Origin: Nocardioides jiangxiensis
GTDB taxonomy: Bacteria; Actinomycetota; Actinomycetes; Propionibacteriales; Nocardioidaceae
Direction: 5' to 3'
NCBI RefSeq assembly: GCF_030580915.1
Contig: NZ_JAUQTA010000001.1
Coordinates: 620,001-684,000 of the forward strand
DNA: 64,000 nucleotides
Part shown: positions 1 to 64,000 of the stretch, piece after piece
Position numbering within the stretch: the stretch's first letter is position 1
Layout: each line of letters begins with the position of its first letter
Position numbers and translations under genes: made by a program
The notes under the pieces: model-generated
The model's database searches: none
What the model saw: only the letters and a program-made list of their open reading frames with translations
What the model was told of the DNA's origin: nothing

Positions 1-12
1 CGGTGGAGTGCC

Positions 13-1212
13 TCAGGCGCGGGCGACGCCGTCGCGGCGGGCAGCCTCGGCCACGGCCGAGGAGACGGCCGGCCCCACCCGCGGGTCGAACGGACCCGGG
101 ATCACCATGTCCTCCGCGAGCGCGTCGCCGACGAGCGCAGCGAGGGCATCGGCGGCCGCGAGCTTCATGCCCTCGGTGATCGCCGTGGCCCGGACGTCGA
201 AGGCGCCGCGGAAGATGCCGGGGAACGCGAGCACGTTGTTGATCTGGTTCGGGAAGTCCGAGCGGCCGGTCGCGACGACGCGGGCGTACTTGTGCGCCAC
301 GTCGGGGTGGACCTCGGGCGTCGGGTTGGCCATCGCGAAGATGATCGCGTCGTCGGCCATCGAGGCCACGACCTCCTCCGGCACCGTGCCGCCGGAGACG
401 CCGAGGTAGACGTCGGCGCCGTCCATGGCGTCGGCGAGGGTGCCCTTGCGGCCGTTGCGGTCGGCGGTGATCTCGGCGAGCGCGCGCTTGACCGGCGTCA
501 GGTCCGAGCGGTCGGAGCTGACCACGCCGCGGCGGTCGGTGACCGCGATGTCGGTGATGCCCGCCACGATGAGGATCTTGGCGATCGCGACGCCCGCCGC
601 ACCGGCGCCGGAGATGACCACACGGGTCTCCTCGGGCTTGCGGCCGGTGAGCTTGAGGGCGTTCTTGAGTGCCGCCAGGGCGACCACGGCGGTGCCGTGC
701 TGGTCGTCGTGGAAGACCGGGATGTCGAGGCGCTCCTTGAGCCGGTCCTCGATCTCGAAGCAGCGCGGCGCGGAGATGTCCTCGAGGTTGATGCCACCGA
801 ACGACGGCGCCATGCGCACGACCGTCTCGATGATCTCCTCGGTGTCGGTGGTGTCCAGGCAGATCGGGATGCCGTCGACGCCACCGAACTGCTTGAACAG
901 GATCGCCTTGCCCTCCATGACCGGCATGGCGGCAGCCGGACCGATGTCGCCGAGGCCGAGCACCGCGGTGCCGTCGGTGACGACCGCGACCGTGTTGGGC
1001 ACCCACGTGTAGTGCTGCGTCAGCTCGGGGTTCTCGGCGATCGCGGTGCAGACGCGGGCGACACCCGGCGTGTAGGCGAGCGACAGCTCGTCGGCGCCGG
1101 CGAGCTCCACCGACGACCGGATCGCCATCTTGCCGCCTACGTGGAGGTCGAACACCGGGTCGCCGGCCAGCGGGTGGCCCTCGGACTGGACGGTGGACTC
1201 GAGCTCAGACAT
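13..1212 (-). CDS. Malic enzyme, NAD(P)-dependent
   Basis: Oxidatively decarboxylates malate to pyruvate with formation of NADH or NADPH, linking the TCA cycle to pyruvate and reducing power in the cytosol. The 399-residue product has the malic N-terminal domain (YTPGVA at 47-52, GLGDIGP at about 86-92, a catalytic-region Lys near 102) and the FHDDQHGTA motif at about 167-175. A Rossmann NAD-binding domain follows, with GAGAAG at 202-207. This short form is typical of bacterial malic enzymes without the C-terminal phosphotransacetylase domain. I chose the ATG at 1212 because similarity begins there; the frame stays open to 1314, but that extension looks like leader sequence. Cofactor preference cannot be read from the sequence. 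It is the first gene in the window and lies downstream of and parallel to sodX. Confidence 0.93.
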   Translation of the reverse strand: MSELESTVQSEGHPLAGDPVFDLHVGGKMAIRSSVELAGADELSLAYTPGVARVCTAIAENPELTQHYTWVPNTVAVVTDGTAVLGLGDIGPAAAMPVMEGKAILFKQFGGVDGIPICLDTTDTEEIIETVVRMAPSFGGINLEDISAPRCFEIEDRLKERLDIPVFHDDQHGTAVVALAALKNALKLTGRKPEETRVVISGAGAAGVAIAKILIVAGITDIAVTDRRGVVSSDRSDLTPVKRALAEITADRNGRKGTLADAMDGADVYLGVSGGTVPEEVVASMADDAIIFAMANPTPEVHPDVAHKYARVVATGRSDFPNQINNVLAFPGIFRGAFDVRATAITEGMKLAAADALAALVGDALAEDMVIPGPFDPRVGPAVSSAVAEAARRDGVARA

Positions 1213-1318
1213 TTTCGGCAAGACTTTCGGGGCGTTCGGAAGGTTCGGAAGCGCGGCTCGACGCGAATGGTGTGTCGCGGAGCTGCCAGACAGGGGTTCA
1301 CCCTCGCCCGGCATCCTT

Positions 1319-1675
1319 TCACAAGGGAGCGTGCTCCGACACGGGCGGCGGGGGAATGTGACGCATCAGGCACCTGCGGACGAGCACCCTCGCGACCGCG
1401 TGCACGTGCTCCTCCGGCACCACGCCACGGTGCCGCGAGTCCACACCTTCAGCGGCGTTGTCGCTCAGCAGCCACCAGCCCGGGGCACCCGTCCTGGTCG
1501 TACGCCGCTCGACCGCGCGCTTCACGGCGAGGGTGCCGTCGGCGAACTCCGCGAGCACCACGTCGCCCTCGCGCGCCGGACGCCCCCAGCGGACCAGGAG
1601 GCGGTCGCCCTCACGCAGGCCCGGCTCCATCGACCGTCCGCGGACGATGGCCCAGCCCCATCGACGTCCTCGCAT
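1319..1675 (-). CDS. sodX: Nickel-type superoxide dismutase maturation protease SodX (S24/S26 family)
   Basis: Small soluble signal-peptidase-like serine protease expected to remove the leader of nickel superoxide dismutase so that the N-terminal His-Cys hook can bind nickel. The 118-residue protein has the S26 nucleophile motif GRSMEP (Ser15) and the general-base Lys in LAVKRAVE (Lys52), and no membrane anchor. The ATG at 1675 is chosen because the Ser motif then sits at the usual distance from the start. The frame extends further upstream only as antisense to sodN. It is divergent from sodN with a 54-bp gap, the standard actinobacterial sodN/sodX pairing, which strongly supports the assignment. 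Confidence 0.9.
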   Translation of the reverse strand: MRGRRWGWAIVRGRSMEPGLREGDRLLVRWGRPAREGDVVLAEFADGTLAVKRAVERRTTRTGAPGWWLLSDNAAEGVDSRHRGVVPEEHVHAVARVLVRRCLMRHIPPPPVSEHAPL

Positions 1676-1714
1676 GGGGAGTAGTGTCGCAGCCACACAC
1701 CCGTGACCCCCACG

Positions 1715-1720
1715 AAGGAG
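1715..1720 (+). promoter_or_regulatory. Shine-Dalgarno AAGGAG deciding the sodN start
   Basis: AAGGAG lies 9 nt upstream of the ATG at 1730. It favours that ATG over the in-frame GTG at 1703, which has no such site. Confidence 0.75.
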
Positions 1721-1729
1721 CTGTCGAGC

Positions 1730-2122
1730 ATGCTGTTCGCCCCCACCGTCGAGGCCCAGGCCCACTGCGACCTCCCCTGCGGCGTCTACGACCCCGCCCA
1801 GGCCCGCATCGAGGCCGAGTCGATCAAGGCGCTCATCGCCAAGGTCAACGACTCCGACGACCCGGACTTCCGCACCCGCGCCATCGTCATCAAGGAGCAG
1901 CGCTCCACCCTGGTCAAGGAGCACCTGTGGGTGCTGTGGACCGACTACTTCAAGGCGCCGCACTTCGAGAAGTACCCGCAGCTCCACACCCTCATCAACG
2001 AGGCCACGAAGCTCGCGGGCGCCGGCGGCACGAAGGGCACGCTCGACGCGGCCGTCGCCGACGAGCTCCTCGCCAAGATCGACGAGATCGCCGGCATCTT
2101 CTGGGAGACCAAGAAGGCCTGA
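1730..2122 (+). CDS. sodN: Nickel superoxide dismutase
   Basis: Disproportionates superoxide to oxygen and hydrogen peroxide using a nickel centre; the family acts in the cytosol as a hexamer of four-helix bundles. The nickel hook HCDLPCGVY is at residues 12-20 of the 130-residue precursor. His12, Cys13 and Cys17 are the ligands after leader removal, leaving a mature protein of about 119 residues, the normal size. The 11-residue leader ends in EAQA just before His12, as expected for SodX cleavage. The start was set by the AAGGAG site 9 nt upstream. It is divergent from its protease gene sodX and followed by a strong hairpin terminator. Family members are commonly controlled by the nickel sensor Nur; I did not identify a clear Nur box here. 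Confidence 0.97.
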   Translation: MLFAPTVEAQAHCDLPCGVYDPAQARIEAESIKALIAKVNDSDDPDFRTRAIVIKEQRSTLVKEHLWVLWTDYFKAPHFEKYPQLHTLINEATKLAGAGGTKGTLDAAVADELLAKIDEIAGIFWETKKA

Positions 2123-2155
2123 GCCGGCAGGCGAGCTTGCTCGCCCCGGCTCGGT

Positions 2156-2189
2156 GACGGGCCCGCCTCCTCCGGGAGGCGGGCCCGTC
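2156..2189 (+). terminator. Intrinsic terminator of sodN
   Basis: A perfect 15-bp stem (GACGGGCCCGCCTCC, 2156-2170, with its complement at 2175-2189) closes a 4-nt loop 33 bp after the sodN stop. A modest T-rich stretch follows. Confidence 0.8.
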
Positions 2190-2266
2190 CGCCATTTCTC
2201 CCGCTCCGGCGAGACCGCTGTGGACGAGCGTTCGCACCACTGCCGCTCCGGGCGTCAGATGGGTGC

Positions 2267-2809
2267 ATGGACATCGACGCCCTCGTGCTCGAGCACCTGC
2301 CCCTGGTCGACCGCTGCGCCCGCCGCTTCCACGGCTGGGGCGAGCCCCACGACGACCTCGTGCAGGCCGGGCGGCTGGCCCTGCTCCTGGCCGCACGTCG
2401 CTACGACGCAGCCCGCGGCGTGCCCTTCGCGGCGTACGCCGCCCCCACCGTCCTCGGCGGCATGCGTCACCACCTGCGCGACAGGGGCGCGCTGGTCCGC
2501 ACCCCACGCGGCGCCGACCCGCTCCGCTTCGACCAGCTGGACGACGAGGCGTCGCCGGACGGCACCGACCCGGCCTACGAGGAGGCGGAGCTGCGCATGC
2601 TCCTGCAACCCCAGCTCGCGCGGCTTCGTCCGCTGGAGCGGGACGTGGTGGCCCTCCGGTTCCTCGACACACTGACCCAGGACGAGGTCGCGGGACGGCT
2701 CGGCATCAGCCAGGCGCAGGTCTCCCGCGTGCAGGCGCGGGCACTGACCCGACTGCGCCGGAGGCTCGGCGCCCCGGCCGTCAGCCCTCCGACGACGCCA
2801 GGTGGCTGA
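2267..2809 (+). CDS. SigB/F/G-like sigma-70 factor lacking most of region 3
   Basis: RNA polymerase sigma factor of 180 residues. Region 2 (about residues 8-75) resembles the SigB/SigF/SigG group, with the HDDLVQAGRLALLLAARRYD core and the GVPFAAYAAPTVLGGMRHHL recognition helix. Region 4 (about 125-170) has a clear helix-turn-helix, QDEVAGRLGISQAQVSRVQ. SigF-type factors are usually about 260 residues; here only some 40 residues join regions 2 and 4, so most of region 3 is missing. No anti-sigma or anti-anti-sigma gene is adjacent, unlike many SigF loci. The 3' end overlaps the convergent membrane-protein gene by 29 bp. Its regulon and stimulus are unknown; general stress or osmotic response is only a family-level guess. 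Confidence 0.85.
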   Translation: MDIDALVLEHLPLVDRCARRFHGWGEPHDDLVQAGRLALLLAARRYDAARGVPFAAYAAPTVLGGMRHHLRDRGALVRTPRGADPLRFDQLDDEASPDGTDPAYEEAELRMLLQPQLARLRPLERDVVALRFLDTLTQDEVAGRLGISQAQVSRVQARALTRLRRRLGAPAVSPPTTPGG

Positions 2810-3188
2810 TCGACCTCGGGTGGAAGATCCCGACAAGGACGACGAGCGTGACCGCCGCGAGCAGCCAGGCGACGATGTGGTCGGTCCGGTCGGAGTGGGC
2901 GTCGGTGGCGAAGTTGTAGGCCAGGCCGAGCTGCACGAGCTGCGCCATGACGATCGGGCTGCGGGCCCACGACCGGCTGCGGCGCAGCGCCATCCCGCAC
3001 GCGGCGAGCATCAGGCCCCACAGGGCGAAGAACGCCAGGGTCGTCCACCCCATGGCCGACCGGGTACTGTCGAAGGTCACGGCCTGCACGACCGCAAGGG
3101 CCGCGAAGCACACCGCTTCGAGCAGCACGACCAGTGCCGCGACGGTCAGCGGACGCGGTACGACGGAGTTTTCAGCGGTAGCAGGCAC
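2781..3188 (-). CDS. Four-helix membrane protein of unknown function
   Basis: A 135-residue protein with four predicted membrane helices, at about residues 13-38, 47-67, 76-94 and 103-123. It has arginine-rich cytoplasmic turns (RRSRSWAR near 69) and a short polar C-terminus. It resembles small actinobacterial integral membrane proteins of unassigned function. It is convergent with, and overlaps by 29 bp, the sigma factor at 2267, and is divergent from whiB1. I do not recognise a more specific family. Confidence 0.75.
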   Translation of the reverse strand: MPATAENSVVPRPLTVAALVVLLEAVCFAALAVVQAVTFDSTRSAMGWTTLAFFALWGLMLAACGMALRRSRSWARSPIVMAQLVQLGLAYNFATDAHSDRTDHIVAWLLAAVTLVVLVGIFHPRSISHLASSEG

Positions 3189-3270
3189 GGTCTCAATCTA
3201 CTTGTGACCAAAGTGACGGCCGATAGGGGTTGTCGTCCGATGGAACTCTTGCCAACCTTGCGTGTGCATT

Positions 3271-3286
3271 CGTGAAAGAATTCACG
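3271..3286 (+). promoter_or_regulatory. CRP-like palindrome upstream of whiB1
   Basis: CGTGA-N6-TCACG, a perfect inverted repeat, has the GTGA-N6-TCAC core of CRP-family sites. It lies 85-100 bp upstream of the whiB1 GTG start. In M. tuberculosis the whiB1 promoter is bound by the CRP homologue Rv3676. That this site serves the same role here is inference. Confidence 0.5.
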
Positions 3287-3370
3287 AGGCCACCTCATCT
3301 TCTCTGCGCGTCAGCGCCTCCACCGAGGCCTCGCGCCCACCCCAGCAAACCAAAGGGAGTACACCCAGCC

Positions 3371-3622
3371 GTGGATTGGCGTCACGAATCTGCCTGCCTC
3401 GACGAGGACCCGGAGCTGTTCTTCCCGATCGGAAACACCGGCCCGGCGATCCTCCAGATCGAGGAGGCCAAGCAGGTGTGCCGTCGCTGCGACGTGCGCG
3501 AGCAGTGCCTCGCCTGGGCCCTCGAGGCCGGTCAGGACCACGGTGTGTGGGGAGGCCTGAGCGAGGACGAGCGCCGTGCGCTCAAGCGGCGCAACGCGCG
3601 TGCCCGCGTGCGCACCGCCTGA
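3371..3622 (+). CDS. whiB1: WhiB1-type iron-sulphur transcription regulator
   Basis: Small [4Fe-4S] regulator of the WhiB-like family; WhiB1 is an essential, nitric-oxide-sensitive transcription factor that binds sigma region 4 in mycobacteria. The 83-residue protein has the four cluster cysteines (ACLDEDPELF, then CRRCDVREQC), the VWGGLSEDERR turn and a basic C-terminal tail (LKRRNARARVR). Length and sequence match WhiB1 closely (84 residues in M. tuberculosis). The GTG at 3371 is preceded by AAAGGGAG (3352-3359) and starts with VDWRHESAC, the family N-terminus; the longer open frame upstream is promoter DNA. It sits tail-to-tail with pdtaS, as in M. tuberculosis (Rv3219/Rv3220c). A CRP-like palindrome lies upstream. 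Confidence 0.96.
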   Translation: MDWRHESACLDEDPELFFPIGNTGPAILQIEEAKQVCRRCDVREQCLAWALEAGQDHGVWGGLSEDERRALKRRNARARVRTA

Positions 3623-3640
3623 CCCCAGCAGTACGACGGC

Positions 3641-5143
3641 TCATCCGAGCCGCTGAGCGACCGGTACGTCGATCTCGACGCGCGTGCCGGTCGCTGTCGC
3701 GTGTGCCGCCCCCAGCGTGAGCTGCCCGTCGAGCTCGGACTCGACCAGCGTCCGGACGATCGAGAGCCCGAGGCTCGTCGACCGGTCCGGGTCGAATCCC
3801 TCCGGGAGCCCGACGCCGTCGTCCTCGATGACGAGGCGCAGGCGGCCGACGAGGCGGCGCGCCTCGACGGTGATCCGGCCGACCCGGTCGGTCTCCGGTA
3901 CGGCGAGCTGCCGATAGCCGTGCTCGACGGCGTTCTGCAGGACCTCGGTGAGCACCATCGCGAGCGGCGTGGCGATGTCGGAGTTGAGCACGCCGAAGCT
4001 GCCCTCCCGGCGTACGGCGACGGCGTGGCCGATCCCGCCCACGTCGGCGACCATCCGCCCCAGCCGGTCCGCGATCTCGTCGAACGCGACGTGCTCCTCG
4101 TCCGTGTGACTGAGCGTCTCGTGGACGAGAGCGATCGAGCCGACCCGGCGCACGGCCTCCTCCAGCGCCAGCCGGGCATCGTCGTTGCCCATGCGTCGGG
4201 CCTGGAGCCTCAGCAGTGCGGCGACGGTCTGCAGGTTGTTCTTCACGCGGTGGTGGATCTCGCGGATCGTCGCGTCCTTCGTGACCAGCTCGCGGTCGCG
4301 GCGGCGGAGGTCGGTGACGTCGCGGACGAGGATCACTCCCCCGACGGCGGCGCCGTCGGGCTTGAGCGGCAGGGACCGCAGGATCAGGGCCACTCCGTCG
4401 GAGGCGACCTCGGTGTCACGCGCGACGAGCCCGCCGAGCACGGCGCTGAGCGTCTCCTCGTCGGGACGGTCGCGCGGGGGCACGAGGCTCCGGGTGAGCT
4501 CGGCGAGATTCCGGCCCACGAGGTCGCCCGCGTGGCCCAGGCGACGGTAGACCGACAGCGCGTTGGGCGAGGCGTAGCTGACCCGTCCCCCGGTGTCCAG
4601 GCGGATGAAGCCGTCACCCACACGCGGAGTGTCGGCGTGGTCGCTGCGCTGGCCGGGGACCGGGAACGCGCCACGGGTGATCATCCGGGTGAGCTCGCCG
4701 GCCGTCTGGGTGTAGGTGAGCTCCAGGTGTGACGGCGTCCGCACGCCGAGCAGGTTCGTGTTGCGGGCGATCACGGCGAGCACGCGGTCGCCCTGACGCA
4801 CCGGGATCGTCTCCACCCGCACAGGGACGTCGTAGACCCACTCGGGGTCGCCGCCCTCCCGGGTCAGCCGGCCGGTCTCGTACGCCGTGTCGAGGAGCTT
4901 GCGCCTGCCCTTCGGGACGAAGGTGCCCGCCACGTCGTCGAGGAGCGCGGTGGGACCGGTCGTGGGCCGCTGCTGCGCGCCGGCCCAGAACCCACGCCCC
5001 TCGCGGTCGGGAAGCCAGAGCACGAGGTCGGCGAAGGAGAGGTCCGCGACGATCTGCCAGTCGGCCACCAGCAGGTGCAGCCAGGCGAGCTCGTCGTTGT
5101 CGAGATCGGTGTGGGCCCGGGCGATCTCGTCGAGGGTCGGCAT
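3641..5143 (-). CDS. pdtaS: PdtaS-type sensor histidine kinase
   Basis: Soluble sensor kinase of the HisKA_2/HWE type. In mycobacteria PdtaS phosphorylates the RNA-binding antiterminator PdtaR and responds to copper and nitric oxide. The 500-residue product has an N-terminal GAF-like domain (about 1-150), a PAS-like domain (about 175-280), and the phospho-acceptor segment EIHHRVKNNLQ, with the His pair at 297-298. The ATPase domain has the N-box EVLQNAVEHG (Asn404) and the G-box EDDGVGLP. No membrane helices are visible. The ATG at 5143 starts MPTLDEIARAH, the usual N-terminus; the frame stays open further upstream only as antisense to the DUF2785 gene. Convergent with whiB1, which repeats the mycobacterial order. 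The partner PdtaR is not in this window. Confidence 0.93.
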   Translation of the reverse strand: MPTLDEIARAHTDLDNDELAWLHLLVADWQIVADLSFADLVLWLPDREGRGFWAGAQQRPTTGPTALLDDVAGTFVPKGRRKLLDTAYETGRLTREGGDPEWVYDVPVRVETIPVRQGDRVLAVIARNTNLLGVRTPSHLELTYTQTAGELTRMITRGAFPVPGQRSDHADTPRVGDGFIRLDTGGRVSYASPNALSVYRRLGHAGDLVGRNLAELTRSLVPPRDRPDEETLSAVLGGLVARDTEVASDGVALILRSLPLKPDGAAVGGVILVRDVTDLRRRDRELVTKDATIREIHHRVKNNLQTVAALLRLQARRMGNDDARLALEEAVRRVGSIALVHETLSHTDEEHVAFDEIADRLGRMVADVGGIGHAVAVRREGSFGVLNSDIATPLAMVLTEVLQNAVEHGYRQLAVPETDRVGRITVEARRLVGRLRLVIEDDGVGLPEGFDPDRSTSLGLSIVRTLVESELDGQLTLGAAHATATGTRVEIDVPVAQRLG

Positions 5144-5218
5144 GGCCCGAGAGTACGACCCCCGATAGTCCCGGAAGCCAATTCGCACGGTGTCGGACCC
5201 CGCTGGCACGATAGGAAC

Positions 5219-6022
5219 ATGCCGCCTCTGCCGACGGACCGTCCCCTGGACGACGTGACCGCCGAGCTGACGGGGCTTCTCGGGAGCACTGACCCTGTCG
5301 CGCGCATCCGTGAGGCCTACCGTCGACTCTCGACGTGGATCCAGGAGGGCGCCTACGACGATGTCCTCGCGGGCCTGGGCGACGGCATGGCCGTCGGCCT
5401 CGAGGTGGGGCTGGGCCAGAGCGAGGACGACAGCGTCTTCCGTCGCAGCTGGACAGCGAAGGTCCTGGCGGACTGCATCGCGCGCGACAACGCCGCGGGG
5501 CTGCTCTCCTCGCGCCAGGTGCTGCTGTGGGGTGACCGGATCGCCACCTGGCTGGTCCGTGAGCGCGACCTGCGCGGCCATGTCGGACCCAAGGGGGCGG
5601 CCCTGGCCGTCGCGCACGGCGCTGACGCCATCGCCGAGCTGGCCTGCTCGAGCCACTTCGGCCTCCCGGAGCTGACCGTGCTCCTCGACGTGGTCGCCGA
5701 CCGGCTGCTGCTGCCGACCGGCCTCCGCCTCGTCGCGGGCGAGCCGGACCGTCTCGCCCGCGCGACCGTCGCGGTCCTGGCCCGCGACCTGGTCCCCCTG
5801 GGCCTCCTCGAGCCGTGGATCGCCCGGCTGGCCAATGGCGCCGTCGCGGTCGATCCCGAGGGGGCCGTCGCGTGCCGGGCCTTCAACACACAGTCGTTCC
5901 TGCGCGCCCTCTACCTGCAGGTGGCGCACGGCCCGGTGCGACCGGCCGTCCGGTCCGACCTGCTGCTGGTCATCGTCGAGGCACTGCGCGAGACCACCCC
6001 GGAGCTCCGCGCAGCGCGCTGA
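5219..6022 (+). CDS. DUF2785 family protein
   Basis: A 267-residue helical, HEAT-like protein of the DUF2785 family. Conserved elements include the DPVARIREAYRRLSTWI segment, GLGQSEDDSVFRRSWTAKVL and a later LARDLVPLGLLEPWI stretch. It has no signal peptide or membrane helix and no recognisable catalytic motif. The ATG at 5219 was chosen because it matches the family N-terminus, although the AGGA upstream is unusually close. It is divergent from pdtaS with a 75-bp gap and ends in front of a bidirectional-looking hairpin. Function unknown. Confidence 0.8.
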   Translation: MPPLPTDRPLDDVTAELTGLLGSTDPVARIREAYRRLSTWIQEGAYDDVLAGLGDGMAVGLEVGLGQSEDDSVFRRSWTAKVLADCIARDNAAGLLSSRQVLLWGDRIATWLVRERDLRGHVGPKGAALAVAHGADAIAELACSSHFGLPELTVLLDVVADRLLLPTGLRLVAGEPDRLARATVAVLARDLVPLGLLEPWIARLANGAVAVDPEGAVACRAFNTQSFLRALYLQVAHGPVRPAVRSDLLLVIVEALRETTPELRAAR

Positions 6023-6122
6023 CGCCGCAGCCGTCGCGCGTCCCCCGATCCGCGCCTGGCGGGCCGGTGAACGCCGGCGTCCGGACCGCCGCGGCTCGGC
6101 CGGAGGTGCCCCTGAAATGCGA

Positions 6123-6152
6123 CGAACCCCCGGAGCAGTGCTCGGGGGTTCG
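6123..6152. terminator. Bidirectional hairpin between DUF2785 and bL37 genes
   Basis: CGAACCCCC (6123-6131) pairs with GGGGGTTCG (6144-6152), with an inner GAGCA/TGCTC stem. It sits between convergent genes and could end both transcripts. Confidence 0.6.
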
Positions 6153-6175
6153 GGCGCTTGCGCTGAGTACGGGAC

Positions 6176-6250
6176 TCAGGCGTTGGGGCGCTTGCCGTGG
6201 TTCGCGCCCTTCTTCTTGCGAGCGCGGCGCTTGCGGCCGGTCTTGCCCAT
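6176..6250 (-). CDS. Ribosomal protein bL37-like, 24 residues
   Basis: A tiny, extremely basic peptide: MGKTGRKRRARKKKG, then ANHGKRPNA. It matches, as I recall it, the 24-residue 50S subunit protein bL37 found in mycobacterial ribosomes, including the HGKRPN end. A perfect AGGAGG (6257-6262) lies 6 nt upstream of the ATG, the strongest ribosome-binding site seen nearby, so translation is well supported despite the length. It lies directly downstream of rsrA on the same strand (89-bp gap) and ends at a hairpin. An alternative is another small basic nucleic-acid-binding peptide, but length and end motif favour bL37. Confidence 0.82.
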   Translation of the reverse strand: MGKTGRKRRARKKKGANHGKRPNA

Positions 6251-6339
6251 GGGGATCCTCCTCGATCGCGGAACGGCTCATCTTCCCAGACGACTGCGTC
6301 TGGGTCGAATCGGGTGAGCCGGGGCGGCCCGTCAGGGCC

Positions 6340-6621
6340 TCAGTCGGTGGTGGTGATCCGCACCTGGACCTCACGCAGCTGCACGAGGACACGCGCGCGG
6401 AGGCCCTCCGGCGCCGACTCGTGGCATGAGCGGGCGACGACCTGCTTCACGGTGCGCTCGAGGTCGTACTTCTTCAGACAGGGGCCGCACTCGTCGAGAT
6501 GGTGGCGGACCGCGCTGCAGTCGGCCTCGTCGAGCTCGTTGTCGAGGAAGAAGACGATGCGCTCGAGGTAGTCGGCACAGTCCTCGGTGCGGGGCTGGCC
6601 CTGGGGCTCCGGGGCGCTCAC
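6340..6621 (-). CDS. rsrA: Anti-sigma factor RsrA/RshA (zinc, redox-sensing)
   Basis: Holds SigR inactive under reducing conditions; disulphide stress oxidises its cysteines, releases zinc and frees the sigma factor. The 93-residue protein carries the ZAS motif HxxxCxxC (His41, Cys45, Cys48) and an N-terminal Cys15 in [10 protein letters not shown], the ligand set of RsrA. Extra cysteines occur at 35 and 66. The start ATG overlaps the sigR stop (ATGA), so the two proteins are translationally coupled. Mycobacterial homologue: RshA. Confidence 0.95.
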
Positions 6622-7229
6622 GACACGACCTCCTCACGGGTCAGGCCGAACATGTCGTTCTCGCGGACGTAGTCCTCGAGGAGCGTGCGCAGCTGGCGGC
6701 GACCGCGGTGCAGTCGCGACATCACGGTGCCGATCGGAGTGTCCATGATCTCCGCGATCTCCTTGTACGGGAATCCCTCGACGTCGGCGAGGTAGACAGC
6801 CAGACGGAACTCCTCGGGCAGGCGCTGCAACGCGTCCTTCACCTGGGAGTCGGGGAGGTGCTCGAGCGCCTCGTGCTCAGCAGACTTCAGCCCCGACGAC
6901 GTGTGCGACTCGGCGCGTGCGAGCTGCCAGTCCTCCACGTCCTCGGACATCGACTGCTTCGGCTCCCGCTGCTTCTTGCGGTAGCTGTTGATGAAGGTGT
7001 TCGTCAGGATCCGGTACAGCCAGGCCTTGAGGTTCGTCCCCGGCTTGAACTGGTGGAACGCGGCGAACGCCTTCGCGAACGTCTCCTGGACCAGGTCCTC
7101 CGCGTCGGCCGGGTTGCGGGTCATGCGCAGCGCCGCCGAGTAGAGCTGGTCGAGGTAGGGCAGGGCGTCTCGCTCGAAGCGGAGCGATCGCTCGGCCTCG
7201 GTCTCGTTGTCAGGAACCACGTCAGTCAT
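6618..7229 (-). CDS. sigR: ECF sigma factor SigR/SigH, disulphide and heat stress
   Basis: Directs RNA polymerase to thiol-oxidative stress promoters (thioredoxin, mycothiol and protein quality control genes in relatives). The 203-residue product has region 2 ([20 protein letters not shown] and [19 protein letters not shown]) and region 4 ([19 protein letters not shown], then [14 protein letters not shown]). The start is uncertain. ATG 7229 has GGGAGG only 2 nt upstream, whereas an in-frame GTG at 7220 would be spaced 11 nt. The frame also stays open upstream through GTG and TTG codons (N-terminal VNAVLDRSS), which could encode a longer isoform like the SigR' of Streptomyces. It forms an operon with rsrA. 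Confidence 0.95.
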
Positions 7230-7293
7230 CGCCTCCCAGAATAGGTCAGCGCTCAGCGACGAGCGGTCGAGTACGGCGTTCACGTCGATGCTC

Positions 7294-7319
7294 AACGGCG
7301 GCTGTGCCCGATTTCTTCC
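7294..7319 (-). promoter_or_regulatory. Candidate SigR-dependent autoregulatory promoter
   Basis: On the minus strand GGAAG (7315-7319) is separated by exactly 18 nt from GTT (7294-7296). SigR/SigH promoters read GGAAT-N18-GTT, so there is one mismatch. It sits 65 bp upstream of the sigR ATG, where positive autoregulation is expected. Confidence 0.5.
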
Positions 7320-7342
7320 GACTTCCTCCGTCGCCGGACGCG

Positions 7343-8002
7343 TCAGCCGCGTGCGATCTCCCGCACGACCCATTCGAGCGTCGCCTCGACCACCACGGAC
7401 AACGCCTCCTCCTGCGAGAGCGGTGCCGACTTCGGGACCTTGAAGGAGTGGTCGGCCGCAGGGACGACGGCCATCTCGGTGCCGTCGGGGAACTCGTCGG
7501 GCCGGCCGAAGGGGTCGCGCTCTCCCTGGATGACGAGCGTGGGTACGCGGGACCCGGTCAGCTCCCCGACCCGCGACTTCTCGGGCTTGCCCGGCGGGTG
7601 CAGCGGGAACGCGAGGGCGAGGCATCCGCTGGCGCCGAGCCCGCGGGCGCAGCGCGCCGCCGAGCGGGCGCCGGCCGACCTGCCGCCCACGACGAGCGGG
7701 TTCCGCGGGCGGATCTGGTCGGCCACGGCGTTCAGGGCGACGTCGAGGGACGCAGGTGTGCCTGCGATCTTCCGTCCGGCGACCCGCCAGGGCTGCTCCA
7801 GGAGGAGCACGCTGATCCCCTGCCCCGGGAGGTGGCCGGCGAGTGCACTCAGGTCCGGTGCGTCGATGCCACCGCCGGCGCCGTGGCTGAGGAGGAGCGT
7901 GGCCACCGGACGCTTGGCGCGATGGGCGACGAGCCGCGCAGGACCGCCCGGTGTCTCGTACGTGCGACTCTCGCTCACGCGACCATCATGCCCACAGGTC
8001 AC
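7343..8002 (-). CDS. Alpha/beta hydrolase, KANL3/TEX30-like
   Basis: A 219-residue alpha/beta hydrolase of the small dienelactone-hydrolase-like type. It has an oxyanion-loop segment [14 protein letters not shown], the nucleophile elbow [12 protein letters not shown], an acid in the segment [10 protein letters not shown] and a catalytic His in AADHSFKVP. Substrate unknown. GTG at 8002 overlaps the stop of the upstream SRAP gene (GTGA), suggesting coupled translation; a second in-frame GTG nine codons in ([11 protein letters not shown]) could be the real start. It lies between sigR and the SRAP gene in the conserved stress block. Confidence 0.82.
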
Positions 8003-8721
8003 GACTGCAGGGGAAGCGGCGCGACGAGCTCCGGCCCGTTGTTGCGGACGTTGCCGACAGCGGACGACACCGGATAGGCCGTCAGCCGTCCGGGCGCCGC
8101 CGGCTCGAGCAGGTTGAGCAGTTCCGCGCCGGCGGCGGTCGGGTCGAGCCAGTCGTCCCAGCGGTCACGCTCGACCATCAGCGGCATGCGGTCGTGGATC
8201 ATCCCCACGTCGTCGGTGGCCTCGGTGGTGATGACGGTGCAGGTCCAGAGGAAGCGCCCCGGGTCGTCCTCACCGCGGGCCGGGTCGCGCCAGATCTCGT
8301 ACAGGCCCGCCATCGGCAGCACTCCCCCGTCCGCGGGGCGGATGAAGAACGGCTGCTTCCGCGGCTTGCCCCTCGCATCGAGCTCGGAGGTCGGGTACCA
8401 CTCGTAGTAGCCGTCCGCCGGCACCAGGCAGCGGCGTACGGCGAGGGCGCGGCGGAACGCGGGCTTCTCGGCAAGTGTCTCGAGCCGCGCGTTGATCATG
8501 CGCGTGCCGATCGACCGCTCCTTCGCCCAGGACGGGACCAGGCCCCAGTGGACGGCGCGCAGCTGGCGCTCCTCGTCCTTGGGACGCTCCATGACCGCGT
8601 AGACCGGGTCGGTCGGAGCGACGTTCCACGACGCAGTGATCTCCTCGTCGAGGTGGGGAACGGCGTCGAACTCCTCGATCAGCTCGTCCGGGCGCCGGGA
8701 GGAGGCATAGCGACCACACAT
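7999..8721 (-). CDS. SRAP-domain protein (YedK/HMCES family), abasic-site DNA crosslinker
   Basis: Forms a covalent thiazolidine link with abasic sites in single-stranded DNA and shields them during replication. The 240-residue product begins MCGRYA, so Cys2 becomes the reactive N-terminus after Met removal. Other active-site residues are visible: Asn77 in MINARLET, Glu107 in DGYYEWYP and His176 in GMIHDRMPLMV, equivalent to Asn75, Glu105 and His160 of E. coli YedK. The start is fixed by the need for Cys2. The M. tuberculosis homologue Rv3226c lies at the same place between sigH and aroA. It runs into the hydrolase gene with a 4-bp overlap. Confidence 0.95.
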   Translation of the reverse strand: MCGRYASSRRPDELIEEFDAVPHLDEEITASWNVAPTDPVYAVMERPKDEERQLRAVHWGLVPSWAKERSIGTRMINARLETLAEKPAFRRALAVRRCLVPADGYYEWYPTSELDARGKPRKQPFFIRPADGGVLPMAGLYEIWRDPARGEDDPGRFLWTCTVITTEATDDVGMIHDRMPLMVERDRWDDWLDPTAAGAELLNLLEPAAPGRLTAYPVSSAVGNVRNNGPELVAPLPLQS

Positions 8722-8821
8722 GTCCGTGACGATACGACCACGCCCTGACATGACTCGGGCCGGCCGCATCCCCCCGTCAGGTGCGGTCGGCCCGATCCAT
8801 CCCGAGAGGGCTGGGTGCGCC

Positions 8822-9562
8822 CTAGCGGGCGAGCTCGTCGAGGAGCAGCGCAGCGACCTCGTCGGAGCCGGGCAGGCCCTCGATCCAGACGCGCGTGGGG
8901 AAGTCGGCCGAGGCGAGCAGCGTGCGTACGAGCGCGACCCGGCGCCCGAGAACCGGATCGCGCTCGACGACAGCCACGACACGGCGGACGCCGAGGCGCC
9001 CGATCGTCTCCGCACCGTTGAAGACAGTGCCCGCCGACTGGCCGACCCGGGCCAGCCTCAGCGTGCGGGAGAAGCCGGAGTCAGGAGCCGCGAGCGACTC
9101 GACGGTCTCGGGGATGTCGATGACGACGAGCGCGTGCTGCAGCGACACGTCGCCGCCGCTGCGCGCCGCCGCCCGGTAGAGCTCGGCGAGCCGGCTGCGC
9201 ACGTGGGCGAGGCTGGCCAGACCCGTGAGCGGGTCCTCGCAGGAGATCTGGTGGAGGTAGGCGAGCGTGCCCTCGCTCCACGCGACGCTGATCGCACGCA
9301 CGGCGTCGTACGACGGATCGGCGCCGAGCACCGCCTGCGACGTCTGGCGGAGCGCGTCGAGCACCTCGTCGAGGGCAGCGCCGTCCTGGGCGAGCCGGCG
9401 CCCGACGACGTCGTACGCCTCCAGAGAGCGTGATCCCGAGGCCAGGACCTCCCCGACAGCCTCGAACCGGCGCGGCAATGCGGCGCGCACCTGCTCGGAC
9501 AACTCCCGGCCTGCCTCGGGACCGCCCGTGTGGCCACGGCGTCGTGTCGTCAACAGCCCCAC
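8822..9562 (-). CDS. Degenerate GGDEF-like protein
   Basis: A 246-residue soluble protein. Residues about 105-246 align in pattern with a diguanylate cyclase domain: the entry motif EDPLTGLASLAHVRSRLAEL is present. The GG(D/E)EF signature is absent; its place is taken by SGFSRTLRLARVG, so cyclase activity is unlikely. The N-terminal 90 residues are helical (REL...ALPRRFEAVGEVL) with no known domain. GTG at 9562 has GGGGAG upstream. It is divergent from the ECF sigma fusion gene. It could be an enzymatically dead nucleotide sensor or scaffold; this is inference. Confidence 0.6.
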   Translation of the reverse strand: MGLLTTRRRGHTGGPEAGRELSEQVRAALPRRFEAVGEVLASGSRSLEAYDVVGRRLAQDGAALDEVLDALRQTSQAVLGADPSYDAVRAISVAWSEGTLAYLHQISCEDPLTGLASLAHVRSRLAELYRAAARSGGDVSLQHALVVIDIPETVESLAAPDSGFSRTLRLARVGQSAGTVFNGAETIGRLGVRRVVAVVERDPVLGRRVALVRTLLASADFPTRVWIEGLPGSDEVAALLLDELAR

Positions 9563-9759
9563 GGTTGCTCCCCTCTGTGTCTTGCTCCACTGAAGTCATG
9601 CGAGGCCCGCCCCCGTCATGCGGGCCTCGAACACCGGTGAAACGGGGGCCCACGCGGTTCATGACGCGGATTCGGCGACGAATTTCCGGAACATCCCGGA
9701 GACGGTGTCCGCCACATAGGATTGGCGTCATACATCCGCGATCCGATCGTTGAGCACAC

Positions 9760-11721
9760 GTGACCGACACCTTGACGCTCCAGGAAACGGGCGATGCCGA
9801 GCTCATCTCGGCCGTCCGTGGTGGTGACGTCTCCGCATACGGTCCGCTCTTCGAGCGACACGTCGAGGCAGCCCGGCGACTCGCCCGCCAGCTGGTGGGC
9901 GCGGCCGACGCCGACGACCTGGTCTCCGACGCGTTCGCCAAGGTGCTCCGTGTGCTGCAGGGCGGCGGCGGACCCGATGTCGCCTTCCGCGCCTACCTGC
10001 TCACCTCGATCCGCCGCCTGCACGTCGACCGGATCCGGGCGACCTCGCGCCTGCACTCCACCGACGACATGGAGGCGTTCGACCCCGGCGTCCCGTTCCG
10101 CGACACGGCGGTCGAGGGGTTCGAGAGCGCCGCGGCAGCCAAGGCGTTCGCCTCGCTCCCCGAGCGGTGGCAGGCGGTCCTCTGGCACACCGAGGTCGAG
10201 GGCCAGAAGCCCGCTGAGGTGGCAGCGCTCCTGGGGATGACGCCCAACTCGGTCTCGGCCCTCGCCTACCGCGCCCGCGAGGGCCTGCGCCAGGCGTTCC
10301 TGAACTCCCACGCCATGGAGGTCGACGACGACGCCTGCGCGTGGACGCACCAGCACCTCGGCGGCTACATCCGCAAGGGCATCAGCAACCGTGACGCGAG
10401 CAAGGTCGAGAAGCACATCGACGAGTGCCGCAAGTGCATGGCGATCTACCTCGAGCTGAGCGAGGTCAACAACAACCTCGCCGCCATCCTGGCCCCGCTC
10501 CTGCTCGGCAGCGCCGGCGTCGGCTACCTCGCGACCGCCGGCGCGGCCACCAAGGGCGCGGTCGTGCTCTTCTTCGACCGGATCAAGGACGGCATCAGCT
10601 CGAACGGGCCGGCGACCGCGGCAGCCGCCGGCGTGGCCGCGGCCGGCGTGATCGCGGCAGCCACCGTCTTCGCGCTCCAGTCGGGTGGCGACAAGCCCTC
10701 GTCTCCGCAGGCCGACGCTCCGCCGCCTGCCGCGACCTCGACCACACGGCCGTCCACGTCCTCCGACGAACGGTCGACCGCACCGACCACCACCTCCTCC
10801 TCCTCCTCGTCCACCGCGCCGCGCACGAGCAGCTCGACCACGCCGACGGCCACCTCGACCGCGACGGCCAGCCCGACGCCCACGACGTCGCCCACCACCT
10901 CCTCGCCGACGCCCACCCCGACGCCCACGCCCACGCCGACTCCCACACCCACGCCGACCACCGCCGACGTGGTCGTGACCGCCGGCACGGTGAGCGCCCC
11001 CGATGCGAGCGGCACCTCGACGGTCGACATCGCGGTGTCGGGCATCCCGGCGGGCGAGAGCGTGACCGTCACCTGGAGCGAGCCGGCGCCGGCCAGCCCA
11101 CGCCCGGCCATGCGTCAGTACCTCGCTGCGACGACCACGACTCCGTCCAGTCCCGGGCTCGAGGTGTCCTGCGAGGACGACGACTGCCTCCTGACCAGGA
11201 CCCGTGACCACCTCGTCCTCACCGCGACCGTGACCGACGACGTGGCGCACGACCTGACCATCACGCTGGTCCCGTCGAGCGGCATCCACGATCCCGACCC
11301 GAGCGACAACTCCACGACCATCCACCTCGAGCCGGCGCCGACGGCCCCGCCGGTGACCGGTGACGCCTCCGTCTCGGTGGTGTTCCTGCCGAGCAACGGG
11401 ATCGGCGACCCCAAGCGGCGCTTCAGCATCACGGCAACGGGTGTGCCGACCGGCCAGACCGCGACCGTGGTCATCAGCTGGCAGGGACTCACACCGCAGT
11501 CCGACGTACCGACCGGATGTACCGACACCGGCGATGCATGGTCGTGCACGGTCACGGACACAGGACTGCTCACCGAGGCGCAGTTCAAGGCTGATGCCCT
11601 CGCGCTGCTCCCCAGCCTCACGGCCACGCTGACGAGCACCAGCTTCACCGACACCGATCCGACCAACGACACCTCGACCGCAGCAGGCTGCATCGTGGGC
11701 GCTGGCGGACTGTGCATCTGA
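9760..11721 (+). CDS. ECF sigma factor fused to anti-sigma zinc finger, membrane anchor and extracellular domain
   Basis: A single 653-residue polypeptide combines a sigma factor with what is normally a separate anti-sigma factor. Region 2 (about 20-95, with [17 protein letters not shown] and [18 protein letters not shown]) and region 4 (about 128-180, [20 protein letters not shown]) are intact. A ZAS-like zinc finger follows (Cys193, His197/199, His219-x3-Cys223-x2-Cys226). One clear membrane helix spans about 286-307. Outside it lie a Ser/Thr/Pro-rich stalk (about 315-400, with nine Pro-Thr pairs) and two Ig-like beta segments (about 404-645), each with a cysteine pair (CEDDDC; the other near 572-582). 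GTG start at 9760. Release of the sigma part would need proteolysis or a conformational signal across the membrane. Such C-terminally extended ECF groups are known in Actinobacteria; the stimulus is unknown. Confidence 0.88.
10906..10959 (+). repeat. Pro-Thr hexanucleotide repeat in the ECF fusion stalk
   Basis: Nine consecutive CC(G/C/A/T)AC(G/C) units encode (Pro-Thr)9 at residues 383-400. The array is imperfect at the third codon positions. It is likely an extended, possibly glycosylated wall-spanning spacer. Confidence 0.85.
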
Positions 11722-11744
11722 GTGCTGTCGATACCCTTCTCCCC

Positions 11745-13007
11745 GTGACGATCACCGACCCCTGGCCTGCTCCACGCGCCCTGGCGCCCGTCGACGTGAC
11801 GGTCTCGCTCCCGGGGTCGAAGTCGCTCACCAACCGTGCACTGCTCCTCGCCGCGATCGCCGACGGCCCCTCGGTCGTACGCCGGGCGCTGCGGTCGCGC
11901 GACACGCTCCTGATGGCGGCGGCGCTGACCTCGATCGGGGCGGCCGTCGACACGAGCGGCGACGACTGGACGGTCACCCCCGGAGCCTTCGACCGCGACG
12001 CGGAGGTCGACTGCGGCCTGGCCGGCACGGTGATGCGCTTCGTCCCACCCGTGGCCGCCCTGTCGACGGGCGCCATCGCGTTCGACGGCGACGAGCACAT
12101 GCGCAACCGCCCGGTCGGCGAGATCCTCGCGGCCCTGCGCAGCCTCGGCATCGACATCACCGACGGCGACCGGCTGCCCTTCACCGTGCGCGGCACCGGC
12201 GCGGTCGCGGGCGGTGAGGTCACCGTCGACGCCTCGAAGTCCTCGCAGTTCATCAGTGCGCTGCTGCTCGCCGGAGCCCGCTACGACAAGGGCGTGGACG
12301 TGCGGCACGTCGGTGCGCCGGTGCCGTCGCTGCCCCACATCGAGATGACGGTCGAGATGCTGCGTGCCCAGGGCGTCGCCGTCGACGACTCCGAGGCCGA
12401 TCGCTGGACCGTCGCGCCCGGCCGCGTCGCCCCGGTCGACCTGGCCATCGAGCCCGACCTCTCCAACGCCGCGCCCTTCCTCGCGCTCGCGGCGGTCTCC
12501 GGGGGCTCCGTCACCGTGCGCGACTGGCCGCTGCGCACGACCCAGGCCGGCGACGCGCTGCGCCAGGTCCTGGCCGACATGGGCTGCACGGTCTCGCTGG
12601 ACGCCGACGGGCTCACCGTCGAGGGCCCCGACGCGCTTCAGGGCGTCGACCTCGACCTGCACGACGTCGGTGAGCTCGCCCCGGCGATCGCCGCGCTGTG
12701 CGCGCTGGCCGTCAGCCCGTCGCGCCTCACCGGCATCGAGCACATCCGCGGACACGAGACCGACCGGCTCACCGCCCTGGCCACCGAGCTCAACGCGCTC
12801 GGCGCCGACGTGACCGAGCTGCAGGACGGCCTCGAGATCCGGCCCGCTCCCCTGCACGGTGGCGTCTTCCACACCTACGCCGACCACCGGATGGCCCATG
12901 CCGGCGTGATCATCGGCGCCGCGGTCGACGGCGTCGAGGTCGAGAACGTCGCCACCACGTCCAAGACCTTCCCCGACTTCGCGACCTTCTGGTCCGGGCT
13001 GCTCTGA
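11745..13007 (+). CDS. aroA: 3-phosphoshikimate 1-carboxyvinyltransferase (EPSP synthase)
   Basis: Transfers the enolpyruvyl group from PEP to shikimate 3-phosphate, the sixth step of chorismate synthesis, in the cytosol. The 420-residue protein has the N-terminal [17 protein letters not shown] motif (about 21-37), the [10 protein letters not shown] segment in place of the Gram-negative NAGTAMR form, and the C-terminal [10 protein letters not shown] loop. GTG at 11745 is preferred; the frame extends 11 codons upstream into the sigma-fusion gene. It is followed 13 bp later by rsgA, as in mycobacteria and streptomycetes. Confidence 0.96.
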
Positions 13008-13020
13008 CGGTCGGGCGGCG

Positions 13021-14025
13021 ATGAGCGGACGGCAGCGGTACACCGAGCACGACCACGAGCACTACGAGCGCCCGCGTCGTCGTACCAAGCCGCGCACCAA
13101 GGACCGGCCCACCTACGACGACGCGGTCGACGGCCTCGTCGTCACCGTCGACCGGGGCCGTTTCACCCTCCTGGTCGACGGTCGGCTGGTCTACGCGATG
13201 AAGGCACGGCCCCTGGGACGCAAGGGCGTCGTCGTCGGCGACCGGGTGCGCGTCGTCGGTGACGTCTCCGGCGACGACGGCACGATGTCCCGCATCGTCG
13301 AGGTCCGGAAGCGCGTCACCACCCTGCGCCGCACGGCCGACGACGACGACCCGGTCGAGCGGATCATCGTCGCGAACGCCGACCAGCTGGTGGTCGTCAC
13401 GGCCCTCGCCGACCCCGAGCCCCGGCCGCGCCTGATCGACCGCGCCCTCGTCGCGGCGTACGCGTCGGGGATGAAGCCGGTGCTCTGCCTGACCAAGGCC
13501 GACCTCCGTGACCCCGAGACCCTGCTGTCGACCTACCGCTCCCTCGGCGTGCCCTACGTCGTGACGCAGCGCGGTGGCGACCTCGCCGAGGTCCGCGAGG
13601 TGCTCGAGGGCCACACGAGCGTGCTGGTCGGCCACTCCGGGGTCGGGAAGTCGACGCTGGTCAACGCGCTCGTGCCCGACGCGGGCCGGGAGGTGGGCCA
13701 CGTCAACGCGGTCACGGGCCGCGGACGTCACACGTCGACGAGCGCCTACCTCCTCGAGCTTCCCGACGAGGCCGGGTGGATCATCGACACCCCGGGCATC
13801 CGGTCCTTCGGCCTGGCGCACGTCGAGCCGTCGATGCTGATCGAGGCGTTTCCCGACCTCGACGAGATGACCGAGGACTGCCCGCGGGGCTGCACGCACG
13901 GTGCGGGCGAGCCCGAGTGCGGGCTCGACGACGCGGTCGCGTCGGGGCAGGCGGACGCCGAGCGGGTCGAGTCCTTCCGCCGCCTGCTCGCCTCGCGCGA
14001 GGGCGGCGCCGACCACCCGGGCTGA
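13021..14025 (+). CDS. rsgA: Ribosome small-subunit assembly GTPase RsgA
   Basis: Circularly permuted GTPase that checks late 30S subunit assembly. The 334-residue protein has an OB-fold (about 38-98), then G motifs in permuted order: LTKAD (157-161) before the P-loop GHSGVGKST (204-212) and DTPG (256-259). A C-terminal zinc knuckle follows (Cys287, Cys291, His293, Cys300). A 30-residue highly charged His/Arg-rich N-terminal extension precedes the OB-fold. It is co-directional with aroA, 13 bp downstream, and convergent with the DUF2231 gene. Confidence 0.95.
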   Translation: MSGRQRYTEHDHEHYERPRRRTKPRTKDRPTYDDAVDGLVVTVDRGRFTLLVDGRLVYAMKARPLGRKGVVVGDRVRVVGDVSGDDGTMSRIVEVRKRVTTLRRTADDDDPVERIIVANADQLVVVTALADPEPRPRLIDRALVAAYASGMKPVLCLTKADLRDPETLLSTYRSLGVPYVVTQRGGDLAEVREVLEGHTSVLVGHSGVGKSTLVNALVPDAGREVGHVNAVTGRGRHTSTSAYLLELPDEAGWIIDTPGIRSFGLAHVEPSMLIEAFPDLDEMTEDCPRGCTHGAGEPECGLDDAVASGQADAERVESFRRLLASREGGADHPG

Positions 14026-14035
14026 GGCCCCGGGG

Positions 14036-14500
14036 TCAGGCCCCGACGCCCTTCCAGACCGCCTCCGCGCCCGAGTGCCCGGTCATCACCACGAGGTAGA
14101 GGACCGCCACGGCCGCCAGCGGCAGCAGCACCGTGACCAGGCGGCCGAGCAGGACACCGCCGTGAGCACCGCGCACGGCCCGGACCGGGAGAGCCCACCA
14201 CGCCACGACCGCGATCGCGGCAAGGACCCAGGCCGCGGCCTGCAGCCGTCCGGCCCACGCCTCGTGCGTCTGGACGAGCGGGTTCGCCCCGCCGAGGCTG
14301 GCGGCCAGGCTGTCTCCGGTCATCGCGGCCAGCTGCACCGCCCCTGCCGCGACCACCGCGATCAGCGCGGCCGCGTGGCGCAGCCACGCACGGCCTGCGG
14401 GCACGACGGCGTACGCGAGGGCAGCCAGGGCGGCGGTGGGTGCGAAGACCACCGCAGCGTGCACGACGAGCGGGTGGAGCGGGATTCCGGAGATGGTCAC
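14036..14500 (-). CDS. DUF2231-like membrane protein
   Basis: A 154-residue protein with four membrane helices. It opens with the characteristic ISGIPLHPLVVHAAVVFAP, whose histidines are the family signature, and has a second His-containing loop (QTHEAWAGRLQ) and a late MTGHSGAEAVWKG. DUF2231 proteins are small integral membrane proteins possibly related to haem or redox membrane proteins; the function here is unknown. The GTG at 14500 was chosen because the conserved HPLVVH motif then lies near the N-terminus. No good ribosome-binding site is visible. Confidence 0.8.
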   Translation of the reverse strand: MTISGIPLHPLVVHAAVVFAPTAALAALAYAVVPAGRAWLRHAAALIAVVAAGAVQLAAMTGDSLAASLGGANPLVQTHEAWAGRLQAAAWVLAAIAVVAWWALPVRAVRGAHGGVLLGRLVTVLLPLAAVAVLYLVVMTGHSGAEAVWKGVGA

Positions 14501-14590
14501 GAGATGCACCGTATCCACCGTTTCCTGACAAAAGCCTGACTGGCGGGCACGCGTCGCCGGCCCGTGACGTCGACCCCATAACCTGTAGCC

Positions 14591-15451
14591 ATGGCTGACG
14601 ACTACACCGACGACCTGCGCCTCGCGCACGTGCTCGCCGATGACGCCGACTCGATCACGCAGGACCGGTTCAAGGCGCTCGACCTCCACGTCATGAGCAA
14701 GCCCGACCTGACCCCGGTCAGCGACGCCGACCAGGCCGTCGAGGAGTCGATCCGCCGTACGCTCTCCCGCGCGCGCAGCCGCGACGCCATCGTCGGCGAG
14801 GAGCAGGGATCGAGCGGCCACAGCCAGCGACGCTGGATCATCGACCCGATCGACGGCACCAAGAACTTCGTCCGCGGCGTCCCCGTGTGGGCCACGCTGA
14901 TCGCCCTCGAGGTCGACGGCGAGGTCGTGCTCTCCGTGGTCTCCGCTCCCCTGCTCCAGCGGCGCTGGTGGGCGGCCAAGGGCCAGGGCGCCTGGACCGG
15001 GCGCAACCTGATGAAGGCCACCCAGATCCACACCTCCGACGTACGCCGGCTCGAGGACGCGTCGTTCTCCTACAGCTCGCTGGCGGGCTGGGAGGAGCGC
15101 GGACAGCTCGACGACTTCCTCTCGCTGTCGCGCCGGGTCTGGCGCACCCGCGCCTACGGCGACTTCTGGAGCTACATGATGGTCGCCGAGGGCGCCGTCG
15201 ACATCGCGGCCGAGCCCGAGCTCGAGCTCTACGACATGGCGGCGCTCGACGTGATCGTCCGCGAGGCCGGCGGCCGGTTCACCTCGCTGGACGGCCAGGA
15301 CGGTCCGTGGGGCGGCAACGCCGTCGCGACCAACGGCCACCTGCACGACGCCGCCCTGGCGTTCCTCGGCTCGGTCGACGACGACACCGACCCCGACAGT
15401 GAGCGGGTACCCGGCAGCGTCGCCCTGTTCAGCCGCCGCCCGCAGGGCTAG
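14591..15451 (+). CDS. hisN: Histidinol-phosphatase, inositol monophosphatase family
   Basis: Hydrolyses histidinol phosphate, the eighth step of histidine synthesis, in the form used by Actinobacteria. The 286-residue protein has the metal-binding IMPase motifs GEE (69-71), DPIDGTKNF (85-93) and the C-terminal [19 protein letters not shown]. HisN in actinobacteria is typically found beside aroA and rsgA, which supports this over a general inositol phosphatase. No Shine-Dalgarno is visible before ATG 14591; TAACCT ends 6 nt upstream, so the mRNA may be leaderless. Confidence 0.88.
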
Positions 15452-15487
15452 CGTGGTGATCCGGGGGTCACTGCGAGGAGGCACCGG

Positions 15488-15919
15488 ATGCAGATCAGCG
15501 ACGTACTCCGCAGCAAGGCGGACCAGGCAGTCGTGACGATCGCCCCTGATGCGGGCGTGCGCGACCTCCTGGCCCTGCTGGCGCTCCACAACATCGGCGC
15601 GGTCGTGGTCAGTCCCGACGGCCAGCACATCTCCGGCATCGTCTCCGAGCGCGACGTCGTCCGCCGGCTGCACAGCGACGGCACGGTGATCAACAACGTG
15701 GTCTCCGCGATCATGACCACCGTCGTGCGCACCTGTGAGGCCGGCGATGACCTCGACGAGGTGCTCGAGGTGATGACCAACGGCCGCTTCCGGCACATCC
15801 CGGTGACCGACGGGGCGGCCTGCGTCGGCATCGTCAGCATCGGCGACCTGGTCAAGCACAAGATCGACCAGCTCCAGTTCGAGCGCGACCAGCTCGACCA
15901 CTACGTGCACCAGACCTGA
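15488..15919 (+). CDS. CBS-domain pair protein
   Basis: A 143-residue stand-alone tandem CBS module (about 8-65 and 75-130). Family members bind adenine nucleotides (AMP, ATP or SAM) as a small regulatory unit. Typical segments are HNIGAVVVSPDGQHISGIVSERDVVRR and GRFRHIPVTDGAACVGIVSI (both partly conserved beta-alpha-beta units). The C-terminal helix (QLQFERDQLDHYVHQ) may dimerise. GAGGAGG lies upstream of ATG 15488. It follows hisN by 36 bp; the partner protein is unknown. Confidence 0.88.
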   Translation: MQISDVLRSKADQAVVTIAPDAGVRDLLALLALHNIGAVVVSPDGQHISGIVSERDVVRRLHSDGTVINNVVSAIMTTVVRTCEAGDDLDEVLEVMTNGRFRHIPVTDGAACVGIVSIGDLVKHKIDQLQFERDQLDHYVHQT

Positions 15920-16004
15920 GTCCTCGCACGACCTGCGCGACCCTGCACAACTCCTTCACACGTCGTGCGCACCTCCTGACCTCCCGCGCTCCTACGCTCG
16001 GAGC

Positions 16005-16711
<707 letters not shown>

Positions 16712-16715
<4 letters not shown>

Positions 16716-19288
16716 GCACCGTCCCCCGCATGCTCGACGCGGTCCGGTCGGTGAAGGTCAAGCTCGGCCTGCTGATCCTGGCCAGCGTCGTCGTCGCCAT
16801 CCTCGTCGTCTCGCTGGGCCGCGACGCGGGGGTCGCCGCCTGGGTGAGCGTGCCCGTCACGCTCGCGCTGGCACTCGGCGTGACCCAGCTGCTCGCGGTG
16901 GGGATGACCTCCCCGCTGCGCGAGATGACCGAGGCGGCGCGACGCATGGCGACCGGCGACTACTCGGCACGGGTCACGGCCACCTCGAACGACGAGGTGG
17001 GCCAGCTGGCGCGGGCGTTCAACCGGATGAGCGCCGACCTGGCCGCCGTCGACCGCCAGCGTCGCGACCTGGTCGCCAACGTCAGCCACGAGCTCCGCAC
17101 GCCACTGGCCGCCCTGACCGCCCTGCTGGAGAACCTCGCCGACGGCGTCTCCCCGGCCACACCCGACGCGCTGCAGGCGGCACTGGCGCAGGCCGAGCGC
17201 CTCTCCACCCTCGCCGGCGACCTGCTCGACCTGGCCCGCGTCGACGCTGGCAAGGCACCGCTCGCCGTTGCCGCGGTCCGCGTCGAGGAGCTGCTCGACG
17301 AGGTCGCTGCCGAGGTCCAGGACGCCACAGCCGGCACCGGCCGCGCTGTCACCCTCAGCGTCGCGGCACCCGACGACCTCGTCGTGGACGCCGACCCCGC
17401 GCGCCTGCGCCAGCTCGTGACCAACCTGCTCGACAACGCCGTGCGGCACAGCCCCGTGGGCGGCGTCGTCGCCCTGTCGGCGTACGCCGTCGCGGAGGGG
17501 TGGCGGCTCGAGGTCCAGGATGCGGGTCCGGGCATCGCGCCCCCGGACCGGGAGCACGTCTTCGAGCGCTTCGGCACGCTGACCGACCCGGCCACCGCCA
17601 GCGGCGGCGGCACGGGCCTCGGCCTGGCCATCGCCCGGTGGGTGACCGACCTGCACGGCGGCTCCATCGCCTTCATCGACCCGCCGGCCGGTACCCCGGG
17701 CGCCTTGGTGCGCGTGGACCTGCCCCGCGCACCCGGCGAGCGTCCGGTCCCGCTGCCGGCCCACGTCCTCGACGCACGACCCCAGGAGGTCCCCGTGCCC
17801 ACGCCCGTCCAGGCGCCGCCGATCCCGGCCGTCCCTCCGGCCCCGACCATCGACGACCTCTTCGGCCGCTTCTGGCCCGAGGCAGGCCTTGCCCCGCAGG
17901 TCAGGGCGCTCGCAGCCGCGCTCACCGTCGGCGTGCTCGCGGCGATCGTCGTCCCGGACCGCGACTTCGGTCTCGGCACGACCCTGGTGCTGCTCGCGGC
18001 GGGCGGCTCCGTGCTCGCCTTCGCCCGGCACCGGCGTACGCCGTTCACGCTCGGGTGCGCCGCGCTCTGCGCCGCGCTCTCCCTCGTCCCGACCATCCGC
18101 GACGCCGACTGGATCGTGGTGCCGTGCCTGCTCGCGGGTGCTGCGCTCTGTGTCGCCGGCCTGACCCACGGCCGCACGCTCCCGTCGTTCGTGCTCGCGG
18201 CGGTCTCGTGGCCGCTGGCGGGCCTGCGCGGGCTTCCGCTGCTGGGCCGGACGCTCGGCGCGCTGGGAAGCGTCGGCAACGGCGCTGCGATCGCCCGCAC
18301 GGTCCTGTGGTCGCTGCTCGGCCTCGCCATCTTCGGCGTGCTCTTCGCCAGCGCCGACGCCGTGTTCGCCGAGTGGACCGACGCGCTGGTGCCCGACCTC
18401 GGCCTGGAGACGGTGGTCCCACGGATCTTCTTCGCCTTCTTCGTGTCCGGCGTCGTGCTCGCTGCGACGTACCTCGGCATCAACCCGCCCCAGGTCTCCG
18501 GGCCGGCCCCGACCGTCCGTCCCGTTGCCCACCGTTTCGAGTGGCTGGCGCCGGTCCTGCTGGTCGACGCGGTCTTCGTCGCGTTCCTGGCGGCCCAGGC
18601 CACCGTCGTCTTCGGCGGCCACGACTACCTCCGGCGCACCACCGGCCTGACATACGCCGAGTACGTGCACCAGGGGTTCGGGCAGCTCACCTTCGCGACG
18701 GTGCTCACGCTGCTCGTCGTCTGGGCTGCGGCACACAAGGCGCCGGTCGTGACGGCGTCGGACCGTGCCTGGCTGCGAGCTTCCCTCGGCCTGCTCTGCC
18801 TCGCCACCCTGGTCGTGGTGGCATCGGCCCTCTACCGGATGGGCCTCTACCAGGACGCCTACGGCTTCAGCCGCCTGCGCCTCCTCGTCGACGTCTTCGA
18901 GGGCTGGCTCGGCTTCCTCGTGGTCACGGTGATGGCCGCTGGCCTCACCCTCCGCGCCGCGTGGCTCCCGCGGACGGCGCTGCTCACCGGCGCGGGGGTG
19001 CTGCTCGGCCTCGCGCTGCTCAACCCGGACGCGTGGATCGCCCGGCACAACCTGGACCGCCTCGAGCAGAGCGGCAAGGTCGACTGGACCTACCTCCAGG
19101 GGCTCTCCGACGACGCGGTGCCGGTGTTCACCACGCTGCCCACGGCGCAGCGGGACTGCGCACTCGCGGGCCGCAGCGGCTCGGGCGATGACTGGCTGGA
19201 GTGGAACGCCGGCCGGGCGGAGGCTGACCCCGTGTTCCGGCTCGGCGGACATCCCGAGGCTTCCTGCCAGGACGACGCCCTCCGCTAG
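16712..19288 (+). CDS. Sensor histidine kinase fused to DUF4173 membrane domain
   Basis: An 858-residue fusion. Residues 1-340 form a compact sensor kinase with two membrane helices (about 18-34 and 44-64) and almost no sensor loop, HAMP (about 62-112), His126 in NVSHELRTPL, N-box TNLLDNAVRHS (Asn238/Asn242) and G2-box GGGTGLGLAIARW. A Pro-rich linker (about 340-378, repeated VP/PV) leads to residues 380-858, a DUF4173 domain with about 11-12 membrane helices. The TYAEYVHQGFGQL motif is the family hallmark. The multi-helix domain may act as the missing sensor. It lies downstream of its response regulator with a 4-bp overlap and ends at a strong hairpin. Confidence 0.85.
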
Positions 19289-19302
19289 CGCACACGCAAC
19301 GA

Positions 19303-19340
19303 CGAAGCGCCCGGCTCCCGGACGGGAGACGGGCGCTTCG
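19303..19340. terminator. Bidirectional terminator between kinase fusion and FKBP genes
   Basis: CGAAGCGCCCG (19303-19313) pairs with CGGGCGCTTCG (19330-19340), with an inner CTCCCG/CGGGAG stem. It sits between convergent genes. Confidence 0.75.
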
Positions 19341-19352
19341 TGCGCGTGCGGG

Positions 19353-19724
19353 TCAGCCGACCTTGAGCAGGTCGACGACGAAGATCAGGGTCTCGTTGGG
19401 CTTGATGACGCCGAGGTCGCGGCTGCCGTAGCCGAGGTGCGGCGGGATGACGAGCTGGCGACGGCCGCCGACCTTCATCCCCTGGACGCCCTGGTCCCAG
19501 CCGGCGATGACGCGGCCGCCACCGAGCGGGAACTGGAAGGCCGCACCGCGGTTGTAGGACGCGTCGAACTCCTCACCGGTGGACAGCGCGACGCCGACGT
19601 AGTGGACCGCGACGTTCTTGCCGGCGACGGCCTCGTCGCCGTCACCCTCGATGAGGTCGGTGATGACGAGGTCGGTGTAGGTCTGGGTGGGGTCGACGAA
19701 CTCGACCTCGGGCTTCTGGCTCAT
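19353..19724 (-). CDS. FKBP-type peptidyl-prolyl cis-trans isomerase
   Basis: A 123-residue single-domain FKBP catalysing proline isomerisation during protein folding. It shows the classic order VHYVGVALSTGEEFDASYNR, FPLGGGRVIAGWDQGVQGMK and IPPHLGYGSRDLGVIKPN, with the aromatic pocket residues in place (Tyr, Phe, Asp, Trp). No signal peptide, so cytosolic. The intergenic gap to the S4-domain gene downstream is 56 bp. The hairpin after the stop is shared with the convergent kinase gene. Confidence 0.95.
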   Translation of the reverse strand: MSQKPEVEFVDPTQTYTDLVITDLIEGDGDEAVAGKNVAVHYVGVALSTGEEFDASYNRGAAFQFPLGGGRVIAGWDQGVQGMKVGGRRQLVIPPHLGYGSRDLGVIKPNETLIFVVDLLKVG

Positions 19725-19780
19725 GGGCCCAGCCTAGACGGCGCCGGCGGGCGACCCGGGCCGGACCACCCGGGGGCACC

Positions 19781-20071
19781 TCACCAGGGCAGGTCGTCGG
19801 GGAGGTCCTCGGCGACGCCGGCGACGACCCGCGCGGCCTGACCACGCAGCTCCACGACGTCGCCGTCGACGAGCTGGCGGCCACGTCGCGTGTCGACCTC
19901 GCCGTTGACCTTCACCAGGCCTGCCGGGCAGACCTCCTTGGCCTCCGCCCCGGTGTCGATCAGGTTGGCCAGCTTGAGGAACTGCCCGAGCCGGATGACG
20001 TCCTCGCGCACCGCGACGTCGACCGGCTCCGGGCCCCTGGACGCGCCTCCGCGGCGCAGCCCGAGCCTCAT
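19781..20071 (-). CDS. S4 RNA-binding domain protein (YbcJ-like)
   Basis: A 96-residue protein made almost entirely of an S4 RNA-binding fold (about 22-85): VIRLGQFLKLANLIDTGAEA, then GLVKVNGEVDTRRGRQLVDGD. It resembles the small YbcJ/YaaA-type S4 proteins thought to bind ribosomal RNA or tRNA. The ATG at 20071 overlaps the stop of the upstream membrane-protein gene (ATGA), so the two are probably co-translated. Target RNA unknown. Confidence 0.88.
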   Translation of the reverse strand: MRLGLRRGGASRGPEPVDVAVREDVIRLGQFLKLANLIDTGAEAKEVCPAGLVKVNGEVDTRRGRQLVDGDVVELRGQAARVVAGVAEDLPDDLPW

Positions 20072-20427
20072 CCGAGCACCCACGCAGCGCCGACGACGGA
20101 CGGGACGAAGCCGAGCAGCAGCCACGGCGAGATCCACGACTTCTGGTGGATGACGCGGCCGCCGGCGATGCCGGCGACCCCGAAGGCCGCCGCGTTGGCC
20201 AGCAGCACCCACTTGCCGGGCGTCTTGTGCACCATGGTGCCGGCGATCGCGATCCAGCCGACCGCGAGCAGCATCGCGACCGTCACCACGAGCGCGGTCA
20301 TCACCCAGCGCTGGACGCGGCGCACGGACGCGTCGTCGTACGACGCCGGGCGCACCGGCAGCGCGTTGGGGTCCATCAGGTGCCGCGGACGGCGCTGCTG
20401 CGGCCGCTCGGGAAGGTTGCTGCTCAT
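20068..20427 (-). CDS. Small membrane protein of unknown function
   Basis: A 119-residue protein. It has a basic N-terminal tail (ERPQQRRPRHLMDPNALPVR) and three membrane helices, at about 43-63, 72-92 and 97-117. It is typical of short actinobacterial membrane proteins with no assigned role. It is translationally coupled to the S4-domain gene by a 4-bp overlap and follows the DUF445 gene by about 30 bp, so the three probably form one operon. Confidence 0.75.
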   Translation of the reverse strand: MSSNLPERPQQRRPRHLMDPNALPVRPASYDDASVRRVQRWVMTALVVTVAMLLAVGWIAIAGTMVHKTPGKWVLLANAAAFGVAGIAGGRVIHQKSWISPWLLLGFVPSVVGAAWVLG

Positions 20428-20456
20428 GGGGCCATTCTCCCCCAGCCCAGGGCCGC

Positions 20457-21764
20457 TCAGTGCACGAGGACCGTGAGTGCGTGGATGATCACGCCGACCA
20501 GGCCGCCGACGATGGTGCCGTTGATCCGGATGAACTGCAGGTCGCGGCCCACGTGCAGCTCGATGCGCTCGGCCGCCTCCTTGCCATCCCACTTCTCGAT
20601 GGTGTGGGTGATGACGGCGGTGAGCTCGGAGCCGTAGCGGCTGACGGCGAAGACCGCTGCGTCCGCAGCCCAGCCGTCGAGGCGGGCGCGCAGCTCGGGC
20701 TCGGCGAGCAGGCGCTTCGCGAAGGCGACGACCTCCTCCTCGAGCCGCTGGGCGAGAGGTCCCTCGGGGTCCTGCAGTGCGCCGGCCAGCGCGTTGCGGA
20801 ACGCCGTCCACAGCGAGATCGCGGTGGCGGTGAACTGCGGGTGGTCGAGCACGCGGAGCTTGAAGCTCTCGGCGCGCTGCTGGGTCGAGGCGTTGGTGAG
20901 CAGGTCGTCGCCCAGACGGGCCAGCATCGAGTCGAGTGCCTTCCGGGCCCGGTGGCGGGGGTCTTGGCGGATGTCCCCGAGCCAGCGCACGGCCTCGACG
21001 TGCAGCCGCTCGGTCACCAGCTCGTTGAGCCGCTCCGGGGCCCACCAGGGGGCACGCTCCATGAGCACGTCCGCGAACGTCTCCGGGTTGTGGACCAGCC
21101 AGCCGTGCAGCTCCTCGAGCGCGAGGTCGACGAGGCCGTGGTGCAGGTCGTCACGGACCGCCTCCGTCACGAAGGTGCCGAGGATGGGAGCGATCGGCTC
21201 CTCCCGGAAGCGCGGCACCAGTGCCATCTCCACGAGGTCGGTGATGTGGTGGTCCTGGACCTTGCCGAGGGCGATCGCGGCGACGTCCATCGTCTCGGCG
21301 ACCACCTTGCGCGCGTTGGCCCGGTCGACCGCCCAGGTGCCGACCCGGCGGCTGAGCTCGGCGGAGGTCACCCGGTCCCGGATGATCGCCTCCTGGAGGA
21401 AGTTCTCCCCCACGAACTCCTCGAGCCCCCGACCGAGCTCGTCCTTGCGCTTCGGGATCAGCGCCGTGTGCGGGATCGGCAGGCCCAGCGGGTGCCGGAA
21501 CAGGGCGGTCACGGCGAACCAGTCCGCCATCGCGCCGACCATGCTCGCCTCGGCACCGGCGTTGACGAAGCCGAGGAGGCCGTCACGTCCCAGCGTCGCG
21601 GTGTAGACGACGGCGGCGAAGACCAGCAGCGACAGCGCGACGGCGCGCATCCGCCGCAGCGCCGTGCGCCGGGCAGCATCGGCGGCGGTGTCACCGGGCG
21701 GCAGTGTCGACCGCCCGGGGGTCGAGGGGCCCGGCGCCGGCTGGCTCTGCGTCAGCGTGTCCAC
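20457..21764 (-). CDS. DUF445 family membrane-associated protein
   Basis: A 435-residue DUF445 protein. It has an N-terminal membrane helix (about 40-60) next to the family motif NAGAEASMVGAMADWFAVTALFR, split here over residues about 67-90, then HPLGLPIPHTALIPKRKDELGR. A long amphipathic helical middle and a C-terminal helix (GTIVGGLVGVIIHALTVLV) follow, probably the second membrane anchor. Family function is unknown. GTG start at 21764, 13 bp upstream of the iron-transporter ATPase stop. It leads the S4/small-membrane-protein group. Confidence 0.88.
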   Translation of the reverse strand: MDTLTQSQPAPGPSTPGRSTLPPGDTAADAARRTALRRMRAVALSLLVFAAVVYTATLGRDGLLGFVNAGAEASMVGAMADWFAVTALFRHPLGLPIPHTALIPKRKDELGRGLEEFVGENFLQEAIIRDRVTSAELSRRVGTWAVDRANARKVVAETMDVAAIALGKVQDHHITDLVEMALVPRFREEPIAPILGTFVTEAVRDDLHHGLVDLALEELHGWLVHNPETFADVLMERAPWWAPERLNELVTERLHVEAVRWLGDIRQDPRHRARKALDSMLARLGDDLLTNASTQQRAESFKLRVLDHPQFTATAISLWTAFRNALAGALQDPEGPLAQRLEEEVVAFAKRLLAEPELRARLDGWAADAAVFAVSRYGSELTAVITHTIEKWDGKEAAERIELHVGRDLQFIRINGTIVGGLVGVIIHALTVLVH

Positions 21765-21777
21765 GCGGGCGATTGTG

Positions 21778-22872
21778 TCAGGAGACCGGCGGAGCGGCCG
21801 GAGGCGCGACGACCGCGTGGTCGCCGACCATCAGGGTCGGCGTGACTCCCGCGACGACGCTCGCGTCGACGGGGGTGCCGACCGGGTAGCGGACCGCGTG
21901 CTGCTGCCACGAGCGCAGCGTGCGCCCGGAGGCCAGCCGCACGGTGTGCAGGACGAAGGCACCGTGGTACTCGACCGCGATGACGACCGGCCCCTCTCCC
22001 GTACGACGGGGCGCCGGCGTCAGCGCGACCTCGTGCGGTCGCAGGACGACCTCGACGTCCGTGTCCGCCCTGCCCCACCCGGGGACGGTGGAGACGACGC
22101 CGATCTCGCAGGTGAGCAGCGCCTTGTGGACGTGCGCCGGAAGGAAGTCCGCGTCTCCCATGAAGGACGCCACGAAGCGGGTCGCCGGCTGCTCGAAGAC
22201 CCGCTGCGGGGTGTCGGCCTGCTCGATCCGGCCGGACTGCATGACCACGACCCGGTCGCCGATCGACAGCGCCTCGGTCTGGTCGTGGGTCACGAAGACG
22301 GCCGTGGTCCCGGTGGAGCGGAGCACCCCCACCAGCTCGGCGCGGACCTGCGCACGCAGGTTCTCGTCGAGCGAGGAGAACGGCTCGTCGAGCAGCACGA
22401 CCGCGGGCCGCGGCGCCAGGGCGCGGGCCAGCGCGACGCGCTGCTGCTCACCACCGGAGAGCTCGTGCGGGTAGCGCTTGGCCTTGTCGGCCAGCCGCAC
22501 CAGCTCGAGCACCTCCTGCACGCGGGCCCGACGGTCGGCGCGCGGGAGCCCCGAGAGGCCGAAGGCGACGTTGCGCTCGACGCTGAGGTGCGGGAAGAGC
22601 GCGTGGTCCTGGAAGACCATCCCCACGCGACGGCTCTCCGGCTGCACGAAGGTGCCGGGGCCGGCCACGACCTCGTCGGCGACCAGGATCCGGCCGGCGT
22701 CGGGACGCTCGAGCCCGGCCATCAGGCGCAGCGCCGTCGACTTGCCGCAGCCGGACGGACCGATCAGCGTGACGATCTCGCCGCGCTCGACGACGAGGTC
22801 GAGCCCGACCGCTGCCTGCGTGCGGCCGTAGCTCTTGGCGACGGACTCGAAGACCAGCGCAGGAGTGCTCAT
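21778..22872 (-). CDS. Ferric iron ABC transporter, ATP-binding subunit (FbpC-like)
   Basis: Energises iron import on the cytoplasmic face. The 364-residue protein has Walker A GPSGCGKS (38-45), Q-loop MVFQDHALFPH (about 85-95), signature ELSGGEQQR (137-145), Walker B VVLLDEP (158-164) and switch His in VFVTHDQTEA. A C-terminal TOBE-like domain follows (about 240-350). The ATG at 22872 overlaps the permease stop by 4 bp. Third gene of the substrate-binding protein-permease-ATPase operon behind an IdeR-like box. Confidence 0.92.
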   Translation of the reverse strand: MSTPALVFESVAKSYGRTQAAVGLDLVVERGEIVTLIGPSGCGKSTALRLMAGLERPDAGRILVADEVVAGPGTFVQPESRRVGMVFQDHALFPHLSVERNVAFGLSGLPRADRRARVQEVLELVRLADKAKRYPHELSGGEQQRVALARALAPRPAVVLLDEPFSSLDENLRAQVRAELVGVLRSTGTTAVFVTHDQTEALSIGDRVVVMQSGRIEQADTPQRVFEQPATRFVASFMGDADFLPAHVHKALLTCEIGVVSTVPGWGRADTDVEVVLRPHEVALTPAPRRTGEGPVVIAVEYHGAFVLHTVRLASGRTLRSWQQHAVRYPVGTPVDASVVAGVTPTLMVGDHAVVAPPAAPPVS

Positions 22873-24548
22873 CGGTCCTCCTCGAGGCGTCGTCGGGCAG
22901 CACGGTCGGAGGACCACACCTGGCGGAAGAGCAGGAACACCGGGATGACCGCCAGCGCGACGATGATCAGCGCCGGCAGGGCCGCGAGGTTCCAGAGGTT
23001 CTCCGTCGCGAGAGAGTAGACCCACACCGAGACGGTGGTGAAGTCGACCGGCCGGAGCATCAGCACCAGCGGCAGCTCCTTGATGGCGTCGATCGCCACG
23101 AGCACCGCGGCGACCGCGATGCCCGGGCGCACGAGCGGGGCGTGGACCGTGCGCAGCACGCGCATCGGACGGGCACCCAGCGACAGCGCACCCTGCGTGA
23201 TCGACGCCGACAGCTTGGAGTACGACGCGTCGACGGCCTGGTAGGCCGGCCCGAGGAACCGCACGGCGTAGGCGAAGAGGATCGCGAAGACGGAGCCGGT
23301 CGCGAGCAGGCCGAGGCCGCCGGGCACGCCGAGCGCACTGACCCCGTCGTTGAGCGTCTTGAGCACGAGCAGCGTGCCGATGCCCACGACGGCGCCGGGG
23401 ACGGCGTACCCGAAGGTGGTCAGCTGGGCGCAGGCCCTGACGATCCGGCCGCCGCCGAGCCGCAGGGCGTGGCCGATCAGGAGGGCCACGACGACGCAGA
23501 CGAGGGCGGCCAGGGCGGCGATCACGAGCGAGTTGGCCAGGGCCTGCCCGAAGTCGGCGCTGAAGACGCCCTCGGCCGTCTTGTGGGTGGGCTGCAGCGC
23601 CCAGCCGAGCAGCCGGCCCACCGGCACGAAGACGGCGACGGCGAGCGCGACGGCACAGAGCAGTGACGCGAGGAGGCCGCGGACGGGGCCGAGGGGGACC
23701 GCCTGCAGCCCGGTGCCACGGCCGCCCTGCGTGAAGCGGGCACGGCCGCGGAGAAGCCGCTCCCCCACCATGACCGCCGCTGCGAAGAGCATGACCATGG
23801 AGGCGAGCTGGGTGGCCGCCGCGAAGTCGTACTTGCCCTTCCACACGATGTACGCGCCGTAGGAGACGGTCTGGACGTTGAAGTACTGCACCGTCGCGAA
23901 GTCGGTGAGCACCTCCATCATCACCAGCGCCAGGCCGGCGGCCAGCGACGGGCGCGCCAGCGGGAGCAGCACCGTGTAGAAGGCCCGGCGGCGGCTGGCC
24001 CCGAGGGTCCGCGCCGCGTCGTACGTCGCCCGGCCCTGCTCCGCGAAGGCCGCGCGCGCCATCAGGTAGACGTAGGGGTAGAGCGTCAGCGACATGACGA
24101 CGGCGCAGCCGGCGAGCGAGGCGACCGAGAACTGCACGTCCAGCCCGAGGCCGCGTAGCCACTGCTGCACCGGGCCGGCGGCGTCGAACGTCGAGAGGAA
24201 GACGAAGCCCAGGATGTACGCCGGCATCGCGAGTGGCAGGACCAGCAGCCACACGAAGACGTTGCGCAGCGGGAACGTGTAGGCCGTCACCAGCCAGGCC
24301 AGGCCGACGCCGAGCGCGAGCGAGCCGGCGCCGACCGCCGCCATCAGCGCCAGGGTGGTGACCACCATGTGCGGGAGCTGCGTCGGCAGGGAGTCGGGCC
24401 AGTGGGTGCTGACCTCGAGCAGGATGGCCACGACCGGTGCCGCGACGAGGAGCGCGACCGCCACGACGACCGCCGACCAGCGGGTCCGGCCGCGTGCCTG
24501 CACGCGCCGGACCCGCTGCGTCAGCGTCGGGACGAGGGTCTGGGCCAT
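22869..24548 (-). CDS. Ferric iron ABC transporter permease (FbpB-like, duplicated)
   Basis: A 559-residue inner-membrane permease with about 12 helices arranged as two homologous halves, each with a binding-protein-dependent transport EAA-type loop (TYDAARTLGASRRRAFYTVL and SKLSASITQGALSLGARPMR). Fused double-domain permeases of this type occur with Fbp/Sfu ferric transporters. A basic N-terminus (VRRVQARGRTRW) precedes the first helix. It is 7 bp downstream of the binding-protein gene and overlaps the ATPase start by 4 bp. Confidence 0.92.
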   Translation of the reverse strand: MAQTLVPTLTQRVRRVQARGRTRWSAVVVAVALLVAAPVVAILLEVSTHWPDSLPTQLPHMVVTTLALMAAVGAGSLALGVGLAWLVTAYTFPLRNVFVWLLVLPLAMPAYILGFVFLSTFDAAGPVQQWLRGLGLDVQFSVASLAGCAVVMSLTLYPYVYLMARAAFAEQGRATYDAARTLGASRRRAFYTVLLPLARPSLAAGLALVMMEVLTDFATVQYFNVQTVSYGAYIVWKGKYDFAAATQLASMVMLFAAAVMVGERLLRGRARFTQGGRGTGLQAVPLGPVRGLLASLLCAVALAVAVFVPVGRLLGWALQPTHKTAEGVFSADFGQALANSLVIAALAALVCVVVALLIGHALRLGGGRIVRACAQLTTFGYAVPGAVVGIGTLLVLKTLNDGVSALGVPGGLGLLATGSVFAILFAYAVRFLGPAYQAVDASYSKLSASITQGALSLGARPMRVLRTVHAPLVRPGIAVAAVLVAIDAIKELPLVLMLRPVDFTTVSVWVYSLATENLWNLAALPALIIVALAVIPVFLLFRQVWSSDRAARRRLEEDR

Positions 24549-24555
24549 CAGGGCG

Positions 24556-25593
24556 TCAGCGGCCGTAGCCCGCGGCGTCGAGGATCTCGACGGCGGCCTT
24601 CTCCTGCCGGCCGAGCTGGTCGGCCTGCAGCGGTGCGGGCTTGAAGGAGCCGAACTGCGAGGCCTCGGCGTCCGGCTTCACGGCGGGGTTGACCGGGAAC
24701 TCGTGGTTGCCCGACGCCATGGCGGCCTGGCCGGTCTTGCCGGCCAGCCACTCGAGGAGGATCTCGGCGTCCTTCTTGTTGTCGCTGGTCTTCACGACGC
24801 CGGCGCCGGAGATGTTGACCATCGTGCCCGCACCCTGCTGCGAGGCCCAGTAGACCTTCACGTTCAGGTCCGGGTTGTCCTCGAGCTCGCCCGCCACGTA
24901 GTAGTGGTTGACCAGGGCCACGTCGCAGGTGCCGGCGTCGACGGCCTCGATGAGCAGCTTGTCGTTGGCCATGATCTGCGGCTTGTTGGCGACCCAGCCC
25001 TTGACGATCTCGGTCGTCCGGTCCTTGCCGTAGAGGTTGATCAGGTGGGCGACGAGGGCGACCTGGTAGGCCTCGCTCTCGTCACGCATGCAGAGCTTGC
25101 CCTTCCACTTCGGGTCGGCGAGTCCCGCGTAGGTCTCCTTCGCGTCGAACTCCGACGGCTTCACCTGGTCGGGGTTGTAGAGCACGGTGCGGGCGCGGGA
25201 GACGAGGCCGAACCAGCGGTTCTGGCTGTCGCGGTACTCGGCCGGGATCTCGGCGTCGAGCTTCGCGTTGTCGACCGGCTGCAGCAGGCCCTCACGAGCG
25301 GCCTCGTAGAGGTTTCCGGCGTCGACGGTGACGTAGAGGTCGGCCGGCGAGTTGGCGCCCTCGGCCTTGATGCGCTGCAGCAGCTCGGCGTTCTCTCCGC
25401 CGAGGAAGTCGACGGTGATGCCGGTCTCCTTGGTGAACTGCTTGAAGACCGCCTCGCTGCCGTAGTGGCGAGCCGAGTAGACCTGCAGGTCCGCCGGCTT
25501 CGAGCCCAGACCGAGGAAGGAGCAGCCCGAGGTGACCGAGGCCAGCGCGAGGCCGGCGGCGACGAGGGCGACAGAGCGAGGGGTACGGCGCAT
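24556..25593 (-). CDS. Ferric iron ABC transporter substrate-binding lipoprotein (FbpA/FutA-like)
   Basis: Captures ferric iron at the outer face of the membrane. The 345-residue precursor has a lipoprotein signal with lipobox VTSGC (Cys23). Features of the FbpA/FutA ferric-binding family are the LQVYSARHYGSEAVFKQF opening, WFGLVSRARTVLYNP and the late tyrosine pair VNHYYVAGE that binds metal. The ATG at 25593 has AGGA nearby upstream. An IdeR/DtxR-type box lies 11 bp before the start, fitting iron repression of the whole three-gene operon. Confidence 0.93.
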   Translation of the reverse strand: MRRTPRSVALVAAGLALASVTSGCSFLGLGSKPADLQVYSARHYGSEAVFKQFTKETGITVDFLGGENAELLQRIKAEGANSPADLYVTVDAGNLYEAAREGLLQPVDNAKLDAEIPAEYRDSQNRWFGLVSRARTVLYNPDQVKPSEFDAKETYAGLADPKWKGKLCMRDESEAYQVALVAHLINLYGKDRTTEIVKGWVANKPQIMANDKLLIEAVDAGTCDVALVNHYYVAGELEDNPDLNVKVYWASQQGAGTMVNISGAGVVKTSDNKKDAEILLEWLAGKTGQAAMASGNHEFPVNPAVKPDAEASQFGSFKPAPLQADQLGRQEKAAVEILDAAGYGR

Positions 25594-25603
25594 GCGGCCA
25601 TCC

Positions 25604-25622
25604 TAAGGTAAGCCTTACCTCC
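25604..25622 (-). promoter_or_regulatory. IdeR/DtxR-type iron box
   Basis: On the minus strand the 19-mer GGAGGTAAGGCTTACCTTA matches 17 of 19 positions of the IdeR/DtxR consensus (TWAGGTWAGSCTWACCTWA). It ends 11 bp upstream of the iron-binding lipoprotein ATG, so a bound repressor would block initiation. Confidence 0.85.
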
Positions 25623-25699
25623 GGCGGGAGTGGACTACGTCACTGCCCCCCGCGTCCTCGAAGTGGGCGCGGCCGCACCACCATGGGAGAATCCCGGCC

Positions 25700-26098
25700 A
25701 TGTCCCGCACCGTCATCACCTTCGGCACCTTCGACGTCTTCCACGTCGGCCACCTGCGCGTCATCGAGCGCGCTGCGGCTCTCGGTGACCGCCTCGTCGT
25801 CGGCGTCTCCGCCGATGCGCTCAACATGCGCAAGAAGGACCGCCTCCCGGTCTTCTCCGAGGCGGAGCGACTCGCCATCGTCGGCGCGCTGAAGCCGGTC
25901 GACGAGGTCTTCGTCGAGGAGAGCCTCGAGCTCAAGCGGGAGTACATCCTCAAGTTCGGCGCTGACGTCCTGGTCATGGGCGACGACTGGGAGGGCCGCT
26001 TCGACGAGTTCAAGGACATCTGCGAGGTCGTCTACCTGCCCCGCACCCCCGCCATCTCGACCACCGCGCTCATCGAGAAGATCTCGGCCGGCGCGTAG
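25700..26098 (+). CDS. Cytidylyltransferase, TagD-like
   Basis: A 132-residue nucleotidyltransferase of the TagD/glycerol-3-phosphate cytidylyltransferase type, which makes CDP-glycerol-like donors for polymer or lipid synthesis. The signature motifs are GTFDVFHVGHLR (HxGH type, near residues 9-20) and PRTPAISTTALI (RTxxISTT, near 115-126). The exact alcohol substrate cannot be read from the sequence. It is divergent from the iron operon, with 106 bp between, and no polymer genes are adjacent. Confidence 0.85.
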   Translation: MSRTVITFGTFDVFHVGHLRVIERAAALGDRLVVGVSADALNMRKKDRLPVFSEAERLAIVGALKPVDEVFVEESLELKREYILKFGADVLVMGDDWEGRFDEFKDICEVVYLPRTPAISTTALIEKISAGA

Positions 26099-26139
26099 TC
26101 TGACCGCCTCCTCTGCCACGACTTCCTCGGGACCCGTCC

Positions 26140-27756
26140 ATGCGCACTCGCCCCCTGATCACCGCCGTCGCTGCCGCCTCGCTGGCCCTGGCCGTCACCC
26201 CCGCCCTCAGCGGGGCCGCCGCCGCAGCGCCGACCACCCCGGGCACTCCGCCGGCGTCGTCCGCTCCCGTGGCGCAGAAGGCGCTCGACGAGGTCGCGGC
26301 GCTGCTCGCCGCCCACCAGGCGGGCACCGGCGCCTCCGACGAAGCCTCCGACCTGACGCTCGCACTCCTCGACCTGCGCAAGCACCTCCCCCAGCTGGAC
26401 GCGGCCGACCGCCGACAGGCACGTGCACTGCTGGCGCGCCCCGACGGCAGCGCCAGCGCGACCGCGGACCCGACGGCAGCGCGCTGGACCGGCGACGAGC
26501 GGACCCAGGCCAGGAGCACCTGCGACGACACCGCCACGTACGGGGACAACCCGTTCTGCGTGCACTGGGTGCCGCGGTACCACGCGGACGGCACGACCCT
26601 CACCACCAACGGAAGCGGCGCCGCGAGCCGCCAGTACTCCACCCTCGACGCGGTCAGGAAGACGGTCGACGAGATGAAGCTCGTCTGGAACTCCGAGATC
26701 ACTCAGATGGGATACGCCGCACCTCCGGGCGACGGCCACCTCGGCGAGAGCGGGCTCCTGTCGCCGAGCAACCGCCTGGACGTCTACCTCGCCGACGCGG
26801 GCGCGGCCGGGGTCTACGGCTATGCGGTCCCGGAGACCGACAACGTCTCCAGCTACGGCTACCTCGTCCTCGACAACGACTTCAGCCTCCAGCAGTTCCC
26901 GTCGTCGACGACCACCTCCGACGAGGCACGCGAGGTCACGACGGCCCACGAGTTCTTCCACCTCGTCCAGTTCGGCTACGACTCGTGGGAGAACGCCTGG
27001 CTGATGGAGTCGACAGCGACCTGGATGGAGGAACAGGTCCACGACGACGTCGACGACAACCGCCAGTTCATCCCGGCCGGCTCCGAGAAGTGGCCGGCGA
27101 AGCCCCTGGACACCTTCGACAGCGCCGGCGCGCAGTACGGGACGTGGGTCTTCCACCAGCTGGTCACCGAGCACCTCGGCACCGCCGTGGTGAGGCACGT
27201 CTGGGAGTACGCCGCCCAGGGCCCCACCCCGACGGCCACGCAGGATCCCTACGTCGTGCGCGACAACGCCCGCTGGGCGCTCAACGCCGCACTCACGGAC
27301 GCCGGATCGTCGCTCTTCCGCGAGTTCCGTGCGTTCTCGGCGGGCGGCATCGCACCGAGCCGCTTCTGGAGCGAAGGCAGCGCGTTCCCCTATGCGTCCA
27401 TCACGAGGTCGTGGGCCCTCGGCATCGACGCCCGGTCGATCCCGTCGGGCAGCGTCACGGTCGACCACCTCGCCGGCGCCGACTTCAAGTTCACCCCGAA
27501 GTCGGGCCTCGACTCGACATGGCGGATCGGCATCAAGGTCGACGCGCCGAACCACGGCGGCACGGCGTACGCGCTCGTGATCTGGACGGACGGCCACGTC
27601 ACCCGGACGCCGATCGATCTCGACAGCACCGGCTACGCCCGGCGGGTCCTGCCGTTCTCGTCGGCCAGCATCCGCACGATCGGGCTCGCGGTCGCGAACG
27701 CCGGCACGGGCGAGGACATGAAGATCAGCCTCGCAGCCAGCATCTTCCGCAGCTGA
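26140..27756 (+). CDS. Secreted MXAN_6640-type zinc metalloprotease, copy 1
   Basis: A 538-residue exported protein. The Sec signal peptide covers about residues 1-30 (cleavage near AAAAA-PTTP). A propeptide-like helical stretch (about 45-100) is followed by the catalytic region with HEFFH (His270, Glu271, His274) in TTAHEFFHLVQFGYD, and a downstream ligand candidate Glu290 in WLMESTATWMEEQ. This is a gluzincin-like arrangement of the MXAN_6640 family. A beta-rich C-terminal domain (about 420-538) follows. It lies 127 bp before a clear paralogue with the same layout. Substrates unknown. Confidence 0.82.
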   Translation: MRTRPLITAVAAASLALAVTPALSGAAAAAPTTPGTPPASSAPVAQKALDEVAALLAAHQAGTGASDEASDLTLALLDLRKHLPQLDAADRRQARALLARPDGSASATADPTAARWTGDERTQARSTCDDTATYGDNPFCVHWVPRYHADGTTLTTNGSGAASRQYSTLDAVRKTVDEMKLVWNSEITQMGYAAPPGDGHLGESGLLSPSNRLDVYLADAGAAGVYGYAVPETDNVSSYGYLVLDNDFSLQQFPSSTTTSDEAREVTTAHEFFHLVQFGYDSWENAWLMESTATWMEEQVHDDVDDNRQFIPAGSEKWPAKPLDTFDSAGAQYGTWVFHQLVTEHLGTAVVRHVWEYAAQGPTPTATQDPYVVRDNARWALNAALTDAGSSLFREFRAFSAGGIAPSRFWSEGSAFPYASITRSWALGIDARSIPSGSVTVDHLAGADFKFTPKSGLDSTWRIGIKVDAPNHGGTAYALVIWTDGHVTRTPIDLDSTGYARRVLPFSSASIRTIGLAVANAGTGEDMKISLAASIFRS

Positions 27757-27816
27757 TCACGCCTTCACGGCTGCAGGCGTCGACCTCGGTCGACATCTGC
27801 AGGATGCATGGATTTC

Positions 27817-27848
27817 GGAATCCGCCCTCATCGGGAGGAATCCGCCCT
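27817..27848 (+). repeat. Two direct 12-bp repeats phased by 20 bp upstream of metalloprotease copy 2
   Basis: GGAATCCGCCCT occurs at 27817-27828 and 27837-27848, exactly 20 bp apart start to start (about two helical turns), ending 35 bp before the ATG at 27884. This phased arrangement is typical of a regulator binding as tandem dimers. No protein can be named. Confidence 0.6.
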
Positions 27849-27883
27849 TAGGCTGAGCGCTCCTCCGCCGCACCTCAGACGGG

Positions 27884-29437
27884 ATGACCATGCGCCGCCG
27901 CTCCGCCCAGCTCCTCCTGGGCTCCCTCCTCCTTCCGCTCGGCATCACCCCGGTGGTGACCGGACCGGCCTCGGCGAGCGAGCCCAGCGCCCCGGCGCAC
28001 TCCTCCCCCGCTGCCGCGCACGCCCTCGAGCGTGCCCTCGCGCTCGTCGAGGGCCACCGCACCCGCAGCCGCACGACGACGGGCACGGACGAGCAAACCG
28101 ACGCCACCATGGCCCTGCTGGACCTGCGCCGTCAGTACGACCGCCTCGACGGTGGCGACCAGGCCACCGCGCAGCGGATCTTCGCCCGTCCGAACGACGA
28201 CAACAACGACCCGAGCTTCGCGGACGCAGGCTGGAGCTACGACACCGCCGAGCGGGCAGCACTGCAGGACTCGTGCACGGACCGCTTCTGCGTCCACTGG
28301 ATCCCTGCGGGCACGCTCGACGACAACGGATCCCCCAGCCGGCACGCCGCGACCCAGGCATACGTCGACGCGACGATCGCCGCGATGACGAAGTCCTGGG
28401 ACACCGAGATCACCCGCATGTACTACGAGCGCCCTCCGGGCGACGGCGCCGACGGCGGCGGGACGGACCTGGTGGACGTGTACCTCGTGGACACGGCCTC
28501 CCCCGACATGCAGGTCATGGGCTACGCCGTGCCGGAGGACAACTGCGGCCACGACGCCGCACCCGGCAGCGACTGCACCGGCTACATGGTGGTCGACAAC
28601 GACATGGCGGAAGCGGCGGACGCGACCGACACCGCGAGCGAGCTGCTCCAGGACGTGACTGCCCACGAGTTCTTCCATCTGGTGCAGTTCGGGTACGACG
28701 TCGACGAGGCCAACTGGCTCTACGAGACGACGGCGGCATGGATGCAGGAACAGGTCTACGACGCGAACAACACCAACCGCTGGGCCGTCCGGTACAGCTC
28801 GATGCGCCTCACCTGGCTGCCACTTGACGAGGTGAACGGCTACACCGAGTACGGCAACTGGACCTTCCACCAGCTGGCCTCGGAGCGACTCGGGAAGAGC
28901 GTCGTCCTGCATGCATGGCGCAACGCCGCCGGCCGGGCGGGGACCAACACGTTCGGGGCCCTCGACGCGTCCTATCGCCAGGCCGGGTCGAGCTTCGTCA
29001 CCGAGTTCAAGAACTTCACCAGTGCGTCCCTGATGCCGAGCAGGTACTGGTCAGAAGGCACTTCCTTCGCGCCGGCAACGAACACGAAGACCTGGACGTT
29101 GGGCACCAGCAAGAAGACCACCGACTGGTGGTGGGTCTCCAACGACCATCTGGCCTCGCACGCGTTCGAGGTCAGGCCGGGCACGAGCCTGACCGGCAAG
29201 TGGAAGCTGCGCATCACGGCTGACCCGCGCGCCACGAGCTCCAACACGGGCGCCGTCATGGTCGTCTACCGTGACGGAAGTGTGACCGTGCGCTCGCTGG
29301 CCTTCCAGGGCGGAGACCGGCTCGTCAGCAACGTCCCGTTCTCCAACCGCCGGGTCAAGCGGGTCGTCGTCAGCCTCGGCAACGCCTCCGGCAGCGACGA
29401 CCGCAAGACGGACTTCCGCTTCACCATCTGGCGCTGA
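27884..29437 (+). CDS. Secreted MXAN_6640-type zinc metalloprotease, copy 2
   Basis: A 517-residue paralogue of the preceding gene. It has a signal peptide (about 1-32, cleavage near ASA-SEP), a helical pro-region, the HEFFH motif (His261, Glu262, His265) in VTAHEFFHLVQFGYD, the likely ligand Glu281 in WLYETTAAWMQEQ, and the same C-terminal beta domain with the ASLMPSRYWSEGTSF segment (GGIAPSRFWSEGSAF in copy 1). It carries additional cysteines (CGHDAAPGSDC, 221-231) absent from copy 1. Two near-adjacent ATG codons (27884, 27890) could start it. Protein similarity is clear but far from identical, so the duplication is old or under diversifying selection. Confidence 0.82.
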   Translation: MTMRRRSAQLLLGSLLLPLGITPVVTGPASASEPSAPAHSSPAAAHALERALALVEGHRTRSRTTTGTDEQTDATMALLDLRRQYDRLDGGDQATAQRIFARPNDDNNDPSFADAGWSYDTAERAALQDSCTDRFCVHWIPAGTLDDNGSPSRHAATQAYVDATIAAMTKSWDTEITRMYYERPPGDGADGGGTDLVDVYLVDTASPDMQVMGYAVPEDNCGHDAAPGSDCTGYMVVDNDMAEAADATDTASELLQDVTAHEFFHLVQFGYDVDEANWLYETTAAWMQEQVYDANNTNRWAVRYSSMRLTWLPLDEVNGYTEYGNWTFHQLASERLGKSVVLHAWRNAAGRAGTNTFGALDASYRQAGSSFVTEFKNFTSASLMPSRYWSEGTSFAPATNTKTWTLGTSKKTTDWWWVSNDHLASHAFEVRPGTSLTGKWKLRITADPRATSSNTGAVMVVYRDGSVTVRSLAFQGGDRLVSNVPFSNRRVKRVVVSLGNASGSDDRKTDFRFTIWR

Positions 29438-29446
29438 GCGCCCAGG

Positions 29447-29472
29447 CGCCGCCTGCTACCCGGCAGGCGGCG
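29447..29472. terminator. Hairpin between metalloprotease copy 2 and phasin-like gene
   Basis: CGCCGCCTGC (29447-29456) pairs with GCAGGCGGCG (29463-29472) around a 6-nt loop. It overlaps the last codons of the convergent gene at 29456. Confidence 0.6.
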
Positions 29473-29845
29473 TGGCGCCCGGCTCGCGGATGACCAGGCT
29501 GAAGACGGGCGCCGTCAGGTTCTCCAGCGACTGGACGACGGCCGCATGACGGTGCGCCAGCGACTCGACGAGCGCAGCGAGGTCGGCCTGGACGGAAGCC
29601 AGGCTGGCCATGGTGTCCGCGATCTCCCGCTGCTTGACGACGAAGTCCTGAAGGGGCTGCACGCTGGCCGAGGCGAGGTCCCCGACGGCGTTGGCGAGCG
29701 CGGAGATCTGACGCACCGCCTCGTCCGGCTGTGTCGCGGTCTTGCCGATGGCGACGAGTGCGTCCAGCGCACCGGTGGCGGCATCGACGGCGAGCCGCTG
29801 CGACTTGCTCAACAGGACGAACGGGTCGATCGGAAGGTCAGCCAT
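29456..29845 (-). CDS. Phasin-like amphipathic helical protein
   Basis: A 129-residue all-helical protein with heptad-like patterns from about 15 to 110 (QRLAVDAATGALDALVAIG; VVKQREIADTMASLASVQAD). It has no signal or membrane segment and ends in an unstructured Pro/Gly tail. The composition resembles phasins or apolipoprotein-like proteins that coat storage granules or lipid droplets. No polyhydroxyalkanoate genes are in the window, so the role is unproven. It is convergent with the metalloprotease gene. Confidence 0.55.
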   Translation of the reverse strand: MADLPIDPFVLLSKSQRLAVDAATGALDALVAIGKTATQPDEAVRQISALANAVGDLASASVQPLQDFVVKQREIADTMASLASVQADLAALVESLAHRHAAVVQSLENLTAPVFSLVIREPGATPPAG

Positions 29846-30004
29846 GTGCCGAGGTTAGCCAGGTCACATCTGGGGAACCATCCCCGGGTGGTTTCCTGGC
29901 AGCACGCGGGAGCGAGTCGCCGTACGATGAAGCTACTTACCTGCAATGTCCATCTTTGGCTATCGCGGGTTTCCATATTTTCTGCACACACAGGGATGGG
30001 GCCC

Positions 30005-31270
30005 ATGTCCATCAAGCTCAAGAGTCTGCTCGCCACGGCGGGCGCCGCACTGCCGCTCATCGCGGCGGGCGTCGCTGCTCCGGCGAGCGCCGCGACCACC
30101 TCGTGGCAGTACCAGGCGGGCGCCGGCGCGACCTACGTCCGCGTCATCGGCCAGACCGTCAGCAGCGACGTCACCGCGCAGTCGTCGATCTCCGGTTACA
30201 AGGTGCCGAACTCGGCCACCAACTCGACCGCCGCGGTCAGCGCCCTCAGTGGCGCGGTGAAGACCGGTGCCGTCCAGTCGAGCACCACCTCCGCCGCAAC
30301 CTCCACCGGCGGCATCGCGCTGACCGCGTGGAACCGCACGGCGGGCGTCAACCTGCTCAACGGCCTGATCACCGCCGACGCCGTCGAGACGACCGCGCGC
30401 ACCGTCGGCAACACCGACGGCACGATGACGGGCTCGGCCGCGACGCGCTTCGTCAACCTGCACATCCTCGGCATCGACCTGCCCGTCGACATCAAGCCGA
30501 ACACCGTCGTGTCGGTCCCGAAGATCGCCACGATCAGCCTCAACCACTCCGCCAGCACGGTCTCTGGCTCCACGCGCAAGACCGAGGGCTGGGCGCTCAG
30601 CGTCACCCTCCTCGCGGCGTACGCCGGCGCGCCGTCGGGTGCGACCATCGTCCTCAACCCGAGCCAGGCGAACCTCCGCCCCGGTGACCCGCAGGCTGCC
30701 CCCGAGGTCGGCGGCTACGCGTACGCGACGCAGGTCAACGTCCAGGCCGGCGACGTGCTGAAGGTCCAGAGCGGCCCGACCGCCCGCGTCGCCGTCCCGC
30801 AGGGCGGCAGCGACGGCAAGACCATCACCAACAGCACCGCCGGCGTCAGCCTGCCGAACGTCGCGGTCCTGAAGGCGGTGAGCTCCTCGACGACCTCCAC
30901 CGTCAGCGGCACCACCGCCGACGTCGTCACGCAGAGTGGCGCCGCCACCCTCGACGTCCTCAGCGGCCTCGTCGCTGCCGACGCCATCGACGTCCGGGCG
31001 CACGGCCACAAGGCCTCTGGTGCCTACACGGGCGACATGAAGATGACCACGGTGAACCTGACCATCCTCGGCCAGCAGATCCCGGTCAACGTCTCGCCGA
31101 ACACGACCATCGAGGTCCCCGGCATCGCGAAGATCGTGCTCAACGAGCAGATCCAGTCCGGCCCGGTCAACAAGATCACGGGCATCCACATCACGCTGCT
31201 CGACGCGCGCGGCGGACTGGCTGCGGGCGCCCAGGTCGAGGTCGCCACGGCGGTGACCTGGATCCACTGA
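30005..31270 (+). CDS. Secreted duplicated-domain protein (choice-of-anchor P-like)
   Basis: A 421-residue exported protein with a signal peptide (about 1-29, cleavage ASA-A). The body contains two homologous beta-rich modules. Module 1 has LLNGLITADAVETTAR and RFVNLHILGIDLPVDIKPNT; module 2 has DVLSGLVAADAIDVRA and TTVNLTILGQQIPVNVSPNT. The pattern fits choice-of-anchor P type secreted proteins of Actinobacteria; no cysteine and no sorting signal is visible. ATG 30005 was chosen because AGGGA lies 8 nt upstream and the signal peptide starts there. An unusually long AT-richer leader (29846-30004) precedes it. A perfect 14-bp-stem terminator follows. Confidence 0.75.
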   Translation: MSIKLKSLLATAGAALPLIAAGVAAPASAATTSWQYQAGAGATYVRVIGQTVSSDVTAQSSISGYKVPNSATNSTAAVSALSGAVKTGAVQSSTTSAATSTGGIALTAWNRTAGVNLLNGLITADAVETTARTVGNTDGTMTGSAATRFVNLHILGIDLPVDIKPNTVVSVPKIATISLNHSASTVSGSTRKTEGWALSVTLLAAYAGAPSGATIVLNPSQANLRPGDPQAAPEVGGYAYATQVNVQAGDVLKVQSGPTARVAVPQGGSDGKTITNSTAGVSLPNVAVLKAVSSSTTSTVSGTTADVVTQSGAATLDVLSGLVAADAIDVRAHGHKASGAYTGDMKMTTVNLTILGQQIPVNVSPNTTIEVPGIAKIVLNEQIQSGPVNKITGIHITLLDARGGLAAGAQVEVATAVTWIH

Positions 31271-31283
31271 TCCACGCACGACA

Positions 31284-31315
31284 CGAAGGCCCCCGGGTTC
31301 TCCCGGGGGCCTTCG
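31284..31315 (+). terminator. Strong intrinsic terminator
   Basis: CGAAGGCCCCCGGG (31284-31297) pairs perfectly with CCCGGGGGCCTTCG (31302-31315) around TTCT, just after the secreted-protein stop. A short T-containing tail (TCATTT) follows. Confidence 0.85.
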
Positions 31316-31406
31316 TCATTTCCGGGTGAGCCCGGAAGGCCGGCGAGCCGCGGACCGCGGACGGGAGGCGGCCCGCTGGGGGCTGCGGCATGGGGCCCCT
31401 CCCACG

Positions 31407-31560
31407 CGGCACGAGCCCCGTTCCGGCGCGGCACCAGCCCCGTCCCGGCGCGGCACCAGCCCCGTCTCAGCGCGGCACCAGCCCCGTCTCAGCGCGGCAC
31501 CAGCCCCGTCTCAGCGCGGCACCAGCCCCGTCCCAGCGCGGCACCAGCCCCGTCCCAGCG
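31407..31560. repeat. 22-bp tandem repeat, seven copies (minisatellite)
   Basis: Seven head-to-tail units begin at 31407, 31429, 31451, 31473, 31495, 31517 and 31539. The last five are almost identical, differing mainly at one C/T position; the core is GCACCAGCCCCGTCTCAGCG. The unit length is not a multiple of three and the array lies between two terminators of convergent genes, so it is not coding. This 349-bp stretch (31271-31619) holds only the two terminators and the array. Confidence 0.92.
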
Positions 31561-31569
31561 CAGACGACG

Positions 31570-31605
31570 ACAGGGCCCCGGGACCGTGTGGTCCCGGGGC
31601 CCTGT
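31570..31605 (-). terminator. Strong terminator downstream of pntB
   Basis: ACAGGGCCCCGGGAC (31570-31584) pairs perfectly with GTCCCGGGGCCCTGT (31591-31605) around a 6-nt loop, 14 bp after the pntB stop. Confidence 0.8.
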
Positions 31606-31619
31606 GCGTGGAGCGTGGA

Positions 31620-33035
31620 TCAGATGTGCTTGAGGATGTCCTCGACACGGTCCTTGGCGTCACCGAAGAGCATCGCCGAGTTCTCGCGGAAGAACAGCGG
31701 GTTCTGCACACCGGCGTAGCCCGACGCCATGGAGCGCTTGAAGACGATGACGTCCTTGGCGTTCCAGACCTCCAGCACCGGCATGCCCGCGATCGGCGAG
31801 GACGGGTCCTCCGACGCAGCCGGGTTGACCGTGTCGTTGGCGCCGATGACCAGGACGACGTCGGTCTCCGGGAAGTCCTCGTTGATCTCGTCCATCTCGA
31901 GGACGACGTCGTAGGGGACCTTGGCCTCGGCCAGGAGCACGTTCATGTGGCCCGGGAGGCGACCGGCGACCGGGTGGATGCCGAACCGGACGTTGACGCC
32001 CTTCTCGCGCAGCTGCTCGGTCAGCGACGCGACCGGGTACTGCGCCTGGGCGACGGCCATGCCGTAGCCCGGGGTGATGACCACGGAGGAGGCGTTCTTG
32101 AGCAGCTCGGCGACACCCTCGGCGTCGATCTCGCGGTGCTCGCCGTAGTCGACGTCGGAGGCCGGACCGGCCTCGATGCCGAAGCCACCGGCGATGACGG
32201 AGATGAACGAGCGGTTCATCGCCTTGCACATGATGTACGACAGGTAGGCACCGGAGGAGCCGACGAGGGCACCGGTGACGATCAGCAGGTCGTTGTTGAG
32301 CAGGAAGCCCGACGCCGCAGCAGCCCAGCCGGAGTACGAGTTGAGCATCGAGACGACGACCGGCATGTCACCGCCGCCGATGGAGGCGACGAGGTGCCAG
32401 CCCAGCAGCAGGGCGAGCACGGTGAGCGCGCCGAGCAGGATGGTCTGGGTGTCGTGGTCCTCGACCGCGACGTAGACGGCGGTCAGGACCGCGAAGACGA
32501 CCAGCGAGCCGATGTTGATGAAGTTCTTGCCCGGGAGCATGAGCGGGGAGGACTTCATCTTCGCCGACAGCTTGAGGTTCGCGACGATCGAGCCGGTGAA
32601 GGTGACCGCACCGATGAAGATGCCGATCGCGACCTCGGCCTCGTGGATGTTGACGAGGCTGTTGAGCGACTCCTCCGAACCCAGCAGGTGACCGTTCCAG
32701 CCGATGAGGACGGCGGCGAGACCCACGAACGAGTGCAGGAGCGCGATGAGCTCGGGCATACCCGTCATCTCGACGATCTTGGCGCGCCACAGGCCGATCA
32801 GGCCACCGATGACGACGGCACCGGCCATGAGGCCCAGCGCGACACCGCGGTTGTCGATGTGGTCGGAGAGGTCGATGACCTTGGCGACGGTGGCGACGAG
32901 CGCGATGACCATGCCGGCCACGCCGTAGGCGAGACCGTTCTTGGCCGACTCGTGCTTGGAGAGGCCCGCCAGCGACAGGATGAAGAGCAGGGCGGCGACG
33001 ATGTACGCCGCGTTGGTGAGCGACAGGATGTCCAT
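31620..33035 (-). CDS. pntB: NAD(P) transhydrogenase subunit beta
   Basis: Membrane and NADP-binding subunit of the proton-translocating transhydrogenase, which makes NADPH from NADH at the expense of the proton gradient. The 471-residue protein has about nine N-terminal membrane helices. The membrane histidine region [19 protein letters not shown] is present. The C-terminal NADP-binding domain III (about 290-471) has the [30 protein letters not shown] and [12 protein letters not shown] motifs. It is 2 bp downstream of pntA on the same strand and followed by a strong terminator. Confidence 0.96.
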
Positions 33036-33037
33036 GG

Positions 33038-34567
33038 TCAGTTCCCCTTGCTGAACATCGCGAGCATGCGACGGGTGACCGCGAAGCCACCGAAGACGTT
33101 GATCGACGCGAGCAGGATCGCCGCGGCCGACAGGCCCATGACGAGCGAGTCGTCGGAGGCGACCTGCAGCAGCGCACCCACGACCACGACGCCCGAGATG
33201 GCGTTGGTGACCGACATCAGCGGCGTGTGGAGCGCGTGCGCGACCTTGCCGATGACGTAGTAGCCGATGACGATCGAGAGCATCAGCACGGTGAAGTGAC
33301 GACGCAGGTCCTCGGTCGGCGCGGCCGCGTTGAGCAGCCAGAACAGCGCGATGCCCGCGAGCACCAGGCCGACCTTGCGGCCGTTGGACAGGGGAGCCTT
33401 CGGCTCCTTCTTCTCGACCGGGGCAGCGGCTGCGGGCGCAGCCGGAGCAGCGGAGACCGAGACCTCCGGCGGCGGCCAGGTGCCCTCGCCGTTGCGCACC
33501 ACGGTGATGCCGCGCTGGACGACGTCGTCGAAGTCGAGGACGAGCTGGCCGTCCTTGCCCGGGGTCATCAGCTTCATCAGGTTGACCAGGTTCTGGCCGT
33601 AGAGCTGCGAAGCCTGGGCCGGCAGGCGGCCCGCGAGGTCGGTGTAGCCGATGATCGTCACGCCGTTGTCGGTGACGATCTTCTGGCCGGGGACGGTGCC
33701 CTCGACGTTGCCGCCGTTCTGTGCGGCCATGTCGACGATGACCGAGCCGGGCTTCATCGAGGCGACCATCTCCGCGGTGATGATCCGGGGCGCGGGGCGG
33801 CCCGGGATCAGCGCGGTCGTGATGATGATGTCGACGTCCTTGCACTGCTCGGCGTAGAGGGCGGCCTCCTTCGCCTTGTAGTCGTCGCCCATCTCCTTGG
33901 CGTAGCCGGTGGTCGAGACCTCGGTGTCGTCAGAGACCGAGAGGTACTCACCGCCGAGCGAGCGCACCTGGTCGGCGACCTCGGGACGCGGGTCCGTCGC
34001 GCGCACGATCGCGCCGAGCGAGCCCGCAGCGCCGATCGCGGCCAGGCCAGCGACACCGGCACCGACGACCAGCACCTTGGCCGGCGGGACCTTGCCCGCG
34101 GCCGTGACCTGACCGGTGAAGAACCGGCCGAAGGCGTGCGACGCCTCGACGACGGCGCGGTAGCCGGCGATGTTCGCCATCGACGAGAGCACGTCGAGCG
34201 ACTGCGCACGCGAGATGCGCGGGACGGTCTCCATCGCGAACGCCGTGATCGGGCGCGAGGTCAGGTCGGCGACCATGTCCGCGTCCAGGCGCGCGTTGAG
34301 GATCGCGACGAGCGTCGCACCCTCCTTCAGGCCATCACGCTGCGCGACCGTCGGCGCGTTGACGCCGAAGACGATGTCCGCACCCAGCGGGTCACCGATG
34401 GTCGCGCCCGCCTCGACGTACGCCTCGTCGGCGAAGCTCGAGAGCTCACCCGCGCCGGACTCGACCACGACGTCGTATCCGAGCTTGAGGAGCTGGGCCA
34501 CCGTGGCAGGAGTCGCGGCAACGCGCGTCTCACCCGCCTGGGCCTCCTTGAGGACTCCGATGATCAT
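33038..34567 (-). CDS. pntA: NAD(P) transhydrogenase subunit alpha (fused PntAA-PntAB type)
   Basis: NAD-binding subunit of transhydrogenase. The 509-residue product is the long form like E. coli PntA. An N-terminal alanine-dehydrogenase-like domain I (about 1-365) has [17 protein letters not shown], the [19 protein letters not shown] mobile-loop area, the Rossmann [18 protein letters not shown] and the [13 protein letters not shown] region. An Ala/Pro-rich linker (about 388-412) joins it to about four C-terminal membrane helices (about 418-500). Many actinobacteria split these halves into two genes, so the fused form is worth noting. ATG at 34567 with GGAG upstream. Confidence 0.96.
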
Positions 34568-34740
34568 GCGATCTCCGTTTCACTGTGGATGCGGGCCCGT
34601 GGGGCAGCGTTGCCCCCGGACCCGTAGCGGGCCGATCCTAACGACCGCACAGGGTCACGGGGAGAGTTGCCGCTTACTGGGACGTCGTGTCTGCTGTCAC
34701 AGGTTTTGCACCCGGAAGTACGTGCTTCGGCGCGTACCGA

Positions 34741-35940
34741 TCAGTCGTGCCGCGGACGGCAGGTCCGGCCATCCAGGCCGTCGGTCCGCCGGGCAAGCGG
34801 AGCGAACGCCGCTACGAACTGCCGCTGCGGCCCCGCACCCTCGAGGCCGAGCACGGCCTGGTCGCTCGTCATGCCGCGCGAGGTCCAGTTGTCCGACCCC
34901 ACCCAGGTCCAGCGCACCGTGCGGCCCCGGTGCACGTAGGTCAGTGCCATGTCCTTGCTGTGCACGAAGGTGCCGTCGGGGAAGCAGCCGTTGACGACCT
35001 GGCCCCCGGCTGCACGCAGGGTCGCCCGCGTCGCCGCGTCGACCGTCGGTCCGGCGACCATGACCACGTGGCCACCGCCCCTGCTGATCCGTGCCAGCTC
35101 GGCGGCGATCCAGGCGGCCCGGGTGTCCCACATCGAGTACATGGCGACCCGCACCCGGGTGGTCCGCGTCGCGGGGACGGCGCGGAGGATCCGCATGACG
35201 GGGTCGATCGACGCATCCGCCGCGACGGCGTGGTGCGACAGCGGCAGGAAGTACGCCGCCCACCCCTGCCCGCGGAACCAGCGTGCCGGGCCGGGTCCCC
35301 GCATCCTTTCCTTCTCGGCTGCCTCCGCGGCAGCGAACGCGTCGTACACGTCCTCGTGGCCGGCCACGCGCCACATCGCGGCGTACGTGTTGCGGTCGGA
35401 GGAGTCAGCGGCGTTCCACGAGCCGGTGACGACGACCCAGCGGTCGGCGCCGGTCCGCGAGAAGCGGAAGGTCTTCTCGTGCAGGATGCCTTCGTCCGCG
35501 CCGGCGACGTGCCGGTCGCGGTGCAGCCACGAGCCGTCGTCCGGCGTGCGGGCCAGCTCGGCGGCGACGGTGTGCGCCTCCGGCGTCCGGGAGCGGGAGC
35601 TGGCGTCCACCCGCAGGTGTACGACGACGCCCCGGCGGTGGGCACGAACGAGCGCCTCCGCGATCCGTCCGGACTCCAGCCAGTAGGTGGTGATGTCGAT
35701 CCGCTCCCCCGGTGGCACGCCGTCGATGTCGTCGACGAGCGCGTCGGCGATCGCATGGGGGTCGGTGTGAGGGTCGTTGTGGAGGAGGCGTTCGCTGGGA
35801 GCAGCCGTGCGCTGGGAGCGCGGCAGCGAGGCCGCCACCGGCGAGACAGCCGGCCGCGGCCCCGCCTGCTCGTGCGTCGCCGCAGCGAGGACGACAGGGG
35901 CGAGCAGGGCCGGCACGAGGACGATCCACAGGCGCTTCAT
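34741..35940 (-). CDS. Secreted phospholipase D-like protein with atypical HKD motifs
   Basis: A 399-residue exported protein with an N-terminal signal (about 1-21). It has two phospholipase D half-sites: HEKTFRFSRTG in the first half, followed by GSWNAADSSDRNTYAA, and HSKDMALTYVHRG in the second, followed by GSDNWTSRGMTSDQAVL. The His and Lys are kept in both, with the downstream GS-N residues. The Asp expected about six residues after Lys (HxKxxxxD) is missing in both, which is unusual but occurs in divergent members. It could hydrolyse or transfer on phosphodiesters outside the cell. It lies 173 bp from pntA and has no other partner genes. Confidence 0.78.
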   Translation of the reverse strand: MKRLWIVLVPALLAPVVLAAATHEQAGPRPAVSPVAASLPRSQRTAAPSERLLHNDPHTDPHAIADALVDDIDGVPPGERIDITTYWLESGRIAEALVRAHRRGVVVHLRVDASSRSRTPEAHTVAAELARTPDDGSWLHRDRHVAGADEGILHEKTFRFSRTGADRWVVVTGSWNAADSSDRNTYAAMWRVAGHEDVYDAFAAAEAAEKERMRGPGPARWFRGQGWAAYFLPLSHHAVAADASIDPVMRILRAVPATRTTRVRVAMYSMWDTRAAWIAAELARISRGGGHVVMVAGPTVDAATRATLRAAGGQVVNGCFPDGTFVHSKDMALTYVHRGRTVRWTWVGSDNWTSRGMTSDQAVLGLEGAGPQRQFVAAFAPLARRTDGLDGRTCRPRHD

Positions 35941-36053
35941 GACGGCACCACGGTGTCCGGCGCCGGTGACGGGCCAGCCCCTGCTCCACGTCCGTCACGT
36001 GAACCCCGGTCGGCGTCTTCCCGACGCCGTGGGGCGCATGTCACTCACACCGG

Positions 36054-36506
36054 TCAGTCGGGCGGCTCCGAGGCGCTCTCGCCCTCCTCCAGCGTGGTGT
36101 CGCTGACCACGTGCACGGCGGCCTCCTCGGCGCTCGCCCCTGCACCGTCGATCCCGACGTCGCGGGCGACCTCGTCCTTCTCGACATCGGTCTCGATGCC
36201 CTGGTCGGGCGCCACGAGGCGACCGGCCCGTTCGTCGCCGACCGCGCCCGCGGGCGCCGGATCGGCCTCCGGGTTCTCGTCCATCTCGTCCTCCTCGAGC
36301 CCGTACGCGACCTCGGCGGCCGGATCGGGCTCCTCGCGCGCGACGCGCTGGTCGAGGCTCTCGCCCACCTCCTCCTCGTACGGCGTGGTCCCGAACTCCT
36401 CCACACCACGAGGCCTCTCCGGCGGCGAGATGCCCTCGTCCAGCACGTCGTCGACTCCCCTGTCGTCCAGGGTCTCTTCCGGCTGCAGCTGTCCTGATTC
36501 AGTCAT
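36054..36506 (-). CDS. DUF5709 family acidic protein
   Basis: A 150-residue, extremely acidic and probably disordered protein (Glu/Asp-rich throughout, with EEDEMDENPEADPAPAG). Family pattern: GVDDVLDEGISPPERPRG, then an internal Arg-rich turn (DERAGRLVAPD) and the ending HVVSDTTLEEGESASEPP. DUF5709 is restricted to Actinobacteria and has no known function. It is co-directional with the SRPBCC gene upstream (29-bp gap). Confidence 0.85.
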   Translation of the reverse strand: MTESGQLQPEETLDDRGVDDVLDEGISPPERPRGVEEFGTTPYEEEVGESLDQRVAREEPDPAAEVAYGLEEDEMDENPEADPAPAGAVGDERAGRLVAPDQGIETDVEKDEVARDVGIDGAGASAEEAAVHVVSDTTLEEGESASEPPD

Positions 36507-36535
36507 GCACCGTCAGGTACCCCGGCACCTGCCGG

Positions 36536-37168
36536 TCACACCGGCGGGATGGTGTCGTCTTCCGTCGGGTAGCCCCGACCGGACATGTCGCCGAGGCCGG
36601 CGGTGCCCGCCGGGTCGGTGGCGCCGGTCGTGCCCGTCGTGCCGGTGGTGCCCGTCGTGCCGGCGCCGCCGGCGGGGGCCGCCGCGCCGGTCGAGCCCGT
36701 GGTGCCGGCGTCGCCCGGCTTCACCTCGCCGCGCCAGCCTCCGGTCGCGTGACCCGCGTGCTCGATGAACTCCTTGAACCGCTCCAGATCGCCGCCGACG
36801 CGGCTCTGCACGATGTGCAGCATGTCGCCGGCCTTCTCGGCGAACCCCTCGGGCTCGAAGTCCATCCGCAGCGTCACGCGGGTGCAGCTGCCGCCGTCGA
36901 CCGGCGCGAACGACACGGTGCCGTCGTTCTTCGTGCCCTGCATCGCGCGCCAGGTGATCCGCTCGTCGGGCGTCTGGTCGACGATCTCGGCGTCCCACTC
37001 GCGCTCGACGCCGGCGATCTCGGCCCTCCAGTGCAGGTGGGTGTCATCGAGCTGCCGGACCTCCGCGACGCCCTGCATGAATCGCGGGAACGACTCGAAC
37101 TGGGTCCACTGGTCGTAGACCTCGTGCACGGGGACGTCGACGGTGACGCTCTTCTCCATGGTCGTCAT
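36536..37168 (-). CDS. SRPBCC/polyketide-cyclase family protein with Gly-Thr repeat tail
   Basis: A 210-residue protein. Residues 1-145 form a START-like lipid or hydrophobic-ligand pocket of the COQ10/SRPBCC type: VTVDVPVHEVYDQWTQFESF, then DAEIVDQTPDERITWRAMQG. After residue about 150 there is a low-complexity GTTGTTGTTGATDP tail ending in DDTIPPV. The tail resembles short collagen-like or linker repeats. Ligand unknown. It lies between DUF5709 and the LysR gene, all on the minus strand. Confidence 0.82.
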   Translation of the reverse strand: MTTMEKSVTVDVPVHEVYDQWTQFESFPRFMQGVAEVRQLDDTHLHWRAEIAGVEREWDAEIVDQTPDERITWRAMQGTKNDGTVSFAPVDGGSCTRVTLRMDFEPEGFAEKAGDMLHIVQSRVGGDLERFKEFIEHAGHATGGWRGEVKPGDAGTTGSTGAAAPAGGAGTTGTTGTTGTTGATDPAGTAGLGDMSGRGYPTEDDTIPPV

Positions 37169-37231
37169 CGGTTGTTCTCCTTTCGTGGGCGTGAATCCGG
37201 GCCGTACCCACTCGAGGCGAACGAACGCGGG

Positions 37232-38164
37232 TCAGTCCTCCACGGATCCCACTCGCCCCGCGGCCCAGCGCACGAGGTCGCGCGCGGGCCCTGCCGGCGG
37301 CGTCGGCCCGCCGGTCCACACGGCGTGCAGGTGGCGGCTGAGGTCGAGGCCGGAGACGGAGACCGCGACCAGGCGACCGGAGGCCAGGTCGTCGCGAACA
37401 GCGTGCGAGCTCAGCGCTGCCGGGCCTGCCCCGGCCATGACGGCGGCGCGCACCGCAGCCGCGCTGGAGAGCTCGAGTGCGGGGTCGGCCGCGGGCAGGC
37501 CGGAGAGAGCGCGCTCGAGGACCTCGCGGGTGCCCGACCCCACCTCGCGGACGACGAGGGGCGTCGCCGCCAGGGTCACCGCGTGGATGCGACGCGACTT
37601 CTGCGCCCAGGCGTGGTCGGGCGCGACGACCACGACGAGCTCGTCGACCCCGACCAGCTCGTGCTGGAGGCCCGGCGGCGGCTTCGGGCCCTCCACGAAC
37701 CCCAGGTCCACGCTGCCGGACGCCACCAGCGCGGCGACCCGCTCGCTGTTGGTCGCGGTCATCACGAACTCCGTCGGCGGTACGCCGCGGCGCCGCTGCT
37801 GGTCACGCACCGCCACCAGCCAGCCAGGCAGCAGGTGCTCGGCGATGGTCAGGCTGGCCGCCACCGACAGGTGACCGCGACGGTCCGAGCGGAGCGCCTG
37901 CAGGCCGGCGTCGAGCTCGGCCGCGGCCTCGAGCACGCGGGTGGACCACTGCACGACGAGCTCGCCCGTCGGGGTCAGTGCCGACCCCTTGCGGCTCCGG
38001 CTCAGGAGGGGCGCGCCGACCAGCGCCTCCGTCGTACGCATACGGGACGAGGCGGCCTGTTGTGTGATTCCGGTCTCAGCGGCAGCGGCGCTCAGGCTGC
38101 CGGTGCGGCCCACGAGGGCGAGCAATTCCAGCGCACGGAGGTCCGGAACATGGTTTCCCAGCAC
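37232..38164 (-). CDS. LysR-family transcriptional regulator
   Basis: A 310-residue LysR-type regulator. The winged helix (about 5-65) reads LRALELLALVGRTGSLSAAA, then ITQQAASSRMRTTEALVGAP. The C-terminal effector domain (about 90-300) has the two-lobed periplasmic-binding fold. The start is set at GTG 38164, which puts the helix-turn-helix at the normal distance; the frame runs on to 38215. It is divergent from fprA, with a TTGTG-N4-CACAA palindrome in the gap. Effector unknown; control of fprA is inference from position. Confidence 0.88.
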   Translation of the reverse strand: MLGNHVPDLRALELLALVGRTGSLSAAAAETGITQQAASSRMRTTEALVGAPLLSRSRKGSALTPTGELVVQWSTRVLEAAAELDAGLQALRSDRRGHLSVAASLTIAEHLLPGWLVAVRDQQRRRGVPPTEFVMTATNSERVAALVASGSVDLGFVEGPKPPPGLQHELVGVDELVVVVAPDHAWAQKSRRIHAVTLAATPLVVREVGSGTREVLERALSGLPAADPALELSSAAAVRAAVMAGAGPAALSSHAVRDDLASGRLVAVSVSGLDLSRHLHAVWTGGPTPPAGPARDLVRWAAGRVGSVED

Positions 38165-38180
38165 GTTCCACAAGTTAGCC

Positions 38181-38194
38181 TTGTGACCCCACAA
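38181..38194. promoter_or_regulatory. Candidate LysR box
   Basis: TTGTG-ACCC-CACAA is a perfect inverted repeat containing the T-N11-A pattern (T38182, A38194) of LysR regulators, between the divergent LysR and fprA genes. Confidence 0.55.
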
Positions 38195-38207
38195 CCACAA
38201 CCTCGTT

Positions 38208-38235
38208 TTGTCCACGCGCGATCAGGCTTCACAAT
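38208..38235 (+). promoter_or_regulatory. Putative sigma-70 promoter of fprA
   Basis: TTGTCC (38208-38213), a 16-nt spacer and CACAAT (38230-38235) lie 6 nt before the ATG. With no Shine-Dalgarno visible, the transcript may be leaderless. Confidence 0.4.
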
Positions 38236-38241
38236 TGAGCC

Positions 38242-39579
38242 ATGACTCTTCGCGTTGCTGTGGTGGGTGGCGGTCCGGCCGGCATCTACGCCGCCGACAT
38301 CCTCACCAAGTCCGACGTCGATGTCTCCGTCGACATCATCGAGCGCCTCCCTGCGCCGTTCGGCCTCGTGCGCTACGGCGTCGCGCCGGACCACCCGCGC
38401 ATCAAGGAGATCATCAAGGCGCTCGACCGCGTGCTGGCCAAGGACGAGATCCGCTTCCTGGGCAACGTCAACTTCGGCACGGACGTGAAGCTCGAGGAGC
38501 TCCAGGAGTTCTACGACGCCGTCATCTTCTCCACCGGCGCCAAGTCCGACCGCGACCTGGGCATCCCGGGCGAGGAGTACTCGATCGGCGCCGCCGACTT
38601 CGTCTCCTGGTACGACGCCCACCCCGACGACGCGCCCACGTGGGACTTCGAGGGGGCGACCTCCGTCGCCGTCCTCGGCGTCGGCAACGTGGCGCTCGAC
38701 GTCGCCCGCGTGCTGGCCAAGACCGGTGACGAGATGCTCGTGACCGACATCCCGGCGCAGGTCTACGAGGGCCTCAAGAGCAAGCAGATCACCGACGTGC
38801 ACGTCTTCGCCCGCCGCGGTCCGGCGTACGCGAAGTTCTCGCCGCTGGAGCTGCGCGAGCTCAACCACTCCCCGAACGTCGAGGTGGTCGTCCACCCCGA
38901 GGGCTTCGACGTGGACGAGCACGGCATGGAGCACATCGGCAAGCACAAGTCGCAGAAGATGGTGCTCGACACCCTCGCCAACTGGGTGGGTCGCGACGAG
39001 GTCGGCAAGCCGCACCGCATCCACCTGCACTTCTGCGAGGCGCCGGCCGAGATCGTCACCGACGAGGCCGGCAAGGTCGTCGCACTGAAGACCGAGCGCA
39101 CGCACTCCCCCAACGCCGACGGCAACGTCGAGGGCACCGGCGAGATCACCGAGTGGCCGGTCCAGCAGGTCTACCGCGCCATCGGCTACAAGTCCGACGC
39201 ACTGCCGGGCCTCCCGTGGGACGAGCGCAACGCGGTCATCCCCAACGACGGCGGCAAGGTCCTCGACCTCGACGGCAACCACATCCCCGGCGTCTTCACC
39301 ACCGGCTGGATCAAGCGCGGCCCGGTCGGCCTCATCGGCCACACCAAGTCCGACGCCGCCGAGACCGTCGGCCACCTGCTCGAGCTCACCACGGAGACGG
39401 CGCCGCAGCGTTCGGACGCCGCCGTCGACGCGTTCTTCGCCGAGCGTGGCGCCAACGTGTTCACGCACGACCACTGGCTGGCCCTCGACGCCCACGAGAT
39501 CGCCCTGGGCGAGGCCCAGGAGCGCCTGCGCGTCAAGGTGCCGACCCGCGAGGGCATGCTCGACGCCGGTCAGAAGTGA
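38242..39579 (+). CDS. fprA: Ferredoxin/adrenodoxin-NADP+ reductase, FprA-like
   Basis: FAD enzyme that passes electrons between NADPH and ferredoxin; actinobacterial FprA feeds P450 and iron-sulphur pathways. The 445-residue protein has the FAD Rossmann motif VAVVGGGPAGIYAADIL (about 4-20), RYGVAPDHPRIKE, the NADP-binding VAVLGVGNVALDVARVL segment and the C-terminal VFTTGWIKRGPVGLIGH motif. The length is normal for the adrenodoxin-reductase family. It is divergent from the LysR gene and ends at a strong hairpin. Confidence 0.94.
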   Translation: MTLRVAVVGGGPAGIYAADILTKSDVDVSVDIIERLPAPFGLVRYGVAPDHPRIKEIIKALDRVLAKDEIRFLGNVNFGTDVKLEELQEFYDAVIFSTGAKSDRDLGIPGEEYSIGAADFVSWYDAHPDDAPTWDFEGATSVAVLGVGNVALDVARVLAKTGDEMLVTDIPAQVYEGLKSKQITDVHVFARRGPAYAKFSPLELRELNHSPNVEVVVHPEGFDVDEHGMEHIGKHKSQKMVLDTLANWVGRDEVGKPHRIHLHFCEAPAEIVTDEAGKVVALKTERTHSPNADGNVEGTGEITEWPVQQVYRAIGYKSDALPGLPWDERNAVIPNDGGKVLDLDGNHIPGVFTTGWIKRGPVGLIGHTKSDAAETVGHLLELTTETAPQRSDAAVDAFFAERGANVFTHDHWLALDAHEIALGEAQERLRVKVPTREGMLDAGQK

Positions 39580-39597
39580 CCGACTGACTCATCCCGC

Positions 39598-39627
39598 AAC
39601 GGCGGCCCGGTGATCCGGGCCGCCGTT
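39598..39627 (+). terminator. Intrinsic terminator of fprA
   Basis: AACGGCGGCCCGG (39598-39610) pairs perfectly with CCGGGCCGCCGTT (39615-39627) around TGAT, 18 bp after the stop. Confidence 0.85.
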
Positions 39628-39794
39628 CGGCGTTTCGGCGTACGTCGACGCTGATGCGGTGGCGGCCACAGCCACCGGCCGGGCACGTGCACCAACCGAC
39701 ACAGTCACACGTCACCTCCACGGGTTTCCCGGAGGAAACGGACAGCGTCGTGCGGAGTGTGTCGGTTCACGCACGCGCGAGCCAGACTGGCCGC

Positions 39795-40364
39795 ATGAAG
39801 GACGTGCTGCACCGCTACCTCCAGTCCAGCCGCGAGGCCCTGCTCTGGAAGCTCGAGGGACTCCCCGAGCGCGAGCTGCGCCTGCCACGCACGCCCACCG
39901 GGACCAACCTGCTCGGACTGGTCAAGCACATGGCGAACGTCGAGGCCGGCTACTTCTGCGCGACGTTCGGGAAGCCGTGCCCGGCTCCCGACGAGCTGGT
40001 CCCGGAGTCGGCCTTCGAGACCGACCCGCAGGCCGACTTCTACGCGCTCGCGACCGAGTCCGCCGCCGACATCAGCGACCTCTACCGCCGTGTGTGGGCA
40101 GCCGCGGACCAGACCATCGCGGACCTGCCGCTCGACGCCCCCGGCGAGGTCCCGTGGTGGCCGGAGGAGAGGAGGGCGGTCACGCTCGGACAGGTGATGG
40201 TGCACGTCCTGACCGACCTGACCCGGCACGCGGGGCACGCCGACATCCTCCGGGAGTCCATCGACGGGGCTGCGGGCCTGCGGACCGCGGCGCCCAACCT
40301 GCCCGACGGCGTCGACTGGCCGGCGTACGTCGCGCGACTGACGGCGCTCGCCGACGAGGCCTGA
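39795..40364 (+). CDS. DinB/DUF664 family protein
   Basis: A 189-residue four-helix DinB-like protein of the DUF664 branch. It has the conserved opening LHRYLQSSREALLWKLEGLP, three possible metal His positions (VKHMANVEAGYF, VMVHVLTDLTRHAGHAD) and the ending NLPDGVDWPAYV. Relatives include thiol (mycothiol or bacillithiol) transferases. ATG at 39795 fits the family N-terminus. The reaction here is not known; a mycothiol-dependent transferase is plausible in an actinobacterium. Confidence 0.85.
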   Translation: MKDVLHRYLQSSREALLWKLEGLPERELRLPRTPTGTNLLGLVKHMANVEAGYFCATFGKPCPAPDELVPESAFETDPQADFYALATESAADISDLYRRVWAAADQTIADLPLDAPGEVPWWPEERRAVTLGQVMVHVLTDLTRHAGHADILRESIDGAAGLRTAAPNLPDGVDWPAYVARLTALADEA

Positions 40365-40423
40365 GGCGTCACCTCCGTCACAGACGGATCCTTGGACACC
40401 ATGTCCATGTCATCATCGTGCGC

Positions 40424-41344
40424 ATGACGTCCCCCGCGCTCGCGCGCCGCAACGGCCGCGCTCCCGGCATGTCCACGCTGGCCCTGGCCGACGGCACCGT
40501 CGTCGCCTACCGCGCGACCGGTCCCGTCGACGCGGGTACCACGGTCGTGCTCCACCACGGCTGGACACAGGACCACACCACGTGGGACGACGTCGTTCCT
40601 CTCCTCGCCCGCACCCTCCGCGTCGTCCGGTACGACGCCCGCGGCCACGGGCGTTCCGACGCGGGCCGGTCCGCGGCCACCCTGGACCAGCTCGCCGACG
40701 ACCTGGCCGACGTGATCCGAGTGACCGCGCCGACCGGCCGGCTCGTCATCGCCGGCCACTCGCTCGGCGGACCCGTCGTGCTGGCGTTCGCAGCACGGCA
40801 TCCCGACCTGCTCGCCCGGGTCGACGGACTGGCCCTGGTCGCCACCTCGGGCGCCGGCATCGGCCGCGACATCCTCGGCCTGCCCGGCCGGGTCACCGGC
40901 CCGGTGATGCACGTCGCGCCCTACGTCCTCGGGCCTGCGGGCCGCCTGCCGCTGCGCCGCGTCACGCGCTTCCCCGGCGTGCTGGCGCCGGCCCTGCGCA
41001 TCGGGCTCTTCGGACCGGGCGCGGCGACGGCGACCAACCGGCGCCGCACGGCTGCGCAGGTCGGGCGGAGCCACCCGCCGACGGTCGCGGCGCTCGCGGT
41101 CGAGCTCGTCGGCCACGACATGGCGGCAGAGATCCGCGCGGTCGGCAGCACGCCGGTCGCGATCCTCGGCGGCACCCACGACGTGCTCACCCCGGTCGCG
41201 CACTCGCACGCCCTCGCAGCGGCGCTCCCGCACGCGACCCTCACCATCTACAAGGGCGCGGGCCACATGCTCCCGTACGAGCGCACGAGCGAGCTGGTCG
41301 CGGAGATCGAAGCCCTGGCCCGCCCGGCCGCGGCCGCCGTCTGA
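40424..41344 (+). CDS. Alpha/beta hydrolase
   Basis: A 306-residue alpha/beta-fold hydrolase. It has the HHGWTQDHTTWDDVV oxyanion region, nucleophile elbow IAGHSLGGPV, an acid Asp near THDVLTPVAHS and catalytic His in GAGHMLPYERT. This is an esterase or lactonase-like layout with no lid feature to define the substrate. ATG 40424 has no good ribosome-binding site; GTG 40418 in frame is an alternative. It is convergent with ribA and ends at a hairpin. Confidence 0.85.
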   Translation: MTSPALARRNGRAPGMSTLALADGTVVAYRATGPVDAGTTVVLHHGWTQDHTTWDDVVPLLARTLRVVRYDARGHGRSDAGRSAATLDQLADDLADVIRVTAPTGRLVIAGHSLGGPVVLAFAARHPDLLARVDGLALVATSGAGIGRDILGLPGRVTGPVMHVAPYVLGPAGRLPLRRVTRFPGVLAPALRIGLFGPGAATATNRRRTAAQVGRSHPPTVAALAVELVGHDMAAEIRAVGSTPVAILGGTHDVLTPVAHSHALAAALPHATLTIYKGAGHMLPYERTSELVAEIEALARPAAAAV

Positions 41345-41356
41345 GCGATCGCTGCC

Positions 41357-41391
41357 GTCCGGGCGGTGGCGTTGCCGCCACCGCCCGGGAC
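41357..41391. terminator. Bidirectional hairpin between hydrolase and ribA
   Basis: GTCCGGGCGGTGGC (41357-41370) pairs with GCCACCGCCCGGGAC (41377-41391) with a single-base bulge. It lies between convergent genes. Confidence 0.65.
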
Positions 41392-41394
41392 AGG

Positions 41395-42066
41395 TCAGGC
41401 GCTGAAGCCGAGGTCGAGGGTGTGCGCCGTGTGGTCGCGCTTGGCGACCAGGTAGCGCTCATTGGCCAGCGACAGGTGGACGCCGGTGCGCACCTGCTCG
41501 GTCACCGTGACGCCGTAGGCGTCCAGCTGGACCGCCTTGTCCGGGTTGTTGCTGAGCAGCCGGATCCGGGGCGACCCGAGGGCACGCAGCATCTGCGCAG
41601 CGGCGGTGTAGTCACGCTCGTCCTCGCCGCGCCCCAGGGCCCGGTTGGCCTCGTAGGTGTCGAGGCCGTCGTCCTGCAGCGCGTAGGCGTCGAGCTTCGC
41701 GTAGAGGCCGATGCCACGGCCCTCCTGACGCAGGTACAGGAGGAACCCGCCCTCCTCGGTGATCCTCTCGACGGCCTCCCGCAGCTGCGGGCCACAGTCA
41801 CACCGCTGCGACCCGAACACGTCGCCCGTCAGGCACTCCGAGTGCGGGCGCACCAGCGGCGCCTCTCCCCCGGCGCGGCCGCGCGCGACCGCGGACTCCC
41901 AGTCGCCGAGGCCGAGGGCGAGGTGCTCCTTGCCGTCGGCAAGGCCGCGGAACGTGAAGACGTCCGCGACGGTCTCGTAGCCATCGGGGAAGCGCAGGGG
42001 CACGCGCACGCGGGTGCGGACCGCCAGCGACGGGCAGTCGGGCAGGACAGGTGCGTCGGTCGTCAT
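41395..42066 (-). CDS. ribA: GTP cyclohydrolase II
   Basis: Converts GTP to the diaminopyrimidine precursor of riboflavin. The 223-residue stand-alone protein has the zinc-binding motif CLTGDVFGSQRCDC, the catalytic REAVE...LLYLRQEGRGIGL segment and RxLxNN (RLLSNNPDK). It is not fused to RibB, unlike the usual bifunctional form in Actinobacteria; no other riboflavin gene is nearby. No FMN riboswitch was recognised upstream; GGGGAG precedes the ATG. Confidence 0.95.
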   Translation of the reverse strand: MTTDAPVLPDCPSLAVRTRVRVPLRFPDGYETVADVFTFRGLADGKEHLALGLGDWESAVARGRAGGEAPLVRPHSECLTGDVFGSQRCDCGPQLREAVERITEEGGFLLYLRQEGRGIGLYAKLDAYALQDDGLDTYEANRALGRGEDERDYTAAAQMLRALGSPRIRLLSNNPDKAVQLDAYGVTVTEQVRTGVHLSLANERYLVAKRDHTAHTLDLGFSA

Positions 42067-42173
42067 GAAGGCTCCCCATCGTCGACAGGTCGGAATGATG
42101 ACGCTTCAACCACCGGGCCGACGAGGGCTATTCCCCCACGGCTGCGTGAATTCTTCGATCACCCGGGCAGGTG

Positions 42174-42977
42174 TCAGCCGACCTCCGCCTCGGTGGGCCA
42201 CGGGTTGGCCCGGCACCCGTGGAGACCGAGGGTCTGCTGGAGCATGACCGGCGCGAAATCCCCGCGACCGGTGCAGCGCGCATGGCCGTGCCCGAGGCCG
42301 TGTCCGACCTCGTGGTTCACCACGTAGATCCGGTACGCCGCCACGTCCCCGCCATAGCTGGGCGCGCCCTGCGCCCACCGCAGGGCGTTGATCACCACGT
42401 CGTCGCCGTTGCGACACGAGACCTGCCCTTCGGTGGTCAGCGGTGCACACAGTCGGTCCGTCGTCGCGGGCGAGGCGAGCACGATCCGAAGGTCGGCGGC
42501 ACCGTCGACACGCGCCATCGGCCGGCCGGTGCGGGCGGGCCAGCTCCGCGGGTCCCCGAGCGTGCGGTCGACGGCCCGCGCGAAGCCCACGGCGTCGTAC
42601 GGGAGGCCTCGCTCGACCTCGACGCGATAGGTGACGGCGTCGCCGACAGGCGCAGCGCGCGGAGCAGGCGCGGTCACGAAGCTGCCCGTGGCGCGGTGCG
42701 GGACCTCGGGGCCGAGCGCGGCGATCACCGGGCGCACACCCGGCGTGGGCACCGCGCCGCCCCGGACGTCCGGGACCGCAGCGTCGGCCGGGTACGCCAG
42801 GAGCCCTGCAACGGCGCCACCGGGTTCCCGCCCATCCTCGGAGGCGACGAGTGCGGGCAGGGCGCCGAGCAGGCCGACGTGCGCCACGACGAGCCCCAGC
42901 AGCGCCATTGCGCGCGACGTGCGGCGCCGCGCGGGCGCAGCACGACGCCGCCCCGCCACCGTCCTGCGCCGCCGCAT
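42174..42977 (-). CDS. DUF3152 protein with metzincin-like zinc motif
   Basis: A 267-residue membrane-anchored extracellular protein. An Arg-rich N-terminus precedes one membrane helix or signal (about 24-42). The C-terminal domain contains HEVGHGLGHGH (His222, Glu223, His226, Gly229, His232), the metzincin-type HExxHxxGxxH zinc signature, and paired cysteines. DUF3152 is actinobacterial and of unknown substrate. It lies 107 bp upstream of ribA on the same strand. Confidence 0.88.
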   Translation of the reverse strand: MRRRRTVAGRRRAAPARRRTSRAMALLGLVVAHVGLLGALPALVASEDGREPGGAVAGLLAYPADAAVPDVRGGAVPTPGVRPVIAALGPEVPHRATGSFVTAPAPRAAPVGDAVTYRVEVERGLPYDAVGFARAVDRTLGDPRSWPARTGRPMARVDGAADLRIVLASPATTDRLCAPLTTEGQVSCRNGDDVVINALRWAQGAPSYGGDVAAYRIYVVNHEVGHGLGHGHARCTGRGDFAPVMLQQTLGLHGCRANPWPTEAEVG

Positions 42978-43013
42978 CCCGCGAGTCTAGGACGGGACAC
43001 GCCGCTGCGGGCG

Positions 43014-43490
43014 CTACGCGTCCTCGCCACCAGCGGGCCGCGCCGCACGCCGCATGACCTCGGCCTCGGTGCGCACTGCGCGAGCGACGCCCGGGTCGAT
43101 CAGCGGCTCGTCGCCGGCATCCGCCGCGGGGTCGACGGGCACGACCGGTCCCGGCTCCTCGGCGAGCTCGTCACGCCAGTCGTCGCCGTGCCGGCCGGCG
43201 GGTCCGCCATGGGCCTCCCGGCGGCTGGCCGGCTTGGGCTCGGTCGCGACCGCCTCGTGGAGCGGGGTGGGCTCGGGCGGCGGCACCGGGTCCGTCGGCG
43301 CCGACCAGGCACCGGCACGTGCCTCGCGCTCACGTGGGCCGGTCTCGCCGGCGAGTGCGTGGGCGACACCGCGCACGGCTCCCCTGACGAACCCCGGCAC
43401 GGGCATGACGTCCGCGGCCCGGGCTGCGGTCCGCGACGCGGTGGCGGCGGCGGACCGGGCGATCGAAGTGAGGCTGTCGGCGAGAGGCAT
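43014..43490 (-). CDS. Hypothetical acidic-tailed protein
   Basis: A 158-residue protein of unknown family. The N-terminus (1-50) is helical and alanine-rich (TSIARSAAATASRTAARAAD). The rest is Pro/Glu/Asp-rich and probably disordered. The final part has a helical patch (GVARAVRTEAEVMRRAAR). AGGAAG lies 4 nt before ATG 43490, supporting the start. It is divergent from the DUF2200 gene. Confidence 0.6.
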   Translation of the reverse strand: MPLADSLTSIARSAAATASRTAARAADVMPVPGFVRGAVRGVAHALAGETGPREREARAGAWSAPTDPVPPPEPTPLHEAVATEPKPASRREAHGGPAGRHGDDWRDELAEEPGPVVPVDPAADAGDEPLIDPGVARAVRTEAEVMRRAARPAGGEDA

Positions 43491-43574
43491 CGGTCTTCCT
43501 TCCGGGCGGAGTCCTTCCCCGCACCAGTGCCCGCCCGCAGCCCCGGCATGCGGTCCGGACCTAGGCTCGGCGCC

Positions 43575-43922
43575 ATGAGCCACCGGATCTTCACGGCGTC
43601 CGTCGCATCCGTCTATCCGCTCTACGTCGCCAAGGTGGAGCGCAAGGGCCGCACGGTGGCGGAGCTGCGTACGGCGATCACGTGGTTGACCGGCTACGAC
43701 GACGCCACGTTCGACCGCATGCTGGCCGACGGCACCACGTTCGAGGAGTTCTTCGCGCGGGCGACGCTCAACCCGAGGTCTGCCCTGATCACCGGCAGCG
43801 TCTGCGGCGTGAAGGTGCAGGAGGTCGAGGACCCGCTCATGCGGTCGATCCGCTACCTGGACAAGCTCGTCGACGAGCTGGCCAAGGGCCGGCCGATGGC
43901 GAAGGTGCTCCGCGAGGCCTGA
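43575..43922 (+). CDS. DUF2200 family protein
   Basis: A 115-residue DUF2200 protein that matches the family over its whole length. Segments are HRIFTASVASVYPLYVAKVE, RTVAELRTAITWLTGYD, then RSALITGSVCGVKVQ, and DPLMRSIRYLDKLVDELAKG. It is a compact soluble protein of unknown function found across bacteria. TAGGCT lies 7 nt upstream of the ATG without a Shine-Dalgarno. Confidence 0.92.
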   Translation: MSHRIFTASVASVYPLYVAKVERKGRTVAELRTAITWLTGYDDATFDRMLADGTTFEEFFARATLNPRSALITGSVCGVKVQEVEDPLMRSIRYLDKLVDELAKGRPMAKVLREA

Positions 43923-43933
43923 GGCAGGGCAGG

Positions 43934-44125
43934 TCAGGGGCGCTTGGGCGCCAGGCTGACCCAGCCGAGTGCCACGCCCAGGCCGGCTGCGGCCGGACCG
44001 ACCGTGGCGTACCAGCTCGCACCGTCGCCGGCGTCACCGAAGGCGCCCAGCCCGATCGCCGTCATCACGCCACCGAGCACGAGCAGGACGAGCCCGCAGC
44101 CCGCTCCGAAGATCCGCATTCCCAC
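43934..44125 (-). CDS. Small two-helix membrane protein
   Basis: A 63-residue protein with two membrane helices (about 4-26 and 39-59) joined by a short acidic loop (GDAGDGASW). It has a basic end (APKRP). Short actinobacterial membrane protein of unknown role; convergent with the DUF2200 gene. Confidence 0.6.
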   Translation of the reverse strand: MGMRIFGAGCGLVLLVLGGVMTAIGLGAFGDAGDGASWYATVGPAAAGLGVALGWVSLAPKRP

Positions 44126-44217
44126 GACGCGATCGTACCGATCCGCTTTTGTTTGCCACGAGCCCTAAGTTCTGCTGTCCTTGACACAGAAGAACGTCAT
44201 CACCGAAGGGCACGAGC

Positions 44218-45141
44218 GTGACCATCCGCATCGGCGTCGTGGGCACCGGCCCCTGGGCGCGCACCACCCACGCAGCAGGCTGTGCCGCACACCCCGACGT
44301 CGAGCTGACCGGCATCTGGGGACGCGACCTGGGCCGCGCCTCCGCGCTCGCGGACCCGCACGGCGTACCCGCCTACGACGACTTCGACGCGTTCCTCGAG
44401 GCGGTCGACGCCGTGACGTTCGCGATCACGCCGGACGTCCAGGCCGAGCTCGCGATCCGCGCCGCACGAGCCGGGAAGCACCTGCTGCTCGACAAGCCGG
44501 TCGCGACCACCACCGAGCTCGCTGACGCCGTCGTCGACGCGGCACGGGACGTCAGCTCGGTGGTCTTCTTCACGGGGCGCTTCGTCCCCGACTGGGAGGC
44601 CTGGCTCGCCGGCTTCCGTCCCGCGACCACCCACAGCGGCAGCGCCGCCTGGCTCACCCTGCTCGCCCCCGACAGCCCGTACGCCGGGTCGACCTGGCGC
44701 AAGGAGCAGGGCGCCCTGTGGGACGTCGGACCGCACGCACTGTCGTTCCTGCTGCCGGCGCTGGGTCCCGTGGTCGCCGTCACGGGCGCCCGCGGTCGCG
44801 GTGACCAGGTGCAGCTCGTGCTGACCCACGAGAGCGGCGCGACCAGCTCGATGGACCTCAGCCTGACCATGCCGGTGGCCGCACGCCACCAGGGCGTCGA
44901 GCTCTGGGACGCGACCGGGCGCCACACGCGGCCCGACACCCCACGCGACGTCGAGGCGGCATACGCGCAGGCGCTGACCGAGCTCGTCACCTGCATCCGC
45001 GAGGGCCGTACGACGCACCGGTGCGACGTCCGCTTCGGGCGCGACGTCGTCGACGTGCTCGCCCGGTGCGAGGCCGCGCTGGGCGGCTCAGGCGAGGACG
45101 TCGGTGCGCTCGGCGGCCAGGAGCAGGCCGCCGACCAGTGA
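44218..45141 (+). CDS. Gfo/Idh/MocA family oxidoreductase
   Basis: A 307-residue NAD(P)-dependent oxidoreductase. It has the N-terminal Rossmann domain (GVVGTGPWARTTHAAG, about 6-21) with the family motif LLLDKPVATTTELAD (catalytic Lys in DKP). A C-terminal beta-sheet domain contains the WRKEQGALWDVGPHALSFLL loop. These enzymes act on sugars or inositols; the substrate here is unknown, but the neighbouring ROK regulator and sugar importer suggest a carbohydrate. GTG start. The 3' end overlaps the convergent ROK gene by 54 bp. Confidence 0.9.
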   Translation: MTIRIGVVGTGPWARTTHAAGCAAHPDVELTGIWGRDLGRASALADPHGVPAYDDFDAFLEAVDAVTFAITPDVQAELAIRAARAGKHLLLDKPVATTTELADAVVDAARDVSSVVFFTGRFVPDWEAWLAGFRPATTHSGSAAWLTLLAPDSPYAGSTWRKEQGALWDVGPHALSFLLPALGPVVAVTGARGRGDQVQLVLTHESGATSSMDLSLTMPVAARHQGVELWDATGRHTRPDTPRDVEAAYAQALTELVTCIREGRTTHRCDVRFGRDVVDVLARCEAALGGSGEDVGALGGQEQAADQ

Positions 45142-46254
45142 CGCGCGGCGGCCGAGGGCACTGACGACCACGGGGGTGTCGGCAGCGTCCGCGAGCGCAT
45201 GACGCCGCAGGCCGACCCGCGTCGCATCGAGGACCAGGTCGCCGGCGAGCGCCAGGTCGCCTCCGACCACCACGACGTCGGGGTTGACGAGGTTGACGAT
45301 GGAGGCGAGGCCCCAGCCGAGGTGGAGGCCGGCGTCCTCGAACACGCGGCGTGCCGAGACGTTGCCCTCGTGCGCCGCGGTCACGAGGTCGGCCATGCCG
45401 ACCCCACTGCCCTGCCCGGCGAACATCGCGGCCAGCGTCGCGGTCGAGGTGTAGGCCTCGAGGCAGCCGCGGCTGCCGCAGCGGCACAGCGGCCCCTGCT
45501 CGTCGATGGTGAGATGGCCGATCTCTCCGGCCATGCCACGCGCACCGCGGAAGAGCCGGCCGTCGATGATCAGGCCGCCGCCGACACCGGAGGAGGACTT
45601 CACGAAGACGACGTTGTCCCTGCCCCGCGCAGCGCCGACGCGGTGCTCCGCCCAGGCACCGAGGTTGGCGTCGTTCTCGACGTGGACCGGGATGCCGAAG
45701 GCCTCCCCCACGACTGCCTCGGCGTCGACGCCGATCCATCCCGGGAGGATGGCGGAGGCCCGGACCACCCGCTCCTCGATCGGCGCCGGCAGACCCACGC
45801 AGATGGTCCGGATGTCGGAGCGCTCGTGGCCCGCCTCGGCGAGCGCCCGGTCGAGCAGCTCACCGGCCAGGGCCAGGCCCTCGACGTAGGAGTGGTCCGC
45901 ATGGAGCGGGGCCTCGGCCTCGGCGACGACGACGCCTGCCAGGTCGGCCACCGCAGCGGCGAGGTGACTGTGGCCGAAGTCGAGCGCGGCGACCAGACCC
46001 GCGGTACGGGCGAAGCGCACGACCGTGCCCCGCCGCCCGCTCCCGGGCTCGATGTCGAGGATGCCGGCGGCGGTCAGGTCGCGCACGATGTTGGAGACCG
46101 TCGCCGCGGCCAGGCCGGTCTCGCGCGCCGCCTCGGCCTGCGTCACCGGCTCCCCGCCACGGGCGCGCAGCAGCTCGACGATGCGCCGCTGGTTGGCCGG
46201 CCGCAGCGCCGCGGTCGACCCCGGAGCAGGCACGGGCGAGCGCGAGGTGGTCAT
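45088..46254 (-). CDS. ROK-family transcriptional repressor
   Basis: A 388-residue sugar-responsive repressor of the NagC/XylR type. A winged helix (about 20-75) reads AEAARETGLAAATVSNIVRD. The ROK kinase-like domain follows, with the zinc motif GPLCRCGSRGCLEAYTS, ATP/sugar-site GLPAPIEE and IVNLVNPDVVVVGG. ATG 46254 is the best start; an earlier ATG (46284) has no support. It is divergent from the sugar ABC importer; the gap holds a 15-bp inverted repeat with one mismatch, the likely operator. Sugar identity not determinable. Confidence 0.93.
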   Translation of the reverse strand: MTTSRSPVPAPGSTAALRPANQRRIVELLRARGGEPVTQAEAARETGLAAATVSNIVRDLTAAGILDIEPGSGRRGTVVRFARTAGLVAALDFGHSHLAAAVADLAGVVVAEAEAPLHADHSYVEGLALAGELLDRALAEAGHERSDIRTICVGLPAPIEERVVRASAILPGWIGVDAEAVVGEAFGIPVHVENDANLGAWAEHRVGAARGRDNVVFVKSSSGVGGGLIIDGRLFRGARGMAGEIGHLTIDEQGPLCRCGSRGCLEAYTSTATLAAMFAGQGSGVGMADLVTAAHEGNVSARRVFEDAGLHLGWGLASIVNLVNPDVVVVGGDLALAGDLVLDATRVGLRRHALADAADTPVVVSALGRRASLVGGLLLAAERTDVLA

Positions 46255-46286
46255 GCTCCCGAACTGTGGGTCACGCACCCACATGA

Positions 46287-46353
46287 CGTCAAGAGATGAA
46301 CGCTATTCGCACTTTTGACTTCCCAGAGACTTATTTGTGTTCACCTCTTGACG
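46287..46353. promoter_or_regulatory. Candidate ROK operator: inverted 15-bp repeat
   Basis: CGTCAAGAGATGAAC (46287-46301) and the reverse complement of 46339-46353 (CGTCAAGAGGTGAAC) match at 14 of 15 positions. Centres are 52 bp apart, in the 179-bp gap between the ROK gene and the sugar importer. Confidence 0.7.
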
Positions 46354-46433
46354 ACAAGAATGTGACGGACCACACTCGAGGAAGGTCATCCACCCCGTCA
46401 GGCTGACCACCTACTCATCCCGAGGAGCTTCCC

Positions 46434-47504
46434 GTGGCAGCACCCATCACCCGCGGCGTCGTACTTGGCGCGGCTCTCCTGTTCGGAGCGACGTCGTTCA
46501 CCGCCTGTGCCGCGAACGACGCCCAGAGCGGCGGCGGCAAGAAGGACGGCGGCACGATCGCCCTCCTCCTGCCCGAGTCCAAGACCACGCGCTACGAGGC
46601 GTTCGACAAGCCGCTCTTCGAGGCGAAGGTCGCGTCGCTCTGCAGCGACTGCAACGTCGACTACTACAACGCCGACCAGGACGAGGCGAAGCAGGCGCAG
46701 CAGATGGAGACCGCGATCTCCAAGGGCGCCAAGGTCGTCGTGCTCGACCCGGTCAACGGTGCCGGCGCAGGCGCCATGGTCAAGAGCGCCCAGAGCTCCG
46801 GCGCGAAGGTCGTGGCCTACGACCGGTTCATCGCCAGCGCCGACTACTACCTCTCGTTCGACAACGAGACCGTCGGCAAGATGCAGGCCACCGCCCTCGT
46901 CGACGCCATGGGCGGCAAGGGCAACATCCTCATGACCAACGGTGCGCCGAGCGACCCCAACGCCGCGCAGTTCAAGGCCGGCGCGCACAGCGTCCTCGAC
47001 TCGTCGAAGGTCAAGATCCTCGCCGAGTACGACAACCCGGACTGGAGCCCCGACAAGGCCCAGAAGTGGGTCACCGACCAGCTCAGCAAGTTCCCCGCCA
47101 CCACCATCCAGGGCGTGTACGCCGCCAACGACGGCCAGGCGGGTGGCGTGGTCGCCGCCCTCACCGGCGCCGGCGTGAAGGCCGACGCGCTGCCGCCGAT
47201 CACCGGTCAGGACGCCGAGCTCGCTGCGATCCAGCGCATCGTCGCCGGCCAGCAGGCGATGACGATCTACAAGCCGATCAAGATCGAGGCGGACAAGGCC
47301 GGCGAGCTCGCGGTCGCCCTGATCAAGGGCACCGACGTCGGCGACACGACCGACTACAAGGGCGTCAAGTCGTTCATCTTCGACCCGATCGTGGTCACGG
47401 CCGACAACGTCAAGGACACGGTGGTCAAGGACGGCTTCTACAAGGCGTCGCAGATCTGCACCCCGGCCTTCGCGAAGGCGTGCGCGGAGGCCGGCCTCCA
47501 GTGA
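46434..47504 (+). CDS. Sugar ABC transporter substrate-binding lipoprotein (XylF/RbsB-like)
   Basis: A 356-residue lipoprotein with lipobox SFTAC (Cys25). It captures a pentose or similar sugar outside the cell. The type I binding-protein fold (Peripla_BP_4) shows the IALLLPESKTTRYEAFDKP opening, VVVLDPVNGAGAGAMVKSA, VVAYDRFIASADYYLSFDN (a xylose-binding-like segment) and GQDAELAAIQRIVAGQQAM. GTG start with GAGGAG about 13 nt upstream. Downstream genes overlap by 4 bp each, forming a tight three-gene operon behind the candidate ROK operator. Confidence 0.9.
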   Translation: MAAPITRGVVLGAALLFGATSFTACAANDAQSGGGKKDGGTIALLLPESKTTRYEAFDKPLFEAKVASLCSDCNVDYYNADQDEAKQAQQMETAISKGAKVVVLDPVNGAGAGAMVKSAQSSGAKVVAYDRFIASADYYLSFDNETVGKMQATALVDAMGGKGNILMTNGAPSDPNAAQFKAGAHSVLDSSKVKILAEYDNPDWSPDKAQKWVTDQLSKFPATTIQGVYAANDGQAGGVVAALTGAGVKADALPPITGQDAELAAIQRIVAGQQAMTIYKPIKIEADKAGELAVALIKGTDVGDTTDYKGVKSFIFDPIVVTADNVKDTVVKDGFYKASQICTPAFAKACAEAGLQ

Positions 47505-48304
47505 GCACCGCCCTCCACGCGGCGGCACCGGTGAGGGAGACCGTGCTCTCCCTCACCAGGGTCCACAAGCGATTCGGCGCCGTCCAGGCCCTGACCGACG
47601 TGCACCTCGAGGTGGCCGCCGGCGAGGTGGTCGCCCTCGTCGGCGACAACGGCGCCGGCAAGTCCACGCTGGTCAAGGTGATCAGCGGCGTCTACCAGCC
47701 CGACGAGGGCGAGGTGGAGCTCGCCGGCCAGAAGGTCAGGATCTCCGCCCCGCGCCAGGCCCAGTCGCTCGGCATCGCCACCGTCTTCCAGGACCTGGCG
47801 CTCTGCGACAACCTCGACGTCGTCGCCAACCTCTTCCTGGGGCAGGAGCACCTCACCGGTCCGTTCATCGACGAGGTCTCGATGGAGAAGGAGGCGTGGC
47901 GCCTGCTGCGCTCCCTCTCGGCGAAGATCCCGTCGGTGCGCATCCCGATCGCCGGCCTGTCCGGCGGCCAGCGGCAGACCGTCGCCATCGCGCGCTCACT
48001 GGTCGGCAGCCCGAAGGTGGTCATGCTCGACGAGCCGACCGCTGCGCTCGGTGTCGCCCAGACCGCGGAGGTGCTCAACCTCATCGAGCGCCTGCGCGAC
48101 CAGGGCCTCGGCGTCATCCTGATCAGCCACAACATGGCCGACGTCCAGGCCGTGGCCGACCGCATCGTCGTCATGCGCCTGGGGCGCAACGCCGCCGAGT
48201 TCGAGGTCGAGAACGTCACGACCGACCAGCTCGTCGCCGCCATCACGGGCGCGTCGGACAACGTCGTCGCCGCCCGCCAGTCCCGCAAGGAGGGCTCGCG
48301 ATGA
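47501..48304 (+). CDS. Sugar ABC transporter ATP-binding protein, single-domain
   Basis: A 267-residue single ABC domain; classic XylG and RbsA carry two. Walker A is GDNGAGKST, the Q-loop TVFQDLALCDNL, signature LSGGQRQTVAIAR, Walker B VVMLDEPTAA and switch His ISHNMADVQ. The GTG at 47501 overlaps the binding-protein stop (GTGA). The single-domain form resembles FrcA-type fructose and related importers, so the sugar cannot be fixed to xylose. Confidence 0.92.
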   Translation: MSTALHAAAPVRETVLSLTRVHKRFGAVQALTDVHLEVAAGEVVALVGDNGAGKSTLVKVISGVYQPDEGEVELAGQKVRISAPRQAQSLGIATVFQDLALCDNLDVVANLFLGQEHLTGPFIDEVSMEKEAWRLLRSLSAKIPSVRIPIAGLSGGQRQTVAIARSLVGSPKVVMLDEPTAALGVAQTAEVLNLIERLRDQGLGVILISHNMADVQAVADRIVVMRLGRNAAEFEVENVTTDQLVAAITGASDNVVAARQSRKEGSR

Positions 48305-49545
48305 GCACCGACCTCTCCCCCGTCGCCGCCGACCTCCAGGACGAGCGGCTGATCAACAACCAGGGGCTCGGCGCGACCGCGACGGCGTTCTGGCACCGGC
48401 TCAAGGGCGGCGAGCTCGGCTCCTTGCCGGTCGTCTTCGGCCTGCTGATCATCTGCACGGTCTTCTACGTGCAGGAGCCGCGCTTCCTGTCGTCGTTCAA
48501 CCTGGTCTCGATGCTGCAGTTCGCCGCACCGGTCGGCATCATCGCCCTCGGCATCGTGCTGGTGCTGCTGCTGGGCGAGATCGACCTCTCGGTCGGCTCG
48601 GTCAGCGGCTTCGCCGCGGCCTGCATGGCCGTGCTCGTGGTGGACCACGGCCAGTCGATGGTCGTCGGCCTCCTCGCCGGCATCGCGGTCGGCGCGGCGA
48701 TCGGCGTGGCCTACGCGTTCCTCTACACGAAGATCGGCGTGCCGAGCTTCGTCTTCTCCCTCGCCGGCCTGCTGGCGTTCCAGGGTGGACTGCTCTACGT
48801 CCTCGGCACCAACGGCACGGTCAACCTGCCCGACGACTCCTTCCTGGTGAAGTTCGCCCGCTTCGAGTTCGTGCCGGCGTCGGTCGCCTACGCACTCGTC
48901 GTCCTCATCGTCGCCGCGTACGCCGTGACGCACGTGGTCGCACGTCGCCGCCGGGCTGCTGCCGGGCTCAGCAACGGCTGGCTCCCGCTGGTCATCGCGA
49001 AGGCCCTCGCGATGCTGGTGGGCCTGCTCTGGCTGACCTGGTACCTCAACATCGACCGTGGCTGGGGCTACCTCTGGGTCCTGTTCGCGGCGCTCGTGGT
49101 CGGCCTCGACCTGCTGCTCCGCAAGACCCGCTGGGGCCGCTACGTCTTCGCCGTCGGCGGCAACGAGGAGGCGGCGCGCCGCACGGGCATCAAGGTGACC
49201 CGGGTCTACCTGTCGGTCTTCGTCGGCTGCTCGACGCTCGCCGCGCTCGGTGGCCTGATGATGGCCGGCAACCTGACGACGGTCTCGCAGTCCAGCGGCA
49301 CCACCGACACCAACCTCACGGCGATCGCCGCCGCGGTCATCGGCGGCACCAGCCTCTTCGGCGGTCGCGGGTCGGCGTACTCCGCGATGCTGGGCATCAT
49401 CGTCCTGCAGTCGATCCAGAGTGGTCTCAACATGCTCAACGTCGACTCGTCGGTGCGGTTCATGGTGACCGGTGCCGTGCTCCTGCTGGCGATCGCGATC
49501 GACTCGGTCTCCCGCAAGGCCCGCACCAGCAGCGGCCGCGGCTAG
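48301..49545 (+). CDS. Sugar ABC transporter permease (XylH/RbsC-like)
   Basis: A 414-residue permease of the branched-chain type 2 family with about 10-11 membrane helices. Motifs are LLLGEIDLSVGSVSGFAA and the EAA-like GGNEEAARRTGIKV, then GGTSLFGGRGSAYSAMLG. The ATG at 48301 overlaps the ATPase stop (ATGA). Last gene of the operon; a hairpin follows 19 bp after the stop. Confidence 0.93.
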   Translation: MSTDLSPVAADLQDERLINNQGLGATATAFWHRLKGGELGSLPVVFGLLIICTVFYVQEPRFLSSFNLVSMLQFAAPVGIIALGIVLVLLLGEIDLSVGSVSGFAAACMAVLVVDHGQSMVVGLLAGIAVGAAIGVAYAFLYTKIGVPSFVFSLAGLLAFQGGLLYVLGTNGTVNLPDDSFLVKFARFEFVPASVAYALVVLIVAAYAVTHVVARRRRAAAGLSNGWLPLVIAKALAMLVGLLWLTWYLNIDRGWGYLWVLFAALVVGLDLLLRKTRWGRYVFAVGGNEEAARRTGIKVTRVYLSVFVGCSTLAALGGLMMAGNLTTVSQSSGTTDTNLTAIAAAVIGGTSLFGGRGSAYSAMLGIIVLQSIQSGLNMLNVDSSVRFMVTGAVLLLAIAIDSVSRKARTSSGRG

Positions 49546-49563
49546 CCACACCGCAGCGCTGCA

Positions 49564-49600
49564 CGAACGCCCTGTCCGGCGCCACCGGGCGGGGCGTTCG
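49564..49600. terminator. Hairpin between sugar importer and pilus operon
   Basis: CGAACGCCC (49564-49572) pairs with GGGCGTTCG (49592-49600). The stem is 9 bp with a long partly structured loop (CCGGCG-CACCGG); it lies between convergent operons. Confidence 0.55.
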
Positions 49601-49611
49601 TCGTGTCGGCC

Positions 49612-50391
49612 TCAGGCCGCGCCCACGGCACGCAGGTAGGCATCCCCGAGCCCACCGGCGCCGAGGATCGCCGCGGCTGCGCCGACGAGCATGAAGGGAC
49701 CGAACGGGACCGCGGTCTTGCGTCCCGCGCCGCTCACGACGATCAGCAGCACGCCCACCACCGCGCCGATGACGAACGCCCCGAAGCCACCGGCGAGCAG
49801 CGTCCCCCAGGAGAGGTAGCCCAGCATCGCCCCGACCGGGGCGGCGAGCTTCACGTCACCCCAGCCCATCGCTCCGCGGGCCACCACGGCGATGACCAGG
49901 TAGACACCCCCGAGCAGCGCTCCCCCGAGCGCCGCCCGGAGGAGGGCGTGAGGGTCGCCGTCGACCGCCAGCAGCACCGGCAGGACGACGTACAGCGGGA
50001 GCACGATCACGTCCGGAAGCCGCCGTACGTCGAGGTCGATGAGGGCGAGCGCGACTCCCCCGGCCACGAAGGCCAGGTACGCCGGAAGGAGCGCCGGCCG
50101 GTCTCCCAGCCGCAGGGCGACGACCGCGAAGAGGACCCCGGTGCCGAGCTCGACCAGCGGGTACCGCGCGCTGATCGGCGCACGGCAGTCGCGGCAGCGG
50201 CCGCGTAGCAGGACCCAGCCCAGCACGGGCACGTTGTCGCGCGCACGGATCACGTGGCCGCATGCCGGGCAGGCACTCGGCGGGCTCACGATCGACTCCC
50301 CCCGCGGCACGCGCCAGGCGACCACGTTGAGGAAGGAGCCGATGAGGAGTCCGAGAACGCCGGCGACCGCGGCCCAGGCGACCGGGGTCAC
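49612..50391 (-). CDS. pilD: Prepilin peptidase/N-methyltransferase
   Basis: Cleaves the leader of type IV prepilins at the membrane and methylates the new N-terminus. The 259-residue protein has the zinc-binding N-terminal domain (CPAC at 41-44, CRDC at 66-69) that distinguishes full-length PilD. The two catalytic aspartates are in ALIDLDVRRLPD (Asp119 region) and MGWGDVKL (Asp179). About eight membrane helices are present. GTG start overlaps the upstream stop (GTGA). Last gene of the pilus operon. Confidence 0.94.
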   Translation of the reverse strand: MTPVAWAAVAGVLGLLIGSFLNVVAWRVPRGESIVSPPSACPACGHVIRARDNVPVLGWVLLRGRCRDCRAPISARYPLVELGTGVLFAVVALRLGDRPALLPAYLAFVAGGVALALIDLDVRRLPDVIVLPLYVVLPVLLAVDGDPHALLRAALGGALLGGVYLVIAVVARGAMGWGDVKLAAPVGAMLGYLSWGTLLAGGFGAFVIGAVVGVLLIVVSGAGRKTAVPFGPFMLVGAAAAILGAGGLGDAYLRAVGAA

Positions 50392-52484
50392 TTCTGCTCC
50401 GCCCAGCTGAGCACCTTGATCTGCCGCTGGCCCGGCACCGGCGCGTTGCTGGCCCCGTAGGGCGGATCGGTGATCATCACGCGACTGGTGAGGGCCTTCG
50501 TGCCCCCCGAGGCACAGGACCCCTGCTCCACGCAGACGTACACGACGAGGTCGACGACGGTCACCTTGGGACCGAGGCCCCTGCCCGGCCTCGGGATCGA
50601 CACGAGCGGGTAGCCGTAGAGCTGGGGCGGCTGGGACTTGAAGTCGACGCCGAGGGCGACGATGCCCCAGCGGAAGGACACGAGCGCGTTGTTGTCCGAG
50701 CCGGGGTCCAGGGCGATGTAGCCGTGCGGTGCCCAGGTGGCTCCCTGGACGACGAACTCGCCGGCGAAGTTGCTGCCGGACGCGAGCCCGACGACCGTCA
50801 CGTCGGTAGCGGCGCGCAGCGCCGGCGGAGTCCAGGTCACCGAGAGCTGGACGGCGTCGATCGTGAGCGTGTCGAGCTTGGTCGCGTCGAGGAGGCGCAG
50901 CTGGATCGTCGGGCTGGCCGCGGTGAAGGCGCCGTCCTGGAGCAGGGTGCGCAGCTGCGAGGCGAGGTCGACCGTGCCCCAGCCGGCGCCGTCCGGGGCG
51001 GTGACCGCCACGTTCGCCGGCGTCTGGCCGACGACCGTGGCGGTGAGGCTCCGGGCGCTGGTCTTGGCGTACTTCACGCGCAGCTGGGCGGAGCTGATGT
51101 CCGAGCCGGCCGGGATGCTGCCGAGCCCGAAGTCGTTCAGGTCGAGGCCGACGTCGTCGTTGTTGCCGGCGATCGTGTAGGTGAGCGAGGACGCGTCGGG
51201 GGCGCTGATCGCCTGCTGCGGCGTCGCCCCGACCGGCACCCGGACACTCGTCGTCCACTTGAACCCGTTGGCGCTGCCCGACTTCTCTGTCACCGTCCCC
51301 GCGCTCCGGTTGCTGAGGGAGTCCGAGGCCGGGGTCGAGCCGGTGGGCTGCTGGTAGATCGTCATCGGCGGCTCGCCGCCGTTCGACGGGCCGCACAGCT
51401 CGACGTGAGCCCGGTCGCCCAGCGTGATCCGGCTGTCCCGCCCGAAGACGAACTGGACGCCGGCCACCGGGTCGTACTGGATCGGGCTCTTGCAGGACCC
51501 GGGGATGCCGCCCCCGAGGTACTCCCCACCGATGACGCGGGTGTTGATCATCCACTCGTTCTGGCCGCCGTGCTCGGAGTCGACGAAGTCGAAGTAGTAC
51601 GCACCGGAGGAGAAGCGTGCCTCGGAGCAGCCGTTGACCGCCGCCGTCAGGGCGGCTGCGTTGTTGTAGTAGCCGGCCGCGAAGGTGCACGACCCGGCGT
51701 AGTCGGCCGGATCACGGTAGGTGGGCACGGACCCGAGGGGCGAGGCCGGCGTGGCCGGCACCGGCACCGTGCCGGCTGCGTTGCACTGCTTGGCGGGGTT
51801 GCTCACAATCTGCCCCGTGCACGCGCCCTCGGCGACGACGTAGCCGTCGGTGACCAGGGCGCCGTTGGTGACCGTGATGTAGGACTTCGACGCCACGCCG
51901 CCACGCATCGGCATCGGGGCCCCGTTGCCGGTACCGAGCGGCTTGAGCGTCATCCCCTGCAGGGCACCGCTCGTGCCGATGGTCGTGAGGGCACGCCCGA
52001 AGGCGTCGGTCGGATCGGAGTTGTCGATGCCCACGCCGCCTCCTGCACCGAAGATGCCCGTGCCCGGCACGGCGGTGCACTCGACGCGCGCGGAGGTGTC
52101 GGCCGTCTGGCGCCCCGCCCGCGGCTCGATGTTGGCGAGCTCGAGGGTGTTCTTCGGGGCTGTGCCGTCGGCGCCGAAGCAGCCGGTGCCGTCCGCGTTG
52201 TTGGTGTAGACCCAGTTGGTCCACTGGCCGGGGAAGCTCGGCGTCGTCCACCCCGGTGCCGTCGCGCCCAGACGCAGGTTGTTGATCGCGACCTTGGCCG
52301 CAGCGTCCGAGGCGTACGACGTCCCGGCGACGCCGCGCAGGGCCACCGTCGCCCGGAAGTTGGTGCCGCCCTGCGACAGGATGACCCCACCCACCAGCGC
52401 GATCGTGGTGATGATGATCAGCGCGAAGATCAGCGCCGCACCGGTGTCGTCCTTCGCCGCCCCACGCCAGGTCCGTGTGTTCAT
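50388..52484 (-). CDS. Large PilX-like pilus-associated protein
   Basis: A 698-residue protein with one N-terminal membrane helix (about 17-40: GAALIFALIIITTIALVGGV). The position between minor pilins and PilD, and the pilin-like entry (TGAALIFALIII), suggest a PilX-type minor pilus component or an adhesin tip protein. The remainder is extracellular with many paired cysteines and repeated Gly/Ser/Thr stretches. No GFTLIE prepilin motif is present, so export is probably by the membrane helix. It overlaps both neighbours by 4 bp. PilX proteins are usually about 200 residues, so this is unusually large. Confidence 0.68.
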   Translation of the reverse strand: MNTRTWRGAAKDDTGAALIFALIIITTIALVGGVILSQGGTNFRATVALRGVAGTSYASDAAAKVAINNLRLGATAPGWTTPSFPGQWTNWVYTNNADGTGCFGADGTAPKNTLELANIEPRAGRQTADTSARVECTAVPGTGIFGAGGGVGIDNSDPTDAFGRALTTIGTSGALQGMTLKPLGTGNGAPMPMRGGVASKSYITVTNGALVTDGYVVAEGACTGQIVSNPAKQCNAAGTVPVPATPASPLGSVPTYRDPADYAGSCTFAAGYYNNAAALTAAVNGCSEARFSSGAYYFDFVDSEHGGQNEWMINTRVIGGEYLGGGIPGSCKSPIQYDPVAGVQFVFGRDSRITLGDRAHVELCGPSNGGEPPMTIYQQPTGSTPASDSLSNRSAGTVTEKSGSANGFKWTTSVRVPVGATPQQAISAPDASSLTYTIAGNNDDVGLDLNDFGLGSIPAGSDISSAQLRVKYAKTSARSLTATVVGQTPANVAVTAPDGAGWGTVDLASQLRTLLQDGAFTAASPTIQLRLLDATKLDTLTIDAVQLSVTWTPPALRAATDVTVVGLASGSNFAGEFVVQGATWAPHGYIALDPGSDNNALVSFRWGIVALGVDFKSQPPQLYGYPLVSIPRPGRGLGPKVTVVDLVVYVCVEQGSCASGGTKALTSRVMITDPPYGASNAPVPGQRQIKVLSWAEQK

Positions 52485-53140
52485 CCCTGCCTCCGGTCGG
52501 CGGTCACCGTGGTGACGTAGTGGGTGTCGGCCGTCGGCTCCGAGGTGTCGCGGACGTTGAACTGCATCGAGACGGTGCGCGGCAGGGTCCCGCCCGGCGT
52601 GCACGACGGCACGCAGGTGACCGTCGGGGCACCGTCGAGGTTGCGGGCCACCCGGATCGGTGCCCCGGCGGTTCCCCCGCTGCACCGCACGCGAACGAGC
52701 TCCGTCGGGCCGCGCCGTACCCAGGCGGCTTCCTGCAGCGTCGAGTTCCAGGCGTCATCGGGGTTCGCCGCGTTCACCGTGAAGTCGGTCCACGAGAACG
52801 CCACGACCACCGCGCCGACCCCCGCGCCGCAGTTGCCGGGGCTGCCTCCGCCGACGAAGACGGAGGCCGAGACCGGGACCGGGTCAGCGACATTCGCCGG
52901 CGCGAAGGAGCGGCGCCCGAGGCTGCTCACGTCCTGCTGCCAGTACGCCGAGATGAACTGCTGGTCGGTCGACTCCGTGAGCCTGGTCCGGGTGGACGTG
53001 CTGACCTTGAGGTACTCGAGGACCACACCGGTCAGGGCGACGGTGATGATGCCGAGGATGGACACGGCCATCACCAGCTCGATCAGGGTGAACCCCTCGT
53101 CGGGCCGCCGCCTCTGGAGGACGCGCCTCAGGGTGCGCAC
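52481..53140 (-). CDS. Type IV minor pilin, PilW-like
   Basis: A 219-residue prepilin. The class III signal DEGFTLIELVMAVSILG has Gly at -1 and Glu at +5. The C-terminal globular part has paired cysteines (RCSGG, TCVPSC). GTG at 53140 has GGGAG upstream and overlaps the PilV-like gene by 13 bp. Minor pilins prime pilus assembly and can change its binding; the specific role is inferred from order. Confidence 0.85.
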   Translation of the reverse strand: MRTLRRVLQRRRPDEGFTLIELVMAVSILGIITVALTGVVLEYLKVSTSTRTRLTESTDQQFISAYWQQDVSSLGRRSFAPANVADPVPVSASVFVGGGSPGNCGAGVGAVVVAFSWTDFTVNAANPDDAWNSTLQEAAWVRRGPTELVRVRCSGGTAGAPIRVARNLDGAPTVTCVPSCTPGGTLPRTVSMQFNVRDTSEPTADTHYVTTVTADRRQG

Positions 53141-53616
53141 GGGTCTGCTCCCGCGACTGCTGCGGACCCGTTGCACGGGCGGCGCAGGACGACGACGAGG
53201 GTCTCGTCCGTGACGTGCGAGACATCGCCGGAGGTGCGGACGTCGACGGTGATCCGCTGGGTACCCGTCGCGTCGCAGGGTCCCCATCCGCTGCCGGTCC
53301 ACGACTTCACGTCGACGACGGACGTCGAGTAGCCCGCCGGCAGGTCGGGCACGGCGACCGCGCCGTAGGTGGCGGCAGCCGTGCCGCACCCGGCGTACCC
53401 GCCCGCGTCGTCGACCGAGTTCTGGATCGCCTCGGCGAAGCTGCGCGCGTAGGCGCCGCCCGTGGCCTGCTTGCGGCCGAGGTCCGACGTCTTGACCCCG
53501 AGGAGCATCCCGGCGACGACCGAGACGCCGGCGATACCGAGGATCGCGACGGTCACGATCAGCTCGATCAGCGACTCACCCCGCTCTCCTGCGGAGGCCG
53601 CCGGCGTCCCGGGCAT
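53128..53616 (-). CDS. Type IV minor pilin, PilV-like
   Basis: A 162-residue prepilin whose signal is GERGESLIELIVTVAILG. Glu takes the place of the usual Phe at +1 but Glu at +5 is kept, so processing by PilD is expected. The globular part ends with a Cys pair (RPCNGS and DPCAP). The ATG overlaps the PilC stop by one base (TGATG). It resembles PilV or GspI-type minor pilins. Confidence 0.82.
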   Translation of the reverse strand: MPGTPAASAGERGESLIELIVTVAILGIAGVSVVAGMLLGVKTSDLGRKQATGGAYARSFAEAIQNSVDDAGGYAGCGTAAATYGAVAVPDLPAGYSTSVVDVKSWTGSGWGPCDATGTQRITVDVRTSGDVSHVTDETLVVVLRRPCNGSAAVAGADPCAP

Positions 53617-54821
53617 CAGATGTCCACCTGGCTGAAGATGCCGTACATCGCGGAGACGAGGGCCACGGCGACGAAGCCCACGATGAGGCCCATCAGGATG
53701 ATCACGGCGGGTTCGAAGAGGGCGGTCAGCTTGGCGATCTTGTAGTCGAGCTCGGTCTCGTAGTACTCCGCGGTCACCTCGAGCTGGGTGTCCAGCGAGC
53801 CGGTCTCCTCACCCACCCTCAACATCGAGGTGGCCGTGCCCGGGAAGAGCCGGGTGCGCGCGAGCGGGCCGGCGACTCCCTGCCCCTCGAGCATCTGCTC
53901 GCGCACCTCGGTGAGGCGGCGGATGAAGACCCGGTTGCGGAGGGCTTCGGTCGTGACCGTGAGCGAGTCGGTGAGGTTGACACCGGCCGACACCATGGAG
54001 GCGAGCACCCGGCAGAACCGCTCGACGAGGGCGTACTGGATGGTCTCGCCCAGCACGGGGGTCTTCAACAGGATGTGGTCGCGGACGTACTTCCCCCGCT
54101 CGAACCGCGTCGCGACGAAGACGAGCAGCGACACGGCTGCGACGACGGCGAGCAGGAGCCACCACCAGGCGGTCAGGAAGTCCGTCACTGCCAGCAGCAT
54201 CCGCGTCGGCAGGGGCAGCTCGGCGTCGAGGTCCTCGAAGAAGAGCTTGAACTTCGGGAGGACGTACGCCGCGAGGACCACGACCGTGACGACGGACATC
54301 CCTGCCACCACCAGCGGGTAGGTGAGCGCCGACTTGATCTTGCGGCGGGCCTCGAGGTCCCGCTCGATGTAGTGCGACAGACGGACCAGCACCGTGTCGA
54401 GCTCTCCGGTCAGCTCCGCCGACCGGACGATGCCGCGGAAGAAGGGAGGGAAGACCTTCGGGAAGGCGTCGAGGCAGTCGGAGAAGCGGTCGCCGCCGCG
54501 CAGGCCGTCCTCGATGCTGTTCATCATCCGGCGGACCGAGGAGTTCTCGCTCTCGGCCCCGATGGTGTGCACCGCGTCGAGGATCGGCAGGCCGGCCCGC
54601 AGGAACGCCGCGATCTGGCGTGACAGGTGCATCACCTCGGCCCGCTTGATGCGCGGCCCTGAGATCTCGTACTGGAGGATGCTCTTCTTCTCGGTCACCC
54701 GGATGTCGCGGACCTGCCGCTGGTAGAGGGCGACCTCGGCATCGCCGCGCGAGGCGGCGCGCTCGACGCCCTTCACCTGGGTGCCGGCGGGGTCCACCCC
54801 GACGTACGCGAACTTCGGCAT
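53616..54821 (-). CDS. pilC: Type IV pilus inner-membrane platform protein PilC
   Basis: A 401-residue type II secretion F-family protein. It has two homologous cytoplasmic helical domains (about 65-185 and 268-390) joined by membrane helices (about 165-190, 220-240 and 370-395). Typical segments are LSRQIAAFLRAGLPILDAV and RFCRVLASMVSAGVNLTDS. It couples the PilB/PilT motors to the growing pilus. The gap to pilB is 1 bp. Confidence 0.93.
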   Translation of the reverse strand: MPKFAYVGVDPAGTQVKGVERAASRGDAEVALYQRQVRDIRVTEKKSILQYEISGPRIKRAEVMHLSRQIAAFLRAGLPILDAVHTIGAESENSSVRRMMNSIEDGLRGGDRFSDCLDAFPKVFPPFFRGIVRSAELTGELDTVLVRLSHYIERDLEARRKIKSALTYPLVVAGMSVVTVVVLAAYVLPKFKLFFEDLDAELPLPTRMLLAVTDFLTAWWWLLLAVVAAVSLLVFVATRFERGKYVRDHILLKTPVLGETIQYALVERFCRVLASMVSAGVNLTDSLTVTTEALRNRVFIRRLTEVREQMLEGQGVAGPLARTRLFPGTATSMLRVGEETGSLDTQLEVTAEYYETELDYKIAKLTALFEPAVIILMGLIVGFVAVALVSAMYGIFSQVDI

Positions 54822-54822
54822 C

Positions 54823-56556
54823 TCACACTCCTGCCACGTAGATGGAACGCATGACCTCGGCCGGTGTCGTCAGCCCTTCCGCGACGAGCCGCGCTCCCTG
54901 CTCCTGCAGGGTCCGCATGCCCTGGCTCCGGGCGAGCTTGCGCATCTCGTCCTGGGGCACGCGGTCGACGATCTGCTCGCGGACCTCGTCCGTGACGGCC
55001 AGCAGCTCGTAGACCCCGATCCGGTCGAGGAAGCCGGTGTGCGCACAGAAGTGGCAGCCGGCTCCGCGGACGAACCCCTCGACCGGATCCTCGCCGCCGA
55101 CGCTGGCGAGGAAGGCGCGCTCCTCGGCGGTCGGCTGGTAGGGCTCGAGACAGTTGGTGCAGCTGCGCCGGACCAGTCGCTGGGCCATGACCGCGCTGAC
55201 AGAGGACGCCACCAGGAACGCCTCGATGCCCATGTCGAGCAGGCGGTACAGGGCCGAGACCGCCTCCGTCGCGTGGACCGAGGAGAGGACCATGTGACCG
55301 GTGAGCGCCGACTGCACGGCGATGCGGGCCGTGTCGACGTCGCGGATCTCGCCGACGAGGATCACGTCGGGGTCCTGGCGCAGGATCGACTTCAGGCCGC
55401 CCGCGAACGTGATCCCGGCCTGCTCGTTGATCTGGATCTGGTTGATCGAGTCGAAGGTGTACTCGACAGGGTCCTCGATCGTCATGATGTTGCGCTCGAC
55501 CGTGTCCAGCTCGCTCAGCGAGGCGTACAGGGTGGTCGTCTTGCCACCGCCCGTGGGCCCGGCACAGACGATCATCCCGTAGGGCTGGTGCACGAGCCTC
55601 CGGAACCGGTCGGCCGTGTCGTCCGGCATGCCCAGCTGGGAGAGCTGGAAGAGCGGACGGCTCTTGTCGAGCAGGCGCAGGACGATCTTCTCGCCGCCGA
55701 CCACCGAGGTCGTCGCGACCCGGATGTCGACCTCCCGCCCTTCGACGTTCATCGAGATCTGGCCGTCCTGGGGCCGGCGTCGCTCGACGATGTTCATGCC
55801 GCCGAGGATCTTCAGGCGGCTCACCAGCGCCGGACCGATCGAGCCCGGCAGGTCGAGCACGTCGACCAGCGCCCCGTCGATGCGGAAGCGGACCCGGACC
55901 CGGGCACCGGCCGGCTCGATGTGGATGTCGGAGGCGCGGTCGCGGAGCCCCTGGGTGATCACCTTCTGCACGACCTGGACGACGGGCGCGTCCTCGTTGA
56001 CCTGTGCTCCCTCGGCGAGGGCCTCGCGACGGACCAGGTCACGCGCCTCGAACGCCTCCACGTGGGCACCGACCTCGTGGGTCGCCTTGTACTCGGTGTC
56101 GAGCGCCTGGGTCAGCGTCCTGCGCGAGGCCATGCAGGGTGCCACCGGGTGCCCGATCGCCGCCGACACGAGGGCCACGTGCTCCGGCGACGGATCGAGG
56201 AGCGCCACGGCGACCGTCTCCCCCGTGATCTCGAGCGGCACGACCTGCAGCTCCCGGGCCTGCTCGCGTGAGAGCAGCGCCACCGCCTCGGGGGTCGGGT
56301 CGACCATCCGGAAGTCGACGACACCACAGCCGTAGTGGTTGGCGATCAAGGCCGTCAGCTCCCGGTCGGTCAGCAGCCCGGAGCGGACCACCTCGACCGC
56401 GAGTGGGCTCTCCGGGGCTCCGACCCGCAGCGCGTCCAGCTGGTACGGCTCGATCCGTCCGGCACCCACCAGCACCGCCGTGACGACCTCGTCGTACGCC
56501 TCGCGCCGCGGGGCGGGCGCCTCCGGCTCCTCGTGACGTCGGCCGCGAATCCGCAT
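54823..56556 (-). CDS. pilB: Type IV pilus assembly ATPase PilB
   Basis: A 577-residue motor ATPase that extends pili. It has an N-terminal MshEN-like domain (about 60-150), Walker A GPTGGGKT (333-340), Asp box, Walker B ILVGEIRD (about 399-406) and the His box SSVHATEAVS. Four zinc cysteines (Cys466, 469, 501, 504) are in place. ATG 56556 is used; the preceding GTG 56559 would add one residue. The MshEN region may bind cyclic-di-GMP, which is untested. Four bp separate it from pilT. Confidence 0.94.
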   Translation of the reverse strand: MRIRGRRHEEPEAPAPRREAYDEVVTAVLVGAGRIEPYQLDALRVGAPESPLAVEVVRSGLLTDRELTALIANHYGCGVVDFRMVDPTPEAVALLSREQARELQVVPLEITGETVAVALLDPSPEHVALVSAAIGHPVAPCMASRRTLTQALDTEYKATHEVGAHVEAFEARDLVRREALAEGAQVNEDAPVVQVVQKVITQGLRDRASDIHIEPAGARVRVRFRIDGALVDVLDLPGSIGPALVSRLKILGGMNIVERRRPQDGQISMNVEGREVDIRVATTSVVGGEKIVLRLLDKSRPLFQLSQLGMPDDTADRFRRLVHQPYGMIVCAGPTGGGKTTTLYASLSELDTVERNIMTIEDPVEYTFDSINQIQINEQAGITFAGGLKSILRQDPDVILVGEIRDVDTARIAVQSALTGHMVLSSVHATEAVSALYRLLDMGIEAFLVASSVSAVMAQRLVRRSCTNCLEPYQPTAEERAFLASVGGEDPVEGFVRGAGCHFCAHTGFLDRIGVYELLAVTDEVREQIVDRVPQDEMRKLARSQGMRTLQEQGARLVAEGLTTPAEVMRSIYVAGV

Positions 56557-56560
56557 CACG

Positions 56561-57661
56561 TCACGACCTGACGGCGGTCACGACCCGCTGGCGCGGGACG
56601 ATGTCCTTCGGGTACAGGCTGCGCGCGATCGCCTCGTCCTCGCTCACCGTGCCCGCCACGATCAGGTCCGAGAGCGACTGCTCGAGCGTCACCATGCCGT
56701 CGCGCATGCCGGTCACGAGCGAGTTGCGCAGCTGGTGCGTCTTGCCCTCCTTGATCAGGTTCCGCACCGCGGGTGTCGCCGTCAGCACCTCGTACGCGGC
56801 GACCATTCCGCCCCCGATGCACGGGATCAGCCGCTGGTAGACCACGCAGCTGAGGGCAGCCGCCAGCTGCACGCGGATCTGCTCCTGCTGCTCCGCGGGG
56901 AAGACGTCGATCATGCGGCCCAGCGACTGGGCGGTGTCGTTGGTGTGCAGCGTCGCGAAGACCAGGTGTCCGGTCTCCGCCACGGTCAGCGCGAACTGGA
57001 TCGATTCCAGGTCCCGCATCTCGCCCACGAGCAGCACATCGGGGTCCTCGCGCAGCACGCTGCGCAACGCTTCGTGGAAGCTCTGCGTGTCGGTGCCGAC
57101 CTCGCGCTGGTTGACGGCCGACCGGATGTGGTCGTGCACGTACTCGATCGGGTCCTCGATCGTGATGATGTGGGCTCCGCGGTTGCGGTTGATCAGGTCG
57201 ATCAGCGAGGCCAGGGTCGTGGACTTTCCCGAACCGGTCGGTCCCGTGAGCAGGATCAGCCCCTGGTGGCGCAACGACAGGTCGCGGAGCACCTGCGGCA
57301 GTCCGAGGTCGTCCGGCGTCGGGATCGCGCGCGGGATCATGCGGAGGGCGACGGCGGTCACGCCACGCTGGGTGAACGCGTTGCCGCGGATGCGCGCGTG
57401 GTGGCGCCAGGAGAAGGCGAAGTCGTACTCGTTGACGTCGTCCCAGGCCTTGAGCTGGTCCGGCGTGAGGATCTCCGCCAGGAGGCCGTCGGTCGCCTCG
57501 GCGGTGAGCGGTGCGGCGCCCGGGACGGGCGCCAGGACCGCGTCGACCCGCAGCATGGGCGGGAGGCCGACCGTCAGGAGGAGGTCCGAGCCGCCGGCCT
57601 GCCACAGCTGGTCGAGGAGGCCGTCGACCGTGGAGCCGACCGGGTGGGGGGTGCTGTGCAT
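56561..57661 (-). CDS. pilT: Type IV pilus retraction ATPase PilT
   Basis: A 366-residue retraction motor. It has the N-terminal PAS-like domain (about 12-100), Walker A GPTGSGKS (140-147), HIITIEDPIEYVHDH, Walker B VLLVGEMRD and the His box FATLHTNDTA. A C-terminal AIRNLIREGK-type segment is present (AVRNLIKEGKTHQL). Its presence implies retractable pili, useful for DNA uptake or twitching. GAGGG precedes ATG 57661. It follows the major pilin gene by 84 bp. Confidence 0.93.
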   Translation of the reverse strand: MHSTPHPVGSTVDGLLDQLWQAGGSDLLLTVGLPPMLRVDAVLAPVPGAAPLTAEATDGLLAEILTPDQLKAWDDVNEYDFAFSWRHHARIRGNAFTQRGVTAVALRMIPRAIPTPDDLGLPQVLRDLSLRHQGLILLTGPTGSGKSTTLASLIDLINRNRGAHIITIEDPIEYVHDHIRSAVNQREVGTDTQSFHEALRSVLREDPDVLLVGEMRDLESIQFALTVAETGHLVFATLHTNDTAQSLGRMIDVFPAEQQEQIRVQLAAALSCVVYQRLIPCIGGGMVAAYEVLTATPAVRNLIKEGKTHQLRNSLVTGMRDGMVTLEQSLSDLIVAGTVSEDEAIARSLYPKDIVPRQRVVTAVRS

Positions 57662-57745
57662 GGTGCCCTCGCTGGTGGGAGGTGGGAGAAGGGCTGGTGA
57701 CCCGGGTGGGCGGTGCGCAGGCACCACCCACCCGGGGATGCACGA

Positions 57746-58075
57746 TCAGCAGGAGTGCGTGACCTGGCCGGTGGAGGCGTCGTAGTCGCCGGAGACGACG
57801 ATGGACGGTGCCGAGTGCAGGAACTGGTCGGCGCCCGTCGCAGTCAGCTGCGCCCACGTCGGGTACGAGCCCTTCTTCGCGTAGTAGGCCTCGGCCGCCG
57901 TCTCGACCGTCCGGACCTCGGTCTTGCAGGCGGCGGTGTTGCCGCGGTCCGCGATGCCGCGCACGGAGAAGACCACGATCGCAGCGAGGATGCCGAGGAT
58001 GATGATGACGATCAGGAGCTCGATGAGCGTGAAGCCGTCGTCGCCGCGGCGACGGGCCGAGAGGGAGTTGGCCAT
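57746..58075 (-). CDS. Type IV major pilin, PilA-like
   Basis: A 109-residue short pilin. The class III signal is RRRGDDGFTLIELLIVIIILG, cleaved after Gly14 with Glu at +5, followed by a hydrophobic helix (about 15-37). The short globular domain has a Cys pair (ACKTEVRTV and the terminal HSC) that closes a D-region-like loop. It has the small size of Gram-positive pseudopilins. AAGGA lies 9 nt before ATG 58075. First gene of the eight-gene operon. Confidence 0.9.
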   Translation of the reverse strand: MANSLSARRRGDDGFTLIELLIVIIILGILAAIVVFSVRGIADRGNTAACKTEVRTVETAAEAYYAKKGSYPTWAQLTATGADQFLHSAPSIVVSGDYDASTGQVTHSC

Positions 58076-58183
58076 GACTGAGGTCCTTTGCGGGAGTGGA
58101 AGGAAGTTCCCGAGACGCCTTTGAGACAACACCCAGTGGAGCGCCGCCCGTCAGGTCAAGGGGCCTCATTGGCACTAGTCACT

Positions 58184-58205
58184 TGGGGTCTGGGGAGGGA
58201 CCCCA
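58184..58205 (-). promoter_or_regulatory. Hairpin in the pilin leader region
   Basis: TGGGGTC (58184-58190) pairs with GACCCCA (58199-58205). It lies 109 bp upstream of the pilin ATG, between it and the downstream flank of the oxidoreductase gene. It could be the oxidoreductase terminator or part of the pilin leader. Confidence 0.35.
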
Positions 58206-58289
58206 GTACTGCCCGGTGGAAACCCCAGCAAATGAGCGAGGGCCCGGACCCGACGGTCTGGACCCTGCCATCCTCACCTCGCGCGAGCG

Positions 58290-58805
58290 TCAGCCTCCGA
58301 GCACCTCGCGGTAGCGCTTCGCGTGCAGCTCCAGGTCCTCGTCGGTCGCCGTGCGTGCGCCGAACAGCACCAGCGGCGTGGCGAACTCGAGCCCGGTGAG
58401 CCGGGCCGTGGCCCGGAGCGGCGCCGCGAGGTCGTGCAACGTGGTCTGGTGGTAGCCCTCCTCGGAGTACGCCGCCTCCGGGCCACCCGTGGAGGTCACG
58501 ACCTGCAGCACCTTGCCCTGCAGCTCGGAGGCGCCTGCGTAGGCGAAGCCGGCCGTGAACACCTGGTCGATCCACGCCTTGAGGACCGCCGGGACGGAGT
58601 ACCAGTACCAGGGGAACTGCCACACGATCCGGTCGTGCTCGCGGAGCAGCTGCTGCTCGCGCTCGACGTCCAGCCGCCCGTCCGGGTACGCCGCGACGAG
58701 GTCGTGCACGGTCACGTCGGGCAGGTCACGCACGGCATCGGCGAGGCGCGCGTTGATCCGCGAGGAGGCGAGGTCGGGGTGGGCCAGGATCACGAGGGTC
58801 TTCAC
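58290..58805 (-). CDS. NAD(P)H-dependent oxidoreductase, flavodoxin-like (KefF/MdaB type)
   Basis: A 171-residue flavodoxin-fold reductase. It has the N-terminal phosphate-binding VILAHPDLASSRIN, the IVWQFPWYWYSVPAVLKAWIDQ motif (quinone/FMN pocket; typical of KefF and NQO1-like proteins) and a GGPEAAYSEEGY loop. It probably reduces quinones by two electrons. GTG 58805 is used; GTG 58820 is possible. No potassium transporter is adjacent. Confidence 0.88.
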   Translation of the reverse strand: MKTLVILAHPDLASSRINARLADAVRDLPDVTVHDLVAAYPDGRLDVEREQQLLREHDRIVWQFPWYWYSVPAVLKAWIDQVFTAGFAYAGASELQGKVLQVVTSTGGPEAAYSEEGYHQTTLHDLAAPLRATARLTGLEFATPLVLFGARTATDEDLELHAKRYREVLGG

Positions 58806-58893
58806 GGGCGGCACAACCACGGCGCCCGCGGTGGTGTTCCCCGCTCAGCCGAGCCGGTCCCCGCTCCACGGAGCACCCACCGCAGGAACGGCA

Positions 58894-58923
58894 GAAGGCC
58901 CGAACCTGACGGTCCGGGCCTTC
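58894..58923 (-). terminator. Terminator of the initiator tRNA
   Basis: GAAGGCCCG-ACC (58894-58906) pairs with GGT-CGGGCCTTC (58911-58923) with one mismatch around TGAC. It lies 8 bp after the tRNA 3' end. Confidence 0.7.
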
Positions 58924-58931
58924 GCACTTTG

Positions 58932-59005
58932 TAGCGGGGACAGGATTTGAACCTGCGACCTCTGGGTTATGAGCCCAGCGAGCTACCGAGCTGCTCCACC
59001 CCGCG
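58932..59005 (-). tRNA. Initiator tRNA-fMet (CAT)
   Basis: A 74-nt tRNA with CAT anticodon. Initiator hallmarks are visible: the unpaired position 1:72 (C1 with U72) and three consecutive G-C pairs in the anticodon stem (GGG-CTCATAA-CCC). The CCA end is not encoded. T-arm GGTTCAAATCC is intact. Confidence 0.96.
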
Positions 59006-59109
59006 TCGGTGATCAGAACCTTACGTCATCGACGGTGACGACTCCAAATCGAGCGCCTCACCCGCGGCCGATCTGCTCACGCAGCCCATTAAGACCGCCT
59101 GCAAGTCTT

Positions 59110-59134
59110 CTTTTGCTTGCTTAAAGTGCAAAAG
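59110..59134. promoter_or_regulatory. Inverted repeat upstream of KDPG aldolase
   Basis: CTTTTGC (59110-59116) and GCAAAAG (59128-59134) form a 7-bp palindrome with an 11-bp spacer, 17 bp before the aldolase ATG. It lies in an unusually AT-rich patch. Possible operator. Confidence 0.5.
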
Positions 59135-59151
59135 TGAGAGACCGTGCTCAC

Positions 59152-59799
59152 ATGAGCATCCTCTCGATCAGTCCTGTCATCCCCGCCGTCGTCATCGAGG
59201 ACCCGAGCCGCGCAGTCAACGTGGCCCGCGCGCTCCTCGACGGCGGCATCGGTGTCGTCGAGGTCGCAGCCCGCACCCGCGAGGCGCTCGTCAGCATCGA
59301 GCGCATCGCCACCGAGGTCCCCGAGATCGTCGTCGGCGCCGGCACCATCACGCGCACGGCGCAGGCGGTCATGGCGGTCAACGCGGGCGCCTCGTTCATC
59401 GCGTCGCCCGGCCCGACCCCCGCCCTGCTCGAGGGCATCCTCGAGACCGGGCTCCCCTACCTCGCGGGCTGCTCGACCGCAGGCGAGGCGATGCAGCTCC
59501 TCGAGCACGGCCTGACCGAGGCTCGCTTCTTCCCGGCCGAGGCGTCGGGCGGCCCGGCGTACCTGGCCGCGCTGGCCGGCCCGCTCCCCGGCCTCCGGTT
59601 CTGCGCGACCGGCGGCATCAGCCTGGAGAACGCCGGCCGCTACCTCGCCGTGCCCAACGTCAGCTCCGTCGGCGGCACCTGGATCGCCCCGGCCGACCTG
59701 ATCCGCGCGCACGACTGGGCCGGGATCACCGACCGGGCGCGACGCACCGGAGAGATGCTGGTCGCCCTGAGCTACCTCCAGGACACGATCAGCGCGTGA
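59152..59799 (+). CDS. eda: KDPG/KHG aldolase
   Basis: Cleaves 2-keto-3-deoxy-6-phosphogluconate (or 4-hydroxy-2-oxoglutarate) to pyruvate and an aldehyde by Schiff-base chemistry. The 215-residue protein has a VEVAARTREALVSIE segment, the VGAGTITRTAQAV motif and FIASPGPTPALLEGILE. The lysine normally at the end of the FFPAE-like motif is not obvious: ARFFPAEASGGPAYL has Glu-Ala where E. coli has PAEASGG after a Lys-carrying KFFPAE, so the Schiff-base Lys appears replaced by Arg. No edd gene is adjacent. ATG 59152 chosen; GTG 59134 is possible. Function is therefore likely but unproven. Confidence 0.78.
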   Translation: MSILSISPVIPAVVIEDPSRAVNVARALLDGGIGVVEVAARTREALVSIERIATEVPEIVVGAGTITRTAQAVMAVNAGASFIASPGPTPALLEGILETGLPYLAGCSTAGEAMQLLEHGLTEARFFPAEASGGPAYLAALAGPLPGLRFCATGGISLENAGRYLAVPNVSSVGGTWIAPADLIRAHDWAGITDRARRTGEMLVALSYLQDTISA

Positions 59800-59800
59800 G

Positions 59801-62800
59801 CTAGCCCTTCTTCGTCGGCTGCGCCGACGGTGCGGGAGTGGACGACGCGGAGGGCTGCTTCGACGGTGTCGCCGGAGCCGCCGCAGGAGTGCGCGAGGCC
59901 TGCAGGGCTCGGGCGACCAGACGCTGAGCCGCGTCCGTGTGCTCCTGGTACTTCGCCAGGTCGCCTGCCTTCAGCGCATCCTTCGCGAGGCCGAACTCGC
60001 GGTCGGCCTGCTGCAGGAGCGTGACCACCTGGTCGTCGAGCACCCCGCCGCCGTCGCCGGGCTTGCCGCCGTCACCGCCGTCGCCACCGTCCGCGGAGCC
60101 CGCGTTGCCATCGACCTGCAGCACCTCGGCCACCGCCTCGGACATCGTGGTCGCGATCGCCAGCCGGTCGCCGAAGGAGACCAGGACGTAGTTGAGCACG
60201 GGGAAGTTGCCGGAGCTGTCCGAGCCGGCCTTCTGGGTGTAGAGCGGCTGCACGTAGAGCAGGCTGTCACCGACCGGCAGGGTGAGCAGGTTGCCGTAGA
60301 CCTTGCTGATGTTGGTCGAGGCGTTGAAGCGGGTCAGCTCGTTCTGGATCCGCGAGTCCGTGGCGAAGTCCGTGGCCACCTGCTTGGGTCCCTTGACCGG
60401 GCCGGTCGAGGGCAGCTCGAGGATCCGCAGCGTGCCGTAGCCCTTCTGCGAGGCGTCACCGTCGACCGACATGAACGCCGCCAGGTTGGCGTTGCCCTTC
60501 GGCACGAACGTGGTGGTCAGCGAGAAGACCGGCTTCGTGCTGTCGGCACCGGTGCGGACCGAGAGCCGGTACGGCGGCTGGAGCTTCGTCGCGACGCCCG
60601 GCGAGCTCGGGACGGTCGGGTCGGCCGGGACCTCCCACTGCTCCTTGCCCTCGTAGAACGTGTCCGGGTCGGTCACGTGGTAGCGCTGCAGCTGGTAGCG
60701 CTGCACCTTGAACATGTCCTCGGGATAGCGCATGTGGTCGAGCAGGTCCTGCGGGATCTGGTCCTTGTCCTTGACCGTGCCGGGGAACGCGTTGCGCCAG
60801 GCCTGGAGGATCGGGTCGCTCTCGTCCCAGGCGTAGAGCGTCACGGTGCCGTCGTACGCGTCGACGGTGGCCTTGACCGCGTTGCGCATGTAGTTGATCT
60901 CGTCGGTCGGCAGCGTGCGGAACTCCGTCGGGCTCGCCTGCGAGTCGGACGTCATCTCCTTGTACGAGCCGCGCTCCGAGAGCGGGTACTGGTCCGTGGT
61001 CGTGTAGCCGTCGAGCATCCAGACGACCTTGCCGTCGACGATCGCCGGGAACGGGTCGCTGTCGACGGTGAGCCAGGGCGCGACCTTCTCGACCATCTCG
61101 CGCGGCTTGCGGTCGTAGAGGATCTTCGAGTTCTTGTTGACGCGCTCGGAGAGGGCGATGGTGGCGTTGCCGTACTTCCAGGCGTACAGGACCTGGTGGA
61201 AGAGGCTGCCGATCGGCACGCCCGCCTTGCCGTCGTACGTGCTGGTGGTGTCCTCCTCCCCCTTCGCCGACTGGTCGAGCTCGACGTCGCGCGCACCCTT
61301 CGACGCCTTGCCGACGATGGAGTACTGCGGCGACTTCTCGCCGAAGTAGATCTGCGGGCGGTAGCCGCCGGGCGCGAGGTCGCTGGAGGAGTCGGAGCCA
61401 CCGGCACCGGCCCACTCCGGGTTGTCCGGCAGTGACTGCTCGTGGAACTCGGCGTCACGCTGGTTGCCGTACGCCGCGATCACGCCGTAGCCGTGCGTGT
61501 AGACGGTGTGCAGGTTCGACCAGTTCTTGGCGTCGTCGGGGATGCCGGCCTGGTTGATCTCACGGACGCCGAGCACGACGTCGCGGTCGCGCCCCTGCAC
61601 CGGGTAGTGGTCGACGTCGAGCACGTTGGCGACCGAGAAGTACTTGCGCAGCTGCTGCTGGTTCTCGAAGGCCTTCTGGATCAGCTGGGGGTCGACCAGC
61701 CGGATGCCGGGGACGTTCGCGAGCTCGGTGCGCTGGTCCTCGGGCGTCAGCGTGCTGCGACCGGCGTACGGCGTGACCTTGGCGCCGGCGATCTTGTACG
61801 CGTCGCGGGTCGCCGCGATGTTGCGCGCGATGTACCGCGGCTCCTTGTCGGAGGCAGACGGGTTGACCTGGAACTGCTGCACCACTCCGGGCCAGACCAT
61901 GCCGAGCAGGATCGCCGAGAGCACGAGCAGGGCCAGGCCGACCGAGGGAAGCAGCCAGGTGCGCTGGACGACGTTGGCGAAGAAGAGGACCGCACAGATG
62001 ATCGCGATGGACATCAGGATCAGCTTGGCCGGCAGCACCGCGTGGTCGTCGGTGTAGGTGATGCCGTCGACGATGCCGCCACCGGCGCTCAGCAGGTCGT
62101 AGCGGTCCAGCCAGTAGTCGGCCGCCTTGCCGAGCACGAACAGGCCCAGGAGCACCGAGATCTGCGCCGCCGCCGGGCCCGAGAGGCGGTCGCGGGTCGC
62201 CTGCAGACGGATCCCGCCGTACAGGTAGTGGACGACCAGCACCACGAGCAGCGACACCACGGAGACCGCCATCGCGAAGTTCACGACGTGGTGCAGCCAC
62301 GGGAGGTCGAAGACGTAGAAGCCCTTGTCCCGGTGGAAGTAGGGGTCCTTGCTGCCGAACGGGACGCCGTTGCGCCACAGCATGTAGGACCGCCAGGAGT
62401 CGGCGCCCGCCGTGCCTGCGAACGCCCCGGTGACCAGGGCGACACCGGCGAGCACCCAGTAGCGCACCGGGCCGACGGCCTGCCGGTACCGGTCCAGGCC
62501 GACCTGCTCGGGGCTGGCAGGACGGAACATCGGCCGCAGCCGGTAGGCGAGGACGACGTTGGCGGCCACGGCGACCGCCATGATCCCGCCGAAGGCCAGG
62601 AAGAGGCCGATCTTGGTCAGCACGAGGCGGTCGAAGACCGAGCTGAACCCGGTCGAGGAGAACCACAGCTTCTCGGTCCAGAAGCTGGTGAAGCCGCTCA
62701 TCGCGAAGAAGAGCACCAGCAGGATCACCGCGGTGACCAGGACGCCGCGTGCCCAGCCGGGGCGTGCGGCCGGCTCCGGCACTGCAGGCCCGGCGCCCTC

Positions 62801-62818
62801 GCCGAACATCGAGCTCAT
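59801..62818 (-). CDS. UPF0182 family membrane protein
   Basis: A 1005-residue protein. The N-terminal third carries about seven membrane helices (about 25-330); the SGFTSFWTEKLWFSSTGF loop is the family hallmark. A large extracellular domain (about 330-900) follows, then a Gly/Asp-rich acidic loop (GGDGGDGGKPGDGGG) and a Pro/Ala/Ser tail to the end. Mycobacterial relatives are Rv0064 and Rv3193c. The ATG overlaps the PPA1309 stop by 4 bp. Function unknown. Confidence 0.93.
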   Translation of the reverse strand: MSSMFGEGAGPAVPEPAARPGWARGVLVTAVILLVLFFAMSGFTSFWTEKLWFSSTGFSSVFDRLVLTKIGLFLAFGGIMAVAVAANVVLAYRLRPMFRPASPEQVGLDRYRQAVGPVRYWVLAGVALVTGAFAGTAGADSWRSYMLWRNGVPFGSKDPYFHRDKGFYVFDLPWLHHVVNFAMAVSVVSLLVVLVVHYLYGGIRLQATRDRLSGPAAAQISVLLGLFVLGKAADYWLDRYDLLSAGGGIVDGITYTDDHAVLPAKLILMSIAIICAVLFFANVVQRTWLLPSVGLALLVLSAILLGMVWPGVVQQFQVNPSASDKEPRYIARNIAATRDAYKIAGAKVTPYAGRSTLTPEDQRTELANVPGIRLVDPQLIQKAFENQQQLRKYFSVANVLDVDHYPVQGRDRDVVLGVREINQAGIPDDAKNWSNLHTVYTHGYGVIAAYGNQRDAEFHEQSLPDNPEWAGAGGSDSSSDLAPGGYRPQIYFGEKSPQYSIVGKASKGARDVELDQSAKGEEDTTSTYDGKAGVPIGSLFHQVLYAWKYGNATIALSERVNKNSKILYDRKPREMVEKVAPWLTVDSDPFPAIVDGKVVWMLDGYTTTDQYPLSERGSYKEMTSDSQASPTEFRTLPTDEINYMRNAVKATVDAYDGTVTLYAWDESDPILQAWRNAFPGTVKDKDQIPQDLLDHMRYPEDMFKVQRYQLQRYHVTDPDTFYEGKEQWEVPADPTVPSSPGVATKLQPPYRLSVRTGADSTKPVFSLTTTFVPKGNANLAAFMSVDGDASQKGYGTLRILELPSTGPVKGPKQVATDFATDSRIQNELTRFNASTNISKVYGNLLTLPVGDSLLYVQPLYTQKAGSDSSGNFPVLNYVLVSFGDRLAIATTMSEAVAEVLQVDGNAGSADGGDGGDGGKPGDGGGVLDDQVVTLLQQADREFGLAKDALKAGDLAKYQEHTDAAQRLVARALQASRTPAAAPATPSKQPSASSTPAPSAQPTKKG

Positions 62819-63360
62819 GCCTCATCCTCCAGCGTCGCTCCGAGCAGGGCCAGCAGCGCCGGCACGAGGTCGACTCCCCCGATGACGTCATCGGTGTTGT
62901 CGTGCGCGCGGAGCCGGAGCGTGCACCAGGCACCCCCGCGCCGGGTGACGCCGGCGACGATCCGCACTTCCTGGCGGTCCGGGTGGTCGGCCGCGAAGGC
63001 CTGCGCCTCCTCCAGCCCCTCCGGGACCTGCCCCTCCGCGGCCGGGGGAAGTACCAGCCGCTCGACGACGGCCGCGCAGCCGGCGACCTCCGGCGGCCAG
63101 CCGATCTGCTCGAGCACCTGCTCCAGCTGCTGCCCCGGCTCGAGGTCCTGCTCGATCGGCGTCAGCGAGCCGTCGGCGTCGTGGGCGTCGAGGCCGAGGG
63201 CGGCGGCGAGGGCCGGCTCGCGCGCGACCAGCGCGCTGGTGTCGACGAGCGCGAACAGGCGCGCCTGGCCGTCCCAGCCCGTCTCGGCGGCATGCTCCTC
63301 GATCTCGACGACAGCCGCCGCGAGCGCGGGGTCGAAGGCCGGGTCACTGAGCTCGGTCAT
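62815..63360 (-). CDS. PPA1309 family protein
   Basis: A 181-residue soluble protein of the actinobacterial PPA1309 family. Segments are LAAAVVEIEEHAAETGWDGQ, LFALVDTSALVA, then LEQVLEQIGWPPEVAGCAAV and TLRLRAHDNTDDVIGG. The same order (PDZ/Lon protease, PPA1309 gene, UPF0182) is common in Actinobacteria. ATG 63360 lies inside the end of the protease gene (17-bp overlap). No function assigned. Confidence 0.9.
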   Translation of the reverse strand: MTELSDPAFDPALAAAVVEIEEHAAETGWDGQARLFALVDTSALVAREPALAAALGLDAHDADGSLTPIEQDLEPGQQLEQVLEQIGWPPEVAGCAAVVERLVLPPAAEGQVPEGLEEAQAFAADHPDRQEVRIVAGVTRRGGAWCTLRLRAHDNTDDVIGGVDLVPALLALLGATLEDEA

Positions 63361-64000
63361 GCTGGAGCACCTCTTCGCAGGTCGGGAGCTTGGCGCGGTG
63401 GTCCGCGGCGTAGGTGGAGACGGTCTTCTCGGCATCGTTGAGCGTCGCGACCGCTGCCAGCCGCATGCTGCCCGGATGGGCGGTCACGGCCTCGTCGCAG
63501 TTGGCTGCGGGCACGAGGAAGAGCGAGGCGCCGGCCTGGCGGGCGCCGGCGATCTTCTGCTGGATGCCACCGATCGGCCCGACGATCCCCTCGGGGTTGA
63601 GCATCTCGCCGGTGCCGGCGATGCGGGCGCCACCCGTGAGCGAACCCGGGGTCAGCGTGTCGACGACCGAGAGAGCGAACATCAGACCGGCGCTGGGACC
63701 CCCGATGTCGCCCGGCAGGTTGATCGTGACCTTGAACGGGAACTCGTAGTCGAACGCCTCCTGCACGCCGATGACCGTGCGGCCGTCGACGACCCGCGGG
63801 GTCACGGGCACGGTGAGCCGCTTGCCGTCGCGCTCGACGACGAACTCCAGCGGCTTGTCCGGCGTCGCGTGCGAGATCGTGCGCACGACGTCGCTCCAGG
63901 CGTGGATCGCGTGGCCGCCGATGCGGACGTAGCGGTCACGCTCGACCAGCGCTCCGTCGGCGGGGTAGCCCGGCGAGATCGGGCCGACGACCGGCACCCT
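63344..64000 (-). CDS. PDZ/Lon-domain serine protease, YlbL-like (5' end outside window)
   Basis: C-terminal 218 residues of a membrane-anchored S16 protease. The PDZ domain (SPADGAL-like ISPGYPADGALVERDRYVRI) comes first. The Lon-type proteolytic domain follows, with catalytic Ser in GDIGGPSAGLMFAL and Lys in IGGIQQKIAGAR. The N-terminal membrane anchor lies beyond base 64000. It overlaps the PPA1309 gene by 17 bp. Family members degrade or process proteins outside the membrane. Confidence 0.92.
   Translation of the reverse strand, partial: RVPVVGPISPGYPADGALVERDRYVRIGGHAIHAWSDVVRTISHATPDKPLEFVVERDGKRLTVPVTPRVVDGRTVIGVQEAFDYEFPFKVTINLPGDIGGPSAGLMFALSVVDTLTPGSLTGGARIAGTGEMLNPEGIVGPIGGIQQKIAGARQAGASLFLVPAANCDEAVTAHPGSMRLAAVATLNDAEKTVSTYAADHRAKLPTCEEVLQHDRAQ

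Follow-up and report, generated by a model that had tools for sequence, protein, structure and literature searches.

Fusion of a sigma factor with a zinc-finger anti-sigma domain in a membrane protein of Nocardioides jiangxiensis, with a degenerate GGDEF-fold partner gene and a shared promoter-like motif

The window studied here is a stretch of 64,000 nucleotides from Nocardioides jiangxiensis (contig NZ_JAUQTA010000001.1, positions 620,001 to 684,000). It contains a gene for a fused ECF sigma factor, in which sigma regions, a zinc finger, hydrophobic helices, a stalk and two outer beta domains follow one another in a single frame (Table 1). The initial annotation described the gene as lying between the SRAP gene and aroA, and omitted a second, divergent gene between SRAP and the fused sigma gene, here called the partner. 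The intergenic region between the two genes contains two oppositely oriented copies of a promoter-like motif.

Table 1. Features of the fused sigma locus (positions in the window)
Feature	Position	Strand	Evidence
Partner gene, 246 aa, N-terminal helical bundle and degenerate GGDEF-fold domain	8822..9562	-	ORF, profile, AlphaFold
Promoter-like motif GCGTCAT-N16-CGTT facing the partner	9641..9667	-	motif discovery and scan
Promoter-like motif GCGTCAT-N16-CGTT facing the fused sigma	9725..9751	+	motif discovery and scan
Fused ECF sigma / zinc-finger anti-sigma / membrane / Ig-like sensor gene	9760..11721	+	single 653-aa ORF, Pfam, AlphaFold
Sigma region 2, residues 30-97	9847..10050	+	Pfam Sigma70_r2 2.5e-10
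Sigma region 4, residues 127-174	10138..10281	+	Pfam Sigma70_r4_2 2e-7
ZAS zinc finger zf-HC2, residues 193-226	10336..10437	+	Pfam 2.2e-5
Conserved hydrophobic helix 3' of the finger, residues 240-262, probably non-spanning	10477..10545	+	hydrophobicity, alignment, charge pattern
Likely single membrane-spanning helix, residues 286-308	10615..10683	+	hydrophobicity, model, K+R before versus after
(Pro-Thr)9 stalk, residues 383-400, within a Pro/Ser/Thr-rich linker	10906..10959	+	sequence
Outer Ig-like beta domain 1, residues 405-525, Cys 471/476	10972..11334	+	AlphaFold, Ig-like fold matches
Outer Ig-like beta domain 2, residues 537-644, Cys 587/596, 644	11368..11691	+	AlphaFold, Ig-like fold matches

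The fused sigma frame starts with GTG, ends with a stop codon at 11721, and has the codon-position bias usual for high-GC DNA without signs of a frameshift. The listed start of aroA overlaps its end by 10 bases (11712-11721); aroA may in fact begin further inside its frame. The matches to Sigma70_r2, Sigma70_r4_2 and zf-HC2 each exceed the Pfam cut-off, and the protein also matches TIGR02937 (1.3e-17). Regions 2 and 4 are present and region 3 is absent, which identifies the protein as an ECF sigma factor. The HxxxCxxC motif (H219-C223-C226), which the initial annotation had recognized in the same frame as the two sigma regions, is invariant in an alignment of 51 proteins (A3, window protein included), all of which matched the three domains. 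It lies beside helices at residues 191-238 (zf-HC2, AlphaFold), as in class I (ZAS) anti-sigma factors. The helix-turn-helix of region 4 is strongly conserved and retained in the window protein, which bears on the initial annotation's alternative of a region 4 unable to bind DNA. An internal start giving separate proteins, raised by the initial annotation, was considered at M186, the methionine nearest the finger and the only one examined; this position lacks conservation, with M in just one of the 51 proteins. These observations support the initial view of a single membrane protein that unites a sigma factor with an anti-sigma domain of the zinc-finger type and an outward-facing sensor part.

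The protein has two hydrophobic stretches, at about residues 240-262 and 286-308, where the initial annotation counted one membrane helix; we take only 286-308 as a likely span. The first of the two carries a strongly conserved motif (L..LLAPLLLG....YL). When the 20 residues before and after the second helix were compared in 80 relatives, the number of K+R was higher before the helix in 61, equal in 19 and lower in none. Because this excess precedes the second helix, we favor a topology with one span, which would place the stalk outside. A two-span topology was rejected on the basis of the charge pattern and the outer character of the C-terminal part, which argue against it short of proof.

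The (Pro-Thr)9 stalk and the two outer beta segments with cysteine pairs (471/476, 587/596 and 644/652) were found as initially annotated, and the segments were modelled as two Ig-like domains. In the AlphaFold model (51 sequences, mean pLDDT 72, pTM 0.36), the helices of the sigma part and the finger are well modelled, the membrane-linker part is poor, and the two beta domains are of middling confidence. A fold search gave ECF sigma factors from complexes with anti-sigma factors or polymerase, including SigW/RsiW, AlgU/MucA and BldN/RsbN, as well as Ig-like adhesin folds, all with low whole-protein TM-scores. The outer parts vary among relatives: complete frames range from 456 to 1769 amino acid residues (the longest at L136:6001-11307), and DUF11 was found in 7 of the 51 A3 proteins, the window protein not among them, Big_9 and cadherin-like domains in two, and an NPCBM-associated domain in one.

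The fusion architecture is of a known kind. The initial annotation had suggested a search for ECF groups of this build, and fused membrane ECFs are indeed on record as ECF48, ECF52, ECF53 and IutY (PMC8999054). As far as the accessible part of that paper goes, SCO4117 is called the best understood of the actinobacterial groups, and IutY is the one experimentally characterized proteolytic case named. ECF48 and ECF53 are described there as zinc-finger fusions with one to two membrane helices, for which release by proteolysis is expected (PMC8999054); the window protein, compared with them by description only, has the fusion architecture in common.

ECF52 (SCO4117 of Streptomyces coelicolor) likewise combines a sigma factor, a zinc finger, a membrane segment, a Pro-rich stretch and an outer domain in one protein. 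Its carbohydrate-binding module is smart00776, which we take to be NPCBM. The window protein differs in having Ig-like outer domains and no NPCBM, and NPCBM is also absent from the 14 families listed for A3, apart from the NPCBM-associated match above. Both proteins of family f22 that were scanned (L226, L230) have it. In a tree of the sigma domains, seven of the eight f22 proteins formed one branch (95/96) with the window protein outside; the deep branches are weak, and proteins L226-L245 entered the tree trimmed to some 12 residues ahead of the profile match instead of to a called start. No pseudo-GGDEF neighbor was found in seven f22 loci. Membership in ECF52 was rejected from the absence of NPCBM and the separation in the tree from the NPCBM-bearing f22 proteins. 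The putative motif published for ECF52, CSGYN-17bps-SRHA (PMC5826349), also differs from the motif described below.

The initial annotation held that the sigma part must be kept at the membrane and released by cleavage or movement, which is plausible. In the resting cell, regions 2 and 4 of the sigma part would be clamped in cis by the zinc-finger domain, at the membrane, and the two stalk-borne Ig-like domains would monitor the condition of the wall or surface layer. The sigma part would then be freed upon a signal, by site-2-type proteolysis or a change of shape. IutY (ECF243) of Pseudomonas putida, likewise a sigma factor fused to a membrane anti-sigma factor, is freed through cleavage by Prc and RseP (PMC8999054); it differs in serving Gram-negative cell-surface signaling for iron (PMC8999054; PMC5411451). 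We consider it rather unlikely that release occurs without any proteolysis, with an outer force or ligand binding opening the finger through the membrane helix and the sigma factor working while tethered. The conserved helix at 240-262, next to the finger, could relay such movement, and SRAP was the sole protease match among the traced conserved neighbors (6300-15919, Pfam on part of them). However, IutY is a precedent for cleavage, a tethered sigma factor would need to reach chromosomal promoters, and the genome encodes site-2-type peptidases (PF02163) at two places. Neither place is near the gene.

The partner of the window matched no Pfam family, and GGDEF_2 was matched in just 2 of 43 partner orthologues. 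A profile of these 43 proteins gave GGDEF domains as its top four PDB matches (FimX, 7.8e-4). The AlphaFold model of the partner is confident (pLDDT 91.5), and the 50 PDB structure matches listed for it were GGDEF-containing proteins by title, including DosP, which we presume to be one. Their TM-scores over the whole partner are low (0.34-0.46) because the C-terminal half alone matches. This half has the same fold as the GGDEF domains of FimX and SiaD; the partner differs from them in its N-terminal helical bundle and in the GG(D/E)EF signature of active diguanylate cyclases, which occurs in none of the 43 members. A loose D.LTG-like pattern is present in 40 of the 43.

A wider genome scan gave at least 442 confirmed relatives of the fused sigma, of which the best 80 were taken. 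Among these 80 loci the partner adjoins the fused sigma in 77 (75 divergent, 2 co-directional), with gaps of 63-443 nucleotides; the three exceptions are L126, cut by a contig end, L143, a second sigma copy, and L171 (Streptoalloteichus), which has no partner. In the reverse direction, 34 of 246 genomes of the class had a partner match at 1e-8, of which 30 cover at least three quarters of the profile and four are partial and in different frames. All 30 near-full-length matches adjoin a fused sigma, 11 of them in partner-sigma order on one strand (from comparison of two tables). This order is also that of family f23; two f23 loci (L233, L236) encode fused sigmas with outer Ig and ricin-type lectin domains directly 3' of the partner. 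A further 20 fused-sigma loci had the partner in five cases. At L096 (G014), a distant fused sigma is accompanied by a partner split over two overlapping frames.

It is unlikely, in our estimation, that the fused ECF is an ordinary one whose pseudo-GGDEF neighbor has an unrelated function and is linked to it by no more than a common bidirectional promoter region. This would agree with the fused sigmas that lack a partner, namely L043, L171 and 17 of 18 more distant loci (L096 and L098-L114, with the partner in L096 only). However, the two genes stay adjacent, in either of two orientations, in families whose surroundings differ considerably, near-full-length partners always adjoin a fused sigma in the 246 genomes, and the same promoter motif goes with the pair in both gene orders. 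The partner has lost the GGDEF signature and would most likely act back on the fused sigma as a regulator that binds protein. No such partner was found described in the literature on GGDEF proteins and fused ECF groups that we covered, which did not include the main classification paper, where the pairing may be printed; the word GGDEF occurs in neither PMC8999054 nor PMC5826349.

The gene was searched for in 36 Nocardioides genomes. A close orthologue, with 65-83% identity over the sigma-finger part, was present in 20; nine had weaker matches only, and seven had none at 1e-12. Twenty orthologue loci were retrieved, and in these the fused sigma has the same neighbors beside it; both the SRAP and aroA sides were seen in 18; the exceptions are L041 (contig edge on the SRAP side) and L056 (another family, without the aroA side). 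From genomes without a close orthologue we obtained 16 aroA loci, 14 of which hold SRAP and aroA, and none of these 14 has a fused sigma or partner between them. The earlier statement that the gene interrupts a conserved block is true in comparison with some relatives, and others carry the gene within the block. Because the sigma-less loci also lack the partner, their state would fit a joint loss of both genes. The best 80 relatives include sequences from Nocardioides, Kribbella, Aeromicrobium, Pseudonocardiaceae, Phytohabitans and Nocardiopsis, and fused sigmas are common among the 246 sampled actinomycete genomes. Judged from these comparisons of sequence, the fused sigma belongs to an old actinomycete family. 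As the orthologues share their neighbors and the family spans Kribbella to Nocardiopsis, the insertion in this lineage proposed initially was rejected. In one genome (L057, G023), a break near residues 106-113 divides the fused sigma gene between two frames, either through a sequencing error or because the gene has decayed; its row in alignment A1, the first third of which is out of frame (assembly frameshift), was retained. The second gene beyond SRAP (6300-7244, minus strand), kept with the block in most of the loci fetched, encodes a SigH-type sigma factor (TIGR02947, 4.4e-107) with a small zinc-finger anti-sigma-like gene.

The motif in the intergenic region has the ECF-like consensus GCGTCAY-N16-CGTY. 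It was discovered on 33 of the 80 regions and scanned for as CGTCA-N16-19-CGT in regions of at least 60 nucleotides. Among the 80 regions, it faces the partner in 67 and the fused sigma in 26, with both in 16; the means of 200 simple shuffles were 0.85 and 1.0, respectively. The 47 regions outside the discovery set had a partner-facing motif in 35 cases. It also precedes the partner in three of four f23 loci, which have the other gene order, and lies upstream of two of three partnerless f39 fused sigmas (L237, L239). The motif was not found before any of seven f22 fused sigmas or in any of the 14 SRAP-aroA gaps without a fused sigma. Of six Kribbella-type loci (L148-L153, one of them bearing a Streptomyces title), none has a partner-facing motif and all have a sigma-facing one, 83-159 nucleotides before the start. 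In the window, the -10-like part ends 8 nucleotides 5' of the sigma start codon, and this distance is 8-10 nucleotides in 11 of the 12 Nocardioidaceae regions with a sigma-side motif (window included). Because of this short distance, the sigma message may be leaderless. A third match in the window (11340-11366, minus strand) lies inside the sigma gene; at least three matches occurred in 4 of 100 window shuffles.

We searched the whole genome with the strict motif and found 20 sites, versus 3 for the reversed pattern; 12 of the 20 precede a called gene by a heuristic assignment. The genes 3' of the sites include those for RbpA, SsgA, two Wzz proteins, an SLT transglycosylase, a DUF5667 protein and secreted-looking proteins. 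In the comparison of other genomes, "without sigma" means without a close orthologue, and 7 of the 15 genomes so classed (G002, G014, G025, G026, G033, G034 and G035) have a more distant fused sigma with 38-46% identity. At a threshold of 1e-30, 15 of the 16 other genomes examined with the sigma have an ssgA-like gene, against 3 of the 14 lacking the sigma. Upstream of this gene, a relaxed motif (CRTCA-N17-CGTY) occurs in 16 of 16 genomes with the sigma (N. jiangxiensis included) and in none of the three without; its -35 part was chosen after inspection, and the related species are not independent. Controls gave a shuffled mean of 0.08, and 11 matches in 648 other stretches of ssgA-like loci. 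The strict motif precedes the gene in 4 of 15 other genomes with the sigma. In parallel, knockout of SCO4117 of ECF52 lowers ssgB transcripts (PMC5826349).

Strict sites averaged 15.9 per genome in the 17 genomes that have a close orthologue and 10.7 in the 15 that do not (reversed pattern, 3.8 and 5.5). These 17 are from the 20 close-orthologue genomes (G004, G016 and G023 omitted); G031 was left out, and the ssgA comparison additionally omitted G032 and G035. Strict sites preceded genes in 7 of 40 cases from three other sigma genomes (G001, 17 of 17 sites; G024, 13 of 13; G005, 10 of 14), in 5 of 40 from genomes without a close orthologue (G025, 15 of 15; G028, 4 of 4; G021, 9 of 9; G002, 5 of 5; G034, 4 of 5; G014, 3 of 15), and in 57 of 640 random positions. 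The corresponding counts in non-coding-like sequence were 30/40, 25/40 and 149/640, with 17/20 in the own genome. Because 7/40 stands against 5/40, a wider conserved regulon is not claimed; it was dropped when the own-genome pattern was not reproduced in the three other sigma genomes.

ECF41 extensions are not known to be membrane anti-sigma fusions. The ECF41 promoter, TGTCACA-n16-CGTC (PMC3426412), has in common with the window motif a GTCA core in the -35, CGTC in the -10 and a spacer of 16 ± 1, and differs in its -35 (TGTCACA versus GCGTCAY); because of this resemblance, another sigma factor could read some of the sites. That such a factor, for example of the ECF41 type, controls the locus while the target of the fused sigma differs is quite improbable: the similarity to the ECF41 promoter (PMC3426412) and the sites in genomes without a close orthologue, including one before a 221-aa frame in G021, would agree with it, but the motif stays with the fused sigma in loci of altered gene order and in distant clades and is missing from the locus gaps (14/14) and ssgA-like upstream regions (3/3) without the sigma.

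We therefore prefer, with reasonable confidence, to regard the fused sigma as a one-piece, autoregulated surface-sensing module, which would be released by proteolysis or a change of shape, would have the partner as its feedback regulator, and would act on GCGTCAY-N16-CGTY targets including the ssgA-like gene. The free sigma part would transcribe from these promoters its own gene (probably leaderless), the divergent pseudo-GGDEF partner gene and the ssgA-like cell-division gene. A fuller version is offered more tentatively, as slightly less likely than not: a two-protein module, in which a tethered sigma factor with its cis anti-sigma domain and a trans regulator descended from an inactivated GGDEF enzyme share one autoregulated promoter type and connect the state of the surface to SsgA-type control of division. 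The partner and the promoter motif were not found described in the literature that we covered. Together they point to cell-surface and cell-division genes as targets. With a target promoter that can be named, a partner that is nearly constant and a division gene as a likely target, an orphan architecture becomes directly testable.

Some individual strict sites are also recorded here. In the N. jiangxiensis genome, a site precedes the DUF5667 gene (L259, C1:1940945-1940971, minus strand) beside another ECF sigma gene (C1:1941025-1941525). A site 35-36 nucleotides before a 221-aa frame occurs both in a genome with the sigma (L326, G005) and in one without (L355, G021), and perhaps belongs to another sigma factor. 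Two sites (L255, L263) lie 41 nucleotides before the read starts of the two Wzz chain-length genes, one of which is fused to a P-loop NTPase domain.
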